A stretch of DNA of 64,000 nt from Paenibacillus algicola (GTDB taxonomy: Bacteria > Bacillota > Bacilli > Paenibacillales > Paenibacillaceae): assembly GCF_005577435.1 (NCBI RefSeq), contig NZ_CP040396.1, forward strand, positions 3,290,501-3,354,500, read 5' to 3'. Within the stretch, counting starts at the first letter, position 1, and each line of letters begins with the position of its first letter. Made by a program: the position numbers and the translations under genes. A model generated the notes under the pieces. The model was not told where the DNA came from. It made no database searches and was given only the letters and a program-made list of their open reading frames with translations. This document shows, piece after piece, positions 1 through 64,000 of the stretch.

Positions 1-1135
1 GCGGGTGCCAGCCGAAAATTCGCAGATTGTTTATGTTAGCTTCCTTCACCTGAGTCAGAAGATGCTCATATTTGCTCGTGCTGTTTCGGCCGTAGAAAAA
101 GGACGGCTGTCCACCCCAGCATGCAGAGCGCAGAAACTGACGTTTTCCATTAATTACAAAGGTCCATGGGTATTCACATTCCTCATCCGTGAAGCCCGGG
201 TTCTTCTCCATTTCAAGGGTCCGAATCCCGATTACATCCTCTACCCGATCCAGCACCGTGCCGTTACTCAGCACCTTCATTTCCAGATGATACAGATTCG
301 GCGTTCCCATGTCCCAAGGCCACCACAGCTTCGCGTCTGAAACGTCCACAACGGCATTGGCCATCTGAGTGCCGGCGGGAACCTCTACCTCCACCGTCTG
401 AGTGATGGTGTCTGAATCAAAGTTGTGGCCTTTCATTGCAACCTCGATCTGAACCGTTTGAGACTCTGCCGTCATATTGTCCAGTTCAATCTGCAAATGA
501 ACAGCAGCGCCTCCTTCTTTCAGCTCCGACTCACTGCGATAGTTCACGATGCGTACATGGTCTGTTGCAATCAGGCGTACCGGACGCCAGATCCCGAAGG
601 GCACCAGGCCCGTAAAATAATCACCGGAGAAATTCACTTTCTTGCCGCCCACGTTGCGGAAATTCTTAGGAGGCGGGTCCAGCTTGACAGCGAGCTGATT
701 CGAGCCGCCCGACCAATGATCAAAATTCAGAAACTCACTGACCTCGAAAGAAAATGGGGAGAACATACCCTCATGACTTCCCAGCAGCTGACCATTCAGC
801 CACACGGTGCAGCTATAATCAACGCCTTCGAACTCCAGGTGAATCTTCTTCCCCTTCATTTCCGGAGAAACGTTGAAGCTGCGAATATACCACCATTCAT
901 ATTCCTGTACCCATTTCGCTTTATGCATATTGCGCCCATAATAGGGATCTTCCAATTCACCTGCACGCTGAAGATCGGTATACACATCCCCAGGAACGCT
1001 CGCATAATTCCAGCTGAAGATGACGCCTTGACGTTCCGCAGGCAGGATATGAAATCCTTCCCGCTCTCCTTCACCAACTCTCATTTTTTCCATTTGCCAC
1101 AGCTTGCCGCTTAAATCCTTTACGATTCGAGACAT
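1..1135 (-). CDS. Glycoside hydrolase family 2 protein, beta-mannosidase-like (N-terminal part)
   Basis: The frame runs off the left edge, so only the first 378 residues are visible. They carry the N-terminal sugar-binding beta-sandwich of GH2 enzymes (WLNGQLLGSHEG at 112-123, FGIWRPVRL at 180-188) and the immunoglobulin-like domain with the LWWPWDMGTPNLY segment at 270-282 that is typical of beta-mannosidases. The catalytic barrel and its two glutamates lie outside the window. There is no signal peptide, so the enzyme should act on imported oligosaccharides in the cytoplasm. The ATG at 1135 is chosen because a GGAGGT ribosome site lies just upstream. Specificity between mannoside, galactoside and glucuronide cannot be settled from this part. 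Confidence 0.85.
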   Translation of the reverse strand, partial: MSRIVKDLSGKLWQMEKMRVGEGEREGFHILPAERQGVIFSWNYASVPGDVYTDLQRAGELEDPYYGRNMHKAKWVQEYEWWYIRSFNVSPEMKGKKIHLEFEGVDYSCTVWLNGQLLGSHEGMFSPFSFEVSEFLNFDHWSGGSNQLAVKLDPPPKNFRNVGGKKVNFSGDYFTGLVPFGIWRPVRLIATDHVRIVNYRSESELKEGGAAVHLQIELDNMTAESQTVQIEVAMKGHNFDSDTITQTVEVEVPAGTQMANAVVDVSDAKLWWPWDMGTPNLYHLEMKVLSNGTVLDRVEDVIGIRTLEMEKNPGFTDEECEYPWTFVINGKRQFLRSACWGGQPSFFYGRNSTSKYEHLLTQVKEANINNLRIFGWHP

Positions 1136-1397
1136 CTTCCGACCTCCACTATGATATAATTTAAAAATCAAAACTAATAACCATAAAAAAACAAAATAAT
1201 ATTCTTTTCGGAATACTGTTCCATTTTTAAATGATTATACTGCTGAACCTAGTGGTCGTCAATGCTGTTTTTGTGCATTGACGTTGGTCCCAAAATAATA
1301 AATCGTTCAAGGGAGAAATTCGGGGTCAAAGGCGACCGCTACCGCTGGTCCGGAATCTTTTCGTCCTCTCCGCTGCTTAATGCATATCCATCCCCCA
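1136..1397. other. AT-rich leader of the GH2 gene, otherwise featureless
   Basis: Besides the GH2 ribosome site this stretch is AT-rich and holds no convincing gene. It probably contains the GH2 promoter, but no hexamer pair stands out clearly. The part from about 1250 to 1397 may be further decayed insertion-sequence DNA; I could not match it confidently. Confidence 0.3.
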
Positions 1398-1600
1398 AAA
1401 CATAGGTAACACAAAGAAACCGCCCTTTGATAGAATGGAAGTGTCTAGCAACCATCTAAAAAAGAGCGGTTTCATTTGTACATTCAATACTCCATGGATC
1501 AATTTTATCTGCCCATGATGCTGGGATCACCTCCCTGACTCCACCATGTCTTTATTTTTTGCTTCCTACCTCACTCAAGTGAGCTGCCTCGTTAAACAAC
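1398..1600 (+). mobile_element. IS1182-type insertion sequence remnant (copy A)
   Basis: Bases 1398-1480 match 33431-33513 almost base for base, and 1549-1599 match 33519-33569, so this is a dispersed repeat. Between the matching blocks copy A retains about 67 bases lost from the other copy. These read on the plus strand as YIQYSMDQFYLPM before a stop, which resembles the conserved N-terminus of IS1182-family transposases. The terminal inverted repeats present at the second copy are missing here, so this copy is a dead fragment. Its right edge coincides with the truncation of the neighbouring stalk-domain gene. Confidence 0.65.
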
Positions 1601-1782
1601 TGCCGAAACTGTACTGATCGGCACTAAAACTCTACCATTTACATTCTTGGGAGCAACATCAGTTGCAACGTTCTGCCCGATTACCAAGATATCTTTCCTG
1701 AACCATAAGCATAGACTCCACCGAAGATTAGAGAAATTCCTAAAACAGCAGATGACACAGACAATAGCATCTTTTTCTTCAC
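1600..1782 (-). pseudogene. Truncated, frameshifted copper-amine-oxidase-like stalk domain protein
   Basis: A GGAGG site (1791-1795) precedes a GTG at 1782. The first frame reads as a typical signal peptide (VKKKMLLSVSSAVLGISL, then IFGGVYAYGSGK) and stops after about 28 residues. A different frame then continues GQNVATDVAPKNVNGRVLVP, which is the start of the stalk domain often called copper amine oxidase N-terminal domain, abundant in Paenibacillus secreted proteins. One frameshift separates the two halves, and the gene ends where the IS remnant begins. It cannot make a working protein. The assignment rests on the signal peptide and the short NGRVLVPIS-type motif. Confidence 0.6.
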
Positions 1783-1965
1783 TACAAAATCCTCCTTTAG
1801 AAATCGACTTACTGTTTATTGATTTCAAGAAAATAACCGTCCCCACTATAAGCATAGCGACTTCTTTCCTTCACCGCTTACTTTGGTCAGTTGATTCATA
1901 CGTGTATTGTCCGGCTTCGCCATTGTTCTTTTACTAAAAACGTCATCCCGTTCTAAGCAGCTACT

Positions 1966-2002
1966 AAAAAAAGCACCCCCAACCACCGTTGGAGATGCTT
2001 CC
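1966..2002 (-). terminator. Intrinsic terminator after trmL
   Basis: On the minus strand a stem pairing GCATCTCC with GGGGGTGC is followed by seven T residues, directly downstream of the trmL stop codon. Confidence 0.75.
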
Positions 2003-2007
2003 TTCCT

Positions 2008-2472
2008 TTACTCCATACCCGGAAAATCCAGCTGCCGCAGGGCCTCGAAGGCGACAATGGCTGCGGAGTTGGACAGATTCAGAGAACGGACCTTGTCTGT
2101 CATGGGCATGCGGATCAAATGCTCCCGGTTAGCTGCCAGCAGCTCCTCCGGCAATCCCTTGGTTTCTTTCCCGAACACTAGAAAGTCACCGTCCTGAAAC
2201 TGAACGTCGGTATAGCGCTTCTTCGCCTTGGTGGTCGAGAAGAAATATCGGCCATCCGGATATTTCTCCTGCAGCTCCGCAAAGGAATCATGGTACTCCA
2301 GATTGACGGCATACCAGTAATCCAGTCCGGCCCGCTTCAGTGTTCTGTCGTCCGTATTAAATCCCAGCGGACGCACCAGATGCAGATGAATCCCGGTTGC
2401 CGCGCAGGTTCTTGCGATATTTCCTGTGTTAGCCGGAATCTCCGGCTCCACGAGTACGATGTGTAATGCCAT
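2008..2472 (-). CDS. trmL: tRNA (cytidine/uridine-34-2'-O)-methyltransferase TrmL
   Basis: A 154-residue SPOUT-fold methyltransferase, the normal size for TrmL (CspR in Bacillus). It opens with HIVLVEPEIPANTGNIAR, the family's N-terminal signature, and has the C-terminal knot segment around IRMPMTDKVRSLNLSNSAAI that binds S-adenosylmethionine. It methylates the 2'-hydroxyl of the wobble nucleotide in certain leucine tRNAs, in the cytoplasm. The gene stands alone between terminators of serC and itself. The ATG at 2472 has an AAGGTGG site somewhat far upstream. The identification is secure; the exact tRNA substrates follow from the family only. Confidence 0.93.
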   Translation of the reverse strand: MALHIVLVEPEIPANTGNIARTCAATGIHLHLVRPLGFNTDDRTLKRAGLDYWYAVNLEYHDSFAELQEKYPDGRYFFSTTKAKKRYTDVQFQDGDFLVFGKETKGLPEELLAANREHLIRMPMTDKVRSLNLSNSAAIVAFEALRQLDFPGME

Positions 2473-2530
2473 ATGTGCTGTCTAACCACCTTATCGTCTA
2501 TTTTTGTTTATTATAACGCATTCTGTCATG

Positions 2531-2570
2531 AAAAAAGAGCCTCCTGCTGCCATTAGCAGAGAAGGCTCTT
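2531..2570 (-). terminator. Intrinsic terminator after serC
   Basis: On the minus strand AAGAGCCTTCTCTGC pairs with GCAGCAGGAGGCTCTT, followed by a T run. It lies about 70 bases past the serC stop. Confidence 0.8.
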
Positions 2571-2639
2571 CTCTTTCATGAATGCGCCAGCCGAGCGGCT
2601 TGAACGGCTCCCGGCATGCTTAAGCAATCTGCCAGGAAC

Positions 2640-3728
2640 TTATTGGTTCTTGGCTTTGAAGTCATGCATGAATTCCACCAGCGCCTTGCAGCTCTCGTAA
2701 GGAACCGCATTGTAAATGGATGCGCGCATCCCGCCCACGCTCCGATGTCCTTTCAGACCGATAAAGCCTTCCTGCTCAGACGCTTTGGCAAAAGCCTTCT
2801 CCAGCTCCTCTGAGCCCAGGCGGAAGGTTACGTTCATGTCCGAACGACTGCCTGCTGCTACGCAGCCACGATAGAAGCCTTCGCTGCTGTCAATGGCATT
2901 GTAGATCAGCGCAGCCTTTTTCCGGTTCATGGCCTCTACACCTTGCAGACCGCCGTGCTCTTCAATCCACTTCAGCACTTCGTTAATCATATAAATGCCA
3001 AAGGAAGGCGGTGTATTGTATAGAGAGTTATTGCCGGAATGAGTATCATAGCGGAGCATCGTCGGCAGATGGCTCGGTGAGCTCTCAATGATCTCTTCGC
3101 GAACCAGCAAGACGGTTACGCCGGAAGGACCAAGATTCTTCTGAGCCCCCGCATATACCATACTGAACGCATTGAGATCGAAAGGACGGCTTAAAATATC
3201 ACTCGACATATCGCAAATCAGCGGCACCGAACCGGTGTCTGGAAATTGCTTGAACTGGGTGCCCTCAATCGTTTCATTCGAGGTCATATGCAAGTAAGCC
3301 GGCTGTTCCGACAGCTGAAGCTCGGACAGCTCCGGCACTCTCATATACTGTTCCTGCTCGGTCGAAGCTGCGATGTGAACCTGTCCAAGAAGCTTCGCTT
3401 CCTTAATCGCCTTATTCGCCCAGCTGCCGGTCTTCACGTAGTTAGCCTGCTTGCCCTCTTGCGCGAAATTCATAGGAATCATGGCAAATTGCGTACTCGC
3501 TCCGCCTTGTACAAATAGCACCTTATAACCCGAAGGGTTCCCGAGCAAGCCCAGCAGCCTGTTCTGCGCTTCATTGTGTACGGATTCATAAATGTCACTG
3601 CGATGGGACATTTCCATAATAGACATGCCGCTTTCCCGGAAATCCACAAACTCTGCCTGGGCACGCTCCAGCACTTCCAAAGGCAGCGCTGCCGGTCCGG
3701 CGTTAAAATTATATGCTCTCTTGCTCAC
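2640..3728 (-). CDS. serC: Phosphoserine aminotransferase SerC
   Basis: A class V pyridoxal-phosphate aminotransferase that converts 3-phosphohydroxypyruvate to phosphoserine in serine synthesis. It begins AYNFNAGPAALPLEVLE, the family signature, and the cofactor lysine lies in MVYAGAQKNLGPSG. The length of 362 residues is normal. Two GTG codons could start it (3740 and 3728); 3728 is preferred because GTGGAG sits six bases upstream, whereas the first GTG would overlap its own ribosome site. The gene has its own promoter and terminator. No other serine gene is nearby. Confidence 0.95.
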   Translation of the reverse strand: MSKRAYNFNAGPAALPLEVLERAQAEFVDFRESGMSIMEMSHRSDIYESVHNEAQNRLLGLLGNPSGYKVLFVQGGASTQFAMIPMNFAQEGKQANYVKTGSWANKAIKEAKLLGQVHIAASTEQEQYMRVPELSELQLSEQPAYLHMTSNETIEGTQFKQFPDTGSVPLICDMSSDILSRPFDLNAFSMVYAGAQKNLGPSGVTVLLVREEIIESSPSHLPTMLRYDTHSGNNSLYNTPPSFGIYMINEVLKWIEEHGGLQGVEAMNRKKAALIYNAIDSSEGFYRGCVAAGSRSDMNVTFRLGSEELEKAFAKASEQEGFIGLKGHRSVGGMRASIYNAVPYESCKALVEFMHDFKAKNQ

Positions 3729-3775
3729 TCCACTCTCCACCCTTTCGTATGTACGCTCATTTCATGTTATCGAAT

Positions 3776-3805
3776 ATCATAGCAATAACCCGGAGGGGTC
3801 TGCAA
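3776..3805 (-). promoter_or_regulatory. Predicted sigma-A promoter of serC
   Basis: TTGCAG (3800-3805) and TATGAT (3776-3781) are separated by 18 bases on the minus strand, about 50 bases before the serC start. Confidence 0.6.
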
Positions 3806-3845
3806 GTGCTTTTTTTCTCTATTTAAAGACGCCATTCATAAGTAA

Positions 3846-3881
3846 CGAGAAAACGCAGGAGGATGTACCTCCTGCGTCTCG
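3846..3881 (-). terminator. Intrinsic terminator after glnA
   Basis: GACGCAGGAGG pairs with CCTCCTGCGTTTTC around a TACAT loop on the minus strand, just after the glnA stop. Confidence 0.75.
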
Positions 3882-3893
3882 TATTAACAATTA

Positions 3894-5318
3894 TTACAGA
3901 TCGTAGTAGAGCGAATACTCATGTGGATGTACCCGAATGGATACTGATTTCGCTTCGCCGCGCTTCAGGGAGATGAAGTTCTCCAGGAATCCCTTCGTGA
4001 ACACGCCGCCCTCGGTCAAGAACTCATGATCCGCTTCCAGAGCGTCCAGCGCCTCATCCAGGGTGCCAGGCACACTGCGGATTTCCTTCTTCTCCGCATC
4101 CGACAGCTCGTAGATGTTCTTGTCGAATGGACCGTAGCCCAGCTCTTGCGGGTTAATCTTGCGCTTGATGCCATCAAGGCCAGCCATCAGCATCGCGGAG
4201 AAGGCCAGGTAAGGGTTGGCTGTGGAATCCGGTGTACGGAACTCAATACGGCAGCCTTTCGGTGTTACTGCAGCTACAGGAATACGTACGGCTGCAGAAC
4301 GGTTACCTTTGGAGTATACCAGGTTTACTGGAGCTTCATAGCCAGGTACCAGACGCTTGAACGAGTTCGTGCTCGGGTTCGTCAGAGCGATCAGGGCCGG
4401 TGCATGGTACAAAATGCCGCCGATGTAATGCAGTGCAGTTTCACTCAGGTTAGCGTAGCCGCCTTTTTCATAGAAGAGTGGAGTATCACCATCAAAAATG
4501 GACTGATGCACGTGCATTCCGCTGCCGTTATCGCCAAAGAGCGGCTTCGGCATAAAGGTTGCTGTCTTGCCATACTGGCGAGCTGTGTTGTGTACAATGT
4601 ATTTATAAACCAGCAGGTTGTCAGCCGTTTTCTTCAATGTATCGAAACGGAAGTTGATTTCCGCTTGACCTGCAGTAGCTACCTCGTGATGGTGACGCTC
4701 TACACTCAGGCCCGCTTCATCCAGCAAACGGCACATTTCACTGCGGATATCCTGCTGTGTATCTACAGGAGCTACCGGAACGTACCCGCCCTTCACTCTT
4801 ACCTTGAAGCCGAGGTTGCCGCCTTCTTCCTTGCGGTTTGTGTTCCAAGCTGCTTCTTCGGATTCTACGTAGTAGCTGGAGCTGTTCATGCCGCTTTCGT
4901 AGCGAACATCATCAAACAGGAAGAACTCCGATTCCGGTGCGAAAAATGCCGCTGTGCCTACGCCGCTGTCCTGCAGGTACTGCTCGGCACGTGCAGCGAT
5001 GCAGCGAGGGTCACGCTCATAGGATTCACCGTCTGGTGTGTGAATGTTGCTCATAATATTCAATGTAGGATGTGCAGTGAACGGGTCCACATAGCAGGAC
5101 TCCGGATCTGGCATCATCACCATATCGGATTCTTCAATTCCACGGAAGCCCGGGATCGACGAACCGTCAAACGCTACGCCGTTCACGAAGGTTTCACTGT
5201 CTACCGCGGATGCCGGCAGGGTAATATGGTGTACCCGACCCGACAGGTCAACAAAACGGAAATCCACCCATTCAATGTTATTCTCTTCAATTGTCTTTAA
5301 CACGTTCTCTACCGACAT
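3894..5318 (-). CDS. glnA: Glutamine synthetase, long GSI-beta-like form
   Basis: Glutamine synthetase makes glutamine from glutamate, ammonia and ATP. The signatures VAFDGSSIPGF (48-58), FMPKPLFGDNGSGMHVHQS (255-273) and the NRSAAVRIP arginine motif are intact. At 474 residues it is longer than the 444-residue GSI-alpha enzyme of Bacillus. It has the long C-terminal region of the GSI-beta type, including FDKNIYEL, where Tyr403 aligns with the tyrosine adenylylated in E. coli. No adenylyltransferase gene and no glnR is present in the window. It stands alone, with a strong promoter and a GlnR/TnrA-type operator upstream, so control by nitrogen through GlnR or TnrA is likely. The GGAGG site before ATG 5318 fixes the start. 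Confidence 0.95.
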   Translation of the reverse strand: MSVENVLKTIEENNIEWVDFRFVDLSGRVHHITLPASAVDSETFVNGVAFDGSSIPGFRGIEESDMVMMPDPESCYVDPFTAHPTLNIMSNIHTPDGESYERDPRCIAARAEQYLQDSGVGTAAFFAPESEFFLFDDVRYESGMNSSSYYVESEEAAWNTNRKEEGGNLGFKVRVKGGYVPVAPVDTQQDIRSEMCRLLDEAGLSVERHHHEVATAGQAEINFRFDTLKKTADNLLVYKYIVHNTARQYGKTATFMPKPLFGDNGSGMHVHQSIFDGDTPLFYEKGGYANLSETALHYIGGILYHAPALIALTNPSTNSFKRLVPGYEAPVNLVYSKGNRSAAVRIPVAAVTPKGCRIEFRTPDSTANPYLAFSAMLMAGLDGIKRKINPQELGYGPFDKNIYELSDAEKKEIRSVPGTLDEALDALEADHEFLTEGGVFTKGFLENFISLKRGEAKSVSIRVHPHEYSLYYDL

Positions 5319-5395
5319 GTCTCTTCCTCCTAATACCCGAACATTAAGCGAATAAACCTCTGTGAATGTTCATGATTTTCGATTTCTTTTCAGTT

Positions 5396-5425
5396 ATTAT
5401 ATTCTGTCTAGAAGCAAGTCGTCAA
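5396..5425 (-). promoter_or_regulatory. Predicted sigma-A promoter of glnA
   Basis: TTGACG (5420-5425) and TATAAT (5396-5401), spaced 18 bases, on the minus strand upstream of glnA. Confidence 0.75.
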
Positions 5426-5454
5426 TACTCATGTAAGGTATTTTTCTTCATTTG

Positions 5455-5471
5455 TGTTATATAACATAACA
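5455..5471. promoter_or_regulatory. GlnR/TnrA-type operator
   Basis: TGTTATATAACATAACA fits the GlnR/TnrA consensus TGTNA-N7-TNACA exactly on both strands. It lies about 30 bases upstream of the glnA -35 hexamer, a position compatible with nitrogen-dependent control. Which regulator binds is inferred from the consensus only. Confidence 0.7.
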
Positions 5472-5496
5472 TTTAGACTTTTATCCTCCTTCGACA

Positions 5497-5530
5497 CGAA
5501 AAGACGTCTTTCGCAGGGAAAGACGTCTCG
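5497..5530 (-). terminator. Intrinsic terminator after the DAHP synthase gene
   Basis: AGACGTCTTTC pairs with GAAAGACGTCT around a CCTGC loop on the minus strand, followed by TTTCG. Confidence 0.7.
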
Positions 5531-5596
5531 TTAAAGCGATGAGAAGCATCGTTATCTCTTGCTGTTCAGGCGTGACTCAGAGACCTCCAGAACCTC

Positions 5597-6652
5597 TTAC
5601 ACTCTCGCAAAATCTGCAGCGGGCGCCTTTGCGGTATTAAATGATTTACCCATCAACGGAGCCAGCTGCTCCAGCTCCTTCAAGAGAACTGCAAACTGAT
5701 CCGGGAACAGCGACTGAACTCCGTCTCCCGTCATGGAGTTATCCGGGTCGGTGTGCATTTCCACAATCAGTCCGTCTGCCCCTGCTGCTACGGAAGCCTT
5801 TGACATGGGAGCAACCAGCTCACGGCGGCCCGTGCCATGGCTCGGGTCAGAAATGACTGGAAGATGGCTGAGCGATTGCAGCACTGGAATGGCAGACAAA
5901 TCCAGGGTGTTGCGGGTGTAAGTTTCGAACGTTCGGATTCCGCGCTCACACAGCATAACATTCTGATTTCCGCCAGCCAGAATGTATTCCGCCGCATTCA
6001 AGAATTCATCATAGGTCGCACTGAAGCCCCGTTTCAATAGCACTGGCTTGCCGCAGCTGCCCAGCTTGCGCAGCAGATCGAAGTTCTGCATATTACGCGT
6101 CCCTACCTGTAATATATCAGCGTATTCAGCGCAAATGTCTACATACTCCGGAGTCATTACCTCGGTAATGGTCAACAGCCCGTGCTTCTTCCCGGCCTCT
6201 GCCATCATAATCAGGCCTTCCACCCCGATGCCCTGGAAGCTGTACGGCCCGGTACGCGGCTTGAACGCACCGCCGCGAAGCACCTGAGCACCCGCCGCCT
6301 TGACCAGCTTCGCAATGTCGTCAATCTGCTCCGCCGATTCTACCGCACAGGGCCCGCCCATGACGACCAGATTTCCGCCGCCGATCTTGACGCCCTTCAT
6401 TTCAATCACCGTATCCTCAGGATGGAAGTCACGGCTGGCCAGCTTGTAAGACTTCGTAATCTTCACCACGTTCTCGACGCCCTTCATCTGCCGTAAATGC
6501 TCCGCGAGCTTGGGGTTAACGCTTCCGATCAGTCCAATGACGATGCGGTCGGTACCTCTGGAAATATGAGCCTGAAGGCCTTCCTTCTCAATTTCGGCTA
6601 CGATATGCTGAAGCTGCTCCTCTGGCACTTGGCCCGATGTGATGACAATCAT
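5597..6652 (-). CDS. aroF: 3-deoxy-7-phosphoheptulonate (DAHP) synthase, type I-beta with N-terminal regulatory domain
   Basis: Catalyses the first step of the shikimate pathway, joining phosphoenolpyruvate and erythrose 4-phosphate. The barrel domain carries [32 protein letters not shown] and DPSHGTGRR, all family hallmarks for substrate and metal binding. Residues 1 to about 70 ([20 protein letters not shown] onward) form the ferredoxin-like domain seen in Thermotoga-type enzymes, which is known to mediate feedback inhibition by aromatic amino acids. There is no chorismate mutase fusion. ATG 6652 is preferred over 6670 because AGAGGG lies seven bases before it. It has its own promoter and terminator and an unusual tandem-repeat leader. 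Confidence 0.93.
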
Positions 6653-6723
6653 GTGAGATCCCTCTTTCATATAATGGATTCTGCAACAGCCTTCCGGATG
6701 CCCGGTGCCTGTTCTGCAGGATT

Positions 6724-6779
6724 ACGCTTTATCGCTTGTTCGCTTTTATGCTTGTGTGCTTTTAAGCTTTTATGCTTTT
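6724..6779 (-). repeat. Seven tandem 8-nt repeats in the DAHP synthase mRNA leader
   Basis: Read on the minus strand the stretch is seven exact-length units: AAAAGCAT, AAAAGCTT, AAAAGCAC, ACAAGCAT, AAAAGCGA, ACAAGCGA and TAAAGCGT. Each unit keeps the core AAGC. The array starts a few bases after the predicted transcription start and ends about 70 bases before the gene's ATG, so it would be transcribed in the leader. No function is known to me. Confidence 0.75.
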
Positions 6780-6792
6780 AATGACTAAAGTA

Positions 6793-6821
6793 AATATACA
6801 AGATTACAGCTTTACCGTCAA
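6793..6821 (-). promoter_or_regulatory. Predicted sigma-A promoter of the DAHP synthase gene
   Basis: TTGACG (6816-6821) and TATATT (6793-6798), spaced 17 bases, on the minus strand. Confidence 0.7.
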
Positions 6822-6859
6822 GCCCAAGCTTACACTTCACGGAAAAGCCGTATTGGTAA

Positions 6860-8668
6860 TTAGGTTAGTCGCTTTTGTCGGATTGTCTTCTGGGTTTTGG
6901 GAATGAGCGGAATCAGGATGGAAATATTCGTGCCTGCCCCCGGACGGCTATACAGCGTTACACCATATGGAGCGCCATAGTGAAGCCGAATACGCTGATC
7001 CACATTACGAATGCCATAACCGGCGTTCTCCAGCTGATCTACAGACAGCGGCCCGCTGAGCGTCCTCGGCGGAAAGCCAACTCCGTCATCAATGATGTTG
7101 AATTGGAGACCCTCTTTACGCACTTCCCCGCAGATGCGGATATAAATCCGATCCCCTGTCCAGGCATGCTCCAGAACATTCTCGATAAATGGCTGCAGGA
7201 TCAGCTTGACCGTTTCATACCGCACCACCTCGGGAGCGAAGCAATATTGTACCTCCAGTCTCTCTCCATACTTGATTCGCTGGATATCAATATAAGCCTG
7301 AACCTGCTCCAGCTCATGCTGCACAGGAATCATGTTTCGACCCTCATTAAGCGACAAGCGGTAAAACTTCGCCAAATCCAGCACCATTCGCTGCAGCTTG
7401 TCCAGTTCACCGAATTTGGCAAGACGGCTGATGGAAGACAAGGTATTGTATAGGAAGTGAGGATTAATCTGGGCATGAAGGGAGTCCAGCTCCGCCTGCT
7501 TTTTTTGAAGATCAGAAAAATACACCTCCTGAATGAGTCGGCCAACATTCGCTCCCATCTCGTTCAGCGCATGAGCGATCTTCGAAAATTCATCATTTCC
7601 CTGGAAATGAATTCGCTTGTGAAACTCTCCTTGCTGAAATGAATCCACGACCTTCACAATTTTATACACTCTTCTGCTAAAGTAACGGGAAAGTCCGGTG
7701 CCTAACACTAAGATAATGAGGATACAGCCCAATCCAATCAATAAAGTGAGATTTCGGACCTTGATCGTATTTTGGTCCAGCAGGTTCTCCGGAACGATGG
7801 CGACCAGCTCCATGTTAAGACCCTGAAGCTTCTCTCGGATTACCAGATCTCCCTGCTTCCCTTCCGGACCTTGGATTTGAGCCTCTGTATGCGAAGACAG
7901 AGATGCGTCATCTTCTGCTATGCTTCCTGCTCCGGATGAAATCATAACCCCTTGCCTGGAATCGTAAATATAGATGGTAGTACCGTCTCCGATTTTTTTA
8001 AAATCAACACTGTCAAACAAATCCTTGAGCGAAACGCTGATTCGCATAAACCCGATCTCATCATGCGGATACTGCATGCTTCCAATGTCTACAAGACGGC
8101 GCAGCAATGAAATTCTTCCGTACTGTGCATCGTCCTCGATCTGCTTCCATTGCATTGTGGTTCCATACACTTCATCCCGGGGATAGGAACGATACCACTC
8201 CTTCTCTACAAGCCGGGGGTATTGATACACATCGTAAAGTCTGGATTTGGTCGAAAGCGGATCGGTACCTTCATAAATATTGTAGGTTTCCCGGAATACC
8301 TCATTCTTCAGGTATATAGACAGCCATAGGCGTCTGTTTGCCGTTTCGACAGCCGTCTGGAATTTGGGGAATAGAATATTCTGGGTCGCATCATAACTCT
8401 CCCAGCCTTCCCGGTTTGCTCGCAGCGCCCGAGCAAGCCTCTCGTCAAAATAGAGCATATCCGAGATCCGCTTCGTATCCTCCAGCTTGAAGGCGATGTT
8501 GCTTTTCATCTGGGAGAGCGTACCCTGAATCGTGCTCCCCGTCTGCTGCCGAATCGACTCTACGTAAATATCATTCACGAGCTTTCCGATGAGCAGCACC
8601 GGAACCATCAGCAGCACACAGTAGGACAGCATCAGCTTGATCCCGAAAGGAAGACGCAATCTGCTCAT
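6860..8668 (-). CDS. Sensor histidine kinase, YesM/LytS type
   Basis: A 602-residue membrane kinase. A first membrane segment (about 10-28) and a second (about 306-328) flank a large extracellular sensor domain; a HAMP linker follows. The phosphoacceptor region is HAQINPHFLYN with His404, characteristic of the YesM/LytS class, and the ATP-binding part has FIENVLEHA and DDGVGF. The start codon overlaps the stop of the response regulator gene by four bases (ATGA), so the two are translationally coupled. With the transporter genes upstream it very likely senses a sugar, or the sugar-loaded binding protein, and controls this ABC transporter. The ligand cannot be read from the sequence. Confidence 0.92.
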   Translation of the reverse strand: MSRLRLPFGIKLMLSYCVLLMVPVLLIGKLVNDIYVESIRQQTGSTIQGTLSQMKSNIAFKLEDTKRISDMLYFDERLARALRANREGWESYDATQNILFPKFQTAVETANRRLWLSIYLKNEVFRETYNIYEGTDPLSTKSRLYDVYQYPRLVEKEWYRSYPRDEVYGTTMQWKQIEDDAQYGRISLLRRLVDIGSMQYPHDEIGFMRISVSLKDLFDSVDFKKIGDGTTIYIYDSRQGVMISSGAGSIAEDDASLSSHTEAQIQGPEGKQGDLVIREKLQGLNMELVAIVPENLLDQNTIKVRNLTLLIGLGCILIILVLGTGLSRYFSRRVYKIVKVVDSFQQGEFHKRIHFQGNDEFSKIAHALNEMGANVGRLIQEVYFSDLQKKQAELDSLHAQINPHFLYNTLSSISRLAKFGELDKLQRMVLDLAKFYRLSLNEGRNMIPVQHELEQVQAYIDIQRIKYGERLEVQYCFAPEVVRYETVKLILQPFIENVLEHAWTGDRIYIRICGEVRKEGLQFNIIDDGVGFPPRTLSGPLSVDQLENAGYGIRNVDQRIRLHYGAPYGVTLYSRPGAGTNISILIPLIPKTQKTIRQKRLT

Positions 8669-10236
8669 GAATGCTGTCTCCGGTAGTCCAGCGGCGTCAT
8701 CCCGAAGGTCTCCTTAAACTGCCGGCTGAAGTATGGCAAATATTGATACCCGCATTGGGCCGCGACCTCATAAATTTTCAGCTTCGTCCCAGTAAGCAGA
8801 CTCTTCGCGTGATCCATACGCAGTCCGATGACATAGTCACTGAAGTTGTGCCCGGTCTCCTCTTTAAACAATACGCCCAGGTAATTCGGGGAGAAGGAGA
8901 AGCGGTTCGCCACATCCCGCAGAGTAATGCTCTCATGCAGCCGTTGCCGGACGTCGTCAACCATTTCCTGCACGAGCCGGCCGTTCTTGGAGCTTTTGCG
9001 GTTATGCAGCTGCTCTGAGATTTCAAACACCTTTCGGCGCAGCCAGCTGAAAATATCGTCAATGGTTTCAAATTGCAGCAGCACGTCCAGCTTGGCAAGC
9101 TCTAGCCCCAGCATCTGAAACAGATCTTCCTGCATCGTATGCAAATGATCATTAAGCTTCATGAGGATATACAGCGATAAGTTACGAACCGTAAACCGTG
9201 AGCGAATGCCGGATACGAGCACAGCCATCTGCTCCAGCTCATCATGAATAGACACCAGGTTATAGCTCGTCATAGCCTGCATCAGCGCGTCCAAACGAAG
9301 ATCCAGCGTTGCTGCATGCTGCATTTCTTCTCGCGGGATATCGGTGAAATTAATCCACTGTCCCTTCCCCCGGAACATCTTGTATTCCAGAGCGGTCACC
9401 GCCTGCTCATAGGAGGCATGAAGCTCCTGCAGATGATGGGCAGGCTCTCCCGTTCCGATAGTTAGAGTAAAGGGGAACTCCTCTGCCAACTGCTCTCTGA
9501 TGAAATCAAAATCCTCTGCAGAAGCTTCTGCCGGCAAGAGCACGGCCGTTCGGTGAGGCTGCATGGTGCAAATATACTCCAGGCCTTTTCGCAGGAGAAG
9601 CTGCTGCAAGCGCAGATGCACATCCTCAATCAGCCGCAGCCGCTCCTCCTTCTCTATGTGATTCAGCAGCAGTGCAGCATCGTCGAGTTCAAACAGGCCC
9701 GCACGCACCGGCCAGGCAATACGCTGAAATCGATACTGCGGATTCATAGCTTCCCGCGGAACCCGGTGTAGAGGCTGCTGCAGCAGCTGAAGCAAGTACT
9801 GGTGCTTGACCACAGGAATCGCTTTCTGATAAGCCGTCTCGGTCTCCTGTCGTCTGCGCAGATGATCCAGCTTCAAGCGAACCTTGCCCAGCGCCTCTAT
9901 CAACTCACTGTCGTCCATCGGCTTCAGCACGTAGCTGCAGGCCTGTAGTGCCATGGCCTGCTTCACATAGCTGAAATCCTGGTAACCACTTACAAATATG
10001 ATTTGCAGCTGCTCCTGCAGCTCCAGAGCCTTCTGAGCCAGCTCCAGGCCGGACATATTCGGCATCCGGATATCGGATACGAGCACATCAATCTTCTCGC
10101 GCTCCAGCACCTCGCAGGCTGCAAAGCCATTATTGACACCCGCTACCACAGTCATACCGAGGCTTTCCCACGGGATAAACTGCTTCATGCCCTCCAAATC
10201 CAGAATTTCATCATCGGCCAGCAACACTTTATACAT
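8665..10236 (-). CDS. Response regulator, YesN type with AraC-family DNA-binding domain
   Basis: The receiver domain fills residues 1-120 with the phosphorylated Asp55 in VLVSDIRMPN and the acidic pair near the N-terminus (LLADDE). A long linker of about 300 residues, usual in this class, leads to a C-terminal AraC-type helix-turn-helix domain (SITLRDVANRFSFSPNYLGV and the final YLPYFSRQFKETFGMTP). It should activate the sugar transport genes when phosphorylated by the overlapping YesM-type kinase. ATG 10236 is chosen over a TTG nine bases earlier because the AGGGAGG site is ten bases before the ATG but only two before the TTG. Confidence 0.92.
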   Translation of the reverse strand: MYKVLLADDEILDLEGMKQFIPWESLGMTVVAGVNNGFAACEVLEREKIDVLVSDIRMPNMSGLELAQKALELQEQLQIIFVSGYQDFSYVKQAMALQACSYVLKPMDDSELIEALGKVRLKLDHLRRRQETETAYQKAIPVVKHQYLLQLLQQPLHRVPREAMNPQYRFQRIAWPVRAGLFELDDAALLLNHIEKEERLRLIEDVHLRLQQLLLRKGLEYICTMQPHRTAVLLPAEASAEDFDFIREQLAEEFPFTLTIGTGEPAHHLQELHASYEQAVTALEYKMFRGKGQWINFTDIPREEMQHAATLDLRLDALMQAMTSYNLVSIHDELEQMAVLVSGIRSRFTVRNLSLYILMKLNDHLHTMQEDLFQMLGLELAKLDVLLQFETIDDIFSWLRRKVFEISEQLHNRKSSKNGRLVQEMVDDVRQRLHESITLRDVANRFSFSPNYLGVLFKEETGHNFSDYVIGLRMDHAKSLLTGTKLKIYEVAAQCGYQYLPYFSRQFKETFGMTPLDYRRQHS

Positions 10237-10257
10237 GAAATGCAATGCCTCCCTATG

Positions 10258-10307
10258 AAAAAACCCAAAGGTATACTGCGCAGCGCAGTATACCTGTCCA
10301 TGGGTTT
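10258..10307 (-). terminator. Long intrinsic terminator between binding-protein and two-component genes
   Basis: On the minus strand AGGTATACTGCG pairs perfectly with CGCAGTATACCT around CTG. An outer stem pairs AAACCC with GGGTTT and runs into a T tract. It should limit read-through from the transporter genes into the regulator and kinase genes. Confidence 0.8.
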
Positions 10308-10351
10308 ACGTGTATATCCAGGGCACTTTGTGTTTCCAAGTGTACCTGTAT

Positions 10352-12016
10352 CTATTTGCCCTGCATTTTTTGAATATTTTCCTGCCACTTCTTGGTCTTG
10401 TATTCCAGCAGCTTGTTGTAGCCCGCGGACTGTGCATCGGCCTCGGCCTTATCCAGCACCGCATTGACTTCCGCATCATCTTTAGCATACAACGCTTTCG
10501 CTCTTGACTCCAGGAAAATGTCCTCTACGCGCTGACGGATAATGCCTTCCTCGCTGTCTGGCATCGGATCGAGGTTTATGAACGGTGTGCCGTCTCCTTG
10601 CGTTTTCCAAGTAATCTCATACTGCCAGTGAGTCGCCCAGTTGCGCTGCTCGATTGGCAGGGTGCTTTCATATTTCGCTTTAGCCTGGTCCACATATACC
10701 GTATTACCGTTCCAGATCAAGTTGATGGTCGCATTCTGCAGCTTGACGAGCCCTTCAGCGTCCGTCACGTACTTGTCAGTAAATTTCGGAGTCTGGTCTG
10801 CCTCTACACCATCCCAGTATCCTCCCTCGGGTCCCCACATCATGGTGCGCTGGCCCTCAGGTCCGGTATACCAGTCCAGGAAGGCAAAGATCGCTTCCGG
10901 GTCCTTCGCTGCTTTCGTGATGACACTGACATTCCAGCCCAGCTGAGTGTACGTACCTGCCAGTACCTTCTTCGGATCCAGCCCCGGCTTGTGAATCGGC
11001 CAGATCATGAAATAGCCTGCATCCGGGTCACTCTTCGTCAATTCAATATGTCCCAGCTGACCGAGCTCTGTCGGGCTTGCAGAGGCCAGGACGGCAACGC
11101 GTCCGGAAACGACCTTTTCCTTCACCTGGTCTGCAGTCTGAGTCATAGCGTCCTGAGACATCAGCTTCTCACGGAACAGCTTAGCCGAATACTGCATGGA
11201 CTCCCGGTAAATCGGATCCGTGAAGATGGAGGTCAGTTGATCGCCATTGGGTACACCGCGAATGCCAACCCAGGTATTCAGCACATTTTCGCCAAAAGCC
11301 GTGTACAGCACGTTCAAGCCCTGACCGTCCTTCGCCAAATGCGGCTCAAACGGCACGATATTCGGATAATTCTCTTTGACCTGTTTCAGATAATTGTACA
11401 GATCCTCCGTCGTTTCCAGCTTCGGAGAGCCGAGCTCTTCATAAATTTTCTTATTGACGACATAGCCGGCATTGCCGTTTGGCTGGCTTGTGTACCAGTT
11501 CGGGAACTGATACAGCTTGCCGTCTTCGGAACGAAGCAGATTCAGCCCGGATTCTCCCAGCCATTCCTTCAGATTCGGATATTTATCCAAATAATCATCG
11601 AACGGGACGAGCATGCCTGCCTGGCGAAGCTTCTCGACATCCGGTCCCCGCTCCATCCACATCACATCCGGCAAGGATGCGGAAGCAATCATCGTATTCA
11701 GCTTCTGGGATGCGTTGCCTCCGCTATGAATGGGAGTTATGTTTACCTTCATGTTTTCCTTGACCCACTTGCTGGAATCATCGGCTCCCCATGTAGGCAT
11801 TGTGTACCAGTCATAGTTGCCGTAGAAGGAAAATTCCAACGGATTTTGACCAAGCACATGAGCACTGGAGGAGCTGCCTTCACTCGGTTTGTTGTTTCCG
11901 GAATCTGCCGGGGGATCCGAGGCTGTCGTGCCTGAGCCTCCGGTACAGCCTGTCAGCAGCACGGCTCCAGTCAGCAGCAGCGTCATCGAGGATTTCCAAG
12001 CCTTTTTCATAAACAT
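10352..12016 (-). CDS. Extracellular sugar-binding lipoprotein of a CUT1 ABC transporter
   Basis: A family 1 solute-binding protein of the large LipO type (554 residues). The N-terminus has a lipoprotein signal, MTLLLTGAVLLTGC, whose cysteine is the lipid anchor, followed by a Ser/Gly-rich linker, so it sits on the outer face of the membrane. It delivers oligosaccharides to the two permeases encoded just upstream. No ATPase gene is present; such Paenibacillus systems usually share an MsmX-type ATPase encoded elsewhere. ATG 12016 is chosen because GGGGA precedes it by seven bases and the signal peptide starts there. The substrate is unknown. Confidence 0.9.
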   Translation of the reverse strand: MFMKKAWKSSMTLLLTGAVLLTGCTGGSGTTASDPPADSGNNKPSEGSSSSAHVLGQNPLEFSFYGNYDWYTMPTWGADDSSKWVKENMKVNITPIHSGGNASQKLNTMIASASLPDVMWMERGPDVEKLRQAGMLVPFDDYLDKYPNLKEWLGESGLNLLRSEDGKLYQFPNWYTSQPNGNAGYVVNKKIYEELGSPKLETTEDLYNYLKQVKENYPNIVPFEPHLAKDGQGLNVLYTAFGENVLNTWVGIRGVPNGDQLTSIFTDPIYRESMQYSAKLFREKLMSQDAMTQTADQVKEKVVSGRVAVLASASPTELGQLGHIELTKSDPDAGYFMIWPIHKPGLDPKKVLAGTYTQLGWNVSVITKAAKDPEAIFAFLDWYTGPEGQRTMMWGPEGGYWDGVEADQTPKFTDKYVTDAEGLVKLQNATINLIWNGNTVYVDQAKAKYESTLPIEQRNWATHWQYEITWKTQGDGTPFINLDPMPDSEEGIIRQRVEDIFLESRAKALYAKDDAEVNAVLDKAEADAQSAGYNKLLEYKTKKWQENIQKMQGK

Positions 12017-12101
12017 GTTATATTCCCCTTTCGTTGTATCTGTGTGACGATATGTGCAGGCTGTTTCCAGCCCTTGACACTGTTCCAATAGACGGCAGGT
12101 G

Positions 12102-13004
12102 CTACTCCTTCAAGGAGCCCACCAGCACGCCTTTGACAAAATATTTTTGCACAAACGGATAGACCATAATAATCGGCAGCGTAGCAATCATCATCGTAGC
12201 CATGGAAAGCGACTTGGAGGAGACCGTCTGCATCCTGGCCATCTGGCCCTGAGCAGCCGAATCCATATTCGCCATCTGATCCGAGACGATATTGGTGTTC
12301 AGAATTTGCTTCAGCATCGTTTGAATCGGGAGCAGGTTTTCATTATTGATATAAATACTCGGCAGAAACCAGTCATTCCAGTGTCCTACCGCCGTAAACA
12401 GAGACAGAGTTGCGATGACGGGACCAGATAATGGGAGAATAATTCGAAAAAAAGTGCCCCAGTTACCGCAGCCGTCAATTTTTGCCGATTCCTCCAGCCC
12501 TCCCGGTAAACCTTGAAAAAAAGTACGGAAGATAATCATATTCCACACGCTGATCAGACCTGGAATAATAAACACCCAGAAGGAATCCATCAGCCCCACT
12601 CCCCGGACTAGCAGGAAGCTTGGAATAAGGCCGCCGCTGAAATACATGGTGATGATACACATAATCATGTAGAACTTGCGGCCGATCAGCTCGCGCTTGG
12701 TCATTCCATAGGCGAACAAAGCGGTGGCGATAATCGAGAGAACGGTTCCGATCACCGTGCGCAGCACAGAAATCATAAAGCCGTTCAGCAGGCGGTCGTC
12801 ATTGAGGACGACATGATAGTTCTCCAGCGTGAATTCCCGGGGCCAGAAGGTGACCCCGCCCAGTGCTGTGTTGGAGCCCGTATTGAATGAAATCACTGCC
12901 GAGTTCCAGAATGGATAAAAAGTGGTAAACGCCAGCAGGGCCAGAAAAATATAGATGAAGATGACCATCAGCCGGTCGCCATAGCTCAGCCGAACCAAAT
13001 GCAT
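12102..13004 (-). CDS. CUT1 sugar ABC transporter permease, YtcP/MalG type
   Basis: A 300-residue inner-membrane permease with six predicted membrane segments and the cytoplasmic EAA loop (EESAKIDGCGNWGTFFRIILP) that contacts the ATPase. The C-terminus KYFVKGVLVGSLKE is typical of YtcP-like permeases. It pairs with the LplB-type permease 31 bases upstream and with the binding lipoprotein downstream. The ATG at 13004 follows an AAAGGAGTGG site. Substrate cannot be assigned beyond carbohydrate. Confidence 0.92.
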   Translation of the reverse strand: MHLVRLSYGDRLMVIFIYIFLALLAFTTFYPFWNSAVISFNTGSNTALGGVTFWPREFTLENYHVVLNDDRLLNGFMISVLRTVIGTVLSIIATALFAYGMTKRELIGRKFYMIMCIITMYFSGGLIPSFLLVRGVGLMDSFWVFIIPGLISVWNMIIFRTFFQGLPGGLEESAKIDGCGNWGTFFRIILPLSGPVIATLSLFTAVGHWNDWFLPSIYINNENLLPIQTMLKQILNTNIVSDQMANMDSAAQGQMARMQTVSSKSLSMATMMIATLPIIMVYPFVQKYFVKGVLVGSLKE

Positions 13005-13035
13005 CCACTCCTTTCAGGTTCAAGGTGTTTGAGTC

Positions 13036-13995
13036 CTACCATAAGCTGTTACCGGATCGGCGGGCGATATAGTTCGCGATGGTAAGCAAGCCGACACTGA
13101 TCACAGCCTTGAACAATCCTACAGCCGTAGCATAGGAGAAGCGCGTGTTCTGAATGCCGATTCGATACACGTAAGTGTCAATCACATCCGATACCTCTCT
13201 CAGCACCGGATTGACACCCAGCAGGAGGATATCCTCAAAGCCTGCCGTCAGCAGATTCCCAATGGACAAAATTATAAAGATGATGACCACCGGCATAATA
13301 TACGGCAGCGTAATCGTAAAGATTTGGCGGAACTTGCTGGCTCCGTCCATGTCGGCCGCTTCATACATATGCGGATCAACTCCAGCGATCGCTGCAAGAT
13401 ATACGATCGAGCCAAAGCCAATTTCCTTCCATATTCCAGTCGTTACCAGAATAGTCCAGAAGTACTCGGGAACAGACAGAAAGCTGATCGGCTCTTCAAT
13501 AAATGACAGCTTCTGCAGGAAAATGTTAACGCTCCCATTATCGGTGGAAAGCATCGACATCACAAAGCCTGCTACAATGACCCAGGATAAAAAGTGAGGC
13601 AGGTAGCTCACCGTCTGTACAACCCGCTTAAATGCCATACTCCGAATCTCATTCAGCATCAAGGCGAGTATAATAGGAGCCGGAAAGCCAATGAGAAATT
13701 TCAGCAGGCTGATAACGATCGTGTTTCTCATCACGGTATAAAATTCCGGAGATTCAAAAAACATCTCGAAATGCTTCAGCCCTACCCAGGGACTCTCGCT
13801 CATTCCTCCGAAAATATTATAGTCTTGAAACGCCATCAGCACCCCGTACATCGGAATATAGCTGAAAATAAAGACCAGAATCAGAGCAGGCAATACCATG
13901 AGCTGGATATCCCACTGCCTCGCAAACCTAGTAATCAGGCTGCTCTTCTTCGGCTTGGCGGCGGCAGGCTTGGATTCAACAGATATTTGTGACAT
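13036..13995 (-). CDS. CUT1 sugar ABC transporter permease, LplB/MalF type
   Basis: The first gene of the transporter operon, 319 residues with six membrane segments. It has the EAA loop (YEAADMDGASKFRQIFTITLP) and the LplB-type opening (QLMVLPALILVFIFSYIPMYG, then a short QDYNIFGG segment). Its partner permease follows directly. ATG 13995 is preferred over an upstream codon at 14034 because GGGAGGG lies just before it and the upstream residues are basic and poorly conserved-looking. A cre-like sequence lies about 120 bases upstream. Confidence 0.92.
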   Translation of the reverse strand: MSQISVESKPAAAKPKKSSLITRFARQWDIQLMVLPALILVFIFSYIPMYGVLMAFQDYNIFGGMSESPWVGLKHFEMFFESPEFYTVMRNTIVISLLKFLIGFPAPIILALMLNEIRSMAFKRVVQTVSYLPHFLSWVIVAGFVMSMLSTDNGSVNIFLQKLSFIEEPISFLSVPEYFWTILVTTGIWKEIGFGSIVYLAAIAGVDPHMYEAADMDGASKFRQIFTITLPYIMPVVIIFIILSIGNLLTAGFEDILLLGVNPVLREVSDVIDTYVYRIGIQNTRFSYATAVGLFKAVISVGLLTIANYIARRSGNSLW

Positions 13996-14114
13996 AACCA
14001 CCCTCCCATGACATCTTCGTACGTTGTTTGTCATCTGATAGCTTTATTGTAGCGGAAGGGGGACATTCAAACTATTTGCCTGAGCAACGAAAAATGATAC
14101 TATTCAATTCATTT

Positions 14115-14128
14115 TTGAAACGCTTACA
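14115..14128. promoter_or_regulatory. Candidate CcpA (cre) site before the sugar transporter operon
   Basis: TTGAAACGCTTACA agrees with the cre consensus at 12 of 14 positions, including the central CG. Placement in the promoter region of a carbohydrate transporter fits catabolite repression, but the two mismatches leave this tentative. Confidence 0.4.
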
Positions 14129-14172
14129 TTAATAAGAAAGGAGAATGAAAGCCATATTTCCTTTTTTACGCA

Positions 14173-14216
14173 CAAAAAAGCTACCCCTGCTGCGTACCTC
14201 TGTGCAGGGATAGCTC
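14173..14216 (-). terminator. Intrinsic terminator after ispH
   Basis: AGCTATCCCTGC pairs with GCAGGGGTAGCT on the minus strand, followed by six T residues, right after the ispH stop. Confidence 0.75.
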
Positions 14217-14231
14217 ATCCTCAAACTGTAA

Positions 14232-15182
14232 TCAGCTCTTCGTCGCTGCCTTGACAGGCGGCAGCAGCTTGTTCATCTTCACTGTCCGCTTGATTTCCCA
14301 AGTCTCCGGCCGGTCATGCTCATACTGCTCCAAATAAGCAATGACCTCCTTCGTAATCGGCGTCGGCGTGGAGGCGCCCGAGGTCACGGCCACCTTCTCG
14401 ACCCCGCTCAGCCATTCCCGCTGCAGCTCGGTAACATCGCTGATCCGGTGAGCAGGCACCCCAGCAATATCCAAAGACACCTGGGCCAGCCGATTAGAGT
14501 TGTTACTGCGCGGATCTCCGACGACGATGACGAGGTCGGCCTGACCGGCCTGCTCCGCCACCGCTTCCTGACGAACCTGGGTCGCCAGACAAATCTCATT
14601 ATGAATCTCGGCACCCGGAAATCTCTCCAGCAGCCGGCTCATAATATGCTTGATGTCCCACTGACTCATCGTCGTCTGATTTGTAATGATGATCCGGTCG
14701 GCGGGAATGTGCAGGCTTTCGATTTCCTCCAGCTTCTCAATCAGGTGCACGTGCTCCGGCGCAACTCCAATCGCGCCCTCCGGCTCCGGATGGCCCTTCT
14801 TGCCGATGTAAATGACCTCATAGCCATCAGCGGTCTTCTCCCGAATCAGATCATGCGTCCTGGTCACATCGGGACAGGTAGCATCGAGCGTTGTCAGCCC
14901 TTTCTCCCGCGCCAGCTGTCTGACTTCCGGAGACACGCCGTGAGCGGTGAAAATCACTGTGCCGTGCTCCACCTGCTTCAGAATGTCCATCCGGTTCGGC
15001 CCATCCAGAGTAATGATGCCTTCATCCTCAAACGATTGGGTCACATGGCTGTTATGCACAATCATGCCAAGTATATATATAGGCCGGGGAAGATCCAGAT
15101 TCTGTGCCGCCTGGCGAGCCAGCACCATCGCGTCAACGACGCCGTAGCAATATCCCCGGGGCGATATTTTGATCACTTCCAT
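14232..15182 (-). CDS. ispH: 4-hydroxy-3-methylbut-2-enyl diphosphate reductase IspH
   Basis: The last enzyme of the methylerythritol phosphate pathway, making isopentenyl and dimethylallyl diphosphate with a 4Fe-4S cluster. The cluster cysteines lie in PRGYCYGV (N-terminus), LDATCPDVT (middle) and [12 protein letters not shown] (C-terminal third). Motifs IVHNSHV and FTAHGVSP are also as expected. The 316-residue length is normal. ATG 15182 is favoured over a GTG nine bases upstream because AGGTG lies six bases before the ATG. It is a single gene with its own terminator. Confidence 0.95.
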
Positions 15183-15232
15183 GGTCCTCACCTGCTTTCT
15201 GTCTGCTAAATTACACTCCCTGTATTATAACG

Positions 15233-16699
15233 CTATTCCAGCGGCGGGGCAAAGATTGCCGGCAGCCAGACTATAAACGTGCTTCCCTCTCCCAGCTTGG
15301 TTACGACCTCTACCGAGCCGCCGTGCACGTCGATAATCCATTTTGCAATAGAAAGTCCGAGTCCTGTACCTTCCGTGGCGCCGCGAGACTGATCTGCGCG
15401 GTAGAAGCGCTCGAAAATATGCGGAACCTCATCCTTCGCCATCCCGATTCCCGTATCCGCCACGCGGATGCCAACCTGACCTCGGTACAGGACAACATCC
15501 AGAGACACTTCTCCTTCCGGCGTATACTTGAAGCCGTTCTCTATGAAGATAAACAGCATCTGCTGCAGGTAGTCCCGATTCCCTTCTACATAAACGCCAT
15601 TCAGGGAGGAGAGGTCACCGGCGCTCCAGGCAGCCGTCTTCGGAAGAAACTGGGCGCGGCGGATCACCTCGATCAGTAGCGGCTGCAGGGCGATCGGTAC
15701 CTTCTCAAAGGTTTGGCCTGTATCCGCACGGGCAAGAGAGAGCATATCCGTAACCAGCCGTGTCATGCGTTTCGCTTCATCCGAAATATCGCCGATGGCT
15801 TCAGCTGATATTTGACGGAGCGTCTCCTCATCCAGATCGGGACGATCGCCCTGCGGCCCGGTCCAGATCTTGTGGAGCAGATCCACATTTCCGCGGATGG
15901 TCGTCAGCGGAGTCCGGAGCTCGTGCGAGGCATCCGAGACAAATCTCCGCTGAGCCGCGTAAGCATCATCCAGCTCTTTGTAAAAGCTCTCCGTCCTCGA
16001 CAGCATGTCATTGAAGGTGCCGATCAGGCTGCCAATCTCATCCTGCGGACCGTCATATTCAATCCGCACACTGAGATCGGTCCCCTTCTGAATCTGATTG
16101 GCCGCATCTGCGACCTTCTGAATGGGCTTCATGGACTTGCGGGCCAGAAACAAGCCGAGCGTCGAGGCGGTAATAAGCGTAGCGAGTGTTCCCATAATCA
16201 GAATGGACTGCAGACGGTCCAGTGTATTCTCCGAGGTGCCTGTGTAGGCTCCAACCTGAAGCCAGCCGTACACCTGCCCCGTATTGGGCAGAACAACATA
16301 ATCCTGATAGATCAGAAAAGGGTTGCCGGATACATGGATTGACTTGAAGCCGCGCTGCTTCTGGCCATCCTCCATGGACGGCACTTCATATTCCAAGCCG
16401 CGAAGCCTCATATTGTCAGACTGCCATGCTTTTTGATTATGATAGGTATACGTCTGGACATAGAAATCCGCTTCCTCCATCCGCAGGACTGAAGATCGGT
16501 CAGGAATGAAGACCAGACCGCCATCGTCAGCGTTGATGGAGACCACAGGGCGGATTTTGTTATACTGCTGCTGAATGCGTGATTTCAGCTCATCGTACGT
16601 ATACAAATGTACGAATCCGTAGACGGCCAAGCTGAACAGAAGCAGCGTGACGAATAAAATGCCGGAGTACCATGCTGTAAGCCGCCAACGGATCGACAT
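15233..16699 (-). CDS. Sensor histidine kinase of an OmpR-type two-component system
   Basis: A 488-residue membrane kinase with membrane segments near residues 9-30 and 163-187, an extracellular domain between them, a HAMP domain (ARKSMKPIQKVADAANQI), and a HisKA domain with His259 in VSDASHELRTPLT. The ATP-binding region shows IENGFKYTPEG, DTGIGM and GTGLGLSIAKWI. It begins one base after the regulator's stop codon. The pair lies downstream of the HtrA-type protease gene, which suggests a role in sensing envelope or secretion stress, as CssRS does for Bacillus HtrA; the link is by position only. Confidence 0.9.
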   Translation of the reverse strand: MSIRWRLTAWYSGILFVTLLLFSLAVYGFVHLYTYDELKSRIQQQYNKIRPVVSINADDGGLVFIPDRSSVLRMEEADFYVQTYTYHNQKAWQSDNMRLRGLEYEVPSMEDGQKQRGFKSIHVSGNPFLIYQDYVVLPNTGQVYGWLQVGAYTGTSENTLDRLQSILIMGTLATLITASTLGLFLARKSMKPIQKVADAANQIQKGTDLSVRIEYDGPQDEIGSLIGTFNDMLSRTESFYKELDDAYAAQRRFVSDASHELRTPLTTIRGNVDLLHKIWTGPQGDRPDLDEETLRQISAEAIGDISDEAKRMTRLVTDMLSLARADTGQTFEKVPIALQPLLIEVIRRAQFLPKTAAWSAGDLSSLNGVYVEGNRDYLQQMLFIFIENGFKYTPEGEVSLDVVLYRGQVGIRVADTGIGMAKDEVPHIFERFYRADQSRGATEGTGLGLSIAKWIIDVHGGSVEVVTKLGEGSTFIVWLPAIFAPPLE

Positions 16700-16700
16700 G

Positions 16701-17387
16701 CTAGCGCTCCCCTCTGAGTATGTAGCCTGCCCCGCGGATCGTCTGGATTACACGCTTGCCTCCATGCTCCTCTGTCTTCTGGCGCAGCATGGCAATATAT
16801 ACTTCCAGGACATTGGACTCGCCGCTGTAATCATATCCCCAAATCTTATCCATGATCAGATCTCGCGATAGCACTCGCTTCGGGTTCAGCAGGAACAGAT
16901 GAAGCAGCTCGAACTCCTTCGCGGTAAGCTCCAGCCGCTGTCCGCCGCGAAGCACCTCTCTGGCGCTCACATCCATACTGATATCTTCGAACGTCAGCTT
17001 GCTGGTGCTCTGCTCGTCGCTGCTGTTTCTGCGAAGCAATGCCCGGATCCGCGCCAGCAGCTCCTCCAATGCAAAGGGCTTGACCAGATAATCATCCGCT
17101 CCAGTATCCAGGCCCTTTACCCGGTTCTCCAGCTCATCCTTAGCGGTCAGCATAAGAACGGGAATACGGCTTCCCCCCTCACGCAATCGACGCAGCGCCT
17201 CAAAACCATCCACCTGCGGCATCATGACATCCAGTATGACGGCATCCGGCTCCTCATTGAGCACCATCTTGAGGCCCTCTGCACCATTGGCTGCAGTATG
17301 CACCTCATAGCCCTCAAAGGCTAGTCCTCTACGGAGCATTGAAATAATCTTCTCATCATCATCCACAATCAAAATACGCGGTCTCAT
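16701..17387 (-). CDS. OmpR/PhoB-family response regulator
   Basis: A 228-residue regulator. The receiver domain has ILIVDDDEK and Asp53 in VILDVMMPQVDG. The C-terminal winged helix has LTAKEFELLHLFLLNPKRVL and VIQTIRGAGYIL, both typical of OmpR proteins. It is co-transcribed with the kinase immediately downstream and has its own promoter after the htrA terminator. The target genes are not evident; the adjacent htrA-type gene is a reasonable guess. Confidence 0.92.
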   Translation of the reverse strand: MRPRILIVDDDEKIISMLRRGLAFEGYEVHTAANGAEGLKMVLNEEPDAVILDVMMPQVDGFEALRRLREGGSRIPVLMLTAKDELENRVKGLDTGADDYLVKPFALEELLARIRALLRRNSSDEQSTSKLTFEDISMDVSAREVLRGGQRLELTAKEFELLHLFLLNPKRVLSRDLIMDKIWGYDYSGESNVLEVYIAMLRQKTEEHGGKRVIQTIRGAGYILRGER

Positions 17388-17426
17388 GAAATTCCGTCAC
17401 CTCTACCGTTCTGTCGTTGTATAGTT

Positions 17427-17456
17427 ATTATAACGATATGGCTGTAAACAGGACAA
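17427..17456 (-). promoter_or_regulatory. Predicted sigma-A promoter of the OmpR-type two-component operon
   Basis: TTGTCC (17451-17456) and TATAAT (17427-17432), spaced 18 bases on the minus strand. The -35 hexamer overlaps the foot of the htrA terminator. Confidence 0.55.
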
Positions 17457-17487
17457 GCGGAAGGGAGCGATCCCTTCCGCTTGTCTA
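17451..17487 (-). terminator. Hairpin after the HtrA-type gene
   Basis: A 14-bp stem, GACAAGCGGAAGGGA with its complement, around a short loop. The T tract is weak, so read-through into the two-component genes is possible. Confidence 0.6.
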
Positions 17488-17499
17488 TTGAAATACAGC

Positions 17500-19161
17500 T
17501 TACTGCTGCTCTGTCAGATCATAGTCGTTGCGGTCACCGATCTTGATCGGCAGATCCAGTGCTTTGCCATTGCGGTTCACATTCAAGGTCATTTCATCGC
17601 CAACGCTCTTGGATTGAATGTACTCAATCAGCTCCGCAGCCGTGGCGTACTTCTGGCCGTCTGCACCAACAATGATGTCGTACTGACGCAAATCGGCTTC
17701 ATACGCCGGGGAACGGAAAACGACCGAGTTCACGTAGGTGCCTTCTGTAATTTCGGTTCCCAGCTGTTCGGAAATTTGAGGCGTCAGTGTACCCAGGCTG
17801 GCCCCGATAAACGGCTGCGGCTCTTTCGGAACTTCTTCATTGTTCTTCAAATAGTCAAGCACTTCATTAATCGTCTCCGCCGGAATCGCAAAGCCGATGC
17901 CTTGAGCTTCTGCACTAACGGCTACGTTCATACCGATAACCTCTCCTCTAAGATTCAAGAGCGGCCCGCCGGAGTTACCAGGATTAATAGACGCATCCGT
18001 CTGAAGCAGATCCTCATAATTCCGATCGGCTTCACCGTTCTGGCCGGCAATGTCGATCTGGCGCTCCTTCGAGCTCAGTACCCCGGCGGTCACAGTATGC
18101 GAGAAGCCGTGCGGGTTACCGATCGCCACCAGCCATTCACCTACCTCCAGATCCTCCGAGCTGCCCAGCGGAATGGCAGGGAAACCGTCCTCGCCCTCAA
18201 TCTTCAGCACGGCCAAATCCAGCTCATAGCTAGATCCCAGCAGCTTTGCTTCGTAAGGCTTATTCGTTCCCTCAACGGTAACCTGGATAAGATCCGCTCC
18301 GTGGATAACATGTTCATTCGTCAGGATATAGCCCTCTTTGTCAAAAATAAATCCGGAGCCGATGCCTGAAGGCTGCAGCTGCGAGGAATCGGCGCCGCCT
18401 TCGCTGCTACTGCCGCCTCTGTTACCTTGGGAGCCGTACTGGTCTCCAAAGAAATAACGGAAGATATCGTCATCCATGCTGCGGCCGCCCTGTCCCTGGC
18501 TGCTGACCATCGTCTCGATCAGAACGACAGAGGGGCTCGCATGATCGACCACAGAGGCTACGTCGCCCTGTCCGGAAGGTATCATTGCGGCTGCCGTGGA
18601 CGCGCCGCCGCCTTGATTAGACGGAGCCAGCGCTGCGGCTACCTCACTGCCACTCCCCTGCGTGCCCAGCGGCTGGTCCGGTGTAAACAAATTGCTGCGA
18701 TCAGCCACATACATGCTGCTTACCATGACAATCATACCGGCGAGGAAGGAGAGGAGCACTGCTTTTACCGGGTTCTTTTGCTTGCGGCTGTAGTTCCAGC
18801 TCCCTTTCGGCTTCTCACCGCCTCCATTACCGCCGACCGGGCGCTGCGAGCGGCCGGCTTCGAAGGAGGACATGGATGGAACCGGCTTTACCGGCTGGGG
18901 ATGACTAACCTCCACCTCCTGCGGATCTCTGCGGACATAGTGGCTTTGGCTGCCCTCGTCTTGTTTCTCGGAGTCGCCCAATGACTTGAACGGTCCATAT
19001 GAATAATAAGATGATGAGTTCGATGGTGATTCTGACTGGGTCTCAGATGCTTGACGAGGTTCAGCCTCACGTTCATATTCGCGGCCAGCTTCAGGCTCCC
19101 GCTTGTGCTCCTCGTCCTGCCCGTCTCCGAAGCCTCCAAACCGGTTTCTTTGATCGTCCAT
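17500..19161 (-). CDS. Membrane-anchored HtrA/DegP-type serine protease with PDZ domain
   Basis: A 553-residue protease. A long charged cytoplasmic tail of about 130 residues leads to one membrane segment (about 132-153), then a Gly/Ser-rich linker, the trypsin-like domain and a PDZ domain (about 450-545). The catalytic triad is visible as His284 (TNEHVIH), Asp315 (ELDLAVLKI) and Ser397 (NPGNSGGPL). Such proteins degrade or refold misfolded proteins outside the membrane. It lies between LiaFSR upstream and an OmpR-type two-component pair downstream. ATG 19161 is chosen for its GGAGG site; a longer frame upstream has none. The N-terminal tail is longer than in the Bacillus homologues. Confidence 0.92.
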   Translation of the reverse strand: MDDQRNRFGGFGDGQDEEHKREPEAGREYEREAEPRQASETQSESPSNSSSYYSYGPFKSLGDSEKQDEGSQSHYVRRDPQEVEVSHPQPVKPVPSMSSFEAGRSQRPVGGNGGGEKPKGSWNYSRKQKNPVKAVLLSFLAGMIVMVSSMYVADRSNLFTPDQPLGTQGSGSEVAAALAPSNQGGGASTAAAMIPSGQGDVASVVDHASPSVVLIETMVSSQGQGGRSMDDDIFRYFFGDQYGSQGNRGGSSSEGGADSSQLQPSGIGSGFIFDKEGYILTNEHVIHGADLIQVTVEGTNKPYEAKLLGSSYELDLAVLKIEGEDGFPAIPLGSSEDLEVGEWLVAIGNPHGFSHTVTAGVLSSKERQIDIAGQNGEADRNYEDLLQTDASINPGNSGGPLLNLRGEVIGMNVAVSAEAQGIGFAIPAETINEVLDYLKNNEEVPKEPQPFIGASLGTLTPQISEQLGTEITEGTYVNSVVFRSPAYEADLRQYDIIVGADGQKYATAAELIEYIQSKSVGDEMTLNVNRNGKALDLPIKIGDRNDYDLTEQQ

Positions 19162-19292
19162 GCTTCTACCTCCTATAAGATCACCGTGCCTGCGGCCGGT
19201 GGCTGTGTTTGATATGCTCTTATTGTGTACTATAAACCTTAACGACACCTTAAAAACAATTAAAAAGGAGATAAAAGCTGTGTACGATCAAC

Positions 19293-19946
19293 CTATGATT
19301 TTACCCAGCCCTTGCGGTGGGCAAAGATGGCCAATTGTGTCCGGTCCTCCAGCTCGCACTTCATCAGCAGATTGCTGACATGGGTCTTGACCGTCTTGAT
19401 ACTAATATGCAGCTCTTCTCCGATTTCCTTATTATTCTTGCCTTCGGCGATCAGCAGCAGCACTTCCTTCTCCCGCTCCGTCAGACCTGCCTGATCGTCC
19501 TGGGCTTGATGCTGACGGATGCCCCGTGTCAGTGCCTCCGATACGTCCCGGGTCATGACCGGCATCCCCCGGCAGGCTCCCTGCAGGGCGTAAATCAATT
19601 CATCCGCAGATACCGTCTTGAGAACGTAGCTTACAGCTCCGGCTTCGACACACTCCAGCACCAGCTCATCCTCCAGAAAGCTCGTTAAAATTACAATTTT
19701 CTGATCCGGGAACTCCTGCATGACCGCCCGAGTCGCCTCGGCCCCGTTCATCACCGGCATCATGAGATCCATCAGGATCAAATCCGGCATATCTTCCGGC
19801 CCGCTGCTGCGCAGCATGTCTAGCAGCTCCATACCATTCGCGGCCTCGCCGATGACCTCAAAGGCGGGCTCCAGCGACAAATATGTTTTGAGTCCCATCC
19901 GGACCATATCATGGTCATCGACCAGCAGTATTTTTACAGCCGTCAT
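19293..19946 (-). CDS. liaR: LiaR-type response regulator (NarL family)
   Basis: A 217-residue regulator with a receiver domain (KILLVDDHDMVRMG, Asp60 in DLILMDLMMPVMNG) and a LuxR/NarL-type helix-turn-helix (GLTEREKEVLLLIAEGKNNK and the IKTVKTHVSNLL recognition segment). It is the third gene of a liaF-liaS-liaR operon, with a GGGGGAGG ribosome site. In the family, phosphorylated LiaR activates genes that answer damage to the lipid II cycle and membrane. No liaIH target genes are in the window. Confidence 0.9.
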   Translation of the reverse strand: MTAVKILLVDDHDMVRMGLKTYLSLEPAFEVIGEAANGMELLDMLRSSGPEDMPDLILMDLMMPVMNGAEATRAVMQEFPDQKIVILTSFLEDELVLECVEAGAVSYVLKTVSADELIYALQGACRGMPVMTRDVSEALTRGIRQHQAQDDQAGLTEREKEVLLLIAEGKNNKEIGEELHISIKTVKTHVSNLLMKCELEDRTQLAIFAHRKGWVKS

Positions 19947-19967
19947 AGCTACCTCCCCCTGTTGCTC

Positions 19968-21020
19968 TTATTTCCTGCGTGGACCCTGCTCAGTATGTTC
20001 TGCTCCGCCCGCCATAAACAGCGGTATATGTACTCTCACCGTTGTGCCTGCTCCCCGGCGGCTCACAATCTCCACCTGTCCCCCCAGCTTGTCGGCGCGC
20101 TCCTTCATCGTGCTTAGCCCATAAGACCCCTGCTTGGGTCTGCCTTCATCAAAGCCCTTGCCATCGTCGCTGACGCTCAGCACGACCCGCTTCTCTTCCT
20201 CCCGCAGCGACAAGCTGATCATACTGGCTTCTGCGTGCTTGACGATGTTAGCAATTGATTCCTGGATAATAAGAAACAGCTGATGCTCGATTGCATCCGA
20301 CAAGCCTCCGTACAGCTCGACCTCGCGTATCCCCTTCAAGCCGTTCTGGCGGCAGTAATCCGGGAACCAGCGCTCCAGCGCCTCCTCCAGCGTCTTGCCC
20401 TCCAGCTCCACCGGGCGCAGCTGGGCGATAAGTGCCCGCATCTGCTTCTGCGCCGTATGGGACATGGAGACGAGCTGCTCCAGCACCTGCTGTCCCTGAA
20501 CAGGATCCTGCTTCAGGACCCCCGACAGCGAGGAAGCCGACATATGGATAGCGAACAGCTGCTGGCTTACCGTGTCATGAAGATCCCGCGCCATCCGGCG
20601 CCGTTCCTCCAGCACCGCAGACTCTGCTGCAAATTCCTTCTCCAGCACCTCTTGCTCGCCCAGGCGCTGCAGCAGCTTCATTTTGTTCTCAATCGCTTCT
20701 GTCATGGCATTAAATTCAGAATATACGCCGGCGAAGGATTCATCCTCTGCCTCCGGCATCCTCACAGTCAAATTTCCCTTGGCCACCTGCAGCATGTTCA
20801 AGTGCAGGAGATCCAGCGGGCGCTGAATGCGCTGCGCGGCAATATATCCTGCAATGACAGTAAACAGCAGGATACCGGCTGTGTAATACCACCACAGCCG
20901 GTGATCCCGAATCGTCAGATAGCCTCCCTCGCCCGCAAGGTACAGAAACAGCGCAACAACAGCCCCGATGGTCAGGAAGTACATGACAATGACCCACTTG
21001 GTATTTTTGACAAATCCCAT
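19968..21020 (-). CDS. liaS: LiaS-type sensor histidine kinase
   Basis: A 350-residue kinase with two membrane segments close together (about 10-28 and 45-62), leaving only a short extracellular loop. This is the mark of an intramembrane-sensing kinase. A HAMP-like linker leads to the HisKA_3 domain with His148 in RRRMARDLHDTVSQQL, followed by an ATP-binding domain (VSDDGKGFD). It starts four bases after liaF. In the Lia system LiaF holds this kinase inactive until cell-wall-active agents perturb the membrane. Confidence 0.9.
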   Translation of the reverse strand: MGFVKNTKWVIVMYFLTIGAVVALFLYLAGEGGYLTIRDHRLWWYYTAGILLFTVIAGYIAAQRIQRPLDLLHLNMLQVAKGNLTVRMPEAEDESFAGVYSEFNAMTEAIENKMKLLQRLGEQEVLEKEFAAESAVLEERRRMARDLHDTVSQQLFAIHMSASSLSGVLKQDPVQGQQVLEQLVSMSHTAQKQMRALIAQLRPVELEGKTLEEALERWFPDYCRQNGLKGIREVELYGGLSDAIEHQLFLIIQESIANIVKHAEASMISLSLREEEKRVVLSVSDDGKGFDEGRPKQGSYGLSTMKERADKLGGQVEIVSRRGAGTTVRVHIPLFMAGGAEHTEQGPRRK

Positions 21021-21024
21021 CCGG

Positions 21025-22113
21025 TTACCCTACCTTGTTCACTTTGACATCGCCGATGAAGGCGCTGATATGAATCACGATCTTCTTGCTAGACTCGCGG
21101 TAATCCGGACTTTCCAGCCCGACACTGCTCAAGAAGCCGCTGCGCTTCTGTCCCAGCACCGACATATCGCCAATGAACGAGGTGGTAGAGACTCGGATGC
21201 CCACATCGAGATCATTCGGCACGAACACTTTAATGTCGCCGATGAAGGCTGAGATATTAATCTTGGTCTTGCCGTACGGAATCTGCGCCCGGGTAAGATC
21301 AATGACCGTATCTCCGATAAATTGCGAGATGTTGGTCGGCTTTAGTTCGAAATAATCCTTACCCAGATGAATATCGCCGATGAAGCTTGATTTATTCGTG
21401 TAGCGCTTGCTGTTACCGCAGTTATGGTATTCCTCGTACGCTCCATCATCGTCCTGATCTCCATATTCGTAGTGACTGTCACCCTTGTGGCGGGATCTCC
21501 TGCGGCTGCTTTCGTATTCCTGCTCCTCATGACGGTCGCTGTAATCCCGATAGCTGCTGTCCCCCTCCCGCCTGTTACGGTCTGCATCCCGGGGACCCTT
21601 GAGATCCCGGTCGCCGGAGCCAAATCGCTGCTCAAACACCTCATCCAGCGACGATTCCAGCTCTCCCGGTGCGGGAGGAGGCGGCGCATCATGCGCATCA
21701 TATGCATCATTCTCACGCCCAGGCTTGCGATAGTCATCATCACTTGCCTCCTTAAAGGCTTTATCCCGCTTGCGCTTCGGACTAAAGATAACGTACAATC
21801 CGCTGCCGATCAGGATCACAGGCACTGCAATCCGCAGCAGGTCTCCGAATGAGAACCAGAGCAGGTTCAAGTTATGCCCCAGGAAATACACGCCGATAAT
21901 GAGCGGGATGAAGGAGCCTAATACGGCGCACCCGTCTTGCTTTGCACTGAAGATGCCCTGCAATCCTGCATAAATCAGAATGACCGGCCAGAATGTGGAG
22001 AACAGCTCACCCAGACTGAAGCTCTGGATTCCCAATTCATTTAAGATAAACAGCGCGCCGATGCCAATCAGCAGCAAGCCGCCAAACAGCTGGTTCCATG
22101 TTTTTTTACTCAT
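21025..22113 (-). CDS. liaF: LiaF-type membrane inhibitor with five FIGD repeats
   Basis: A 362-residue membrane protein. Four hydrophobic segments fill the first 110 residues. A linker of about 120 residues, rich in Asp, Arg, Glu and Tyr, follows. The C-terminal domain resembles the LiaF/DUF2154 family and contains five copies of the motif [ST]-x-FIGD, spaced 21-39 residues, which suggests a stacked beta structure. It is the first gene of the operon with liaS and liaR. In the family LiaF inhibits LiaS in unstressed cells. The charged linker is longer than in Bacillus LiaF. Confidence 0.85.
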   Translation of the reverse strand: MSKKTWNQLFGGLLLIGIGALFILNELGIQSFSLGELFSTFWPVILIYAGLQGIFSAKQDGCAVLGSFIPLIIGVYFLGHNLNLLWFSFGDLLRIAVPVILIGSGLYVIFSPKRKRDKAFKEASDDDYRKPGRENDAYDAHDAPPPPAPGELESSLDEVFEQRFGSGDRDLKGPRDADRNRREGDSSYRDYSDRHEEQEYESSRRRSRHKGDSHYEYGDQDDDGAYEEYHNCGNSKRYTNKSSFIGDIHLGKDYFELKPTNISQFIGDTVIDLTRAQIPYGKTKINISAFIGDIKVFVPNDLDVGIRVSTTSFIGDMSVLGQKRSGFLSSVGLESPDYRESSKKIVIHISAFIGDVKVNKVG

Positions 22114-22209
22114 CCCTGCATCCCTTGCCTTTCTTTAGTTCCTTATGTGATATGTACAGTGTACGACAACCAGCCTTCGATTGAACAGCTGCGGCGGGAT
22201 GAAACTGGA

Positions 22210-22227
22210 ATCGGTCTACAGACCGAT
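22210..22227. promoter_or_regulatory. Perfect inverted repeat upstream of liaF
   Basis: ATCGGTCT-AC-AGACCGAT is a perfect 8-bp inverted repeat about 100 bases before the liaF start. Its place fits an operator for autoregulation by LiaR, but I cannot confirm a match to a LiaR consensus. Confidence 0.4.
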
Positions 22228-22281
22228 AGGCTGGGAATGGATACCTTTTTCAGCAGTTGCCGGCCATCGTACTCCAATCGT

Positions 22282-22328
22282 AAAAAAGCTGTCCCCTGCA
22301 GATGACACTCTGCGCAAGGGACAGCTTC
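22282..22328 (-). terminator. Intrinsic terminator after the SASP-like gene
   Basis: AAGCTGTCCC pairs with GGGGACAGCTT on the minus strand and runs into a T tract. Confidence 0.75.
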
Positions 22329-22356
22329 TGATGGGTACCATCATATAAAATGCAGG

Positions 22357-22557
22357 TTAGCGGTTCGTTTTCGGGTTGTTCGTCTGGCTGAACTCAGCAA
22401 ACTCCGCATCGTATTTCTCGTTCGGTGTGCTGTAGCTCTCCTGTACCTTTTTGGCACCCTGCTCGGATACCTTGCGGCTCACGTTTTCCTGGCCAAACTC
22501 CTCGTTGTACTTCTCGTTCGGTGTTTGGTAGCTTTCTTGCACTTTTTTCTTGCTCAT
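22357..22557 (-). CDS. Probable gamma-type small acid-soluble spore protein
   Basis: A 66-residue hydrophilic protein made of two near-identical units, KKVQESYQTPNEKYNEEFGQ and KKVQESYSTPNEKYDAEFAE, joined by a short linker. Tandem units rich in Gln, Asn and Glu and an EF-containing core recall SspE-type gamma SASPs, which serve as amino acid stores in the spore and do not bind DNA. A sigma-G-type promoter lies upstream, which supports expression in the forespore. ATG 22557 follows GGGAGGTG at good distance; an upstream GTG would overlap that site. The family call rests on composition, repeats and promoter, so it is likely but not certain. Confidence 0.6.
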   Translation of the reverse strand: MSKKKVQESYQTPNEKYNEEFGQENVSRKVSEQGAKKVQESYSTPNEKYDAEFAEFSQTNNPKTNR

Positions 22558-22617
22558 GATTGTCACCTCCCTGTAGTCTCAATACCTCATCCTCTTCGGG
22601 GACTGCTCCCCGAACCA

Positions 22618-22648
22618 TAGTATGTGACGGACCGATGCTCAATATACA
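22618..22648 (-). promoter_or_regulatory. Predicted sigma-G/sigma-F promoter
   Basis: TGTATA (22643-22648) and CATACTA (22618-22624), spaced 18 bases on the minus strand, fit the forespore sigma-G consensus. Transcription would start about 50 bases before the SASP-like gene. Confidence 0.6.
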
Positions 22649-22694
22649 GGGATTGCGAAACCTCCGCAGTGCGAAAGCAGCTTGCAGAAATGAC

Positions 22695-23438
22695 TTAAAT
22701 GGCCTCATCCAAAAAAGAAGAAGGCAGGTAGCGGTACGTAGCTATGGCTTCGCCCACGCGCTCCAGCATTTCCTGGGTGCAGCGGCCGGAGCCCCGTTTG
22801 ATGACCTGCACCTCGACATCTTTTTTGCCCCATTCCTTAAATACCTGCTGTGTCGTAGTAAAATACAAATCGATCTTGGAGCCTTTAATGGCTGAACCGA
22901 TATCCGCCACGATGCCGTAGCCGTAATCCGGAATATATATAATGCTGCCGATGGGAAACACCTTGGGATCTGCTGCAATAGTGGACAACGCTTCCCGGTC
23001 CCGCTTCACCTTCACGCCGGAATACGTAATCCCGTACTGCGGATGTCCCGGCTTCTTGCCGGTTGATTCATAACCGGCCGTGTAGCCGGTCGCCGTTACC
23101 TTTACCGTTCTCAGCACCTGATTCGACCGCGGCGCCGAGACGGGAACGGAAGGATCGCGTTGCTCCTCCACCGGCCTATGAAGCTGCCGCTCCTTTGCAT
23201 GATGCACGAGATACTGCCCCAGCTCGCCCATGCCTGCGGCATGAAACGCGTACAACCGTGAAATCTCCACAAAATAGCTGCCCTGGATAACCTCTTTCCC
23301 GGAATCCGTAACGCTATAGGAATCAGCGGACACCGGCAGCAGCCGTGCTGCTGCTTCTGCGGGTGATACTCCGCCCCACCATATTAACGCCAGACCCGTG
23401 CATAACAAAAGCCTCTGCCATAGATTCCAATGCTTCAT
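22695..23438 (-). CDS. Secreted 3D-domain protein, YuiC-like
   Basis: A 247-residue protein with a signal peptide ([20 protein letters not shown], cleavage near residue 30). The C-terminal half is a 3D domain: it opens [16 protein letters not shown], and contains the conserved aspartates in [17 protein letters not shown]. These domains form a double-psi barrel related to the lytic transglycosylase MltA and to resuscitation-promoting factors, so a role in peptidoglycan cleavage at spore germination or outgrowth is plausible. The start follows GGGGGAGG. It lies between the SASP-like gene and thrS. Activity is inferred from the fold only. Confidence 0.85.
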
Positions 23439-23528
23439 GTGAATACCTCCCCCTTACTAGCGAGGGTTCCCACACGATCCTTGAAATATACCTATGAACA
23501 GAGGCTTGCTCTTACCTGTACCCTGGCG

Positions 23529-25466
23529 TTAGACCGCGCGGGTCGTCAATTCTTCACGAAGCTTTTGGATGACCTCGCTCAGCGGCTGCGCCCCGAGATC
23601 TCCCTCACCGCGCTTGCGGACCGATACAGCCTGTGCTTGCTGCTCGTTCTCACCGACGATGAACATATACGGAATTTTTTCCAGCTGGGCTTCACGGATC
23701 TTGTAGCCCAGCTTCTCGTTCCGAAGGTCCGCTTCCACAGACAGGCCGGCTTTTTGCAGCTGCTCGGTGACCTCCTTGGCATACCCGTCAAATGCGGTCG
23801 ATACCGGGATGACCTTCACCTGAACCGGAGACAGCCACAGCGGCAATGCCCCTGCAAAGTTCTCCAGAAGGAACGCCGTGAAGCGCTCCATGGTGCTCAG
23901 AATACCGCGGTGAATCACGACGGGACGATGCTTCTGTCCATCCTCACCGACATATTCCAGCTCAAAGCGCTCTGGCAGCAGGAAGTCCAGCTGTACCGTG
24001 GAGAGGGTCTCCTCTTTGCCCAGGGCAGTCTTGATCTGAACGTCCAGCTTCGGACCATAGAACGCCGCTTCGCCTTCTGCCTCGAAGAACGGCATGTCCA
24101 GGCTCTCTACAACCTCGCGAAGCATACGCTGTGACGTTTCCCACATCTCGTCATTCTGGAAGTACTTCTCTGTATCCTCCGGATCGCGGTAGGACAAGCG
24201 GAAGCGGTAGTCTTCAATGCCGAAATCCTTATAAGCGGTCTTGATCAGCTCAATTACCCGCGCAAACTCTTCCTTGATCTGATCCGGACGGCAGAAGATG
24301 TGCGAATCGTTCAGGGTCATCGCGCGTACGCGGTGCAGACCGGTCAATGCGCCGGACATTTCATAGCGGTGCATCATTCCGAGCTCGGCGATCCGGATCG
24401 GCAGATCTCGGTAGCTGTGCATGCTGCTCTTATACACCATCATATGATGCGGGCAGTTCATCGGACGGAGCACGAGCTCCTCGTTGTCCATGACCATTTT
24501 GGGGAACATATCCTCCTGGTAGTGCTCCCAGTGGCCTGAGGTTTTGTACAGCTCTACATTTCCGAGGACCGGTGTATACACGTGCTGATAGCCCAGCTTC
24601 TCCTCCAGATCTACAATGTAGCGCTCCAGCGTACGGCGCAGCTTCGCACCGTTCGGCAGCCAGATGGGAAGTCCCTGTCCAACGAGCTGCGAGAAGGTGA
24701 ACATCTCCAGCTCCTTGCCCAGCTTGCGGTGATCGCGCTTCTTCGCTTCCTCCAGCAGGCGCAGATGCTCATCAAGCTGTGCTTTTTTGACAAAAGCTGT
24801 ACCGTAAACACGCTGCAGCATCTTGTTCTTGCTGTCTCCACGCCAGTAGGCGCCGGCAACGTTCATCAGCTTGAACACCTTGATCTTGCCTGTCGAGGGC
24901 AGATGCGGACCGCGGCACAGGTCGAAGAATTCACCCTGCTCGTAGATCGTAATAACACTGTCCTCCGGGAGCGCTTCAATCAGCTCCACCTTGTATGGAT
25001 CACCCAGATCTCCGAAGATCGACAGTGCTTCCTGCCGGCTGACCTCCTTGCGGACAATCGGAAGGTTCTCGGACACAATTCTTTCCATTTCCTTCTCCAG
25101 CTTCTGCAGGTCCTCCGGATTCAGCGGCTCCTCCAGATCCATGTCGTAATAGAAGCCGTCTTCAATAACAGGACCGACGCCCAGCTTTACGGATTTCTCC
25201 CCGTACAGGCGCTTGGTCGCCTGTGCGAGCAGGTGAGCCGTGCTGTGCCGCATGACCTCCAGGCCTTCCGGTGAATCCAGCGTTACAATTTCAACCAGGG
25301 CTCCTTCTTGCAGCGGGGCCGCCAAATCCACAACGATGCCGTCCATTTTGCCAGCCGCCGCGTTCTTGCGCAAACCGCTGCTGATGGAAGCGGCTACGTC
25401 TTCAATACTGCTGCCTTCTGCATATTCCCGGACCGAGCCGTCCGGCAGCTTGATGCTGATTGCCAT
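23529..25466 (-). CDS. thrS: Threonyl-tRNA synthetase
   Basis: A 645-residue class II synthetase that charges tRNA-Thr. It has the N-terminal TGS domain ([17 protein letters not shown]), the editing domain with [10 protein letters not shown], the catalytic core with [15 protein letters not shown] and [17 protein letters not shown], the zinc ligands in those motifs, motif 3 in [14 protein letters not shown], and a C-terminal anticodon-binding domain. ATG 25466 follows GGAGGAATG at good spacing; an upstream codon at 25511 lies in the leader. A T-box leader controls it, so expression should rise when tRNA-Thr is uncharged. ytxC lies upstream as in Bacillus. Confidence 0.97.
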
Positions 25467-25561
25467 GCTACATTCCTCCAACATAAAAGTGGTGTATTTT
25501 CGCTCCGTCACCGGAGCCGGATATTTTCACGTCTGAACGCCATCACTTTTTGCAGGACAAT

Positions 25562-25875
25562 ATAAAAAGCACCCGTCCCGCAAAGGGACGAGTGCTACAC
25601 TCGTGGTTCCACCCTAATTCGATCCCGCCGCGCAGCCTGCCATCGAGGTCATGGTTGCTTGGAAGAATCCTTCATTGGCATGAGGTAACGGTCATGATCC
25701 GGCGAAGCCTACTGGTCTCTTCAGGACTAGCCTTGGAGCTTGGTTCGACGACGCAGCTACAAAGGGGTAAATCTGCAGGTTCACCGGAGGAAATTGCAGC
25801 CTGGTTTCCTCTCTCTGAAGCGGTGCTGTCTTCTGAACAGATTCATGTCTTTGTCGGTGCTTTTCTAACGTAAAC
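25562..25875 (-). ncRNA. T-box leader of thrS, threonine-specific
   Basis: The T-box sequence AGGGTGGAACCACG lies at 25602-25615 on the minus strand. It is followed by a terminator (25562-25595) pairing GCACTCGTCCC with GGGACGGGTGC before a T run. A GGTGAAC apical-loop motif is at 25779-25785. The likely specifier is ACC at 25742-25744, within GTCGAACCAAG, which matches threonine. Uncharged tRNA-Thr should stabilise the antiterminator and allow thrS transcription. Confidence 0.9.
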
Positions 25876-25883
25876 GTGAATTA

Positions 25884-26822
25884 TCAGTTATTATAATCCC
25901 GTCCGGCGTGCAGCGTCAAGCCTATGTGATTCAGCCCCTCGATAAACGGAGTGCACTCCTGACAGCTGTAGCAGACCTCAGCCCGATGATCAAAAATCTG
26001 AAGCAGTGTCCCGATGACCGGTAATCCCGGCTGGCGGGTATGAATGATAAGCCTTGCCGGCGCCGCCGAAATCAGCGTGCTGACGACCATATCCTCGACT
26101 TCCATCTCCTGATCGAGCCTTTCCATGACGAGACCCTCCTGCTTGCCGGCCTCAATCGGCTTCAGACTTCCGTCGAGCAGAAGCAGATCTTCTCCGCCCC
26201 GATGAATCACATGAACCAGCGGAGTCAGCGGCTCTTGAAAATAGACGAAATATTTGAGCAGGCTAATAAATTCTTCATATTGCTGGTCCAGCATATACTC
26301 ATCCACCGCATACTCGGCCAACTCCCGCAGCTCCTGCTCATAATCGCGAAGCCGGAACGCCAGCAGCCCATCGAGATTCAGCTCGGCGCTTTCGGCAAGG
26401 CACTGCCGTATGGTGCGGTCCAGCTTTTGCCGGCGCCGCCGGGCGAATTCCGCCGAGGTGCCCTCATCCTTTTCCAGCAGCTGCAGAAAGCAACGGAGCA
26501 CCTGCTCCAGCTCCTCGCCATCCTGAAACTCAAACTCCTCCTGCAGCAGTCTTGCCGCAATCTCCTGCTCCTTCTGCTTGGCAATGTACGCGGTGACGGC
26601 CTCCGATATTTCAGCCCGCAGCAGCTCCCCGCTCATGCCCCAGGATGTCAGCGGCAATTTACCGGAGCAGGTCCAGATGACCCGGTTCTGACTGGCACTG
26701 AATTTGAATTTCAACGGCTTGCACTGCTTATGTAATGCCTTCTGCTTGTCTAGAAAAATGCGGTAAAAGCTTTCTTTCTCCAGCTCGGTGCGCGTGTTGA
26801 CCGTAATGCTGAACAGCTCCAT
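25884..26822 (-). CDS. ytxC: Sporulation protein YtxC
   Basis: A 312-residue protein with no signal peptide or membrane segment. The central region is strongly helical and acidic, with the YEEFISLLKYFVYFQEP segment typical of YtxC, and the C-terminus carries ICGTLLQIF-like and CYSCQECTPFIEG stretches. In Bacillus ytxC lies directly before thrS and is expressed in sporulation, but its biochemical role is unknown. The same order is kept here, which supports the call. The start follows AAAGGAG. Confidence 0.8.
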   Translation of the reverse strand: MELFSITVNTRTELEKESFYRIFLDKQKALHKQCKPLKFKFSASQNRVIWTCSGKLPLTSWGMSGELLRAEISEAVTAYIAKQKEQEIAARLLQEEFEFQDGEELEQVLRCFLQLLEKDEGTSAEFARRRRQKLDRTIRQCLAESAELNLDGLLAFRLRDYEQELRELAEYAVDEYMLDQQYEEFISLLKYFVYFQEPLTPLVHVIHRGGEDLLLLDGSLKPIEAGKQEGLVMERLDQEMEVEDMVVSTLISAAPARLIIHTRQPGLPVIGTLLQIFDHRAEVCYSCQECTPFIEGLNHIGLTLHAGRDYNN

Positions 26823-26932
26823 GGAATCGCTCCTTTCGGGTTCCCTTGTTCAGTATATGGGAAGCCTGATGGGGATATACGGAGCCCGCTTTTGGAAAAG
26901 TGTGTTATGTCTCTTCCAAGCATCAAAAAGCC

Positions 26933-26959
26933 CCCTCAGCCGTAAGGGCCAAAGGGGCA
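26933..26959 (-). terminator. Intrinsic terminator after mqnC
   Basis: GCCCCTTTGGCC pairs with GGCTGAGGGGGC on the minus strand, followed by TTTTTG. Confidence 0.75.
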
Positions 26960-27011
26960 TGTCCTGATCCCAAATCAGCAGCCGACATCCTGCAGATTAT
27001 GGGGTCCGGTC

Positions 27012-28145
27012 TTAGTTTTGCATGATAAAGTCACGCTCTACAGAGGAATTACCGTCAAATGTACGCAAAATCTCATATCGGGTGTTCCGCTGTGCCGGAA
27101 TATATCCCGCTTCCCGAATCATCGTCAGAATCGTTTCAATGTTGACCTTGTGTACAGCCCCTGCTGCTGACACTACATTCTCCTCCATCATGGTGCTGCC
27201 GAAATCATTGCAGCCGTAGGAGAGCGACAGCTTGCCGACTTCTGGCCCCATCGTGACCCAGGAGGACTGCAGGTTCGGCACATTATCAATCGCCAGCCGG
27301 CCGACGGCTACGCTCTTGAGGTACGCCTCCGGCGTTTCGCGCTCGCGCTTCAGGTTCGTATTGTCAGGCTGGAACGTAAATGGAATAAAGGCCAGGAAGC
27401 CCTTGGAATTCCAGCCGTTCTGAATGCACTCGTCCTGCGCATCCCGTATCCGGTGCAGATGCAGAGCCCGCTCCTCCATCGTCTCGCCCAATCCGATAAC
27501 CATGGTCGCCGTCGTATTCATGCCAAGCTGATGCGCTGTCTGCATAACGTCCATCCATTGACGCCAGCTTCCCTTCAGCCTGCTCACCTTGGAGCGAATC
27601 CGGTCATCCAGAATTTCTGCGCCGCCGCCCGGCAGGGAATCCAGTCCCGCATCACGCAGCTCCCGTACAACCTCGTGCAGCGGAAGGCCTGATACCTCGA
27701 CCATTTTCATAATTTCTGCTGGGGAGAAGGAGTGCATGGTAATATTGGGAAACCGCCCTTTAATTTTGCGGAGCAGATCTGTGTAATAGCTGAACGGCAG
27801 GTTTGGATTTGTTCCGCCTTGCATCAGGATTTCGGTGCCATTGACATCCTCGGTTTCCTGGATTTTTTGCAGAATCGTTTCGTCCGACAGCACATAGCCC
27901 TCTTCATGGCCCGGTCTGCGATAAAATGCACAGAAACGGCAGTACACATCACATACGTTCGTATAATTAACATTCCGGCCGATGACGAAGGTCGTCACGG
28001 GATCCGGATGCTTGCGCTTGGTCATAATATCGGCGGCGTGGCCGATCTTCTCCAGCTCATCACTTTCAAACAGCCGTGTGGTATCCTCCACCTGCAATCG
28101 CTCGCCCCGGAGCGCTTTGTCTAAAATACGGTCAATTGTGCCCAT
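27012..28145 (-). CDS. mqnC: Cyclic dehypoxanthinyl futalosine synthase MqnC (radical SAM)
   Basis: A 377-residue radical SAM enzyme. Cys65, Cys69 and Cys72 in NVCDVYCRFC bind the 4Fe-4S cluster and S-adenosylmethionine. The family features ILMQGGTNPNLPFSYY, LDSLPGGGAEIL and the late YGCNDFGSTMMEENV are present. MqnC cyclises dehypoxanthine futalosine in the alternative menaquinone pathway. No other futalosine gene (mqnA, B, D, E) and no men gene is in the window. ATG 28145 follows AAAGGAGG; the longer frame upstream lacks a site. MqnE is the nearest alternative but aligns less well at the glycine-rich GGGAEIL region as I recall it. Confidence 0.88.
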   Translation of the reverse strand: MGTIDRILDKALRGERLQVEDTTRLFESDELEKIGHAADIMTKRKHPDPVTTFVIGRNVNYTNVCDVYCRFCAFYRRPGHEEGYVLSDETILQKIQETEDVNGTEILMQGGTNPNLPFSYYTDLLRKIKGRFPNITMHSFSPAEIMKMVEVSGLPLHEVVRELRDAGLDSLPGGGAEILDDRIRSKVSRLKGSWRQWMDVMQTAHQLGMNTTATMVIGLGETMEERALHLHRIRDAQDECIQNGWNSKGFLAFIPFTFQPDNTNLKRERETPEAYLKSVAVGRLAIDNVPNLQSSWVTMGPEVGKLSLSYGCNDFGSTMMEENVVSAAGAVHKVNIETILTMIREAGYIPAQRNTRYEILRTFDGNSSVERDFIMQN

Positions 28146-28238
28146 ATGTAAATCCTCCTTTACTCCTTCGACGAGAAGGCCTTTCCTCATTTACGGTGTA
28201 TACATGTCTTCCTTCCCATCGTATCACATCAGGACCGC

Positions 28239-28275
28239 AAAAACGACATCCCTTCGCTTTCAGGGATGTCGTTTA
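28239..28275 (-). terminator. Intrinsic terminator after metC
   Basis: AACGACATCCCT pairs with AGGGATGTCGTT on the minus strand, with a TTTTT tail, just past the metC stop. Confidence 0.75.
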
Positions 28276-28285
28276 TGTTACAGCT

Positions 28286-29485
28286 TTAGATGCTTGCCTC
28301 CAGCGCCTGGCTTAAATCGGAGATCAAATCATCAATATCCTCCAGTCCTACGGAGAAGCGGAGCAAGCCGTCTGTAATGCCCCGTTCATGACGCACCTGC
28401 TCCCCCATCGCGGCGTGAGACATCATGGCCGGGTACGAAAGGATGCTCTCGACCGCGCCCAGGCTCACCGCAACCAGCGGCAGCTTCACCGCATTCAGCA
28501 CCTCCTTGGCGCGCTGGCCAGAGCCAACATCAAAGGAGACGACCGCGCCATAGCCGCTGCTCTGCTTCTCATGAATCTCCCGGCCGGGATGGTGAAAAAG
28601 CCCGGGATAATGGACAGCTTGTATATCGCTGCGCCCGCTCAGCCAGGCTGCCAGCTTCGCTGCACTCTGCTCACTGTGCGCCATCCGGGCGCCCAGGGTC
28701 TTCATGCCGCGCATCAGAAGCCAGGAATCCTGCACGCCCAGCACGGTGCCCAGTCCGTTTTGCAGCTGCTTGAGGCGTTGTCCCAGCTCCTCTGTCCGGG
28801 CCACCGCAAGACCTGCCAGCACATCACTGTGTCCTGACAGAAACTTGGTGGCGCTGTGAAGCACAATATCAACACCAAACTCAATCGGCCGCTGGTAAAG
28901 CGGCGTCATAAAGGTATTGTCCAGTATTGTAAGCAGCCCCTCTTCCCTCGCCCAGCAGCTGACCGCTTCGATATCGGTAATTTTGAGGGTAGGGTTGGAC
29001 GGAGTCTCCATGTATACAGCCTTCGTGGTGCTTCTTAGGGCCTCCTTAACCTGATCCAGATTCGTCATATCGACGAAGGTACACTCAATGCCCAGCCGGC
29101 TCAGAATGCTCGTCAGCAGCCGGTATGTGCCTCCATATACATCCTCTGTGACGATCACATGATCACCGGAGGAGAGCAGCATCAAGGTGCTTGAAATGGC
29201 AGCCATGCCTGATGCGTATGCGAAGCCGCAAGCGCCTCTTTCCAGCTGAGCAATGTAATCCTCCAGCACTTGGCGGGTTGGATTGCCGGAACGACTGTAA
29301 TCATGGAGCGGCGGGCTGTGGATATCATGATGGTGAAAGGTCGAGGCCTGATACAGCGGAACACTTGACGCTCCAGTGGCCTCGTCGATTTCCTGCCCGA
29401 AATGCAGAAGCCGGGTTTCAAATTTCAGCTCGTTGGGGCCGGCTGCGTTCCGATGCCCTTCCCGGTTCGAATGCTCCCCGCTCAT
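28286..29485 (-). CDS. metC: Cystathionine beta-lyase MetC
   Basis: A pyridoxal-phosphate enzyme of the Cys/Met metabolism family, 399 residues. The cofactor lysine lies in DIVLHSATKFLSGHSDVLAG. Motifs YSRSGNPTRQVLE and YASGMAAISSTLML are typical. It cleaves cystathionine to homocysteine, ammonia and pyruvate. It is the last gene of the metA-metI-metC operon and overlaps metI by four bases, so the two are translationally coupled. The pair resembles Bacillus MetI and MetC, where this second enzyme is the lyase; the assignment between lyase and synthase is by that order and similarity. Confidence 0.88.
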   Translation of the reverse strand: MSGEHSNREGHRNAAGPNELKFETRLLHFGQEIDEATGASSVPLYQASTFHHHDIHSPPLHDYSRSGNPTRQVLEDYIAQLERGACGFAYASGMAAISSTLMLLSSGDHVIVTEDVYGGTYRLLTSILSRLGIECTFVDMTNLDQVKEALRSTTKAVYMETPSNPTLKITDIEAVSCWAREEGLLTILDNTFMTPLYQRPIEFGVDIVLHSATKFLSGHSDVLAGLAVARTEELGQRLKQLQNGLGTVLGVQDSWLLMRGMKTLGARMAHSEQSAAKLAAWLSGRSDIQAVHYPGLFHHPGREIHEKQSSGYGAVVSFDVGSGQRAKEVLNAVKLPLVAVSLGAVESILSYPAMMSHAAMGEQVRHERGITDGLLRFSVGLEDIDDLISDLSQALEASI

Positions 29486-30666
29486 GACCGCGTCCCTCCT
29501 TCAACCTCAGCCGCCGCTTTGGCAAGCGCCTGGCCCAGATCCTGAATAAGGTCCTGCTCATGCTCAATCCCGACCGAGAAGCGCAGCAGGCGTTCATCAA
29601 CACCGACCGCCTCACGGATTTCAAGAGGAATATCGGCATGGGTCTGCACCGCAGGATACGTCATAAGAGACTCTACGCCCCCCAAACTTTCGGCAAAGGC
29701 AATCAAAGAAATATGGCGGAGAATTGGCTCTACATAGCGCGCATCCTTCACCTTAAAGGACAGAATGCCTGTATTTCCGCTGGACTGCTTGCATTGAATG
29801 TCATAGCCAGGGTGATCCGGCAGGCCGGGATAGAACACCTGCTCCACAGCCTCATGGCTGCTGAGGAAGTTGGCTACAGCCAGCGCATTCTGCTCATGGC
29901 GCTCCATCCGCAGCGCAAGGGTCTTCATGCCACGCATCAGCTGGTACGAATCGGACGGACTTAGCACGGCGCCGATGGAATTGTGAAGAAAGGCCATTTT
30001 GTCCGACAGCTCTTTACCTTTCGTTACGATCAGACCCGCCAGCACATCATTATGTCCGCCCAGATATTTCGTCGCACTGTGCACAACGACATCTGCCCCC
30101 AGCTCGATCGGGCGCTGAAAGAACGGTGTCAGCAGCGTATTGTCAACGATGGACAGCAGGCCGTGCCGGTGCGCCCAATGGCTGACGGCTTGAATATCAG
30201 TAATCATCATAAGCGGATTCGTCGGTGTCTCGATAAACACCGCCTTCGTGCTCGGCTTCCGGCAGCTTTCCAGTGCGTCCAGGTCGTTGGTATCCACGTA
30301 GCTTGCGCTGACGCCAAAACGGGACAGGATCGCCTCCAGTAGCCGATAAGTCCCGCCGTAAAGGTCCAGCGAGACGATTAGATGGTCCCCCTGGCTAAAC
30401 AGGGCAAACACCGTTTGCAGGGCAGCCATACCGGAGCTGCAGGCGAAGCCGGCATCGCCGGACTCAAGTCCTGCACAAGCCTCCTCCAGCACCTGCCGGG
30501 TCGGATTTTTGGTGCGGATGTAATCAAAGCCCGTGCTCTGGCCAAGCCTTGGATGGCGGAACGCCGTAGCCTGGTATATTGGAAAATTGATCGCGCCGGT
30601 AACCGGCTCCTCCACCGACCCAATCTGTGCCAGGCGGCTTTCTATGTTCAACTGGTTTTTGTCCAC
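29482..30666 (-). CDS. metI: Cystathionine gamma-synthase / O-acetylhomoserine thiolase MetI
   Basis: A 394-residue pyridoxal-phosphate enzyme paralogous to the metC product next to it. The cofactor lysine is in DVVVHSATKYLGGHNDVLAG and the phosphate-binding part is CSSGMAALQTVFALF. In Bacillus MetI joins O-acetylhomoserine with cysteine, or with sulfide. The adjacent MetA appears to make O-acetylhomoserine, so the substrate fits. The gene lies 44 bases after metA and overlaps metC. Confidence 0.88.
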   Translation of the reverse strand: MDKNQLNIESRLAQIGSVEEPVTGAINFPIYQATAFRHPRLGQSTGFDYIRTKNPTRQVLEEACAGLESGDAGFACSSGMAALQTVFALFSQGDHLIVSLDLYGGTYRLLEAILSRFGVSASYVDTNDLDALESCRKPSTKAVFIETPTNPLMMITDIQAVSHWAHRHGLLSIVDNTLLTPFFQRPIELGADVVVHSATKYLGGHNDVLAGLIVTKGKELSDKMAFLHNSIGAVLSPSDSYQLMRGMKTLALRMERHEQNALAVANFLSSHEAVEQVFYPGLPDHPGYDIQCKQSSGNTGILSFKVKDARYVEPILRHISLIAFAESLGGVESLMTYPAVQTHADIPLEIREAVGVDERLLRFSVGIEHEQDLIQDLGQALAKAAAEVEGGTRS

Positions 30667-30710
30667 GCTTGGTATACTCCTCTCCAGATACCTATCCTTG
30701 ACATGATATT

Positions 30711-31628
30711 TTAGTTTTGCGGACCGATGTCATACGGCGTCGCTTGATAGACATAGTAATTCAGCCAGTTCGAGAACAATAAGTTGGCATGGGCCCGCCA
30801 GATTGCCGGCGGCTTGCGCGAAGGATCATCTGAAGGATAATAATGCTTCGGAAGCTCGACCTCCTGGCCCTTGGCGGCATCTCGTTCATATTCCCACCGC
30901 AGCGTATCCGCGTCATATTCGGAATGACCGGTAACGAAGATCTGGCGGCCATCGCGGGAAGACACAAGATAAATGCCCGCCTCCTCGGACTCGGACAGAA
31001 TTTGAAGATCCCCGTGCTGCTCAATATCCTCCCGGCGCACCTCCGTATGGCGGGAATGCGGAGCATGAAACATCTCGTCAAAGCCGCGCAGCAAAGGCAC
31101 CGTGGGGTCACTGGTCGTATGCGGGAACACCCCGAAGCATTTGTCAGGCAGTGTGTACTTCGGCACGTCATAGTGATAGTACAGTCCCGCCTGGGAAGCC
31201 CAGCAAATATGGAGCGTCGAGGTCACATTATCCTTGGTCCACTCCATAATCTCCCTCAGCTCATCCCAATAATTCACGTCCTCAAAATCCAGCTGCTCCA
31301 CCGGAGCACCTGTAATAATCATTCCGTCGAACCGGCGGTGCTTCACTTCCTCGAAGGTTTTGTAGAACGCCTCCAAATGCTCTGCCGACGTGTTCTTGGA
31401 TGTATGTGAGCTCGGATGCAGCAGTACGACATCGACCTGCAGCGGGGAGTTCCCGATCAGGCGCAGCAGCTGGGTTTCCGTCGTTTCCTTGTTCGGCATC
31501 AGATTCAGGATTGCAATCCGCAGCGGACGGATATCCTGTTGAAAGGCATGACTCTCATCCATAGTGAAAACATTCTCCCCTGCAAGCACTTCCTTAGCTG
31601 GCAGGGTATCCGGAATTTTAATGGGCAT
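30711..31628 (-). CDS. metA: Homoserine O-acetyltransferase, MetA type
   Basis: A 305-residue acyltransferase that activates homoserine for methionine synthesis. The catalytic cysteine is Cys142 in [17 protein letters not shown], and the partner His and Glu lie in [12 protein letters not shown]. Residue 111, in [13 protein letters not shown], is glutamate. In this family glutamate here is known to select acetyl-CoA and glycine to select succinyl-CoA, so this should be an acetyltransferase despite the MetA (succinyltransferase) family. ATG 31628 follows AAGGAGGAAC; a longer frame upstream overlaps the riboswitch terminator. First gene of the SAM-controlled met operon. Confidence 0.93.
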
Positions 31629-31656
31629 AAAGTGTTCCTCCTTCTTGGATTCCATC

Positions 31657-31693
31657 AAAAAAATGACCCTTCTCTATAACTGAGAAAGGTCAT
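31657..31693 (-). terminator. Riboswitch terminator before metA
   Basis: ATGACC-TTTCTC pairs with GAGAA-GGGTCAT on the minus strand, followed by seven T residues. It is the expression platform of the SAM-I riboswitch. Confidence 0.85.
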
Positions 31694-31718
31694 ATGTACG
31701 TAAACGTAGATTATGATT

Positions 31719-31851
31719 CTCTCTCATCTGTCAGGGTGCCGTAAATGCCTGTCCCGGCATTCACTTCATCCTGCAAGAATTAGCACCGTGCGATATTGCT
31801 GCCGGTTGCCGGGTTTCATCGGGCTAGTCCCTCCACCTGCTCTTGATAAGA
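31719..31851 (-). ncRNA. SAM-I (S-box) riboswitch
   Basis: The minus strand shows the canonical 5' part: CTTATCAAGAG, AGGTGGAGGGACTAGCCC, GATGAAACCCGGCAACC. It also has the GGTGCTAATTC segment and the closing GATGAGAG. With the terminator at 31657-31693 it should stop transcription of metA-metI-metC when SAM is plentiful. Confidence 0.95.
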
Positions 31852-32018
31852 TTGACAACGATATGAAATTTTAATAATGACTGACACGAATCACTTCTGA
31901 CATTACTTTAAAACATTCTTTTTTTCCCGTCAAGACGGTTTAAGGCGCATTTTGAAGAACCTGTTTCTCTTTTCCTTCATACGGTGAGATGAGGGCCTTG
32001 AATGCGCGGAATTCAGCC

Positions 32019-32047
32019 TTGAAAGGTCCCTAACCCGGCGTTATACT
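32019..32047 (+). promoter_or_regulatory. Predicted sigma-A promoter of corA
   Basis: TTGAAA (32019-32024) and TATACT (32042-32047), spaced exactly 17 bases. The transcript would carry a leader of about 230 nt before corA. Confidence 0.75.
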
Positions 32048-32089
32048 AGACGAGTGCTAATCGTTTGCAGGGAAAGAGGTGACATAAAA

Positions 32090-32197
32090 ATGGACGGTGA
32101 CCCGGGCCAGAGGCTTGTACTCCGTGACATACAATCGCATAGGAGACCCATCAGCTTCCCGGCCTGCGGCGACGTTATTTTTATGGTGATTACATAA
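32090..32197 (+). CDS. Possible 35-residue leader peptide upstream of corA
   Basis: An ATG at 32090 has a good ribosome site (AGAGGTGAC, about seven bases before) and opens a frame of 35 codons inside the predicted corA leader. The peptide reads MDGDPGQRLVLRDIQSHRR and continues to VIFMVIT. I know no homologue. Bacterial magnesium transporter genes can be controlled by translated leaders, so a regulatory peptide is possible, but this may equally be chance in a structured leader. Confidence 0.35.
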   Translation: MDGDPGQRLVLRDIQSHRRPISFPACGDVIFMVIT

Positions 32198-32285
32198 ATA
32201 TAATGAACCCATTCAGGCTGGCTGCTGATACCTGTGCCTTATTCAACGACCGTATCCACGTGTTCTGTGAAAAGGAGGATATCAG

Positions 32286-33221
32286 ATGAAGATCCGACTG
32301 GTAAACGCCGGCGTTTTTACTTCGGTGGATGACCTTGAAACGACCCTCACTCCGCCAGCCGAGGGCTTCTACTGGATAGATGCGGATCTGGAGGATCTGG
32401 CTGCGCTTCAGCCCTTATTCTCTCTGCATGATTTGGCGGTAGAGGACTGCTTGACGGAAGAGGAGCAGCGTCCCAAGATTGAAATTTATGAGAGCCATTA
32501 TTTTATCGTTGTGAACAGCATCCGATTTGATGATGAAGAGATCTTTCTGCGGGCGCTGAATATTTTTCTCGGACGGCATTTTATTATTACAGTGACCCGC
32601 CAGAAGATTCATGAGCTCCGTGCCATCAAGCCTCTGCTGTGGGAAGAGGAAGTGAACTCCCCGGACCGGTTCCTGTATGTTCTGATCGATCTCGTCACCG
32701 ATAATTACTTCACGGTGGGCGACCGGATCGAGGTGCGGATCGAGCAGCTGGAAGAGGATATTCTAATGCATACCAAGAAGTCGCATCTCAACGAGATTGT
32801 CGGGCTGCGCAGTGAAATTCTGTGGCTGAAGCGTGTTCTCGGGCCGCAGAGGGATGTGATCCATACCTTAAATAAGAAGGATCTGCGATTGATTGACGAT
32901 CAGCTTCAAAAGTATTTCAGCGACACGTACGAGAATGCGGTCAAGATCTCGGAAATCTTCGAAACGTACCGCGATTTGATGGGCAACCTGCGGGAGGCCT
33001 ACCAGTCCAGTATCGCGATCCGCGCTAACGAAACGATGAGCATTTTTACCGTAATCACGACCATCTTTATGCCGCTGACTGTCATTACTGGCATCTATGG
33101 CATGAATTTTGATTTCATGCCGGAGCTGCACTGGAAATATTCATATTTCATTGTACTGGCGGTCATGGTTGCCGTGGGCTTCGGAATGTATTATTTGTTC
33201 CGCAAAAAAGAATGGCTTTAG
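32286..33221 (+). CDS. corA: Magnesium/cobalt transporter CorA
   Basis: A 311-residue CorA-family channel. The long cytoplasmic N-terminal part is helical and acidic. The C-terminus has two membrane segments (about 250-270 and 287-306) with the YGMNFDFMPEL signature between them, which forms the pore entrance. CorA pentamers carry Mg2+, and sometimes Co2+ or Ni2+, inward down the potential. The start follows AAAGGAGG. It is preceded by a long leader of unknown role and followed, seven bases after the stop, by an IS-derived element, which may have displaced its own terminator. Confidence 0.93.
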   Translation: MKIRLVNAGVFTSVDDLETTLTPPAEGFYWIDADLEDLAALQPLFSLHDLAVEDCLTEEEQRPKIEIYESHYFIVVNSIRFDDEEIFLRALNIFLGRHFIITVTRQKIHELRAIKPLLWEEEVNSPDRFLYVLIDLVTDNYFTVGDRIEVRIEQLEEDILMHTKKSHLNEIVGLRSEILWLKRVLGPQRDVIHTLNKKDLRLIDDQLQKYFSDTYENAVKISEIFETYRDLMGNLREAYQSSIAIRANETMSIFTVITTIFMPLTVITGIYGMNFDFMPELHWKYSYFIVLAVMVAVGFGMYYLFRKKEWL

Positions 33222-33228
33222 TTACAAG

Positions 33229-33592
33229 AGAGGCTGTCCCAAAAGATCCAGGGTCTTGCGGAGGCTACTGAAAAAGTCCTGACTGAATCGAAGAAGGTAC
33301 TGCACCCGAAATAATTAAGGGAGCAATACCTTTTTTTGATGTAAAATAAGGTTAACGCAAAAGATGGTGTATCCGCCAGCGAAGGCGTGGTCGCTGCAGA
33401 AAGAGGGGGCTTCCGATCGCTGTTGTCCCCAGAAAACAGGTAACACAAAGAAACCGCCCTTTGGCAGAATGGAAGTGTCTAACAACCATCTAATAAGGAG
33501 CGGCTTCATTTGTACAAATCTTTATTTTTTGCTTCATATTTCCTTCAATTGAGCTGCCTCGTTAAACAAGATTTACTTTTGGGACAGCCTCT
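33229..33592. mobile_element. 364-bp IS1182-derived miniature element (copy B)
   Basis: Perfect 17-bp terminal inverted repeats, AGAGGCTGTCCCAAAAG at 33229-33245 and its complement at 33576-33592, bound the element. They resemble IS1182-family ends. The interior shares 33431-33513 and 33519-33569 with copy A at 1398-1599 and keeps no transposase frame, so it is an internally deleted, non-autonomous copy. I see no clear target-site duplication. It sits between corA (plus) and the HRDC gene (minus) and may serve both as a 3' end. Confidence 0.75.
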
Positions 33593-33611
33593 TTCAAATG
33601 AAGCGCTCTGC

Positions 33612-34619
33612 CTACACGGCCCGCCGGCCATGTGACTCCGCTTCCCGCCGGTACCGGATTCGTATGAGCCGCAGCCGTTCGTACAGCTGCTCCTGGGACA
33701 GCCCTTCTCTCTCCTCTTCCCCGTAAACACGCTGCAAAATCGGCTTTAAAAAGGTGTCCCCAAGCTCCTCCAGCGCCTTCCATACATGGTCCTGCTCCTC
33801 TTCCGGCATGACGGCAAGCTCGGCAGAGATCAACGGCTCCGTATTATATCCTGCCTTCTCCAGCGCTTCCACAGCCTCAATGACCGCGCGCCGGGACATT
33901 CCGGTGACCTCGCTCAGTGCCTCCATATTCAGGCTCCGCGCAATGCCTTCCAGCAGCTGCCGGTTGGTCCGATATTTCTCCAGCTCCAGCTTGTATTTCT
34001 GCTCCTTCTGCGTATATAACCAGGACATGAACTCATCCTCCTCCAGAGCAGCCTCAACCCAGTTTAAGGGAAAGCCATGCACCCTCTCCACACGGGATGT
34101 CATTTCAAGCCAATCCTCCCCGTGCTCCTGCGCCTTGGTGCTGCCGATGCCCGGCAGCTGCAGCAGCTCCTCCTGCGTCTTCGGAATGAAGGCGCTGATC
34201 ATTCGCAGCACCCGGTTACTCGCGATGAAGTAGGGTGCCTTTCTGCCTGCCGCCGCCTTTCTTCTTCGCCAGGCGCACAGCTCACTGTACAGCTCTTCAC
34301 TGCCGCAGCGCTCGCTGTAGCATTGCAGGCGCAATGCGTGCCGGTTGCTGCTCCCGCTCTCCTCCGGCTCATGGAAGACACCGGCAATGACCGGCCGATA
34401 GCCTAGTGCAAGCTTCTGCGCGAGTCCATGGCGGTACACACAGAGCAGCTCCTGCCAGGACCCTCCCTCATACCAGGCTTCATCGCCGCCTTCTCCCTCC
34501 CCTTCCGATCCGCGCCAGCCCAGGTACCAGCTGCCTTCCTCCTCACCAATCCATAGCTGCGCTGTTTCGTGTCCACCCGACCCCGGGCGGCTCATCTGGT
34601 TCATAAACACGATATCCAT
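33612..34619 (-). CDS. HRDC-domain protein
   Basis: A 335-residue protein. Residues roughly 105-190 match an HRDC domain: ELYSELCAWRRRKAAAGRKA, PYFIASNRVLRMISAFIPKT, and the helix LQLPGIGSTKAQEHGEDWLE. HRDC domains, known from RecQ and RNase D, bind nucleic acid. No helicase or nuclease domain accompanies it. The C-terminal part is helical and acidic, with a possible winged-helix-like segment around ALSEVTGMSRRAVIEAVEAL. ATG 34619 follows GGGAGGAAG. A promoter and an early terminator lie in its leader. The cellular role is unknown. Confidence 0.75.
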   Translation of the reverse strand: MDIVFMNQMSRPGSGGHETAQLWIGEEEGSWYLGWRGSEGEGEGGDEAWYEGGSWQELLCVYRHGLAQKLALGYRPVIAGVFHEPEESGSSNRHALRLQCYSERCGSEELYSELCAWRRRKAAAGRKAPYFIASNRVLRMISAFIPKTQEELLQLPGIGSTKAQEHGEDWLEMTSRVERVHGFPLNWVEAALEEDEFMSWLYTQKEQKYKLELEKYRTNRQLLEGIARSLNMEALSEVTGMSRRAVIEAVEALEKAGYNTEPLISAELAVMPEEEQDHVWKALEELGDTFLKPILQRVYGEEEREGLSQEQLYERLRLIRIRYRREAESHGRRAV

Positions 34620-34664
34620 ACCTCTTCCTCCCTTATTCCTAAATATTTCAGCACACGCACACGC

Positions 34665-34712
34665 AAAAAAAAAAGCACCCTCCATCTCGCTTTCGCAGCG
34701 AATGAAAGGTGC
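34665..34712 (-). terminator. Terminator in the leader of the HRDC gene
   Basis: On the minus strand GCACC...TCGC pairs with GCGA...GGTGC, with ten T residues behind. It lies between the HRDC promoter and its ATG, not after a gene, so it probably attenuates HRDC transcription or ends a short RNA. Confidence 0.7.
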
Positions 34713-34751
34713 TTCCCTTTAATACTTACGTCCGTTATACTGTTACTCTAT

Positions 34752-34780
34752 ATATTATCCAGGATTTGTAACAAGGTCAA
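34752..34780 (-). promoter_or_regulatory. Predicted sigma-A promoter of the HRDC gene
   Basis: TTGACC (34775-34780) and TAATAT (34752-34757), spaced 17 bases on the minus strand. Confidence 0.7.
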
Positions 34781-34804
34781 TCCCTATTATTTTGAAGCTT
34801 TGTT

Positions 34805-34832
34805 TTGTCCCATCTTAATTTTGCGTTATAAT
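34805..34832 (+). promoter_or_regulatory. Predicted promoter of the DUF3055-like gene
   Basis: TTGTCC (34805-34810) and TATAAT (34827-34832), spaced 16 bases, about 40 bases before the start codon. Confidence 0.55.
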
Positions 34833-34873
34833 GTTTCGTATTCAGAGCACGCAGAAAAGGAGCATTTCTACTC

Positions 34874-35176
34874 ATGGATCAAGACAAAGAGCAGCTTGAC
34901 TATTTATCCGACAGCACGGAATCAACCTCTACACGGTTCGTTACCTTTATTGGACCGTCCCTGAAGCGCTTCGATCTCGCAGTGACCTCCACAGATCGTT
35001 TTTACGGCAAGAAGCTCGTGACCGATTTGCAGTTCGGACGCTCGGCGATCCTGGCCGATGATGATCTGGAGGAAGAAGGCTTACTGGAGCGCACCTTCCG
35101 GCTGGAGCGGGAAGAGGCCGACGATATGCGCAGCTTTTTAAGCCTCGTACTGGGCAGCCCTCATTTTACGGACTGA
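34874..35176 (+). CDS. DUF3055-like small protein
   Basis: A 100-residue soluble acidic protein. The segment RFVTFIGPSLKRFDLAVTST, followed by FYGKKLV and a GRSAILADDDLEEEG stretch, resembles DUF3055 proteins of Bacillaceae, which have no known function. There is no signal peptide or membrane segment. AAAGGAG lies about eleven bases before the ATG. It stands alone and converges with the ROK kinase gene on a shared terminator. Confidence 0.6.
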   Translation: MDQDKEQLDYLSDSTESTSTRFVTFIGPSLKRFDLAVTSTDRFYGKKLVTDLQFGRSAILADDDLEEEGLLERTFRLEREEADDMRSFLSLVLGSPHFTD

Positions 35177-35208
35177 TCTGCGGCAGAATTCATAGGCTAC
35201 AATAAATA

Positions 35209-35254
35209 GAAGACATGGCATCGCAGGATGATCTCCCGCATCGCCATGTCTTTT
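35209..35254. terminator. Bidirectional terminator
   Basis: AAGACATGGC-ATCGC pairs with GCATCGCCATGTCTT. It lies between the convergent DUF3055-like and ROK kinase genes, with T-rich tails on both sides. Confidence 0.75.
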
Positions 35255-35298
35255 ATAGGTTTGATTTCAGAAGAGCATCACTGCAGCTTCAGCCTGTC

Positions 35299-36174
35299 TT
35301 AGCCCTTCGCAGCCAGCTTGCCCAGCATCAACGCTCCGCACAGCCCTGCATTGTCTGCCAGCTGCGGCGGCACGATATACTGGTCAATGCCTTCATTCAG
35401 GCTCGGATGAGGGACATAGCCGTTCAGCAGCTCCTGCAGCTTGGTCCGAATCAGCGGGAACAGCTGCGGCTGCTTCATCACACCGCCGCCCATAATGATC
35501 CGCTGCGGAGACAGAATCAGCACATAGTTCATCAACGCCTGCGCGAGATAATAGGCTTCCATGTCCCATGCCGGATGATCCGGCGTCAGCTCTGCTCCGG
35601 CAACGCCCCAGCGTTTACCAAGGGACGGACCTGCTGCCAGACCCTCCAGGCAGTCCTTGTGGTACGGACAGGTGCCTTCATAGCGGTCCTCCGGATGACG
35701 GCGCACCAGGATATGTCCCATTTCGGGGTGGGATAGTCCATGCACGAGCTTGCCGCCTACCACGGCCCCTGCACCGACGCCTGTGCCAATCGTAATATAC
35801 AGGCAGCTATCCAGACCCTGTGCTGCACCCAGCGTATACTCGCCCAATGCGGCTCCATTGACGTCGGTGTCGAAGCCGACAGGGACATCGAACCGCTCCT
35901 TCAAGGCATTCACAACATTAAAGTTGCTCCAGTGCGGCTTGGGGGTTGTCGTGATCGATCCATACGTCGGACTGCCAATCACGGGATCAATCGGTCCGAA
36001 GAAGCCTGCTCCGATCGCTTCAACCCCTTGATCTGCAAAAAAGTCATATACCTGCGCCATCGTCTCTTCCGGTGTCGTCGTTGGAAAGCTTGTTCTCTCC
36101 AGAACTGTCCCGTCCTCCGTTCCGATGCCGCATACAAATTTGGTTCCTCCTGCTTCAATGGCTCCCAATCTCAT
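35299..36174 (-). CDS. ROK-family sugar kinase, fructokinase-like
   Basis: A 291-residue ROK kinase. It opens LGAIEAGGTKFVCGIG, the ATP phosphate loop, and has the substrate aspartate in GFDTDVNGAALGE and TIGTGVGAGAVVGG. The zinc site reads GHILVRRHPEDR followed by CPYHKDCLEGLAAGPS, the arrangement of ROK fructokinases such as Bacillus YdhR and GmuE. It should phosphorylate fructose, or possibly mannose, in the cytoplasm. ATG 36174 is favoured over 36183 because GAGAGG would touch the earlier codon. It is a single gene here. Confidence 0.88.
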   Translation of the reverse strand: MRLGAIEAGGTKFVCGIGTEDGTVLERTSFPTTTPEETMAQVYDFFADQGVEAIGAGFFGPIDPVIGSPTYGSITTTPKPHWSNFNVVNALKERFDVPVGFDTDVNGAALGEYTLGAAQGLDSCLYITIGTGVGAGAVVGGKLVHGLSHPEMGHILVRRHPEDRYEGTCPYHKDCLEGLAAGPSLGKRWGVAGAELTPDHPAWDMEAYYLAQALMNYVLILSPQRIIMGGGVMKQPQLFPLIRTKLQELLNGYVPHPSLNEGIDQYIVPPQLADNAGLCGALMLGKLAAKG

Positions 36175-36209
36175 CTCTGTCATCCTCTCGCAAGCTGTTT
36201 ATATGTAAT

Positions 36210-36252
36210 TAAAAATAGCGCCTTAAACAAGCCAAGCACAGCTCAAGGCGCT
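36210..36252 (-). terminator. Intrinsic terminator after the exonuclease gene
   Basis: AGCGCCTT...AGC pairs with GGCT...AAGGCGCT on the minus strand, followed by ATTTTTAA. Confidence 0.7.
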
Positions 36253-36279
36253 GATTCAAACTTGTAATACTCCGTGTTG

Positions 36280-37170
36280 CTACGACACGCTCGCCGCGCC
36301 AATCAGATGGCTAAGGCTCTTCATCTCCAGCTCTTCCAGCTTGGCATGCGCCACCTGATCGTCAATGTGAAGCAGACACTGCCTGATTTCACATTCCAGC
36401 GGGACCTCACAATGAATTTCAGCAAGCCGGCGGGACAGGTGCAGCATGTCGAGATCAGCTTCGATCTTGGCCCGCACGCCTTTCGCCAGAGCATCCATAT
36501 TCGCAAGGATCCCCTCAATGGATCCGAACTGCTGAACCAGCTTTAATGCCGTCTTCTCTCCAATGCCCTTCACTCCGGGGTAGTTATCGCTGGTATCGCC
36601 CATAAGCCCCTTCATGTCAATAATTTGCCGCGGGGTCAGCCCCTTCTCCTCCAGGAGCACCTGCGGTGTATATTTCAAATAATTTCCGTGGCCCTTCTTC
36701 ATAATAATAACCGAGGTAGAGTCATCAACCAGCTGCAGCAGATCATGATCTCCCGATAAAATCATAATATGCATCTGGTCTTTATACCGGCAGGATAAGG
36801 TACCAATGCAGTCATCCGCCTCATAGCCCTCCATCCCGAGATTCGGAATGCCCAGGCTGTCGGTCACCTCACGCACCAATGAAAACTGCGGCACGAGATC
36901 CAGCGGTGCCTCCGGTCGGTTGCCTTTGTAAGCGGCAAATTCTTCACTTCTGAAGGTCTTCGATGCCATATCCCAGCAGCAGGCAACATGGGTCGGCTTA
37001 AACTGGTCAATTGCATCCCATAAATATCTCAAAAACCCGTACACCGCGTTTGTGGGCAGGCCGGATTTCGTTCTGCGGATATATCCGCTCGACGCTGTGG
37101 CATAATACGCGCGGAACAATAGAGCCATACCGTCAACGAGCATCAGGGACGGCTGCGGTAATGTTGTCAT
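36280..37170 (-). CDS. 5'-3' exonuclease, FEN/PolA-N type (YpcP-like)
   Basis: A 296-residue stand-alone copy of the 5' nuclease domain of DNA polymerase I. Metal-binding acidic residues are visible in LMLVDGMALLFRAYYA, EGYEADDCIGTL, ILSGDHDLLQLV and GLMGDTSDNYPGVKGIGEKT; the last holds the helix-hairpin-helix that grips DNA. In Bacillus the homologue YpcP (FenA) helps remove RNA primers and flaps. The start follows AAAGGGGAG. Gene is monocistronic with a clear terminator. Confidence 0.92.
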   Translation of the reverse strand: MTTLPQPSLMLVDGMALLFRAYYATASSGYIRRTKSGLPTNAVYGFLRYLWDAIDQFKPTHVACCWDMASKTFRSEEFAAYKGNRPEAPLDLVPQFSLVREVTDSLGIPNLGMEGYEADDCIGTLSCRYKDQMHIMILSGDHDLLQLVDDSTSVIIMKKGHGNYLKYTPQVLLEEKGLTPRQIIDMKGLMGDTSDNYPGVKGIGEKTALKLVQQFGSIEGILANMDALAKGVRAKIEADLDMLHLSRRLAEIHCEVPLECEIRQCLLHIDDQVAHAKLEELEMKSLSHLIGAASVS

Positions 37171-37257
37171 ATCTAAAGCTCCCCTTTCTCTCAGACTTAC
37201 ATACAGCTCGTTTCAGTATATCATATTCCGCATTTCGAATGGCGGGGAAAACGCAGC

Positions 37258-37620
37258 TTACGCCTTCCAATTCTCGTTAAAGACCTCTTCCTTGAAGCCG
37301 ACCGTCGTCTTCGCTCCGTCACTGACGATCGGGCGCTTGATCAGCATTCCGTTAGAGGACAGCAGGCGGATTTTTTCATCATCGGTCATGCCGGCGAGCT
37401 TGTCCTTCAAATTCATTTGCTTATAGACTTCGCCGCTAGTGTTGAAGAACTTCTTGATATCCAGCCCGCTTCCCTGAATCAAGGCCTGCAGCTCCTCTGC
37501 AGACGGCGGTTGATCCTTGATATGCTGAAGCTGCAGCTCATGGCCTTCGCCTTGCAGCCATTTCACGGCTTTTTTGCAGGTCCCGCAGGCGGGATAATGA
37601 TATACGGTTAATAAACTCAT
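37258..37620 (-). CDS. ArsC/Spx-family protein (YusI-like)
   Basis: A 120-residue thioredoxin-fold protein with Cys12 and Cys15 in YPACGTCKKAVKWL and the family's LLSSNGMLIKRPIV segment. The single domain and CxxC place it with the Spx/MgsR/YusI group of arsenate-reductase-like proteins. Spx and MgsR bind RNA polymerase, while YusI is of unknown function; the sequence alone does not decide between regulator and reductase. No ars genes are adjacent, so a role in arsenic resistance is unlikely. Start follows AAGGAG. Confidence 0.82.
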   Translation of the reverse strand: MSLLTVYHYPACGTCKKAVKWLQGEGHELQLQHIKDQPPSAEELQALIQGSGLDIKKFFNTSGEVYKQMNLKDKLAGMTDDEKIRLLSSNGMLIKRPIVSDGAKTTVGFKEEVFNENWKA

Positions 37621-37721
37621 CGCACGACACTCCTTTAAAGAAATCTAATCTTATAAAACAATCCAGCCGCATGCTCTCGCGTCTCACATCTCACATCTCA
37701 CATTGGAAACAGCGTCTCGTG

Positions 37722-38684
37722 CTATCTGTCATCGCCGTGCTGTATCAGCCGGCTTCGCAGCAGCGACATATCCTGGGGCAGCGGCGCCTTGAAGATCATT
37801 TCCGTTCGCTGGATCGGATGAAACAGCGAAAGGCTGGCGGCATGAAGAGCCTGCCGCGGGATCAGCGCATCCAGACGCTCCCACTCTTCTTTACGCTCCG
37901 GCTGCAATAATTCCTGAGGATACATGGTATCGCCGATCAATGCATGGCCCAGGCTGCTCATGTGCACCCGAATCTGATGGGTTCGCCCGGTCTCCAGCTT
38001 CAGTCCCACCATGGACGCCCAGTCTCCGTAGCGCTCCTGTACCTCATACCGGGTCAGCGAGGGATAGCCGGAGGGCGTGACTATCCGGCGGTGCGGCTCC
38101 TCGGGATCACGATCGATCGGGCCTTCCAGCTCGCCTTGAGCCTTAGCGGGAACCCCATGCACCAGCGCTATATATCTTTTGTCTACGGTATTGGCAATCA
38201 TTTGCTCTGAAATATGCTGATGAACGTATGGGTTCTTTGCAATGCAGAGCACGCCGGAGGTATCTTGATCCAGACGGTGGACCGCCCGGAAACGATACTT
38301 CAAGCCCTGCTTCTCCCAATAGTCCACCACACCGTTGGCCAGCGTTCCCGTGTAATGTCCATGAGTCGGATGAACAATAACTCCCGGAGGCTTGTTCAGC
38401 ACCAGCAGATCCTCATCCTCATAGAGGATGTCCAGCTCCATCGGCTGCGGCAAAATATCCGCCGAGGTCTCCTGCTCCATCCGGATTTCGACCCGGTCCC
38501 TCGCTTTGACGGCTGCGCTGATATATACCCGGACACCGTTAAGCTGAATTCCTTCCTCCGTCAGCTTCAGCCGGGACAGGAGCTTCCGGGACACCCCCAT
38601 CCGCTTCTGCAAAATGGTCTTGAGCAGCATCCCGTCCTCCTGCTCTGAAACCATATAAGTGATTGGCGGGTAATACTGCGTCAT
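37722..38684 (-). CDS. RluA-family RNA pseudouridine synthase
   Basis: A 320-residue pseudouridine synthase. An N-terminal S4-like part (LLKTILQKRMGVSRKLLSRL) precedes the catalytic domain with the active aspartate in RAVHRLDQDTSGVLCIAK and the motif LETGRTHQIRVHMSSLGH. It converts uridine to pseudouridine in rRNA or tRNA; the exact target cannot be read. The ATG at 38684 is four bases after the cobalamin adenosyltransferase stop, so the two genes are probably co-transcribed. The upstream codon at 38717 would overlap that gene. Confidence 0.9.
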   Translation of the reverse strand: MTQYYPPITYMVSEQEDGMLLKTILQKRMGVSRKLLSRLKLTEEGIQLNGVRVYISAAVKARDRVEIRMEQETSADILPQPMELDILYEDEDLLVLNKPPGVIVHPTHGHYTGTLANGVVDYWEKQGLKYRFRAVHRLDQDTSGVLCIAKNPYVHQHISEQMIANTVDKRYIALVHGVPAKAQGELEGPIDRDPEEPHRRIVTPSGYPSLTRYEVQERYGDWASMVGLKLETGRTHQIRVHMSSLGHALIGDTMYPQELLQPERKEEWERLDALIPRQALHAASLSLFHPIQRTEMIFKAPLPQDMSLLRSRLIQHGDDR

Positions 38685-38688
38685 ACGT

Positions 38689-39249
38689 TTACCGGAACAC
38701 CTTTCCGCTGCGCTCATATTCTACATCCGGCACACCGGCACGAACATTCGCGGTTCTCGCTGCCACGAAGAAGTAATCGGATAACCGGTTCAAGTATCGA
38801 GTCACCTCATGGTTAATGTCCACCGTACGGGACAGTGTAACCGTCAGTCGCTCGGCACGGCGGCAGACGGTGCGGCAAACATGAAGGGATGCCGCAAGGT
38901 GGCTGCCCCCCGGAAGAATAAACCGTTCAATCGGCGGATTCTCCTCTTCAAAGAGATCCACCCACTGCTCGAGCTGCTCCACCATTCCGGCATGAACCTT
39001 AACCTGATCTTCTTTAGGCTTGGCATAGGCCAAATCCGAGCCGCAGTCAAACAGCTCGTGCTGAATCTGAAGCAGCTGTTTCGCCAGCTCGGTAAAGCCG
39101 GCGTCCTGCGCAAGGCATAGCCCCTGACTCACGAAGCTGTTCAGCTCATCGATGGTGCCATAAGCCTCGATCCGGGGATCATCCTTGAGCACGCGTCCGC
39201 CAATGATGGAAGTCTCTCCAGCATCGCCGGTTCTTGTATACATTTTCAT
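38689..39249 (-). CDS. ATP:cob(I)alamin adenosyltransferase, PduO type
   Basis: A 186-residue PduO-type enzyme that makes adenosylcobalamin. It opens MKMYTRTGDAGETSIIGG, contains IEAYGTIDELNSF, and has the RFILPGGSHLAASLHVCRTVCRRAER segment that binds ATP and cobalamin, ending with NRLSDYFFVAAR. ATG 39249 follows GGAGGGC. No cobalamin-dependent enzyme is near; the coenzyme probably serves enzymes encoded elsewhere. Confidence 0.93.
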   Translation of the reverse strand: MKMYTRTGDAGETSIIGGRVLKDDPRIEAYGTIDELNSFVSQGLCLAQDAGFTELAKQLLQIQHELFDCGSDLAYAKPKEDQVKVHAGMVEQLEQWVDLFEEENPPIERFILPGGSHLAASLHVCRTVCRRAERLTVTLSRTVDINHEVTRYLNRLSDYFFVAARTANVRAGVPDVEYERSGKVFR

Positions 39250-39330
39250 GAATTTTGCCCTCCATATCACTACACAATTTCGTGGTTCAGCTATTCTCAC
39301 GTCTCACTATATCATATCCCGCTCTCGACG

Positions 39331-39364
39331 AAAAAGAGGCCCTGCAGACTGCCGCAGGGCCTCA
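39331..39364 (-). terminator. Intrinsic terminator after the Spo0E-like gene
   Basis: GAGGCCCTGC pairs with GCAGGGCCTC on the minus strand with a TTTTT tail. Confidence 0.8.
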
Positions 39365-39376
39365 TAAAGGCTCAGC

Positions 39377-39637
39377 CTACTTCTTCTTCGGCTGGGCTTT
39401 CATATATTCATTAATCTTGAGATCCAGCAGGCTGCTGATCTCGATCACAATTTCAGAAGTAAAGGATTGCTCTTCCAGAAAGATCTGCTCCATTCTCTGT
39501 CGAAGCAGATGGATTTCTTCTTCTAGGGAAATGTCCTGCGGTTCAGAGTCTGCCGTCTCTACGTTCCACTCTTCACGGTCAGAACGTTCTGCTGTGAGAT
39601 CACCGCTGTAATGCGACAGTTCGTATTCACAGAACAT
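39377..39637 (-). CDS. Spo0E-family aspartyl-phosphate phosphatase
   Basis: An 86-residue protein whose C-terminal half matches Spo0E: EIHLLRQRMEQIFLEEQSFT, then EIVIEISSLLDLKINEYMKA. The SxxxD signature (SSLLD) needed to dephosphorylate Spo0A is intact. The N-terminal 40 residues are acidic and unlike the compact family members. Such proteins remove phosphate from Spo0A and delay sporulation. AAGGAGGG precedes the ATG at 39637, and a TATAAT-like -10 lies further upstream. Confidence 0.85.
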   Translation of the reverse strand: MFCEYELSHYSGDLTAERSDREEWNVETADSEPQDISLEEEIHLLRQRMEQIFLEEQSFTSEIVIEISSLLDLKINEYMKAQPKKK

Positions 39638-39752
39638 AAGCTTCCCTCCTTGATAAAGTATTTCTTCTCCCGAAACAAAATTATATCATAGTTTTGAGTT
39701 ATGAAAAGATTTATTTTTGCTAAATCAAGGAAAAGGAACAACTATCTTCTTG

Positions 39753-40958
39753 TCATACTAACTTTTCGACAAATTTCCCCATACGCTTCAATGCTTCGTC
39801 AAGCTGCGCAATCGACGTAGCGTAGGAGCAGCGAATAAAGCCCTCTCCTCCCGAGCCGAAGGCTGTGCCTGGAACTGCTGCTACCTTGGCTTCTGTGAGC
39901 AGGCGCTGCGCGAATTCCTCAGAGGACAGGCCCGTGCGCTTGATGCTCGGGAAGGCATAAAAGGCGCCTTGCGGCTCATGGCAATCCAGTCCAATCTCAC
40001 ACAAGCCTTGAACAATCATTCGGCGGCGCTGGTTGTAGGACTCCACCATCCGGTCCTTCTCCCCCAGTCCGTTTCTCAGCGCTTCCAGCGCTGCCACCTG
40101 GCCCATAGCCGGTGCGCACATGACTGTGTACTGGTGAATCTTGGTCATGGCCCCAATCAGGTCCGGGTGGGCACAGGCATAGCCCATTCTCCAGCCGGTC
40201 ATGGCGAATGCTTTGGAGAAGCCGCTGACGAGAATCGTCCGGTCTCTCATGCCCGGCATCGAGGGGAAGCTGACATGAGTGCCGTCATACGTCAGCTCTG
40301 CATAAATTTCATCCGAAATGACGATGAGATCATTCTCCTCCACCACTTTTGCAATGGGAAGCCAATCCTCATACGTCATTGTGGCCCCTGTCGGATTGCT
40401 TGGATAGCACAGAATCAGTACCTTGGATTTCGGTGTGATCTTGGCTTGAAGATCTTCTGCTGTCAGCTTGAAATGGTTATCCGCGGTCGTCTCGATGCCC
40501 ACGGGAATGCCGCCGCTAATCGACGTAATGGGTGAGTAAGAGATATAGCACGGCTCCGGAACGAGAATCTCATCTCCCGGCTCCAGCAGCGCACGCAGTG
40601 CAAGGTCAATCGCTTCACTGCCTCCGACGGTAACAAGCACCTCGTCTTTGGGATCATACGAAACCTGAAACCCCTTCTCCAAATAACGGGAAATCTCTTC
40701 TCTCAGCTCCGGCATGCCCGCATTTGATGTGTATTGAGTAAATCCCCGCTCCAAAGAGTACACGCACGCTTCTCTGACATGCCATGGAGTTACAAAATCC
40801 GGCTCCCCGACGCCCAGTGTAATAATATCCTTGTTCCCGCTGACCAGATCGAAGAACTTGCGGATTCCTGACGGCTGAATATTCTTGACTCCCGTGGCCA
40901 AATAAGAGCTCATTGATTTGTTGTCATTTCCGGTTGAACGTTCCTGATTCACAATCAT
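39753..40958 (-). CDS. Class I/II aminotransferase, YugH/PatA type
   Basis: A 401-residue pyridoxal-phosphate aminotransferase. The cofactor lysine is in LVSGFSKAFAMTGWRMGYA, and ILCYPSNPTGATM and VISDEIYAELTY are standard. It starts 13 bases after an Lrp-type regulator gene, the same order as yugG-yugH in Bacillus, where the enzyme is thought to act on aromatic or alanine-type substrates. The true amino acid substrate cannot be told from sequence. ATG 40958 has AAGGA nine bases upstream and is preferred over a GTG at 40964. Confidence 0.9.
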   Translation of the reverse strand: MIVNQERSTGNDNKSMSSYLATGVKNIQPSGIRKFFDLVSGNKDIITLGVGEPDFVTPWHVREACVYSLERGFTQYTSNAGMPELREEISRYLEKGFQVSYDPKDEVLVTVGGSEAIDLALRALLEPGDEILVPEPCYISYSPITSISGGIPVGIETTADNHFKLTAEDLQAKITPKSKVLILCYPSNPTGATMTYEDWLPIAKVVEENDLIVISDEIYAELTYDGTHVSFPSMPGMRDRTILVSGFSKAFAMTGWRMGYACAHPDLIGAMTKIHQYTVMCAPAMGQVAALEALRNGLGEKDRMVESYNQRRRMIVQGLCEIGLDCHEPQGAFYAFPSIKRTGLSSEEFAQRLLTEAKVAAVPGTAFGSGGEGFIRCSYATSIAQLDEALKRMGKFVEKLV

Positions 40959-40971
40959 ATCCACTCTTCCT

Positions 40972-41472
40972 TTACGGCGAGATCAGCAGACGCTTGTCTT
41001 CTGGATTTTCTTCGAAAATAATCCCGTCTTGTTTATATTTTTTGAGAATAAAATTCGTCTTCGTGGACAGCACCGAATCAATGGGAGACAGCTTCTCCGA
41101 GACAAAGTTCGCGACCTCTCGAAGACTGCGCCCCTCTACCTCTACCAGGAGATCATAGGCTCCGGACATCAAGTACACCGACTTCACCTGAGGGAACAAA
41201 TAAATACGTTCCGCAATTCCCTCAAAGCCTCTTCCGCGCTCCGGTGTAATCTGTACTTCAATCTGTGCGTACACCTTCTCCTCTTCCACCTTGCCCCAAT
41301 TCACAACCGTCACGTATTTGACGATAACATGATCACGCTCTAGCTCCGCGATGGCTTCCTTCACTTCCTCTTCAGATGCCCCCAGCAGGGTCGATAAAAG
41401 GGCCGGAGTCCTTCTCGCATCCTCTTTCAACAGGTCAAGCACTTTCAATTTAAACGGGCTCAGCTCTTCCAT
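40972..41472 (-). CDS. Lrp/AsnC-family transcriptional regulator
   Basis: A 166-residue regulator with an N-terminal winged helix (KLKVLDLLKEDARRTPALLS, then EEVKEAIAELERDHVI) and a C-terminal RAM ligand-binding domain (KVYAQIEVQITPERG, YLMSGAYDLLVEVEG). Lrp proteins form octamers that sense amino acids. It probably controls the aminotransferase gene that follows. ATG 41472 has GGAGG nine bases before it, which settles the choice among three in-frame codons. Confidence 0.9.
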   Translation of the reverse strand: MEELSPFKLKVLDLLKEDARRTPALLSTLLGASEEEVKEAIAELERDHVIVKYVTVVNWGKVEEEKVYAQIEVQITPERGRGFEGIAERIYLFPQVKSVYLMSGAYDLLVEVEGRSLREVANFVSEKLSPIDSVLSTKTNFILKKYKQDGIIFEENPEDKRLLISP

Positions 41473-41576
41473 ACTTGCCATCCTCCAGCGCATTTATCAG
41501 GCCATTCGGCTGCATTCAGCCGGTTCCTGTAAAGAGATTAATACCTATATTACAATAACTTTTGCTTTCTGTGCAA

Positions 41577-41620
41577 AGAAAAACCGATGGCTCGGATAAA
41601 GTCCGATCAAACCATCGGTT
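41577..41620 (-). terminator. Intrinsic terminator after cotF-like gene
   Basis: GAACCGATGG pairs with CCATCGGTTTTTC on the minus strand. Confidence 0.65.
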
Positions 41621-41662
41621 CATGGGTGCTGAGTCGTCGGTCAACGGACCGGGTACAAGAAA

Positions 41663-42046
41663 TTAGTGACCAGGCTGTACGTTCGTAGGATGACTGGCCA
41701 CGTTGGGCGTATGCGAGTACGACTCCAGCCCCGAGGTTCTCTGTGCTGTAAAGTCACGGGTGGCTTGACTCGTTTGCTGCATAGCCTGCAGCTGCTTATC
41801 GACATCTGCTTTAATCGCCGTCGGCACGGAAGCCGGGTATTGCTTCTGCCGCTCAATAAGCTGATACAGATCACCCTGCATTTGCAGGGTTTCGGCCGTC
41901 AGCTCCGAGAACATCCGGCGAATTGCAGGACAGGAAGCCTCGGTCGTTGCTGTGGTGTACTCACGTACGGTACGCTTCAATTCATTCAGGATGCTGTTGA
42001 GCAGATCTTCTTCCGGAAGAAAGGATGTCCCTTGTTGGGATGGCAT
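41663..42046 (-). CDS. CotF-like spore coat protein
   Basis: A 127-residue helical protein with a coat-F-type region (EEDLLNSILNELKRTVREYT, then SCPAIRRMFSELTAETLQMQ and LYQLIERQKQYP). These are ferritin-like helical proteins of the spore coat. The C-terminal tail is rich in His, Pro and Asn. ATG 42046 follows GGAGGAG. It is the second gene of a pair with the small protein upstream, behind a mother-cell-type promoter candidate. Confidence 0.82.
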   Translation of the reverse strand: MPSQQGTSFLPEEDLLNSILNELKRTVREYTTATTEASCPAIRRMFSELTAETLQMQGDLYQLIERQKQYPASVPTAIKADVDKQLQAMQQTSQATRDFTAQRTSGLESYSHTPNVASHPTNVQPGH

Positions 42047-42104
42047 GTTGGCTCCTCCTTTAATGGTGGTCATAGATTGCGATTGAATCATGCAAAGCTA
42101 ACCT

Positions 42105-42347
42105 TTAATGCGACGGGGATACAGCCAGGCTTTGGTGCTGCTGCAGGGACTGAACGAGCCTGTCCATATGCTGCTCGTGCTTGTGCATCATACCAAGCAG
42201 AGATTGCTGCACTGCCGGATTTGTTATCGCTGCAGCTGTAGCTGCGCAGTGCTTCGCAAGCGTGCTTTCATTAGAGATGCAGTCTACAAGGTAGTCCAGC
42301 TCCTTGGACGTCAGCGGCTTCATTTCTGCGTTGTTCACGGTTTCCAT
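42105..42347 (-). CDS. Small helical protein paired with the CotF-like gene
   Basis: An 80-residue helical protein: PLTSKELDYLVDCISNESTL, then KHCAATAAAITNPAVQQSLL and MHKHEQHMDRLVQSL. The helix pattern with HKHEQH resembles the first half of CotF-like ferritin-type folds. It may be a companion coat protein. ATG 42347 has AAAGGTGG immediately upstream (short spacing). I cannot name a specific family. Confidence 0.65.
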   Translation of the reverse strand: METVNNAEMKPLTSKELDYLVDCISNESTLAKHCAATAAAITNPAVQQSLLGMMHKHEQHMDRLVQSLQQHQSLAVSPSH

Positions 42348-42387
42348 CCACCTTTCCCTTTGAAGTAGCTTCAATAGTATGGCTTGG

Positions 42388-42395
42388 ATTGTATG
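42388..42395 (-). promoter_or_regulatory. Candidate mother-cell (sigma-E-type) -10 element
   Basis: CATACAAT on the minus strand fits the sigma-E -10 consensus. A weaker ACTATT lies about 14 bases upstream. It precedes two spore-coat-type genes. Confidence 0.4.
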
Positions 42396-42466
42396 GTTCT
42401 ATGTGGTAAATAGTAAAGCTTGTGCAAGAGAGCTGATATCCCATAAAAAGAAAGAGGGTATTTGAC

Positions 42467-43696
42467 ATGAAGCTTACCAGCGGGCCAAGTCCATGGGAAC
42501 AGGAATTCAACGATACGTATCCTTCCTATCCACAGCTTGAGGACAGCGTCACATGCGACGTTCTCGTCATCGGCGGCGGCATCAGCGGAGCGCTCGTCTC
42601 TTATGAGCTTACAAAGCGCGGACTGGATGTCCTGCTTCTGGAAGAGCACACCGTAGCAGGCGGCAGCACCTCTGCCAGTACAGCTCTGCTGCAATTTATG
42701 AATGATGATTCCATAACCGAGCTGATGAAGAGGTTCGGTGAATATAAAGGCAGCCGTTTCTATAAAATGTGTCTGGAAGCCGTAGAGCGCCTCGCCTCCG
42801 TTGCCTCCCAGCTGCCGGAAGATATCGGCTTTCGCCGCCGGAGCAGCCTCTACTGCGCCAGCACCCGGCAGGATGTGAAGCTGCTGCAGCAGGAGTATGA
42901 GAACCTGCGCCGTTACGGGTTCGATGTCGAGTACTGGACGCCCCAGGACATTGCTGCAAGGTTTCCCTTCACGAAGCCGGCGGCGCTGTACTGCCATGGA
43001 GATGCCGAGGTAAATCCGGTACATATGGTCAAGGCATTGCTGAACTACAGCCACACCCGGCAGGGCCTGCGTATTTATGAGCACAGTGGTGTAGTCCGGG
43101 TGGAGGAGGATCATCTGGGCGGGGCCATCGCATATACTCATGGCATGGGCAAGGTTCACGCCAAAACACTGATTTGGACCGTCGGCTATGAAGCCCAGGA
43201 CTGGAAAAAGGACGCCCAGGCTGTGCTTGAATACACCTATGCCATTACGACCGAGCCTGTCGAGGATCTTTCCTCCTGGCATGAGCGGGCGCTCATCTGG
43301 GAAGCAGCCAGGCCTTATCTGTACCTGCGCACAACGGTTGACGGACGCATAGTAGCCGGCGGGCTGGACGAGCCGCTCGCCGAAGGCGGCTTGACCGAGG
43401 AGATTGTTCAGGAGCGCAGCCGGAAGCTGCTGAAGGAAGTCATGGCACTTTTTCCACAGCTCGGTCCCCTAAATATAGAATGCAGCTGGTCCGGCGTATT
43501 TGGCTCCACCAAGGACGGTCTGCCGCTGATTGGACGCGACCCCCGTTTTCCAAGCAGTTATTTCGTAGAGGGATATGGCGGCAACGGCACGGTATACAGC
43601 ATGATCGCGGCAGACATGCTGGCAGATACGCTGACTGGAAAGGAGCCGGAGGAGCTGTCCTGGTTCTCTCCGATTCGGAGAAAGCAGAAGCATTAG
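42467..43696 (+). CDS. FAD-dependent oxidoreductase, DAO family
   Basis: A 409-residue flavoprotein. The N-terminal FAD-binding fold reads CDVLVIGGGISGALVSYELT with the ribose-binding glutamate in LLLEEHTVAGGSTSAS. The C-terminus has GVFGSTKDGLPLIGRDPRFP and FVEGYGGNGTVYSMIAADM, typical of glycine-oxidase and sarcosine-oxidase-like enzymes. It likely oxidises an amine or amino acid; the substrate is unknown. It has no C-terminal Rieske domain, unlike some relatives of this group. It stands alone on the plus strand, and a group II intron lies immediately downstream on the other strand. Confidence 0.88.
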   Translation: MKLTSGPSPWEQEFNDTYPSYPQLEDSVTCDVLVIGGGISGALVSYELTKRGLDVLLLEEHTVAGGSTSASTALLQFMNDDSITELMKRFGEYKGSRFYKMCLEAVERLASVASQLPEDIGFRRRSSLYCASTRQDVKLLQQEYENLRRYGFDVEYWTPQDIAARFPFTKPAALYCHGDAEVNPVHMVKALLNYSHTRQGLRIYEHSGVVRVEEDHLGGAIAYTHGMGKVHAKTLIWTVGYEAQDWKKDAQAVLEYTYAITTEPVEDLSSWHERALIWEAARPYLYLRTTVDGRIVAGGLDEPLAEGGLTEEIVQERSRKLLKEVMALFPQLGPLNIECSWSGVFGSTKDGLPLIGRDPRFPSSYFVEGYGGNGTVYSMIAADMLADTLTGKEPEELSWFSPIRRKQKH

Positions 43697-43704
43697 AAGA
43701 GACT

Positions 43705-45629
43705 CTAGAGTAAAGGGCAGATAAATTCTGCCCCTCCTCATCAAACCGTACGTGAGGTTTTCCCTCATACGGCTTTCCGATGTTCGTCATTCATGTGCGT
43801 GCAGATCACAAGAGCGTTTTAAGTCCATATTGTTTGGACAATGCTTTCACTTCGCTTAATGAACTCATCCATCGCGTGCGTTGACGCTTCTTGGCAACCC
43901 ACTTTGCTAAGCGCTGCAAGATGTACCAATCTAGTTTTGCCATCTTCTTTTGGCTGTAGGCTGTGTAGTAGTAGTTGCGCCATCCCTGTATTTTTGGGTT
44001 TAAATATTCCAGGTGGTCCTGGAAAGTCTTGTGACGCATATTCGGCGGAGCAAGTCGCTCCTTCACGACCTCTCGGATTCGCTCTTCCGCCTTGCGACAC
44101 AGCCACTGCTGGGTCGTATAGTATACTTTGCCTTTGGATGTCTCGGCTTTCGTCTTTCGATGGTGCATGCCTAGAAAATCAAAGCCTTCTTCTCCTGTCC
44201 ATAGTCCAACGATGCGTGTCTTGGTTGGATGTAACGTTAGCTCTAGGCGGTCCATAATAACTCTAATGAGTTCGTACGCCCGATCTGCATCCTTCTTTGT
44301 TTTGCAGATGACCACCAGATCGTCCGCGTAACGTGTGAGTTCCCCCATTTTACTGCCATGCCGTTCCCACAGGAGATCAAAGTAATTCAGGTAGATATTC
44401 GCCAGCAGTGGTGAAATGACCCCACCTTGTGGTGTACCCAAATCTGAGCGTCTGACATTGCCTTCCTCCATGACACCCGCACTTAGCCACTTCCTCAACA
44501 GCTTCAGAATTCGTCTATCGCTGATTCGCATTTCTACCAGCTTGATGAGTTTCTCCTGATTAATGTTGTCGAAGTACCCTTGGATGTCGACGTCGACCAC
44601 CCAATTCCCTTTGCGGTTGCATGCTTTCCGAATGCGATCTAACGCTTGCTTTGCACTTCGTTTTGGCCTGAACCCGAATGACGTTTCCTGAAAATCCATC
44701 TCGAAGATCGGTTCCATGACGAGTTTCGCTGCCATCTGGATGACGCGGTCTCTTACTGTGGGAATGCCGAGCGGTCGCTTTTTGCCATCCTTCTTCGGAA
44801 TGTAGTAGCGCCTTACGGGTTGCGGATGATACTCGCCTTCTTTAAGAAGCCGTTGACATTCGTGTACAAAGCATGTTTCTCCTTGTTTTTCGATATCTGC
44901 CAATGTTTCTCCGTCGATTCCAGCTGAACCCCTATTAGCTCGTACTCTTCGCCATGCCTCCCAAAGGATGTCTATTCGATAGACCTTGTCGTACAACGCG
45001 TGAAACCTTCGCTTCTTGTTTTCCTTGGCCGCATGACCTAGTTTCTCTTGGAGTTGTTGAACGTTTTCCTTTGGTGTTGTTAGCCGTTTGGCATTCACTG
45101 ACTCGTACCTCCTTAAGAAACTTGAACAAAGCAGGGCTCCTTCCCTCCTGCAGGTTGTGTTGTCCTGCATTCTTCGGTACTATGAGCCCCTCGGACTCCC
45201 TTCCTGCAGACGGTTCACTTCACCTTTTAGGCTTATAGAGCGTCTCTTTACGGTTTCAAAAAAAAAAACGTGCAGGGGAGGGCCTCCCCAGTTCACTGCA
45301 TCCTCTTTCATACCATGCCGATCCCCATACGCCGGAGGATTCTTCACTGTCGTTCCAAGTTCTGAACAGCTTCCATGGCCTTCGTCCATATGCGCGAGAC
45401 TCGGCTTCCTCTTCCCCTCTTGCGAGGCCTTTTTGACGACGCGGCAGGATTCACTTTATGTTACAGCCTGGTATGTTGCTCGCCCTGTCTCTGACAGGTA
45501 CTTATGTCGATACGCTTCTACGCACAGATTTCGCCATACGCAGGTATCCTAGCTACACAGGGGCTTGGTCCCTCCTGTGACCGGACTTTCACCGGCTAGA
45601 AGATGCGTGCTTTGCTGGGCACGCCACAC
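43705..45629 (-). mobile_element. Group II intron with maturase
   Basis: On the minus strand the element begins GTGTGGCGTGCC at 45629 and soon shows CTAGCCGGTGAAAGTCCGG, usual in domain I of bacterial introns. Domain V lies near 43745-43785 (AGCCGTATGAGGG pairing with CCTCACGTACGGTT). Domain VI follows with a bulged A before a CTC end, giving a 3' end near 43705. The 5' exon is the T run of a terminator. The ends are read from motifs and may be off by a few bases. Confidence 0.85.
43806..45098 (-). CDS. ltrA: Group II intron reverse transcriptase/maturase
   Basis: A 430-residue multifunctional intron protein. Reverse transcriptase blocks are intact: RYYIPKKDGKKRPLGIPTV, MDFQETSFGFRPKRSA, WVVDVDIQGYFDNI, GTPQGGVISPLLANIYL and the catalytic RYADDLVVI. 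The maturase domain follows (RIREVVKERLAPPN to GWRNYYYTAYSQKKMAKLDW). It ends without a zinc-finger HNH endonuclease domain, so mobility would depend on nicked or replicating DNA. It starts at GTG 45098 behind AAGGAGGT at ideal spacing; an earlier ATG at 45170 has no site. The frame is full length with no stops, so the intron may be active. Confidence 0.92.
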   Translation of the reverse strand: MNAKRLTTPKENVQQLQEKLGHAAKENKKRRFHALYDKVYRIDILWEAWRRVRANRGSAGIDGETLADIEKQGETCFVHECQRLLKEGEYHPQPVRRYYIPKKDGKKRPLGIPTVRDRVIQMAAKLVMEPIFEMDFQETSFGFRPKRSAKQALDRIRKACNRKGNWVVDVDIQGYFDNINQEKLIKLVEMRISDRRILKLLRKWLSAGVMEEGNVRRSDLGTPQGGVISPLLANIYLNYFDLLWERHGSKMGELTRYADDLVVICKTKKDADRAYELIRVIMDRLELTLHPTKTRIVGLWTGEEGFDFLGMHHRKTKAETSKGKVYYTTQQWLCRKAEERIREVVKERLAPPNMRHKTFQDHLEYLNPKIQGWRNYYYTAYSQKKMAKLDWYILQRLAKWVAKKRQRTRWMSSLSEVKALSKQYGLKTLL

Positions 45630-45630
45630 T

Positions 45631-45658
45631 AAAAAAAGCAGCCCTGAACGGGCTGCTT
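45631..45658 (-). terminator. Terminator of the zinc-ribbon gene and intron insertion site
   Basis: AAGCAGCCC pairs with GGGCTGCTT around GTTCA on the minus strand, followed by seven T residues; the intron begins right after the next base. Confidence 0.85.
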
Positions 45659-45675
45659 GATTGATATATGCATGC

Positions 45676-46233
45676 TTATTCCACAGACGGCTTCGACAGC
45701 CTTTGGATCAGTCGCTGACGATCATCCTCGTCTAATGTGTACTGCACCTGGAAACAGCCAGAGCAGACGTACATATTCACATGAATCGGCGAGGATAGCA
45801 GCGGGCCCTGCAGATGGGGGAGCTGGACAGGCTGGAAGCCTTCGCCGCCCATAGCCTGCTTGCCGGCAAACAGCATGTACTCCCGGCAGTGAATGCATTC
45901 AGGCACTTCATCCTGATGATCCAGCGCTTTTTCGACCCCCTCTTCGTAAGAAATGAGGTCATAATCATCACCGTACTGCTCCAGCACCCGAACGCCCGGA
46001 TCCAGAGTGGTTTCACCGCTCCAGAAAGGCTGGTTAAACCCTACAACCTCTTCTGGATCTTCACTATATTCATCCTCTGAAGCCTCATCTGCCTCAGCTT
46101 CTGTATCCATCTCTACATTGATCGTCCGGTAGCCCTTCAGCTCATTCTCGCAGTGCGGGCAATGCTCCTCCGGTCCGATCTCTTCGTCCCACACAATCTC
46201 ACTCTGACACCAGGGACAGACTATCGGTTCCAT
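45676..46233 (-). CDS. Zinc-ribbon protein of unknown function
   Basis: A soluble acidic protein of about 185 residues. Four Cys pairs are visible: CPWC and CPHC near the N-terminus, CIHC in the middle and CSGC near the C-terminus, enough for two zinc ribbons. Between the first and second ribbons lies an Asp/Glu-rich stretch. It is the last gene of the mutS2, DUF350 and small-peptide run and ends at a terminator used by the intron. Two starts are possible; ATG 46233 has AAAGG at twelve bases, while ATG 46245 would touch it. I do not recognise a named family. Confidence 0.65.
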   Translation of the reverse strand: MEPIVCPWCQSEIVWDEEIGPEEHCPHCENELKGYRTINVEMDTEAEADEASEDEYSEDPEEVVGFNQPFWSGETTLDPGVRVLEQYGDDYDLISYEEGVEKALDHQDEVPECIHCREYMLFAGKQAMGGEGFQPVQLPHLQGPLLSSPIHVNMYVCSGCFQVQYTLDEDDRQRLIQRLSKPSVE

Positions 46234-46301
46234 TGTTTCATTCATCCTTTCACAGCCTTTGGCGTCATCGCCAATGCAGTCTTATGACCCCTAACCCCTA
46301 A

Positions 46302-46382
46302 TTAATTCATCGACAAGTATACAATGCCTGACACCATAAAAAGCAAGGCGGCCACAAACAAAATTCTAGGTAAATATTTCAA
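46302..46382 (-). CDS. 26-residue single-pass membrane peptide
   Basis: A TTG at 46382, with GGAGG nine bases before it, opens a short frame encoding MKYLPRILFVAALLFMVSGI and then VYLSMN. The basic start and a 17-residue hydrophobic stretch make it a plausible membrane peptide. It lies 15 bases after the DUF350 gene and before the zinc-ribbon gene on the same strand. Short as it is, the ribosome site and composition make it more likely real than not. Confidence 0.55.
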   Translation of the reverse strand: MKYLPRILFVAALLFMVSGIVYLSMN

Positions 46383-46397
46383 GCTCCTCAACCTCCG

Positions 46398-46817
46398 TTA
46401 AGTAATGCCAGCTCCGATCACATAGGAGAGAGAAACGGTGATGATCAGAACAATCAAGCCAACAGCCCGATTGTCACGTCCGATTTCCTCATCTACGGAA
46501 AACACCGGCGTCATAAATTCCAGCAGCAAATAAGCAGCCAGCAGCAAAATGAAGCCGAAGAACGACCATTTCATCATGCCATATACGGTCTCATTATGCT
46601 CAATGCAGAAACGTATGATATTGCAGATGCCAAAAATCTTGCCGCCCGTCGCCATGGCCGCCGCCACATTGCCTTTCCGAATCTCGTCCCAGCATTTGTA
46701 CTTGGTGACCCATTCGAAGCAGGCCAGATATACGATCAAAGCCAGAATAGCGACCGAAAAATAGCCGATTAGCGCTCCCACCGGATGGGACAGCAGCCCA
46801 TCAACGGCTTCCATCAT
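46398..46817 (-). CDS. DUF350 membrane protein (YshE-like)
   Basis: A 139-residue membrane protein with four predicted segments. The C-terminus EEIGRDNRAVGLIVLIITVS is the DUF350 (UPF0719) signature. In Bacillus the homologue yshE lies directly after mutS2, as here. Its function is not known. ATG 46817 has GGGAGG nine bases before it. It follows mutS2 by 42 bases. Confidence 0.85.
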   Translation of the reverse strand: MMEAVDGLLSHPVGALIGYFSVAILALIVYLACFEWVTKYKCWDEIRKGNVAAAMATGGKIFGICNIIRFCIEHNETVYGMMKWSFFGFILLLAAYLLLEFMTPVFSVDEEIGRDNRAVGLIVLIITVSLSYVIGAGIT

Positions 46818-46859
46818 CTCAAATTCCCTCCCCCGCTGCGTTGCCACATCACCTGGCGG

Positions 46860-49229
46860 TTATTTCAGCTCTGCAATCGTCACGCCGGTACCGCCTTCGC
46901 CGTAATTGCCAAGCCGGTAGCTCTTGACATGACGGTGTCTCCGCAAATATTCCTGAATACCGGTGCGCAGTATGCCCGTCCCTTTGCCGTGGATAATGTA
47001 CACCTGTCCGAGATTGCCAAGAAACGCCTCGTCAATAAAGCGGTCTACGGCGATTAACGCCTCTTCCAGGTTCTCGCCCCGCAAATCCAGCTCACTTCGG
47101 GTATTGGCGTCCCGGGTACGCTTGAGGACGGTTGCTGTTTTTTGCGGCTTGGCGGCCTCTTTGCCGTTTCCGCTGGACACCAGCTCCAGATCACTTAAAG
47201 CGACCTTCATCTTCATAATCCCCAGCTGAACCAGAGCTTCCTTGCTCCCTGCCATTTCCACAACATGGCCTTTTTGATTCAGGCTGTATACCATAACTTC
47301 ATCCCCGGCGCTGATGGCCCGCTTCTCATTCGCGCTTCGCTTCGCCGCCGATTTCTTCTTCTGCTCCGGTTCTGCCTCATCCAGCCTCTTGCGGGCGGCG
47401 ATCAGCTTATGCTCCTTCACAGAGGCGCCTTCCTCCTGCGCCAGCTTCCGCAGATCCGCGATAATCTCCTCTGCCTCGCTGCGTGCTTTGTCCACCAGGC
47501 TGCGGGCTTCCTGCCGCGCCTTGTCCACCAGCTTGTCACGCTGCTCTTCCAGCCTCTCCAGCTCGCGGCTGTGCCGCGCCCGAAGCTCCTCCAGCTCTTG
47601 ACGCACCGCCTGAGCCTGCTCCCGCTCTACCTCGGCTCCGTGACGGTTCTCTTCCAGCGATGCAATCATATGCTCGATACGCTGATCCTCTTCCTTCACT
47701 TCTCCGCGGGCGAACTCCAGAATGTGCAGGGGCAGTCCCAGGCGCTCGGCAATCGCAAACGCGTTGCTTCGGCCCGGTACGCCGACAAGGAGCCGGTATG
47801 TCGGACTCAGCGTCTGAACATCAAACTCCATGCTGGCATTGATCAGCCCTTTGCGCTCATAGGCATAAGCCTTTAGCTCGGAATAGTGAGTTGTTGCAAT
47901 CATGCGGCAGCCCTTTTGATGAATGTGCTCCAGAATGGCAATCGCAAGCGCGGAGCCCTCAGCAGGGTCCGTGCCGGCACCGACCTCATCCAGCAGCACC
48001 AGACTCTTCTCTGTCATCCGGCCAAGAATAGAAATAATGTTTGTCATATGGCTGGAAAAAGTACTCAAGCTCTGCTCAATGCTCTGCTCATCGCCGATAT
48101 CCGCATAAATGGCATCGAAGACGCACATGCTGCTTCCTTCCTGCGCCGGGATGAACAGCCCGGACATGGCCATCAGGCTGAGGAGACCGACGGTTTTGAG
48201 CGTTACCGTCTTACCGCCCGTATTAGGACCTGTCACAATAATTGAGGTAAAATCATTGCCCAGCTCCGCTTCCAGCGGCACGACCTGCTCTGCAGGAATG
48301 AGCGGATGGCGACCCTTTTTAATTTTTAGATATCCTCTGTCGTTCATCACGGGCAGGGTGGATTTACTCACATGAGCCAGGCGCGCTTTAGCAAAAATAA
48401 AATCCAGCTGGCCGCATACATCGACATCATAAGCAAGCAGCTCGACCTGTTCTCCGACAAGCGCAGTCAGCTTCTGCAGAATGATCTCAATCTCGCGCTC
48501 TTCCTTCATTCGCGTTTCGCGGAGCTTGTTGTTCATCATGACAATGGACTCCGGCTCAATGAACAGTGTCGCTCCCGAGCCTGACTGATCGTGCACGATC
48601 CCGCCGAAATACGAGCGGTACTCCGCCTTGACCGGAATGACGAACCGGTCTCCCCGAATGGTGATGAGCTGATCCTGCAGCATTTTGGCGACGGTCTGGG
48701 AACGGATCATGCCTTCGAGCTTCTCCCGAATCCGCGCCTCACCGCCCCGCAGCTCCCGGCGAATCTTGGCAAGCTCTGCACTTGCCGTATCCACCACCTC
48801 TGCGCTGTCATCAATGCACAGCCGGATGCTGTCCTCAAGCGGCTTCTGCTCCGAAATGAAATCACTCAGCTGATACAGCCGTTCAATCTTCTCATCCTCA
48901 TGAATCTGCGCGATCAAACGCTTCAGCCGCCGGGAGCCAAGAATGGTATTGGCTATTGCGAGCAGCTCATGCGCATTGAGCGTACCGCCGATCGCCGCTC
49001 GTTTGAGAGGCTCGTTTATGTTACTAATTCCCCGGAAGGAGGGCGTTCCCTTCAAGCGATCCACCGTGTACGCTTCATCGGTGATTGACAGCAGGCGGAT
49101 CACGTCATCCAGCATCACACTGGGCCGCAGCTGCTCACAGGCCTCCTTGCCCATCGTAGTCTGGGTATATCCTGCCAATGTATTTAAAATTTTACGGTAT
49201 TCAAGTGTGTGTAGAATCTTTTCGTCCAA
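46860..49229 (-). CDS. mutS2: MutS2 (endonuclease MutS2 / ribosome rescue ATPase RqcU)
   Basis: A 789-residue ATPase of the MutS family without the mismatch-binding domain. Core and clamp helices fill the first half. The ATPase has the Walker A IVTGPNTGGKTVTLKTVG, the signature SLSTFSSHMTNI and Walker B VLLDEVGAGTDPAEG. A long coiled coil and a C-terminal Smr domain follow (SELDLRGENLEEAL, IIHGKGTGILRTGI). In Bacillus the protein splits collided ribosomes; elsewhere it has been linked to suppression of recombination. The TTG at 49229 is chosen because GAGAGGAG precedes it by nine bases and MDEKILHTLEYRKI is the usual start of the family. Confidence 0.95.
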   Translation of the reverse strand: MDEKILHTLEYRKILNTLAGYTQTTMGKEACEQLRPSVMLDDVIRLLSITDEAYTVDRLKGTPSFRGISNINEPLKRAAIGGTLNAHELLAIANTILGSRRLKRLIAQIHEDEKIERLYQLSDFISEQKPLEDSIRLCIDDSAEVVDTASAELAKIRRELRGGEARIREKLEGMIRSQTVAKMLQDQLITIRGDRFVIPVKAEYRSYFGGIVHDQSGSGATLFIEPESIVMMNNKLRETRMKEEREIEIILQKLTALVGEQVELLAYDVDVCGQLDFIFAKARLAHVSKSTLPVMNDRGYLKIKKGRHPLIPAEQVVPLEAELGNDFTSIIVTGPNTGGKTVTLKTVGLLSLMAMSGLFIPAQEGSSMCVFDAIYADIGDEQSIEQSLSTFSSHMTNIISILGRMTEKSLVLLDEVGAGTDPAEGSALAIAILEHIHQKGCRMIATTHYSELKAYAYERKGLINASMEFDVQTLSPTYRLLVGVPGRSNAFAIAERLGLPLHILEFARGEVKEEDQRIEHMIASLEENRHGAEVEREQAQAVRQELEELRARHSRELERLEEQRDKLVDKARQEARSLVDKARSEAEEIIADLRKLAQEEGASVKEHKLIAARKRLDEAEPEQKKKSAAKRSANEKRAISAGDEVMVYSLNQKGHVVEMAGSKEALVQLGIMKMKVALSDLELVSSGNGKEAAKPQKTATVLKRTRDANTRSELDLRGENLEEALIAVDRFIDEAFLGNLGQVYIIHGKGTGILRTGIQEYLRRHRHVKSYRLGNYGEGGTGVTIAELK

Positions 49230-49412
49230 GAAGCACAACTCCTCTCATGCATGACCTTATTATAACGAAGTGCTCCGTGTTTCGCTATTTCTAAACCTCT
49301 AAACTCTTGTTCACCAATTCTACATAATGAACATGAAGCATTGTCCCGCATTTTACGTTATCATAAACAAAGATACGGTTTTACATTATTTATGGTAAGG
49401 GGAGAGCTATTC

Positions 49413-49796
49413 ATGAAAAAAGCCTTAATGTCTCTGTTATCCCTCATGCTTCTGTTCGTGCTTGCAGCATGCGGTGGAAATAATGACGCGTCCTCCGGGG
49501 GAGCAGTTACCGATCCCGCAGTTGCGCCTGAAGCGGAGCTGGTCATCTCGGCAACAAACTATGAGTTCAATCAGCAGGAGTATACGCTGAAGAAGGGCGT
49601 TCCGGTTGAAATCAAGTATGAAAATAAGGAAGGAAATCATGGCATTATGATCCCGGCACTTGGTGTGCAGCTGGATCGCAACAAGGATTCGATCGTGGTG
49701 ACCCCGGACAAGACTGGCACCTTCGACATTTCCTGCTCGATCATGTGCGGAACAGGACATTCACAGATGATCTCCAAGCTTATTATTGAAGAATAA
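49413..49796 (+). CDS. Stand-alone CuA-type cupredoxin lipoprotein
   Basis: A 127-residue lipoprotein with signal peptide and lipobox ending at Cys20 (LMLLFVLAACGG). The mature domain is a small beta-barrel with the CuA ligands of cytochrome oxidase subunit II: His76 (NHGIMI), then Cys108, Cys112, His116 and Met119 in SCSIMCGTGHSQM. It lacks the membrane hairpin of true subunit II and no oxidase genes are nearby. It may carry electrons or hand copper to an oxidase or a nitrous-oxide-type reductase. AAGGGGAG precedes the ATG. It lies alone between two minus-strand genes. Confidence 0.82.
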   Translation: MKKALMSLLSLMLLFVLAACGGNNDASSGGAVTDPAVAPEAELVISATNYEFNQQEYTLKKGVPVEIKYENKEGNHGIMIPALGVQLDRNKDSIVVTPDKTGTFDISCSIMCGTGHSQMISKLIIEE

Positions 49797-49800
49797 ACAA

Positions 49801-49857
49801 GACAACAACCTCCGGCATGTTCGATGGCGATCCATCGAAAGCCGGAGGTTGTTGTTT
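49801..49857. terminator. Bidirectional terminator
   Basis: ACAACAACCTCCGGC pairs with GCCGGAGGTTGTTGT, with an inner hairpin between. It serves the convergent CuA and zapA-type genes. Confidence 0.75.
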
Positions 49858-49858
49858 G

Positions 49859-52273
49859 TCAGCTCTGATCTTGCTCAATCAGCTCAATCCACTCATTATA
49901 TTCTACCTGCAGCTTAGCATATTCATCCTGAAGCTTCTGATGCTCCTCTTCCAGCTGGGCTGCATGTCCGGACTGCATTTCCTGCTGCGTCTGAAGCAGC
50001 CGGTATTGATGGGAAATAATCTCATACTGTTCCCCTAATTCCGACAGCTGACGGGATATATCCTGTTTCTCCTGCAGCAGCTGATCCTGGCTCTGCTCGG
50101 ACGCTGCAATCTGCTCCTGCCAGGATTTCAGCTCTGCCTTCCATGCGGCTTCCTGCTGCTCCCATTGATCCTTAAAGCGTGATAAGGAGTCCGCCTCCGA
50201 CTGCCATTCCTCTAGCTCCGCCTCCACCTGCTTCAGGCGGTCTGTCAGGCTGCTCTCCTTGGCTTCCTGCTCGGCGGAACGTCTGCGCAGCTGCTCCAAC
50301 TGCACGGATGCTTCATGATATTCTTCCTCCAGCATTCCATACAGCTTGCGGGTCTCTTCTTCCTGACGATACGCTTCGGCTCTTCCTTGCTCAGCCTTCT
50401 CCAGCTGCAGCTGCAGCTCTTTGCGCTCCTGCTCCGCCGTCTGGCGGCGGGAGCTCTGAAGACGTGCTTCCTCCTTCAGACCCTCAGCCTCTTCACGCAG
50501 CACGGCCAGCTCCCGATCCTGCCCTTCAGCAGCCTCCAGTGCCTGTACAAGCTGAAGCTCCAGATGATCCTTCTCGCCCTGACGCTCTTCCGCCAAGGAC
50601 TTCCAGGTCGAGCATTCATTCACAGTCTGCTCCAGATCCTCATGCAGCTTGCGGGAATGCTCATTCGCATCGACCACCAGGCGCTGCAGCCGCCGCCGCT
50701 CCTCTTCCGAAGCAGCAGCCTGGCTCTTCAGGCCATCGCGTTCTTGAATCAGCTTCTCGGCCTGGGTCTTTGCAGTCTCCAGCTGCTGCTTGAAGGCTTG
50801 GTGCTCCCCGGTTACGGTCTCCAGCTTCTTCCGAGCCTGCTCCAGCTGGTTCTTCAGCGATGATTCCTGCTGCTTCAAGACGGCCAGCTCCTGATCCCGG
50901 CTGGCAGCCTGCTTATGCAGAGCTGCTGCTGCCTCCTGCTGGGAGGCAAGCCTTGTTTCCAGCTCCTTCACGGCGGACTGGTGTCGCGATTCCTGCTGGG
51001 AAGAAGACTGCTTGTACTTCTCTTCCATTTCCCGAACACTCTGAGTATGGCGGCTTTCGGCCTCTCTTAACGCCTTGGAATGGCTGTATTCCAGCTGGCT
51101 TGCAGCCTCGGTATGCTGCTCTGTCAGCTGCTTCACTGCCTGCTCCCGGCTTTGCTCCAGCTCCTCCACCTGCAGTGCATGCTGAAGCTCCAGCTCTTCG
51201 AGGGCCTCCTGGCGCTCCCGCTTCAGCTCCTCTTCGGTGGCTCGATGTCCCTGCTGCAAGCCTTCCACCTCGTCCCGATGCTGCTGCTCCAAAGCCTCCA
51301 CCTTCGCCTGGTGCTGCTGCTTCAGCTCTTCTATGGCTGCCTGATGGCGGCTCTCCAGCTGCTGCACAAGCTCCTGCTGCTGGGTCTCCAGCTGCTCGGC
51401 CAGCTCCAGATATTCGCGCTGCAAGGACTCCACTTCTTCCGCATGCTTCTGCTTCATCTGCTCCACGGACTGCACCGCCGCAGCAAGCTCCTGCTGCAGC
51501 TGCTCCAGGAGCTGCTGCTGATCCTGGGTAAGCTTGTCCATATCGCCCTTGTACTTCTGCTCCAGCTCCTGCAGCTTGCGCTTGTAGCTCTGCTCCGACT
51601 GCTCGGCAGACTGCTTATGGCTCTTCTGCAGCGCCTGCAGCTGTCCTTCCTGCTGGGCCTTCCATTCTTCCTGCGCCTGCTTATATTTCTTCTCCCACTC
51701 CTGGGTTTTGTTTCTCAGCTGATCCTGCAGCTGCTGCTTCTCCTTGGAAAGCTCGGCAGAACGCCCGCTCTCCTTCTCCAGCAGCTCCTTGCTGCGCTTG
51801 GCATCTGCAGTAAGGCTCTCCTTGGCTGCTTGAAGCTCGGTTACGAGCCCCGTCTTCTCCTTCAGCTGCTGTTCCAGGCTGCTCTTCGTCTCCTTCAGCT
51901 GCTGCTCTAAGCTGCCCTTCGTTTCTTTCAGCTGCTGCTCCAGGCCACCCTTCATCTGCTCAAATCGCTGCTGCTGCTCAGAGAGCAGGCCCTGCACCCG
52001 GGCGAGCTCGGAACGGAGCTCGCTGCGCTCAGACGTAAGCAGCTTGACCTCCTGCTGAAACTGCTGCAGCTGCACAGCCTCTTCAGCCATATGTACGGCA
52101 GCCAGGACCGCGATCCGCGGCGTGTCGAGGCGGGAATGATTCTTGGATATAGAGCGCATACGCTCATCTACATAATTGGCAACCTGCTTCATGTATTCAC
52201 TGCTGCTGCCGACAAGCTTATAGGAAGTGCCGTAGATTTCTACGGTCACGCGATTACGGTCCGGTGTAGTCAC
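49859..52273 (-). CDS. zapA: ZapA domain fused to a very long coiled coil
   Basis: An 804-residue protein. Residues 8-75 are a ZapA domain (RVTVEIYGTSYKLVGSSSEY, RLDTPRIAVLAAVHMAEEAV), the FtsZ-ring-associated module that normally is the whole protein of about 85-100 residues. From about 70 to 795 the sequence is an uninterrupted coiled coil rich in Gln, Glu, Leu and Lys, with heptad stretches such as LEQQLKETKSSLEQQLKETK. The start is GTG 52273 behind AAGGAGGG. The gene follows pheT, the usual place of zapA in Bacillus, so this is the resident zapA enlarged. A structural role at the division septum is likely. Confidence 0.85.
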   Translation of the reverse strand: MTTPDRNRVTVEIYGTSYKLVGSSSEYMKQVANYVDERMRSISKNHSRLDTPRIAVLAAVHMAEEAVQLQQFQQEVKLLTSERSELRSELARVQGLLSEQQQRFEQMKGGLEQQLKETKGSLEQQLKETKSSLEQQLKEKTGLVTELQAAKESLTADAKRSKELLEKESGRSAELSKEKQQLQDQLRNKTQEWEKKYKQAQEEWKAQQEGQLQALQKSHKQSAEQSEQSYKRKLQELEQKYKGDMDKLTQDQQQLLEQLQQELAAAVQSVEQMKQKHAEEVESLQREYLELAEQLETQQQELVQQLESRHQAAIEELKQQHQAKVEALEQQHRDEVEGLQQGHRATEEELKRERQEALEELELQHALQVEELEQSREQAVKQLTEQHTEAASQLEYSHSKALREAESRHTQSVREMEEKYKQSSSQQESRHQSAVKELETRLASQQEAAAALHKQAASRDQELAVLKQQESSLKNQLEQARKKLETVTGEHQAFKQQLETAKTQAEKLIQERDGLKSQAAASEEERRRLQRLVVDANEHSRKLHEDLEQTVNECSTWKSLAEERQGEKDHLELQLVQALEAAEGQDRELAVLREEAEGLKEEARLQSSRRQTAEQERKELQLQLEKAEQGRAEAYRQEEETRKLYGMLEEEYHEASVQLEQLRRRSAEQEAKESSLTDRLKQVEAELEEWQSEADSLSRFKDQWEQQEAAWKAELKSWQEQIAASEQSQDQLLQEKQDISRQLSELGEQYEIISHQYRLLQTQQEMQSGHAAQLEEEHQKLQDEYAKLQVEYNEWIELIEQDQS

Positions 52274-52469
52274 AGTTGTGCCCTCCTTGTATGGTCTGTG
52301 GATTCTAGGATGTCTTCACGGCCTTGCCGGGTCTTCACTATGCTATATATATGATTATATAGGAGATGCCTGCCCATGAGAAATTCCTGCCCGGAAAAGA
52401 GCCGCCTATCCAGTCATGTATAGGTTCGTGAATGCTCATATTCACGCAAACGGGAAACCTTAGGATGCC

Positions 52470-52507
52470 AAAAAAACCGCATCGAATGGTGTAATTCGAT
52501 GCGGCTT
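52470..52507 (-). terminator. Intrinsic terminator after pheT
   Basis: GCCGCATCGAAT pairs with ATTCGATGCGGT on the minus strand, with a run of T behind it. Confidence 0.8.
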
Positions 52508-52520
52508 CTATGAATTCCTG

Positions 52521-54971
52521 CTATTTTCTTAATTCCGCTCCAAAAGATTGCTCCAGTGCCGCAACCGCTGTCTCGACAGCGCTGCTAACCTCTTCATCAG
52601 TCAGCGTACGCTCCTGATGGCGGAAGCTTAGGGAGATAGCGATGCTTTTCTTGCCTTCGCCAAGCTTGCTGCCCTTAAACACGTCAAACACCCGGACGCG
52701 CTGCAGCAAATCACCGGCATGCTTCTGCACCGTCTCGATCAGCGCGGCTGCCTCCACCTGCTCATCCACCACAATCGCCAGATCCCGCTCCATTCCCGGA
52801 TATCTTGGCAAATCACGATAGACGACCGTACTGTTGACAAGCTCATACAGCGGAGCAAGCAGCAGCTCGGCCACATACGTGTCCTCCAGATCCTTATCCT
52901 GCTGCAGCTGAGGATGGAGCTGACCCAGTGTGCCCAGCTTGACCTCTCCCAGCGGTGTATCCGCATAGAGTGTAGCTGAACGTCCCGGATGATAATCAGC
53001 CGGCTCATCCGCTTTATATTTCACCTGATCTGCAGTCACTCCCAAATAATGAAGGATAGACTCTACCGCTCCCTTGAGATCGAAGAAATCCACAGGCTGC
53101 GGCTGAACATTCCATTGCTTCATCCCTTGGCGTCCTGTCAGCAGCAGCGCCAGCGCTGGCTGCTCCTCCGGCTGGCGGGTCAGCTGGTCCTCTTCGGTGT
53201 GGAACAGATTGCCCAGCTCAAACAGCGCCAGGTCCGGCTGCTTGCGGTTCATATTATAGACGGCCATATCCAGCAGCTGCGGGAGCAGGCTTGTGCGCAG
53301 TACGCTGCGGTCTTCGCTCATCGGCATGGACAGCGGAACCGCTTTGCGGCCGGGAACCAGCGAGTGGAAGGTCTTCGCCTGCTGAGGGTCGATGAAGGAG
53401 TAGCCCAGCACCTCCTGCCAGCCGCCATGCGTCAGGAAGCGGCGCAGCGCGCGGCGCACCATCTGCGGCTTGGTCAGGGAGCCCGGTGTGGTCTCGCCCT
53501 CAATCGCGCTCGTCGGAATGTTATCATACCCGTACAATCTTGCAATTTCTTCGATCAGATCCACATCCAGCGTAATATCTCCGCGGCGGGTCGGCACCTC
53601 CACCTCGATGTGATCTTCGCCGGCATCGCCGAATGGAAAGTGCAGGCGGCTGAACAAGGTTTTGACCTCCAGCAGCGACAGCGCCGTACCAAGGAGCTTG
53701 TTCACTTTAGACAAGGACAGCGTAATCGTCGTCTTCTCAGTCACATCACTGCCGGCCTGGACAACGCCTTGATGGACAGCTCCTCCGGCGTACTCCGCCA
53801 TCAGGGCTGCGGCGCGGTTCAAGGCAGGAATCACGGCAGCCGGATCCACTTCCTTCTCAAAGCGGGAGCTGGCTTCCGATCGTAGCCCCAGCTGTCTTGA
53901 TGTCTTGCGCACTGTACCGCCATCGAAACGGGCAGACTCCAGCATAATATTTACGGTCTGATCTGTAACCTCGGAATGAAGTCCACCCATCACGCCTGCA
54001 AGCGCAGCAGGACCATTCTCACCCGCAATGACGAGCATATGAGGCTCCAGCTTGCGTTCCTGTCCATCCAGTGTAACCATGCTCTCGCCTTCACGGGCCA
54101 GGCGCACCGTAACCCCTCCGCCCGGCAGACGGTCGGCGTCAAACGCGTGCAGCGGCTGACCGTACTCCAGCATGACATAATTCGTAATATCGACGATGTT
54201 GTTAATAGGGCGGATGCCGGCAGCCATGAGACGGTTCTGCATCCACAGCGGTGATGTGCCGACGGTTACGCCGGTAATGTAGCGCGCACTGTAATGAGGG
54301 CACTGCTCTTCGGCCTCAATGGCTACAGAAATATGCTCTGCCGCCGCTCTGCTCACCTCGACAAGCTGCTCCTGTGGATCAGGCAGCGCCAGCTCGCGGC
54401 CCAGAATAGCACTCACCTCGTACGCGGTGCCGAGCATGCTGAGGCAGTCTGAACGGTTGGGCGTAAGATCGAGCTCCAGCACCTGATCATTCAAGCCCAG
54501 TACGTCTTCAATCGGCAAGCCGATGGCAGTCTGCTCCGGCAGCACCAGAATGCCCTCCTGCAGTTCTTTCGGGAGCAGCTTGTCGTTCATGCCCAGCTCT
54601 TTGGCGGAGCAGATCATTCCTTGGGACACAACACCGCGGAGCTTCGCTTTTTTAATATCCAGTCCGCCGGGAAGCTTCGCCCCCACCAGAGCAACCGGCA
54701 CCTTCTGACCGGCATCTACATTTTTCGCACCGCATACAATCTGAATATCCTCATCCAGTCCGGCATCCACGATACATACGTTCAGCTTATCGGCATCCGG
54801 GTGCTTCTCTTTGCTTTTGACATAGCCGGTAACGACCTTGTGAATCCCCTGATTCCGGTTCTCGATGACATCAATTTCGATGCCAGCCGCTGTAATACGC
54901 CGGGCAAGCTCGGGCGCGGTTACCTCGCTCAGGGAAATATATTGGGACAACCATTCGGTTGATACTCTCAT
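52521..54971 (-). CDS. pheT: Phenylalanyl-tRNA synthetase beta subunit
   Basis: An 816-residue subunit. It has the N-terminal tRNA-binding fold (VVTGYVKSKEKHPDADKLNV), the B3/B4 editing region (DLTPNRSDCLSMLG), the B5 domain and the C-terminal anticodon-binding ferredoxin-like domain (RDLPRYPGMERDLAIVVDE). Together with PheS it forms the alpha2-beta2 enzyme that charges tRNA-Phe and hydrolyses mischarged tyrosine. It lies 28 bases after pheS, behind the same T-box leader, and ends at a terminator. Length is normal. Confidence 0.97.
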   Translation of the reverse strand: MRVSTEWLSQYISLSEVTAPELARRITAAGIEIDVIENRNQGIHKVVTGYVKSKEKHPDADKLNVCIVDAGLDEDIQIVCGAKNVDAGQKVPVALVGAKLPGGLDIKKAKLRGVVSQGMICSAKELGMNDKLLPKELQEGILVLPEQTAIGLPIEDVLGLNDQVLELDLTPNRSDCLSMLGTAYEVSAILGRELALPDPQEQLVEVSRAAAEHISVAIEAEEQCPHYSARYITGVTVGTSPLWMQNRLMAAGIRPINNIVDITNYVMLEYGQPLHAFDADRLPGGGVTVRLAREGESMVTLDGQERKLEPHMLVIAGENGPAALAGVMGGLHSEVTDQTVNIMLESARFDGGTVRKTSRQLGLRSEASSRFEKEVDPAAVIPALNRAAALMAEYAGGAVHQGVVQAGSDVTEKTTITLSLSKVNKLLGTALSLLEVKTLFSRLHFPFGDAGEDHIEVEVPTRRGDITLDVDLIEEIARLYGYDNIPTSAIEGETTPGSLTKPQMVRRALRRFLTHGGWQEVLGYSFIDPQQAKTFHSLVPGRKAVPLSMPMSEDRSVLRTSLLPQLLDMAVYNMNRKQPDLALFELGNLFHTEEDQLTRQPEEQPALALLLTGRQGMKQWNVQPQPVDFFDLKGAVESILHYLGVTADQVKYKADEPADYHPGRSATLYADTPLGEVKLGTLGQLHPQLQQDKDLEDTYVAELLLAPLYELVNSTVVYRDLPRYPGMERDLAIVVDEQVEAAALIETVQKHAGDLLQRVRVFDVFKGSKLGEGKKSIAISLSFRHQERTLTDEEVSSAVETAVAALEQSFGAELRK

Positions 54972-54999
54972 GACAAGCTCACTTCCTTTTCACCAAAAA

Positions 55000-56034
55000 T
55001 TAAATACGCGCAAACTGCTTCAGGAACGTTAGATCGTTATTGTAGAAATGGCGGATATCATCGACACCGTATTTCAGCATCGCAATCCGCTCTACACCCA
55101 TACCGAAGGCGAAGCCGCTGAGTGTCTGCGAGTCATAGCCACCCATTTCCAGCACCTTCGGATGGACCATGCCACAGCCCAGAATTTCCAGCCAGCCTGT
55201 GTGCTTGCACACCCGGCAGCCGCTGCCGCCGCATTTGACACAGGATACATCAACCTCGGCACTCGGCTCGGTGAACGGAAAGAAGCTCGGACGCAGACGT
55301 ATCTGGGTGTGCTCGCCGAACATTTCCTGAACGAACTGCAGCAGCGTGCCTTTCAGGTCACTCATGCGGATTCCCTCGCCAATCACAAGCCCCTCAATCT
55401 GATGGAACTGGAAGGAATGCGTCGCGTCGTCGTCGTCGCGGCGGAACACGCGTCCCGGGCAAATAATTCTGACCGGTGTTTCTCCCTTCTTGGCCAGCAT
55501 CGTCCGGGCCTGAACCGGGGACGTCTGTGTGCGCATCAGCAGGTCCTCGGTCAGGTAGAAGGAGTCCTGCATGTCGCGTGCCGGATGGTTTTTGGGCAGA
55601 TTGAGCGCTTCGAAGTTGAAGTAGTCCGTCTCCACCTCAGGTCCTTCTGCCACCTGATACCCCATGCCGATAAAAATATCCTCAATATCCTGAATTACGC
55701 GGCTAAGCGGATGCACCGCACCTTGAGTCATCGGGCGGCCCGGCAGCGTCACATCCACCTTTTCGGCGCGCAGGCGCTCTTCTGTCTCCCGGCGCTGAAA
55801 CTCCTCCTGCTTCCCGGTAATAAGCTCCTCAATCGCACCGCGAACCTCGTTGCCCACCTGTCCGATGACCGGACGCTCTTCGGCGCTAAGTGCGCCCATC
55901 CCTCTCAAAATTTCCGTGAGCGCTCCCTTTTTGCCTAAATACTTGACGCGCAGATCATTCAGGGTCCCGGGGTCCGTGACTCCTTGCAGCTGTCCAAGCG
56001 CTTCTTCCTTCAATGCCAATAATTTGTCTTTCAT
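55000..56034 (-). CDS. pheS: Phenylalanyl-tRNA synthetase alpha subunit
   Basis: A 344-residue class II catalytic subunit. An N-terminal coiled coil ([20 protein letters not shown]) precedes the core: motif 2 at [20 protein letters not shown] and [13 protein letters not shown], motif 3 at [20 protein letters not shown]. The [14 protein letters not shown] segment carries the phenylalanine pocket side. ATG 56034 follows AAGGAGGCG. A T-box leader lies directly upstream. Confidence 0.97.
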
Positions 56035-56091
56035 GGTCTTTCACGCCTCCTTGCATAATTGTCCTCTTCCACGCTGTGCACAGAACCAGCA

Positions 56092-56390
56092 AAAAAAGGC
56101 CTTCTCTCCCGTAAAGGGACGAAAAGACCGTGGTACCACCCTTGTTAACCCGTTCTCCATGAAACATGCCATGGCTATGGGGCTCACTTTAACCGACGTA
56201 ACGGATCGGCGCCCGATATCTCCTACTGTCTCGCGTCCATAGACCCAAGAGTTCAAAGAACTGCTCCGGAGCGAACTTCACCAGCCTGATTCTATGCAGA
56301 CACTCTCAATCCACGGCGTCCGCTCCCTGTACAGAAGCACTGCTTACTCTTCTCCATCCCAGCATTTGAAACTATGCACAAAATGATCTG
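56092..56390 (-). ncRNA. T-box leader of pheST, phenylalanine-specific
   Basis: The T-box AGGGTGGTACCACGG is at 56128-56142 on the minus strand. The terminator follows at 56092-56127: GGTCTTTTCGTCCC with GGGAGAGAAGGCC and a T run. GGCTGGTGAAG marks the Stem I apical loop. AAGAGT and ACTCTT can close the base of Stem I, leaving TTC at 56258-56260 as the likely specifier, which fits phenylalanine. The leader should sense uncharged tRNA-Phe. Confidence 0.88.
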
Positions 56391-56405
56391 GTATCATTAT
56401 ATGCA

Positions 56406-58550
56406 TTATTGGTGCAGATGACAAGCTGGTGAGCTTATTGCCGGGAGCTCTGTCCACAGAATTGACGTCACACCCCGCGGATAATATTTACTGCCAATCG
56501 CAACTCCTGACAACATTTGATCACTCCAGCTCCAGAACGCATTCCGTGGATCTGTCAGCCATGCGACATGAGCTTCGTCAGCTCGACGCCCTTGCTCATC
56601 CCAAGGCATTCCCAGGATACGGGTAGCGACGAATTGACACAAGTAGATTTTGCTCAGCCAAGAATTATCACTGGTTGAAGAAAGCTTCCAGCCTCCATCC
56701 TCAAACAAACAGATGCCGGGGCGGAGCACATGCTCAAGATGGCGCTTCATGGCAGCGATGTAGGATGCGAAACGTCCATTCTCGTCAAGCGCATCAATAC
56801 AGCCGAACGCGTACGGAAATACAAGTCCTTCAATAGCAGGAATAATCTTAGAATCGTTATTTTCTCCCAAGATGGCAGGAATATAGCCGTCTTCCTTGGC
56901 GAAGGAGACTATTGATGCGGCACAGCGATCTGCCTGTTCCGCAGCAATGCCTGCGGAGACGTCGTTGCCGGCATTGCGAAAGATTTGCTCGAGAGCCACA
57001 TAGGCAGCCCAGCATTTACCGGCCAGGTAGATGTTGTTACGCGCTTGACCGAGCGATTGATCCAGACTGTCGTACGTCGTAATCTCTGCCCCTCCCTTGC
57101 AGCGAGAACTGTCCAGTCCCATAATGCCATTGCGCTTCGAGGGATCCGGATGATCCCTGTTCAGCATACTGACCAGACATTGCTCCAGCAGCGGGAGCCG
57201 TTTCTCAAGCCACAGCGTGTCATTCGTACGATGAACGTATACCGCAGCGCATAATAGCCAATTAACCAGTTGCTCGTGAGTCATCTGGGAGAAGCAGTCA
57301 TTCAGCCCCGCCAATTCATACGCAGAATGGCCGGGACGTGAAAAGGAGTTACCCACACCCATGTCGTGCGTGAAGCTGATCCCGCCGGGATACAGCGTAT
57401 CGTCATTGGGGAACAAGATCTGATCATGATAGCTGTAGCGGTCTGCATAAAGATCCAGCTCACAGCGAACCGTCCACGGATTCATCCGGATTTCATAGAA
57501 CAACTGGTCCACGGTCAGATCAAATGTATTCATCATCCGATACTCGCCTTCGTTCACATTCCAGAGCGGCTTGCCGTTCCAATCCAGCAGTTGAGTGCTA
57601 CCGTAATAGCTTCGGATCGAGTGAGCCAGCATGAAGCGCTGCTCCTCGGACAATCCGGTGCCAGCCAACCAAGTATCCGCCTCGAGAGCACGGGACTTTA
57701 ATTCCTCAAAGTACTCCAGAGCAAACCTGGCTGCTGCTTCAATATTTGCGAAGTAATTCGTATACCAGTAGCTGGCATCGATATCGGTTGTCACATAACC
57801 GCCACGATAGAAACAAAGGGCGAATCGGTACGTTCGTTTCATCCCTGCAGGTGTTTCCATCAGCAGTGCACCGACACCGCCCAGCCCGAAATCATAATTT
57901 TCTTCATGCACATTTGTAATCAGCTTCTCCATCGAGAAATGCTGTGTCGGCGTCACGCCTTCATCCATAGTCGCTATCAAGGACATGCGGCCTTGCCCAA
58001 CGCCGCAGATGCCATCGGTTAACTCCGGCTTTAGTCTCCTCATTACGCTGTACGGATCGGCACCCTGGTATCCGAACCATGCCTTGCACGGTTGTTTCCC
58101 TTGAGTATTGTCGACTGTCACTTCAGCGATCACGGCCGGAACAAGTACCATACGCAGCTCTTCTTCTCCAGCTTTCTCTGGATCGGGAACAGGACTCATC
58201 TGAGAATAAATCGAGAAGGTCAAGTCGCCAGCGCGCCATACGTCACTGCCGACACTGAAGCTCCTCTGGATCTCCTCCTGGTCGTACCTTTGCAGCAGTC
58301 TCTGTGATTTAGGCTCATCCGGAGAGTGCTCTGAGCTGTACCGTTTACTTTCATCTTCACCCGCCTCAAAAAAAGGAAGCCCACGGTAGACTGCACCAGC
58401 GGCGTCCTCAAGCAGCAAGAATACGTTCTCCTTTGGTGGCTGGCCTCTCTCCAAGTCAAAACCTCCGCTTGCCCCTGGAAATCCGAGTGTAAAGCTCGAG
58501 AATGCCCCGATCGGAGAATGATGTGCGTTGAAAAATTGTGGAGTTGTCAT
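56406..58550 (-). CDS. GH52 beta-xylosidase
   Basis: A 714-residue enzyme that matches glycoside hydrolase family 52 along its whole length: it opens FFNAHHSPIGAFSSFTLGFP and ends GSKYYPRGVTSILW. The catalytic nucleophile is Glu334 in VNEGEYRMMNTFD and the acid/base is Asp494 in TTYDSLDQSLGQARNN, aligning with the residues known from the Geobacillus enzyme. There is no signal peptide, so it should release xylose from imported xylo-oligosaccharides in the cytoplasm. A divergent AraC regulator is adjacent. No xylose uptake or xylanase gene is near. Start follows AAGGAAGGG. Confidence 0.95.
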   Translation of the reverse strand: MTTPQFFNAHHSPIGAFSSFTLGFPGASGGFDLERGQPPKENVFLLLEDAAGAVYRGLPFFEAGEDESKRYSSEHSPDEPKSQRLLQRYDQEEIQRSFSVGSDVWRAGDLTFSIYSQMSPVPDPEKAGEEELRMVLVPAVIAEVTVDNTQGKQPCKAWFGYQGADPYSVMRRLKPELTDGICGVGQGRMSLIATMDEGVTPTQHFSMEKLITNVHEENYDFGLGGVGALLMETPAGMKRTYRFALCFYRGGYVTTDIDASYWYTNYFANIEAAARFALEYFEELKSRALEADTWLAGTGLSEEQRFMLAHSIRSYYGSTQLLDWNGKPLWNVNEGEYRMMNTFDLTVDQLFYEIRMNPWTVRCELDLYADRYSYHDQILFPNDDTLYPGGISFTHDMGVGNSFSRPGHSAYELAGLNDCFSQMTHEQLVNWLLCAAVYVHRTNDTLWLEKRLPLLEQCLVSMLNRDHPDPSKRNGIMGLDSSRCKGGAEITTYDSLDQSLGQARNNIYLAGKCWAAYVALEQIFRNAGNDVSAGIAAEQADRCAASIVSFAKEDGYIPAILGENNDSKIIPAIEGLVFPYAFGCIDALDENGRFASYIAAMKRHLEHVLRPGICLFEDGGWKLSSTSDNSWLSKIYLCQFVATRILGMPWDEQGRRADEAHVAWLTDPRNAFWSWSDQMLSGVAIGSKYYPRGVTSILWTELPAISSPACHLHQ

Positions 58551-58667
58551 TCAGTTTTTCTTCCCTTCCTTCATAATAGTCTAACAATACGAAGGAAATG
58601 AGCAAAAATGGATGGGCAAACCGTGCAACTTTATGGACAAAGCTTACCTGACTAATAATGAATTGAC

Positions 58668-58673
58668 TATAAT
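58668..58673 (+). promoter_or_regulatory. -10 element of the AraC-type gene
   Basis: TATAAT at 58668-58673; the -35 region 17 bases upstream (TACCTG) is weak, as expected for an activated promoter. Transcription would start near 58680, which supports the ATG at 58714. Confidence 0.5.
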
Positions 58674-58713
58674 AGAGAGCATGAAGGATTCTAAATCTAA
58701 AGGCGGTTTATCG

Positions 58714-59580
58714 ATGGCGAACAAACAGACTGATTCACATGAAAGTAGATTCGAGGAATTGTTCCTTACGGACGTGGACATCGCCGTGAGGTCATATGCT
58801 GCTCATAGCCGGACCGTTGAGCCAGGATGGTTGTTTCAGAGCCACAACCATCCCATGTTCGAATTAAATATGGTGCTCTCGGGGCAGCAACTTTGCCGCG
58901 CAGATGGCAAGGAGTACGTCATGGAGCCAGGCGATATCGTGCTGCTAAAGCCGGAGGTAAAGCATGAGTGTGAAGCCACGGGATTGTTGAAGGTGCATTA
59001 TTGCTGCGTTCATTTTGATCTCGACGAGCCAGCGCTGCGCCAGGCTCTCTGTAGCATTCACCATACATATCATAAGGCGGAGTCCCCGCTTGCAGCCGCG
59101 CTTCGGCCCATTCTGGTCCATCTTGCTGAAGCGAAGCCTACGAAGTGGGAAGCGCTCCCGTTTATTTTCCAGCTGCTCACCGCCTTAAGCCGCCTTTTGT
59201 CAAATGCACCGGAAGGATTGTTAGGATCCTCGCAGGAGTCTGGTGGACTCGCAAACCGGATTGCAGAGCGGCTCAATGGATTGCTCGCTGAGCGACATGG
59301 AGATGCTGACGATGATTATCGTATATCTGCCATCGCGGAAGAACTCGGCTACAGCGCGGCATACTGCAATCGCATCTTCCGCAAGGTGTTTGGAATGTCT
59401 CCGAGACAATATCTATCTAAGATGAAATTGAGAGAGGCACGGCTGCTTCTATTGAATGGAGAGCTAACGATCGACGCCATCGCAGAGAGGTTAGGATACA
59501 AGGACACTTCCCAGTTCAGCAAACAGTTCAAGCGCTGGACACAGATATCCCCCTCGCAATACCGACAGATGTTCCGGTAA
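58714..59580 (+). CDS. AraC-family transcriptional regulator
   Basis: A 288-residue regulator with an N-terminal cupin sugar-binding domain (QSHNHPMFELNMVLSGQQLC, MEPGDIVLLKPEVKHE) and a C-terminal double helix-turn-helix (YRISAIAEELGYSAAYCNRI and AIAERLGYKDTSQFSKQFKR). It is divergent from the GH52 xylosidase gene and probably regulates it in response to xylose or xylobiose. ATG 58714 has AAAGGCGG upstream; earlier codons at 58612 and 58681 lie before or at the predicted transcription start. It converges with the sbnB-like gene 27 bases further on. Confidence 0.88.
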   Translation: MANKQTDSHESRFEELFLTDVDIAVRSYAAHSRTVEPGWLFQSHNHPMFELNMVLSGQQLCRADGKEYVMEPGDIVLLKPEVKHECEATGLLKVHYCCVHFDLDEPALRQALCSIHHTYHKAESPLAAALRPILVHLAEAKPTKWEALPFIFQLLTALSRLLSNAPEGLLGSSQESGGLANRIAERLNGLLAERHGDADDDYRISAIAEELGYSAAYCNRIFRKVFGMSPRQYLSKMKLREARLLLLNGELTIDAIAERLGYKDTSQFSKQFKRWTQISPSQYRQMFR

Positions 59581-59607
59581 TGTTACTTTTGCGCCTGCGA
59601 TTAGCTA

Positions 59608-60579
59608 TTACACCGAGAGTTTCACTCCGATACCATGCTCCATAGCCTTACGCCAGTAATAGCCCGCGGCAGCAATATCGAAGATAGCAAGCCCCATCGG
59701 GTTAAAAAAGACCGGCTCCAATCGATCCACAGAACGCAAGCGCTGCCCGCAAACGACATCTGCAAGCGTGTGAACAGCCTCTTTGTGCAGGCCATGCTTC
59801 TGATGCAGCTGTTCAATATCGGTATTTTCCCGGCACACCTCATCCCAGTCGTCCACTACGATCGCTTTCAAATGGGCGACGCTTTCCGGAAGATAATCCC
59901 GAAGAGAAACGCCCAGCAGCAGCGTACCCTCTCTCGGCTTTTCATTAATATAGCGGGAGGAGGCTACCGTGCAGGTGGCCATGATGTCTGCATGTCGGTA
60001 TACCTCTTGCCAATTTCCTGCGATGACGGTCTTAAAGCGCAGGACCTCAGGAATCGTTATGGGATCGATTCCCCGAGGATCATAAATATACACCTGCTCC
60101 AGCTGCTCACCCAGCATAGCGGCACACATCTCTAGATGAAGACGTCCAATCGGTCCCCAGCCGAGAATGCCCAGACAGACGCTGACAGGCTGCCGCGCAT
60201 CCATATAGGCCTGCACCATCAGGCTGCTGACGGCGGCGGTCCGCAGTCCGCTAAGCCGGGCACTGTGAAAGAAGGCCAACGGCTCGCCCGTATCTATATG
60301 GTTCAAAATAACTGTGTTATGCGCACGCGGAAGCCCTTTTTCCACATTACCCGGAAAGCTTGCAATCCACTTCATCCCGGATAGTCCGATGTCGCCCCCG
60401 ACGTAAGCCGGCATAGCAATGATGCGATTCTGTGGATTTTGGAAGCGTAAATATGGCTTGATCGGGTGAGCACTGTCCCCGGCAGCATCCATCATCAGCG
60501 CATGCCGGACCGTATCCCTCAGAGCATGCCAATCTGTACCCATAGCGGCAATATCATTATCATTTAAATACAGCATCAT
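59608..60579 (-). CDS. sbnB: SbnB-like enzyme, 2,3-diaminopropionate synthesis
   Basis: A 323-residue member of the ornithine cyclodeaminase/mu-crystallin family. The NAD-binding loop is GILGWGPIGRLHLEM. Features of SbnB rather than ornithine cyclodeaminase are the N-terminal YLNDNDIAAMG start and the KWIASFPGNVEKGLPRAHN segment. SbnB oxidatively cleaves N-(1-amino-1-carboxy-2-ethyl)-glutamate to L-2,3-diaminopropionate and 2-oxoglutarate. Its ATG overlaps the stop of the sbnA-like gene by four bases. It is the last of three coupled genes, and I see no strong terminator after it. Confidence 0.88.
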   Translation of the reverse strand: MMLYLNDNDIAAMGTDWHALRDTVRHALMMDAAGDSAHPIKPYLRFQNPQNRIIAMPAYVGGDIGLSGMKWIASFPGNVEKGLPRAHNTVILNHIDTGEPLAFFHSARLSGLRTAAVSSLMVQAYMDARQPVSVCLGILGWGPIGRLHLEMCAAMLGEQLEQVYIYDPRGIDPITIPEVLRFKTVIAGNWQEVYRHADIMATCTVASSRYINEKPREGTLLLGVSLRDYLPESVAHLKAIVVDDWDEVCRENTDIEQLHQKHGLHKEAVHTLADVVCGQRLRSVDRLEPVFFNPMGLAIFDIAAAGYYWRKAMEHGIGVKLSV

Positions 60580-61556
60580 AGACCTCCCTTGCTACCGCGG
60601 GGATTCCAGCCAAGCACCCGCTGCACCCAGTCATCGTTGTACACTGTATCCAGATACCGCTCACCCCGATCCGGCAAAATGGCGCAGCAAACAGCATCCC
60701 GCGGAATGGATGATTTCATCCCCAGCAAGGCTGCGATGACGCCGCCGGAGGAGGCGCCGGCCATGATGCCTTCTTTTTCCACCAGGAGCCGGCAGCCCTC
60801 TACACAATCCCGGTCGGTGACGTACCGGACCTGATCCGTCATCCCGGATCTGAACTGCCCCGGAACCATGGCTGCTCCCAGGCCCGGAAATTGACGTGAA
60901 CCCTTCTCTCCGCCAAAAATAACACTGCCGCGCGCATCCACCGCGACCACCTTCGTGCTCCAGCCCTTCGCTGCGATATAATCGGCACAGCCGCGAATCG
61001 TCCCGCAGGAGCTGACACCGCAGAACAAGTAGTCCACCTCGCCAAGCTCATCTCCAATTTCAGTCATGGTCGTTTCATAATGCGCCCGGCTGTTATCTGG
61101 ATTACCATACTGATTGGTCCAATACGCCTGTGGAATCTGGGACAGCAGCTCCTGGACTCGCGCGATCCGTGCAGGCAGATACTCACCAGTCACCGGGTCC
61201 GGCTGCTCCACCAGCTCAATCTCCCCTTGAAAGCTGCGAATAATTGACTTATGCTGCTCGGTCGTGCGCGGGTCCACCACACAGATAAAGCGCAGACCAA
61301 GGAAGCAGCACAGCTGGGCCAGGCTGATCGCGAGATTCCCCGAGCTGGACTCGATCACCACGCTGCCCGCAGTAAGATCACCTCGCCGAATGGCTTCCTT
61401 CAGCAAATAGAGCGCCGGGCGGTCCTTGGCACTGCCGCCAGGATTCATGCCCTCGAGCTTCCCGTATACAGCAAACGGCTCGCGGGCAAACAGAGACGAG
61501 AGCCGCACCAGCGGGGTCTTCCCGATGCTATCTACAATGCCTCCCTCCAGCTTCAT
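60576..61556 (-). CDS. sbnA: SbnA-like enzyme, N-(2-amino-2-carboxyethyl)-glutamate synthase
   Basis: A 326-residue pyridoxal-phosphate enzyme of the cysteine-synthase fold. The cofactor lysine is Lys44 in GMNPGGSAKDRPALY, and SSSGNLAISLAQLC and the GVSSCGTIRGCADY phosphate loop are present. SbnA joins O-phosphoserine with glutamate to make the substrate of SbnB. It overlaps the upstream ligase gene and the downstream sbnB-like gene by four bases each, so all three are translated as a unit. serC, which makes phosphoserine, lies in the same window but far away. Cysteine synthase is the alternative; the sbnB neighbour argues against it. Confidence 0.88.
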   Translation of the reverse strand: MKLEGGIVDSIGKTPLVRLSSLFAREPFAVYGKLEGMNPGGSAKDRPALYLLKEAIRRGDLTAGSVVIESSSGNLAISLAQLCCFLGLRFICVVDPRTTEQHKSIIRSFQGEIELVEQPDPVTGEYLPARIARVQELLSQIPQAYWTNQYGNPDNSRAHYETTMTEIGDELGEVDYLFCGVSSCGTIRGCADYIAAKGWSTKVVAVDARGSVIFGGEKGSRQFPGLGAAMVPGQFRSGMTDQVRYVTDRDCVEGCRLLVEKEGIMAGASSGGVIAALLGMKSSIPRDAVCCAILPDRGERYLDTVYNDDWVQRVLGWNPRGSKGGL

Positions 61557-62815
61557 GCCGATCCCTCACGATGGTTATAATGTATTTTTTTCTGTTTGAC
61601 CGCGCTGCGGTGGTCCTCGTCCTGAAAGCGCTGCTCGGTGACGGTAATCCTTCCGATGATTCCAGCCTGAACCATTGCGGCGATTTCCGGAATCCGCTGC
61701 TCCAGCTCTCTTCCTGCCGCTTCCAGCTCAGCCGATGTAAATGCAGGCTCGCCGCTAGTAGGATGGGCAGGGGAATAGACTTTCACCTGCAATCCGTGAA
61801 GATCCATATGAACCCGCACACTTCCCGTTCCCAAACGACGGTAAAGGACATCCTCAATATCGTAGATGCTGATTTTTTCGCCATGCTTCAGGTCTGGCCC
61901 TACCCGTTTAACAATGCTGTCAAAGCTCATCCGCTGCACCCCGTTTACCTCAATCGGCCTCAAGTCCCGCACCACATCGTAGGTGACATATCGGATGGCG
62001 GGGAACGCCTCTCTGACCGACGAGGTCAGCACCAGAATCTGCTCTCCGGGCGGCAGCGGCTCCAGCCCCTCTCCAAGCTCCTCAGCCCCCACGCCTTCGG
62101 CTGTAAGCCCGTCTGTCAGCACGTATCGTCCGTGCTCGTGAGAGTAATAGGCCATCGTTCCGATCTCAATCGAGCCGTACGTATCTGTCATGTCCGCAAG
62201 CGTCAGGTTTAGCTGCTCCGCAGCGCGGGCCATCCAGCCCTTCGGGGCGATTTCACCGACGAGAACCACTTTCCGAATGCCGTAAGCCGCCGGGTCGGGA
62301 GAGGTCAGCAGAATCCGCTCCAAAATGGAAGGCATGGTATACAGCACCTCTGGCTGAAACTGCAAAAGCTTCTCCAAATGCTGCTCAATCGGCAGCCTGA
62401 AGGAAATGGACTCCGCCGTCATCCCGAGCCGCTGAAATACCTCCACCGCTGTCGCTTCGGCGTGACCGGTACCCATGTCTGCCAAGGCAGAGCGGTAGGA
62501 GTCAGCGCCCAGGATGGTACGGTATACGTCCAGCTTGATGTTTACGTAATGGTGTTCATCAGAAGGGGTATAAAAAATCGACTTGCGCCGCCCCGAGCTC
62601 GTACCGGACGTGCGGTACTCCAGCATCCCGCTTTGAGCAGACAGGCCGGAATCCGGCGTGTAGTAATACTGCTCCAGCACCGAAGAAGTCATCAGCGGAA
62701 GTGAGGATAGCCGGAGATTCCGATTTTTGAAATCCAGTCCGGCCCAGGTGACATACCAGGGACAGCAGCCGCTGACCCGGGCAATCATTTCATGGCATTG
62801 TTCCGAGGATATCAT
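61553..62815 (-). CDS. Stand-alone adenylate-forming enzyme, PaaK/CoA-ligase-like
   Basis: A 420-residue AMP-forming ligase of the phenylacetate-CoA ligase type. The ATP loop is YRTSGTSSGRRKS (residues 67-79); the adenine motif is MTDTYGSIEIG; the hinge region lies near RYVTYDVVRDL and the last part has HGEKISIYDIEDVLYRRL. There is no carrier-protein or condensation domain. It is first in a three-gene unit with sbnA- and sbnB-like genes, so it may activate diaminopropionate or the acid to be joined to it. ATG 62815 has GGGGAG nine bases upstream. The substrate is unknown. Confidence 0.8.
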   Translation of the reverse strand: MISSEQCHEMIARVSGCCPWYVTWAGLDFKNRNLRLSSLPLMTSSVLEQYYYTPDSGLSAQSGMLEYRTSGTSSGRRKSIFYTPSDEHHYVNIKLDVYRTILGADSYRSALADMGTGHAEATAVEVFQRLGMTAESISFRLPIEQHLEKLLQFQPEVLYTMPSILERILLTSPDPAAYGIRKVVLVGEIAPKGWMARAAEQLNLTLADMTDTYGSIEIGTMAYYSHEHGRYVLTDGLTAEGVGAEELGEGLEPLPPGEQILVLTSSVREAFPAIRYVTYDVVRDLRPIEVNGVQRMSFDSIVKRVGPDLKHGEKISIYDIEDVLYRRLGTGSVRVHMDLHGLQVKVYSPAHPTSGEPAFTSAELEAAGRELEQRIPEIAAMVQAGIIGRITVTEQRFQDEDHRSAVKQKKIHYNHREGSA

Positions 62816-63034
62816 GGGCAGAAGCTCCCCTTTCATGGATGTGCGATTCAAATTAGCTTATGCAAATCCATGCCGCACGGTCCGTCACAGACGGCTATGC
62901 TTACAGCATCTGTACACTTTCGGAGATCATCCTCCTCCGCCTCTCTGGGCTGTAAACCATACCCAACACGGTTATAGCGCCATATAATAAGGAGCTGATT
63001 GACATCCTGAATCTGTGAAAGGAAGGAAACCAAG

Positions 63035-63814
63035 GTGGCCAAAAAGCTTTTGGGCGGGAAGCTGAAACGAACAGCCATGATGCAGTCCAGCCGCATGCTG
63101 GCTCAACATATCCCCCACACCCAGCGATTGAATCGACAAGCCTTGTTCCACATGCTTCATCAATACGGCATGGTGTACGTGAAGCCCGACTACGGCTCCC
63201 AGGGCCGCGGCGTGATCCGTGTAGAGCGGCTCAAAAAGAGCTATTGCTATCAATATGGCACCAAAGTTTACTGCTTCAAGACGTTTCAGGACTTGTATGT
63301 ATCGCTGAGCCCTTACTTCAAGCAGCGCAAATATCTGGTCCAGCGCGGAGTACATTTGCTTCGCTCTCAGGGAAGACCGTTTGACTTTCGGGTTATGATT
63401 CAGCGCAATCCTGCGCGGCAGTGGGAGTGCACGGGCACCTTCGCTCGACTGGCGCATCCTCGCAAAGCGGTAACGAACGGCAGCCAAGGCGGCTCGATCT
63501 ATCCGCCATCGGTACTGCTTCGCCGGTTCGCCGGCCAGCGCCGGACGCAGCAGCTGCTGCGGCACATGAACCGGCTCGCCCACGTCACTGCATCCACACT
63601 CTCAATGCATCATCGTGAACTGAATGAGCTGGGCCTGGACATATGCCTCGACCGCAATCTTCGGCCCTGGATTCTGGAAGTGAATACGATCCCGGACCCC
63701 AAGCCATTTATGCTGCTACCGGATCACCAGCGGTTTATTCGCAGAATCGTTGCATACGGCTGCGCCTATGGCAGACGCTACAATCTGAAGGTAACCAAAG
63801 CCAAGCGGGGATAA
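63035..63814 (+). CDS. YheC/YheD-family ATP-grasp protein
   Basis: A 259-residue ATP-grasp ligase. It has YVKPDYGSQGRGVIRV (phosphate-loop lysine and glycines), QRGVHLL, FDFRVMIQR and the metal-binding end WILEVNTIPDPKP. YheC and YheD of Bacillus are spore-coat-associated proteins of this family; the reaction they catalyse is not known. The N-terminal domain of larger members is missing, so this is a short form. The start is GTG 63035 after GGAAGG. It is divergent from the diaminopropionate cassette with about 220 bases between, which makes a shared pathway possible. Confidence 0.82.
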   Translation: MAKKLLGGKLKRTAMMQSSRMLAQHIPHTQRLNRQALFHMLHQYGMVYVKPDYGSQGRGVIRVERLKKSYCYQYGTKVYCFKTFQDLYVSLSPYFKQRKYLVQRGVHLLRSQGRPFDFRVMIQRNPARQWECTGTFARLAHPRKAVTNGSQGGSIYPPSVLLRRFAGQRRTQQLLRHMNRLAHVTASTLSMHHRELNELGLDICLDRNLRPWILEVNTIPDPKPFMLLPDHQRFIRRIVAYGCAYGRRYNLKVTKAKRG

Positions 63815-63836
63815 AGGCTTGTTCCCTGCGGACAGC

Positions 63837-63882
63837 AAAGAGCGCCGGACCCCATCCTGTGAATGGGGTCCGGCGCTCTTTA
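63837..63882. terminator. Terminator after the YheC/YheD gene
   Basis: AAAGAGCGCCGGACCCCAT pairs with ATGGGGTCCGGCGCTCTTT, a 19-bp perfect stem ending in T residues. Confidence 0.85.
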
Positions 63883-63962
63883 GTCGTCGTGGTTTAGGAT
63901 ACGCTATTCCTTTCTGGCTGCCGGATGAGCAGCCAAACATGATATCTTATAAAATGCGCAAA

Positions 63963-63990
63963 CAAAAAACCCTTGCAGCGCAAGGGTTCT
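63963..63990 (-). terminator. Terminator of a minus-strand gene beyond the window
   Basis: AACCCTTGC pairs with GCAAGGGTT on the minus strand, followed by TTTTTG. A gene ending to the right of the window presumably uses it. Confidence 0.7.
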
Positions 63991-64000
63991 TCATGATTAA

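What the first reader, a model, noticed from the sequence alone, without database searches (positions are those of the whole stretch)
49859..52273. ZapA fused to about 700 residues of coiled coil
ZapA is normally a protein of about 85-100 residues that bundles FtsZ. Here, in the conserved place after pheT, one open frame of 804 codons joins a recognisable ZapA domain to a continuous coiled coil rich in Gln and Glu. A rod of this size could span roughly 100 nm from the Z ring and act as a scaffold, filling roles of EzrA- or SepF-like proteins. The frame is intact across 2.4 kb, so it is maintained by selection.
Basis: partly seen in the sequence, partly recalled or inferred. Interest (0 to 1): 0.7.

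Follow-up and report, generated by a model that had tools for sequence, protein, structure and literature searches.

The report
ZapA stretched by an internal rod
In one order of bacteria the small cell-division protein ZapA, usually about 100 residues, carries a coiled-coil rod of very variable length that appears to be inserted between its head and its own original tail end, a natural series that could show what the span of a division-ring crosslinker does.

Summary
In detail: 49859-52273 (-) is one intact 804-codon frame with a ZapA head (PF05164), after pheT, the only zapA of the genome. It is no local oddity: 99 of 100 genomes of the genus have a ZapA match, 98 in frames of 355-1289 aa (the 355 one is frameshifted). 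Intact proteins of the order run from 138 to 1892 aa; ZapA frames listed outside the order are 81-219 aa. The rod is not simply appended. The far C-terminus, LQxEYxKLQxEYNEWIELIE, is present in 141 of 146 distinct complete proteins; the other five encode it in another frame. It matches the native C-terminus of short ZapA in both directions of search. So the rod was probably inserted inside ZapA's own tail helix. Length differences between close relatives mostly keep helix phase. Most likely mechanism (inferred): heads bind FtsZ and tail ends join as in the ZapA tetramer, giving a crosslinker of roughly 100-200 nm span. EzrA was not found in this genome, SepF was, and other Bacilli without EzrA keep short ZapA, so EzrA/SepF replacement is weak. 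My searches found no paper on it.

The parts
49859..52273 (-). zapA, 804 codons plus TGA, GTG start
52281..52288 (-). ribosome-binding site (AAGGAGGG on the minus strand)
   Evidence: read
51998..52273 (-). ZapA head and start of its tail helix, residues 1-92
   Evidence: Pfam PF05164 res 9-92; PDB 2mmv res 1-76; on this side invariant columns only up to residue 63
49934..51997 (-). inserted coiled-coil rod, residues 93-780; length-variable among relatives
50954..51853 (-). 11-residue-repeat (hendecad) part of the rod, about residues 141-440
   Evidence: period 3.63-3.67; 33-bp tandem units at 51251-51321 and, mostly just before this part, at 51849-51957
49934..50953 (-). 7-residue-repeat (heptad) part of the rod, about residues 441-780
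   Evidence: period about 3.5 in most windows (window 561-680 shows no clear period)
49862..49933 (-). conserved C-terminal cap, residues 781-804, matching the native C-terminus of short ZapA
49802..49855. 15-bp inverted repeat (49802-49816 / 49841-49855) right after zapA and the convergent gene; possibly a shared terminator (read by eye; the scan did not list it)
   Evidence: read
52521..54971 (-). pheT, upstream neighbour
   Evidence: the name is the finding's and mine by recall, no family scan was run on it; its C-terminus was the query
46860..49238 (-). mutS2, downstream on the same strand
   Evidence: MutS_V, MSSS and Smr domains

Best explanation
It is the only ZapA of this Paenibacillus genome, a true ZapA whose C-terminal tail helix was opened by insertion of a coiled-coil rod, the original end of the helix staying at the far tip (supported by sequence). 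The insertion lies at or before the base of the order; afterwards the rod grew and shrank many times, mostly in units that keep coiled-coil phase (lengths shown, process inferred). The product would be a bipolar crosslinker whose two FtsZ-binding ends are about 200 nm apart if only the caps overlap, or about 100 nm if the rods overlap fully, far more than in ordinary ZapA. It would hold FtsZ filaments or filament clusters at long range rather than pack them into tight ladders.
For: Head: Pfam 56.7 bits, PDB ZapA 2mmv. Single zapA, after pheT. Long form order-wide. Cap: best site for a 17-position profile of short-ZapA C-termini in 140 of 141 long proteins; own cap 26.4 bits, next best site 3.1. 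Reverse test: a profile of 13 long-ZapA tips run over 200 whole Bacilli genomes hits 25: 17 of the own family and 8 of the other 183; 5 of those 8 hits fall on the C-terminal end of that genome's short zapA (against coordinates). Nothing else in the own genome comes near (77.4 bits, next 14.2). Invariant columns among 21 aligned proteins lie only at residues 1-63 and 781-800. Identity to the own protein, medians over 143: head 73, rod 33, tip 70 %. Length differences of close pairs: 361 of 381 are 0, 3 or 4 modulo 7 (3/7 expected, no gap placement involved). Order and short-ZapA Bacilli are parted by one branch of a pheT tree, SH-aLRT 92. Tail helices form the tetramer bundle of ZapA, and tetramerisation is needed in E. 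coli (PMC12216130, PMC12754632: passages; PMC7246612: abstract).
Against: Nothing here shows FtsZ binding, oligomer state or location. The cap homology rests on 17-22 residues; 175 of the 183 genomes outside the family gave no tip match at E 0.01, and 3 of the 8 matches outside are not on zapA. The short-ZapA profile came from the 30 best Pfam matches (24 distinct ends), not from a random draw. One cap scores only rank 3 (L198). NCBIfam's ZapA model is hit below its cut-off (56.7 against 80). A protein search with the last 80 residues found nothing at E 0.01. In-phase length change would also follow from recombination between repeats. AlphaFold2 was run on one chain only and is weak.
Confidence: 0.5

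Rival explanations
1. The rod is a tether: head on FtsZ, cap on another partner about 100 nm away (membrane, nucleoid or another divisome protein), so one chain does what ZapA plus the coiled-coil ZapB do in E. coli.
For: Head and cap conserved, rod variable, as expected for a tether. ZapA in E. coli is linked to the chromosome through ZapB and MatP (PMC7246612, abstract).
Against: The cap matches the end of short ZapA in bacteria without such a rod, so it is probably older than the rod and more likely keeps the old job. No ZapB match in the rod (Pfam scan at E 0.01).
Confidence: 0.22
2. Rod length is close to neutral: repeats of 7 and 11 residues expand and contract, the head does the work, and the cell tolerates any length.
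For: Lengths 138-1892 aa with sharp changes between relatives (1310 in L227 and 251 in L228 within one starred clade of five); repeat arrays with 147- and 189-bp units; rod identity low; recombination between repeats alone would give the in-phase length steps.
Against: 141 of 146 distinct proteins still end in the cap and the rest encode it in another frame; 129 of 151 rods have no Pro (duplicates and broken frames included); the shortest intact protein in hand is 138 aa, longer than the 80-107 aa ZapAs.
Confidence: 0.18
3. Substitute for EzrA: a long Z-ring scaffold where EzrA is missing.
For: No EzrA in this genome, all 22 candidates scored. In the order 14 of 119 genomes pass the cut-off, with at most 71.9 bits, whereas 63 of 111 genomes of the class sample score 117-664 bits; the best one in the order carries a TPM domain (L146).
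Against: No listed genome of families f16, f17 and f27 passes the cut-off either, and their ZapAs are short. In one search only 10 candidates per genome were scored, and diverged EzrA cannot be excluded in some members of the order (L147 and L149 match only EzrA in Pfam, 69.4 and 61 bits). The N-terminus is the ZapA head; no membrane anchor is seen by eye (no predictor was run).
Confidence: 0.07
4. Artefact: two genes joined by a sequencing error.
For: Five of 146 distinct proteins are broken by a frameshift or stop, so errors or breaks do occur in these repeats.
Against: Long frames in 98 of 99 genus genomes with a match and in many other assemblies.
Confidence: 0.01

Closest known systems
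ZapA (Pfam PF05164; PDB 2mmv, 1w2e/1t3u)
   Same: Head domain, C-terminal end of the tail helix, single copy, place after pheT
   Different: A rod inserted between head and cap, about 50 to 1800 residues in the order, about 690 here
3hnw, 'uncharacterized protein' of 138 residues with a ZapA-like head (21.4 bits)
   Same: ZapA-like head followed by more chain
   Different: Far shorter; its end was not compared with the cap
ZapB working with ZapA in E. coli
   Same: Coiled-coil protein recruited by ZapA to the Z ring (literature)
   Different: Separate gene; no ZapB match here
EzrA
   Same: Long helical protein of the Z ring (literature)
   Different: No match of this protein to PF06160 at E 0.01
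SMC coiled coils
   Same: Generic coiled-coil match, 37 bits
   Different: Far under the cut-off of 567 bits; the best stretch is residues 485-792 only

Membership tests
ZapA | Pfam PF05164 over gathering score | tested here: met
   56.7 against 23.8 bits, residues 9-92
ZapA | NCBIfam NF010724 equivalog cut-off | tested here: not met
   56.7 against 80 bits; profile positions 4-77 of 87 matched, as expected if the last part of the profile lies some 700 residues further on
ZapA | native C-terminal end of the tail helix | tested here: met
   found at the far tip, 26.4 bits; reverse search
ZapA | gene place after pheT, single copy | tested here: met
ZapA | dimer head binds FtsZ; tetramer | not testable with these tools
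   needs protein
ZapA | length about 85-110 residues (usual, not defining) | tested here: not met
   804 residues
EzrA | PF06160 match | tested here: not met
   no PF06160 match at E 0.01
EzrA | N-terminal membrane anchor | not tested
   no predictor was run; by eye the N-terminus is the ZapA head
SepF | PF04472 match | tested here: not met
   no match; the genome has a separate SepF
SMC | over the NCBIfam SMC cut-off | tested here: not met
   37 against 567 bits
ZapB | Pfam ZapB match in the rod | tested here: not met
   one search lists only ZapA and a sub-threshold apolipoprotein match

The most novel reading that the evidence does not exclude
An entire bacterial order builds its Z ring with a bipolar, rod-spaced ZapA whose span is an evolvable quantity: cap-to-cap tetramers put FtsZ-binding heads up to hundreds of nm apart, setting ring width or linking FtsZ clusters, so that the series of natural lengths (138-1892 aa) is a ready-made ruler experiment on Z-ring architecture.
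Probability: 0.38. Interest if true: 0.82.

Novelty: new variant of a known kind. Interest (0 to 1): 0.6.

Why it matters
ZapA is usually described as a short crosslinker that packs FtsZ filaments closely. An order in which the same head and, it seems, the same tail end are held apart by a rod that changes length more than tenfold would make it possible to ask directly whether crosslinker span sets the width, density or condensation of the Z ring. It also shows a clean evolutionary route: growth inside a coiled coil, mostly in phase-keeping units, with the functional end carried outward.

Tried and rejected
A two-gene fusion or frame error was rejected by the relatives. A plain appended coil was rejected by the cap result. 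A fused ZapB, SMC or EzrA domain was rejected by family scans. A protein search with the last 80 residues found nothing at E 0.01 (20 candidates only), which I take as low sensitivity, since the genome search with a tip profile worked. The first homolog search gave 14 proteins of 497-799 aa; 8 carry a source's own name, 7 of them a Paenibacillus; the eighth, P0009, is named as a fungal contig and has other Pfam domains (PheT-type by recall), which I take for bacterial contamination. Gap lengths from alignment (400 of 553 candidate pairs aligned, 75 kept at 80% identity or more) can be biased by the aligner, so I repeated the test on length differences alone (three proteins without the anchor pattern, L134, L215 and L227, dropped); the span modulo 7 over all proteins together is not peaked (same call), only differences between close relatives are, and the pairs are not independent. 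Fully antiparallel rods seem less likely, because the last 120 residues are heptad in 108 of 119 proteins of 450 aa or more (shuffled control 16 of 119), while the first 120 of the rod are heptad in 17, hendecad in 27 and neither in 75; this is a weak argument. dN/dS in the rod is 0.15 and 0.18 for the two relatives of four where it could be computed, near saturation. A promoter-like site at 52382-52354 (-) is no more than shuffles give. The count of 11 length-class changes held one from a broken gene; without the two broken rows it is 10.

Full report
What is there. The frame 49859-52273 (-) is 804 codons, GTG start, good ribosome site, TGA stop. Pfam finds ZapA at residues 9-92 with 56.7 bits; the closest solved chain by sequence is the ZapA 2mmv. 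It is the only ZapA match at E 1 in the 4.48-Mb single-contig genome. It follows pheT; mutS2 lies further down on the same strand, with a convergent gene scoring weakly as a cupredoxin (20.6 bits, cut-off 27) between them.

How widespread. In the genus, 99 of 100 genomes have a match; frames (stop to stop) run from 355 to 1289 aa in 98 of them, and one has an internal stop. The 355 one is itself frameshifted (L181); the next shortest is 512. Family: 244 of 245 genomes have a match; order: 239 of 246; the longest frames listed are 1616 and 1892 aa (only the best matches are listed, and a few are cut by contig ends). Class: 291 of 299; the listed matches are all outside the order and have frames of 81-219 aa. 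Of 205 zapA loci of the order in hand, 151 hold the whole gene, 146 of them distinct in protein; the other 54 are cut by the end of the stretch. Proteins that end in the cap run from 138 (L134) to 1892 aa (L233). On a tree of the neighbouring pheT (quick method, LG+G4), 73 rows of the order and 23 short-ZapA Bacilli are parted by one branch (SH-aLRT 92); without two broken genes, length classes (under 130, 130-299, 300 and more) need 10 changes.

The tip. 141 of the 146 end in a segment of the type LQxEYxKLQxEYNEWIELIE (counted as Y/F/H-N-E/D-W within the last 40 residues). The five that do not have it in another frame downstream: L011 (also L012), L026, L052 (also L181), L078 and L188. L052 comes from P. 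macquariensis ATCC 23464; another database record of P. macquariensis is a 621-residue ZapA (P0005). Short ZapAs of other Bacilli often end in the type ADEYFKLRQEYEELIKLLE. A 17-position profile of 24 distinct ends of this kind picks the far tip as the best site in 140 of 141 long proteins; median tip score 26.4 bits (lowest 4.6, L198) against a median of 4.0 for the best site in each rod (highest 13.1). In reverse, a 40-position profile of 13 long-ZapA tips was run over 200 whole Bacilli genomes: 25 are hit at E 0.01, 17 of the own family and 8 of the other 183. Five of those 8 (G500, G514, G535, G559, G624) fall on the end of the short zapA gene; three (G605, G614, G616) lie in other frames. 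The genomes without a match that are listed begin outside the order; 155 are not listed. The own genome has no second copy of the tip (77.4 bits, next best 14.2). The simplest reading is that the coil was inserted within ZapA's tail helix and that the old end was carried outward. A 219-residue stop-to-stop frame in another family (L243), with several RRERDEL heptads before a DELFLLLDE-type end, looks like a small, independent case.

The rod. Own rod: no Pro, Gln/Glu/Leu-rich; hydrophobic period 3.63-3.67 over about residues 141-440 (11-residue repeats, for example LESRHQAAIEE LKQQHQAKVEA LEQQHRDEVEG) and about 3.5 over most of the rest, one window (561-680) being unclear. Among 119 distinct proteins of 450 aa or more, the last 120 residues are heptad in 108 (16 after shuffling); the first 120 of the rod are hendecad in 27, heptad in 17 and neither in 75. 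Identity to the own protein over 143 relatives (duplicates kept): head 73, rod 33, tip 70 % (medians). Among 21 aligned proteins the invariant columns are at residues 1-63 and 781-800 only. Forty distinct gaps in 75 close pairs: 34 have lengths of 0 or 4 modulo 7; without any alignment gaps, 361 of 381 close-pair length differences, and 50 of 58 distinct values, are 0, 3 or 4 modulo 7, where 3/7 would be expected (pairs are not independent). L183 has arrays of 147 and 189 bp, that is 49 and 63 residues. Growth is therefore mostly in units that keep the coil in phase; recombination between repeats alone would give this too, so it is not by itself proof of selection.

Function. Literature seen as passages: the ZapA tetramer is held by a bundle of four C-terminal helices and links FtsZ filaments (PMC12216130); it is an antiparallel dumbbell, tetramerisation is needed, and the condensed Z ring is about 80-100 nm wide (PMC12754632); from the abstract of PMC7246612, the dimer-only I83E mutant fails to complement and does not recruit ZapB. 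If the cap keeps that job, the long protein is a stretched dumbbell: about 700 residues at about 0.15 nm per residue (textbook value, recalled) is about 105 nm per arm. Shown by sequence: head, cap, rod, conservation. Inferred: FtsZ binding, cap-cap joining, span.

EzrA and SepF. Own genome: no EzrA over the cut-off (best 19.1 bits, a chemoreceptor by Pfam), SepF present. Order: 14 of 119 genomes pass the EzrA cut-off, with at most 71.9 bits (10 candidates scored per genome). Class: 70 of 111 pass; 63 of these have a best match of 117-664 bits, and the other 7 (46.9-92.8 bits) include one of the own family. Diverged EzrA in some members of the order is not excluded. No listed genome of families f16, f17 and f27 passes the cut-off, and ZapA there is short. 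So EzrA is missing here, but that does not explain the rod.

In print. Searches of the open-access library for ZapA with Paenibacillus (15 papers; titles and abstract starts seen), with coiled-coil, FtsZ and Bacillus (51, 25 listed), with Paenibacillaceae (11), with length, Firmicutes, divisome and phylogen (12), with hendecad (1), with 3HNW (0), of EzrA with Paenibacillus (5) and of FtsZ and Z-ring with Paenibacillus (6) showed no account of a long ZapA in the listings. Most subscription papers are not in that library. Several of these proteins are already named ZapA in databases, so the members are catalogued; the architecture seems undescribed.

Noticed in passing
L183:2473-3729: The zapA rod of G064 holds tandem arrays of 147-bp and 189-bp units (49 and 63 residues); species with the same kind of head have ZapA lengths 674, 723, 772 and 821, steps of exactly 49, among other lengths.
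   Followed up: partly
L243: A ZapA in another Bacilli family (219-residue stop-to-stop frame) with several RDELRRE-type heptads before a DELFLLLDE end: perhaps an independent small insertion of the same kind.
   Followed up: no
L146:1000-3711 (-): A 904-residue frame in a genome of the own family joins a TPM domain to an EzrA-like coil; frames of 568 and 702 residues in L147 and L149 match EzrA alone in Pfam. L148 (554 residues) resembles L147 and was not scanned by Pfam.
   Followed up: partly
49344-49796 (+): Convergent lipoprotein-like gene with a weak cupredoxin match (20.6 bits, cut-off 27) between zapA and mutS2, where PolX and a colicin V-type protein often lie in Bacilli (PMC9226535, passage).
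   Followed up: partly
L011/L012, L026, L052/L181, L078, L188: zapA broken by frameshift or stop in some assemblies, with the cap encoded downstream in another frame; sequencing error in repeats or real variation not decided.
   Followed up: partly
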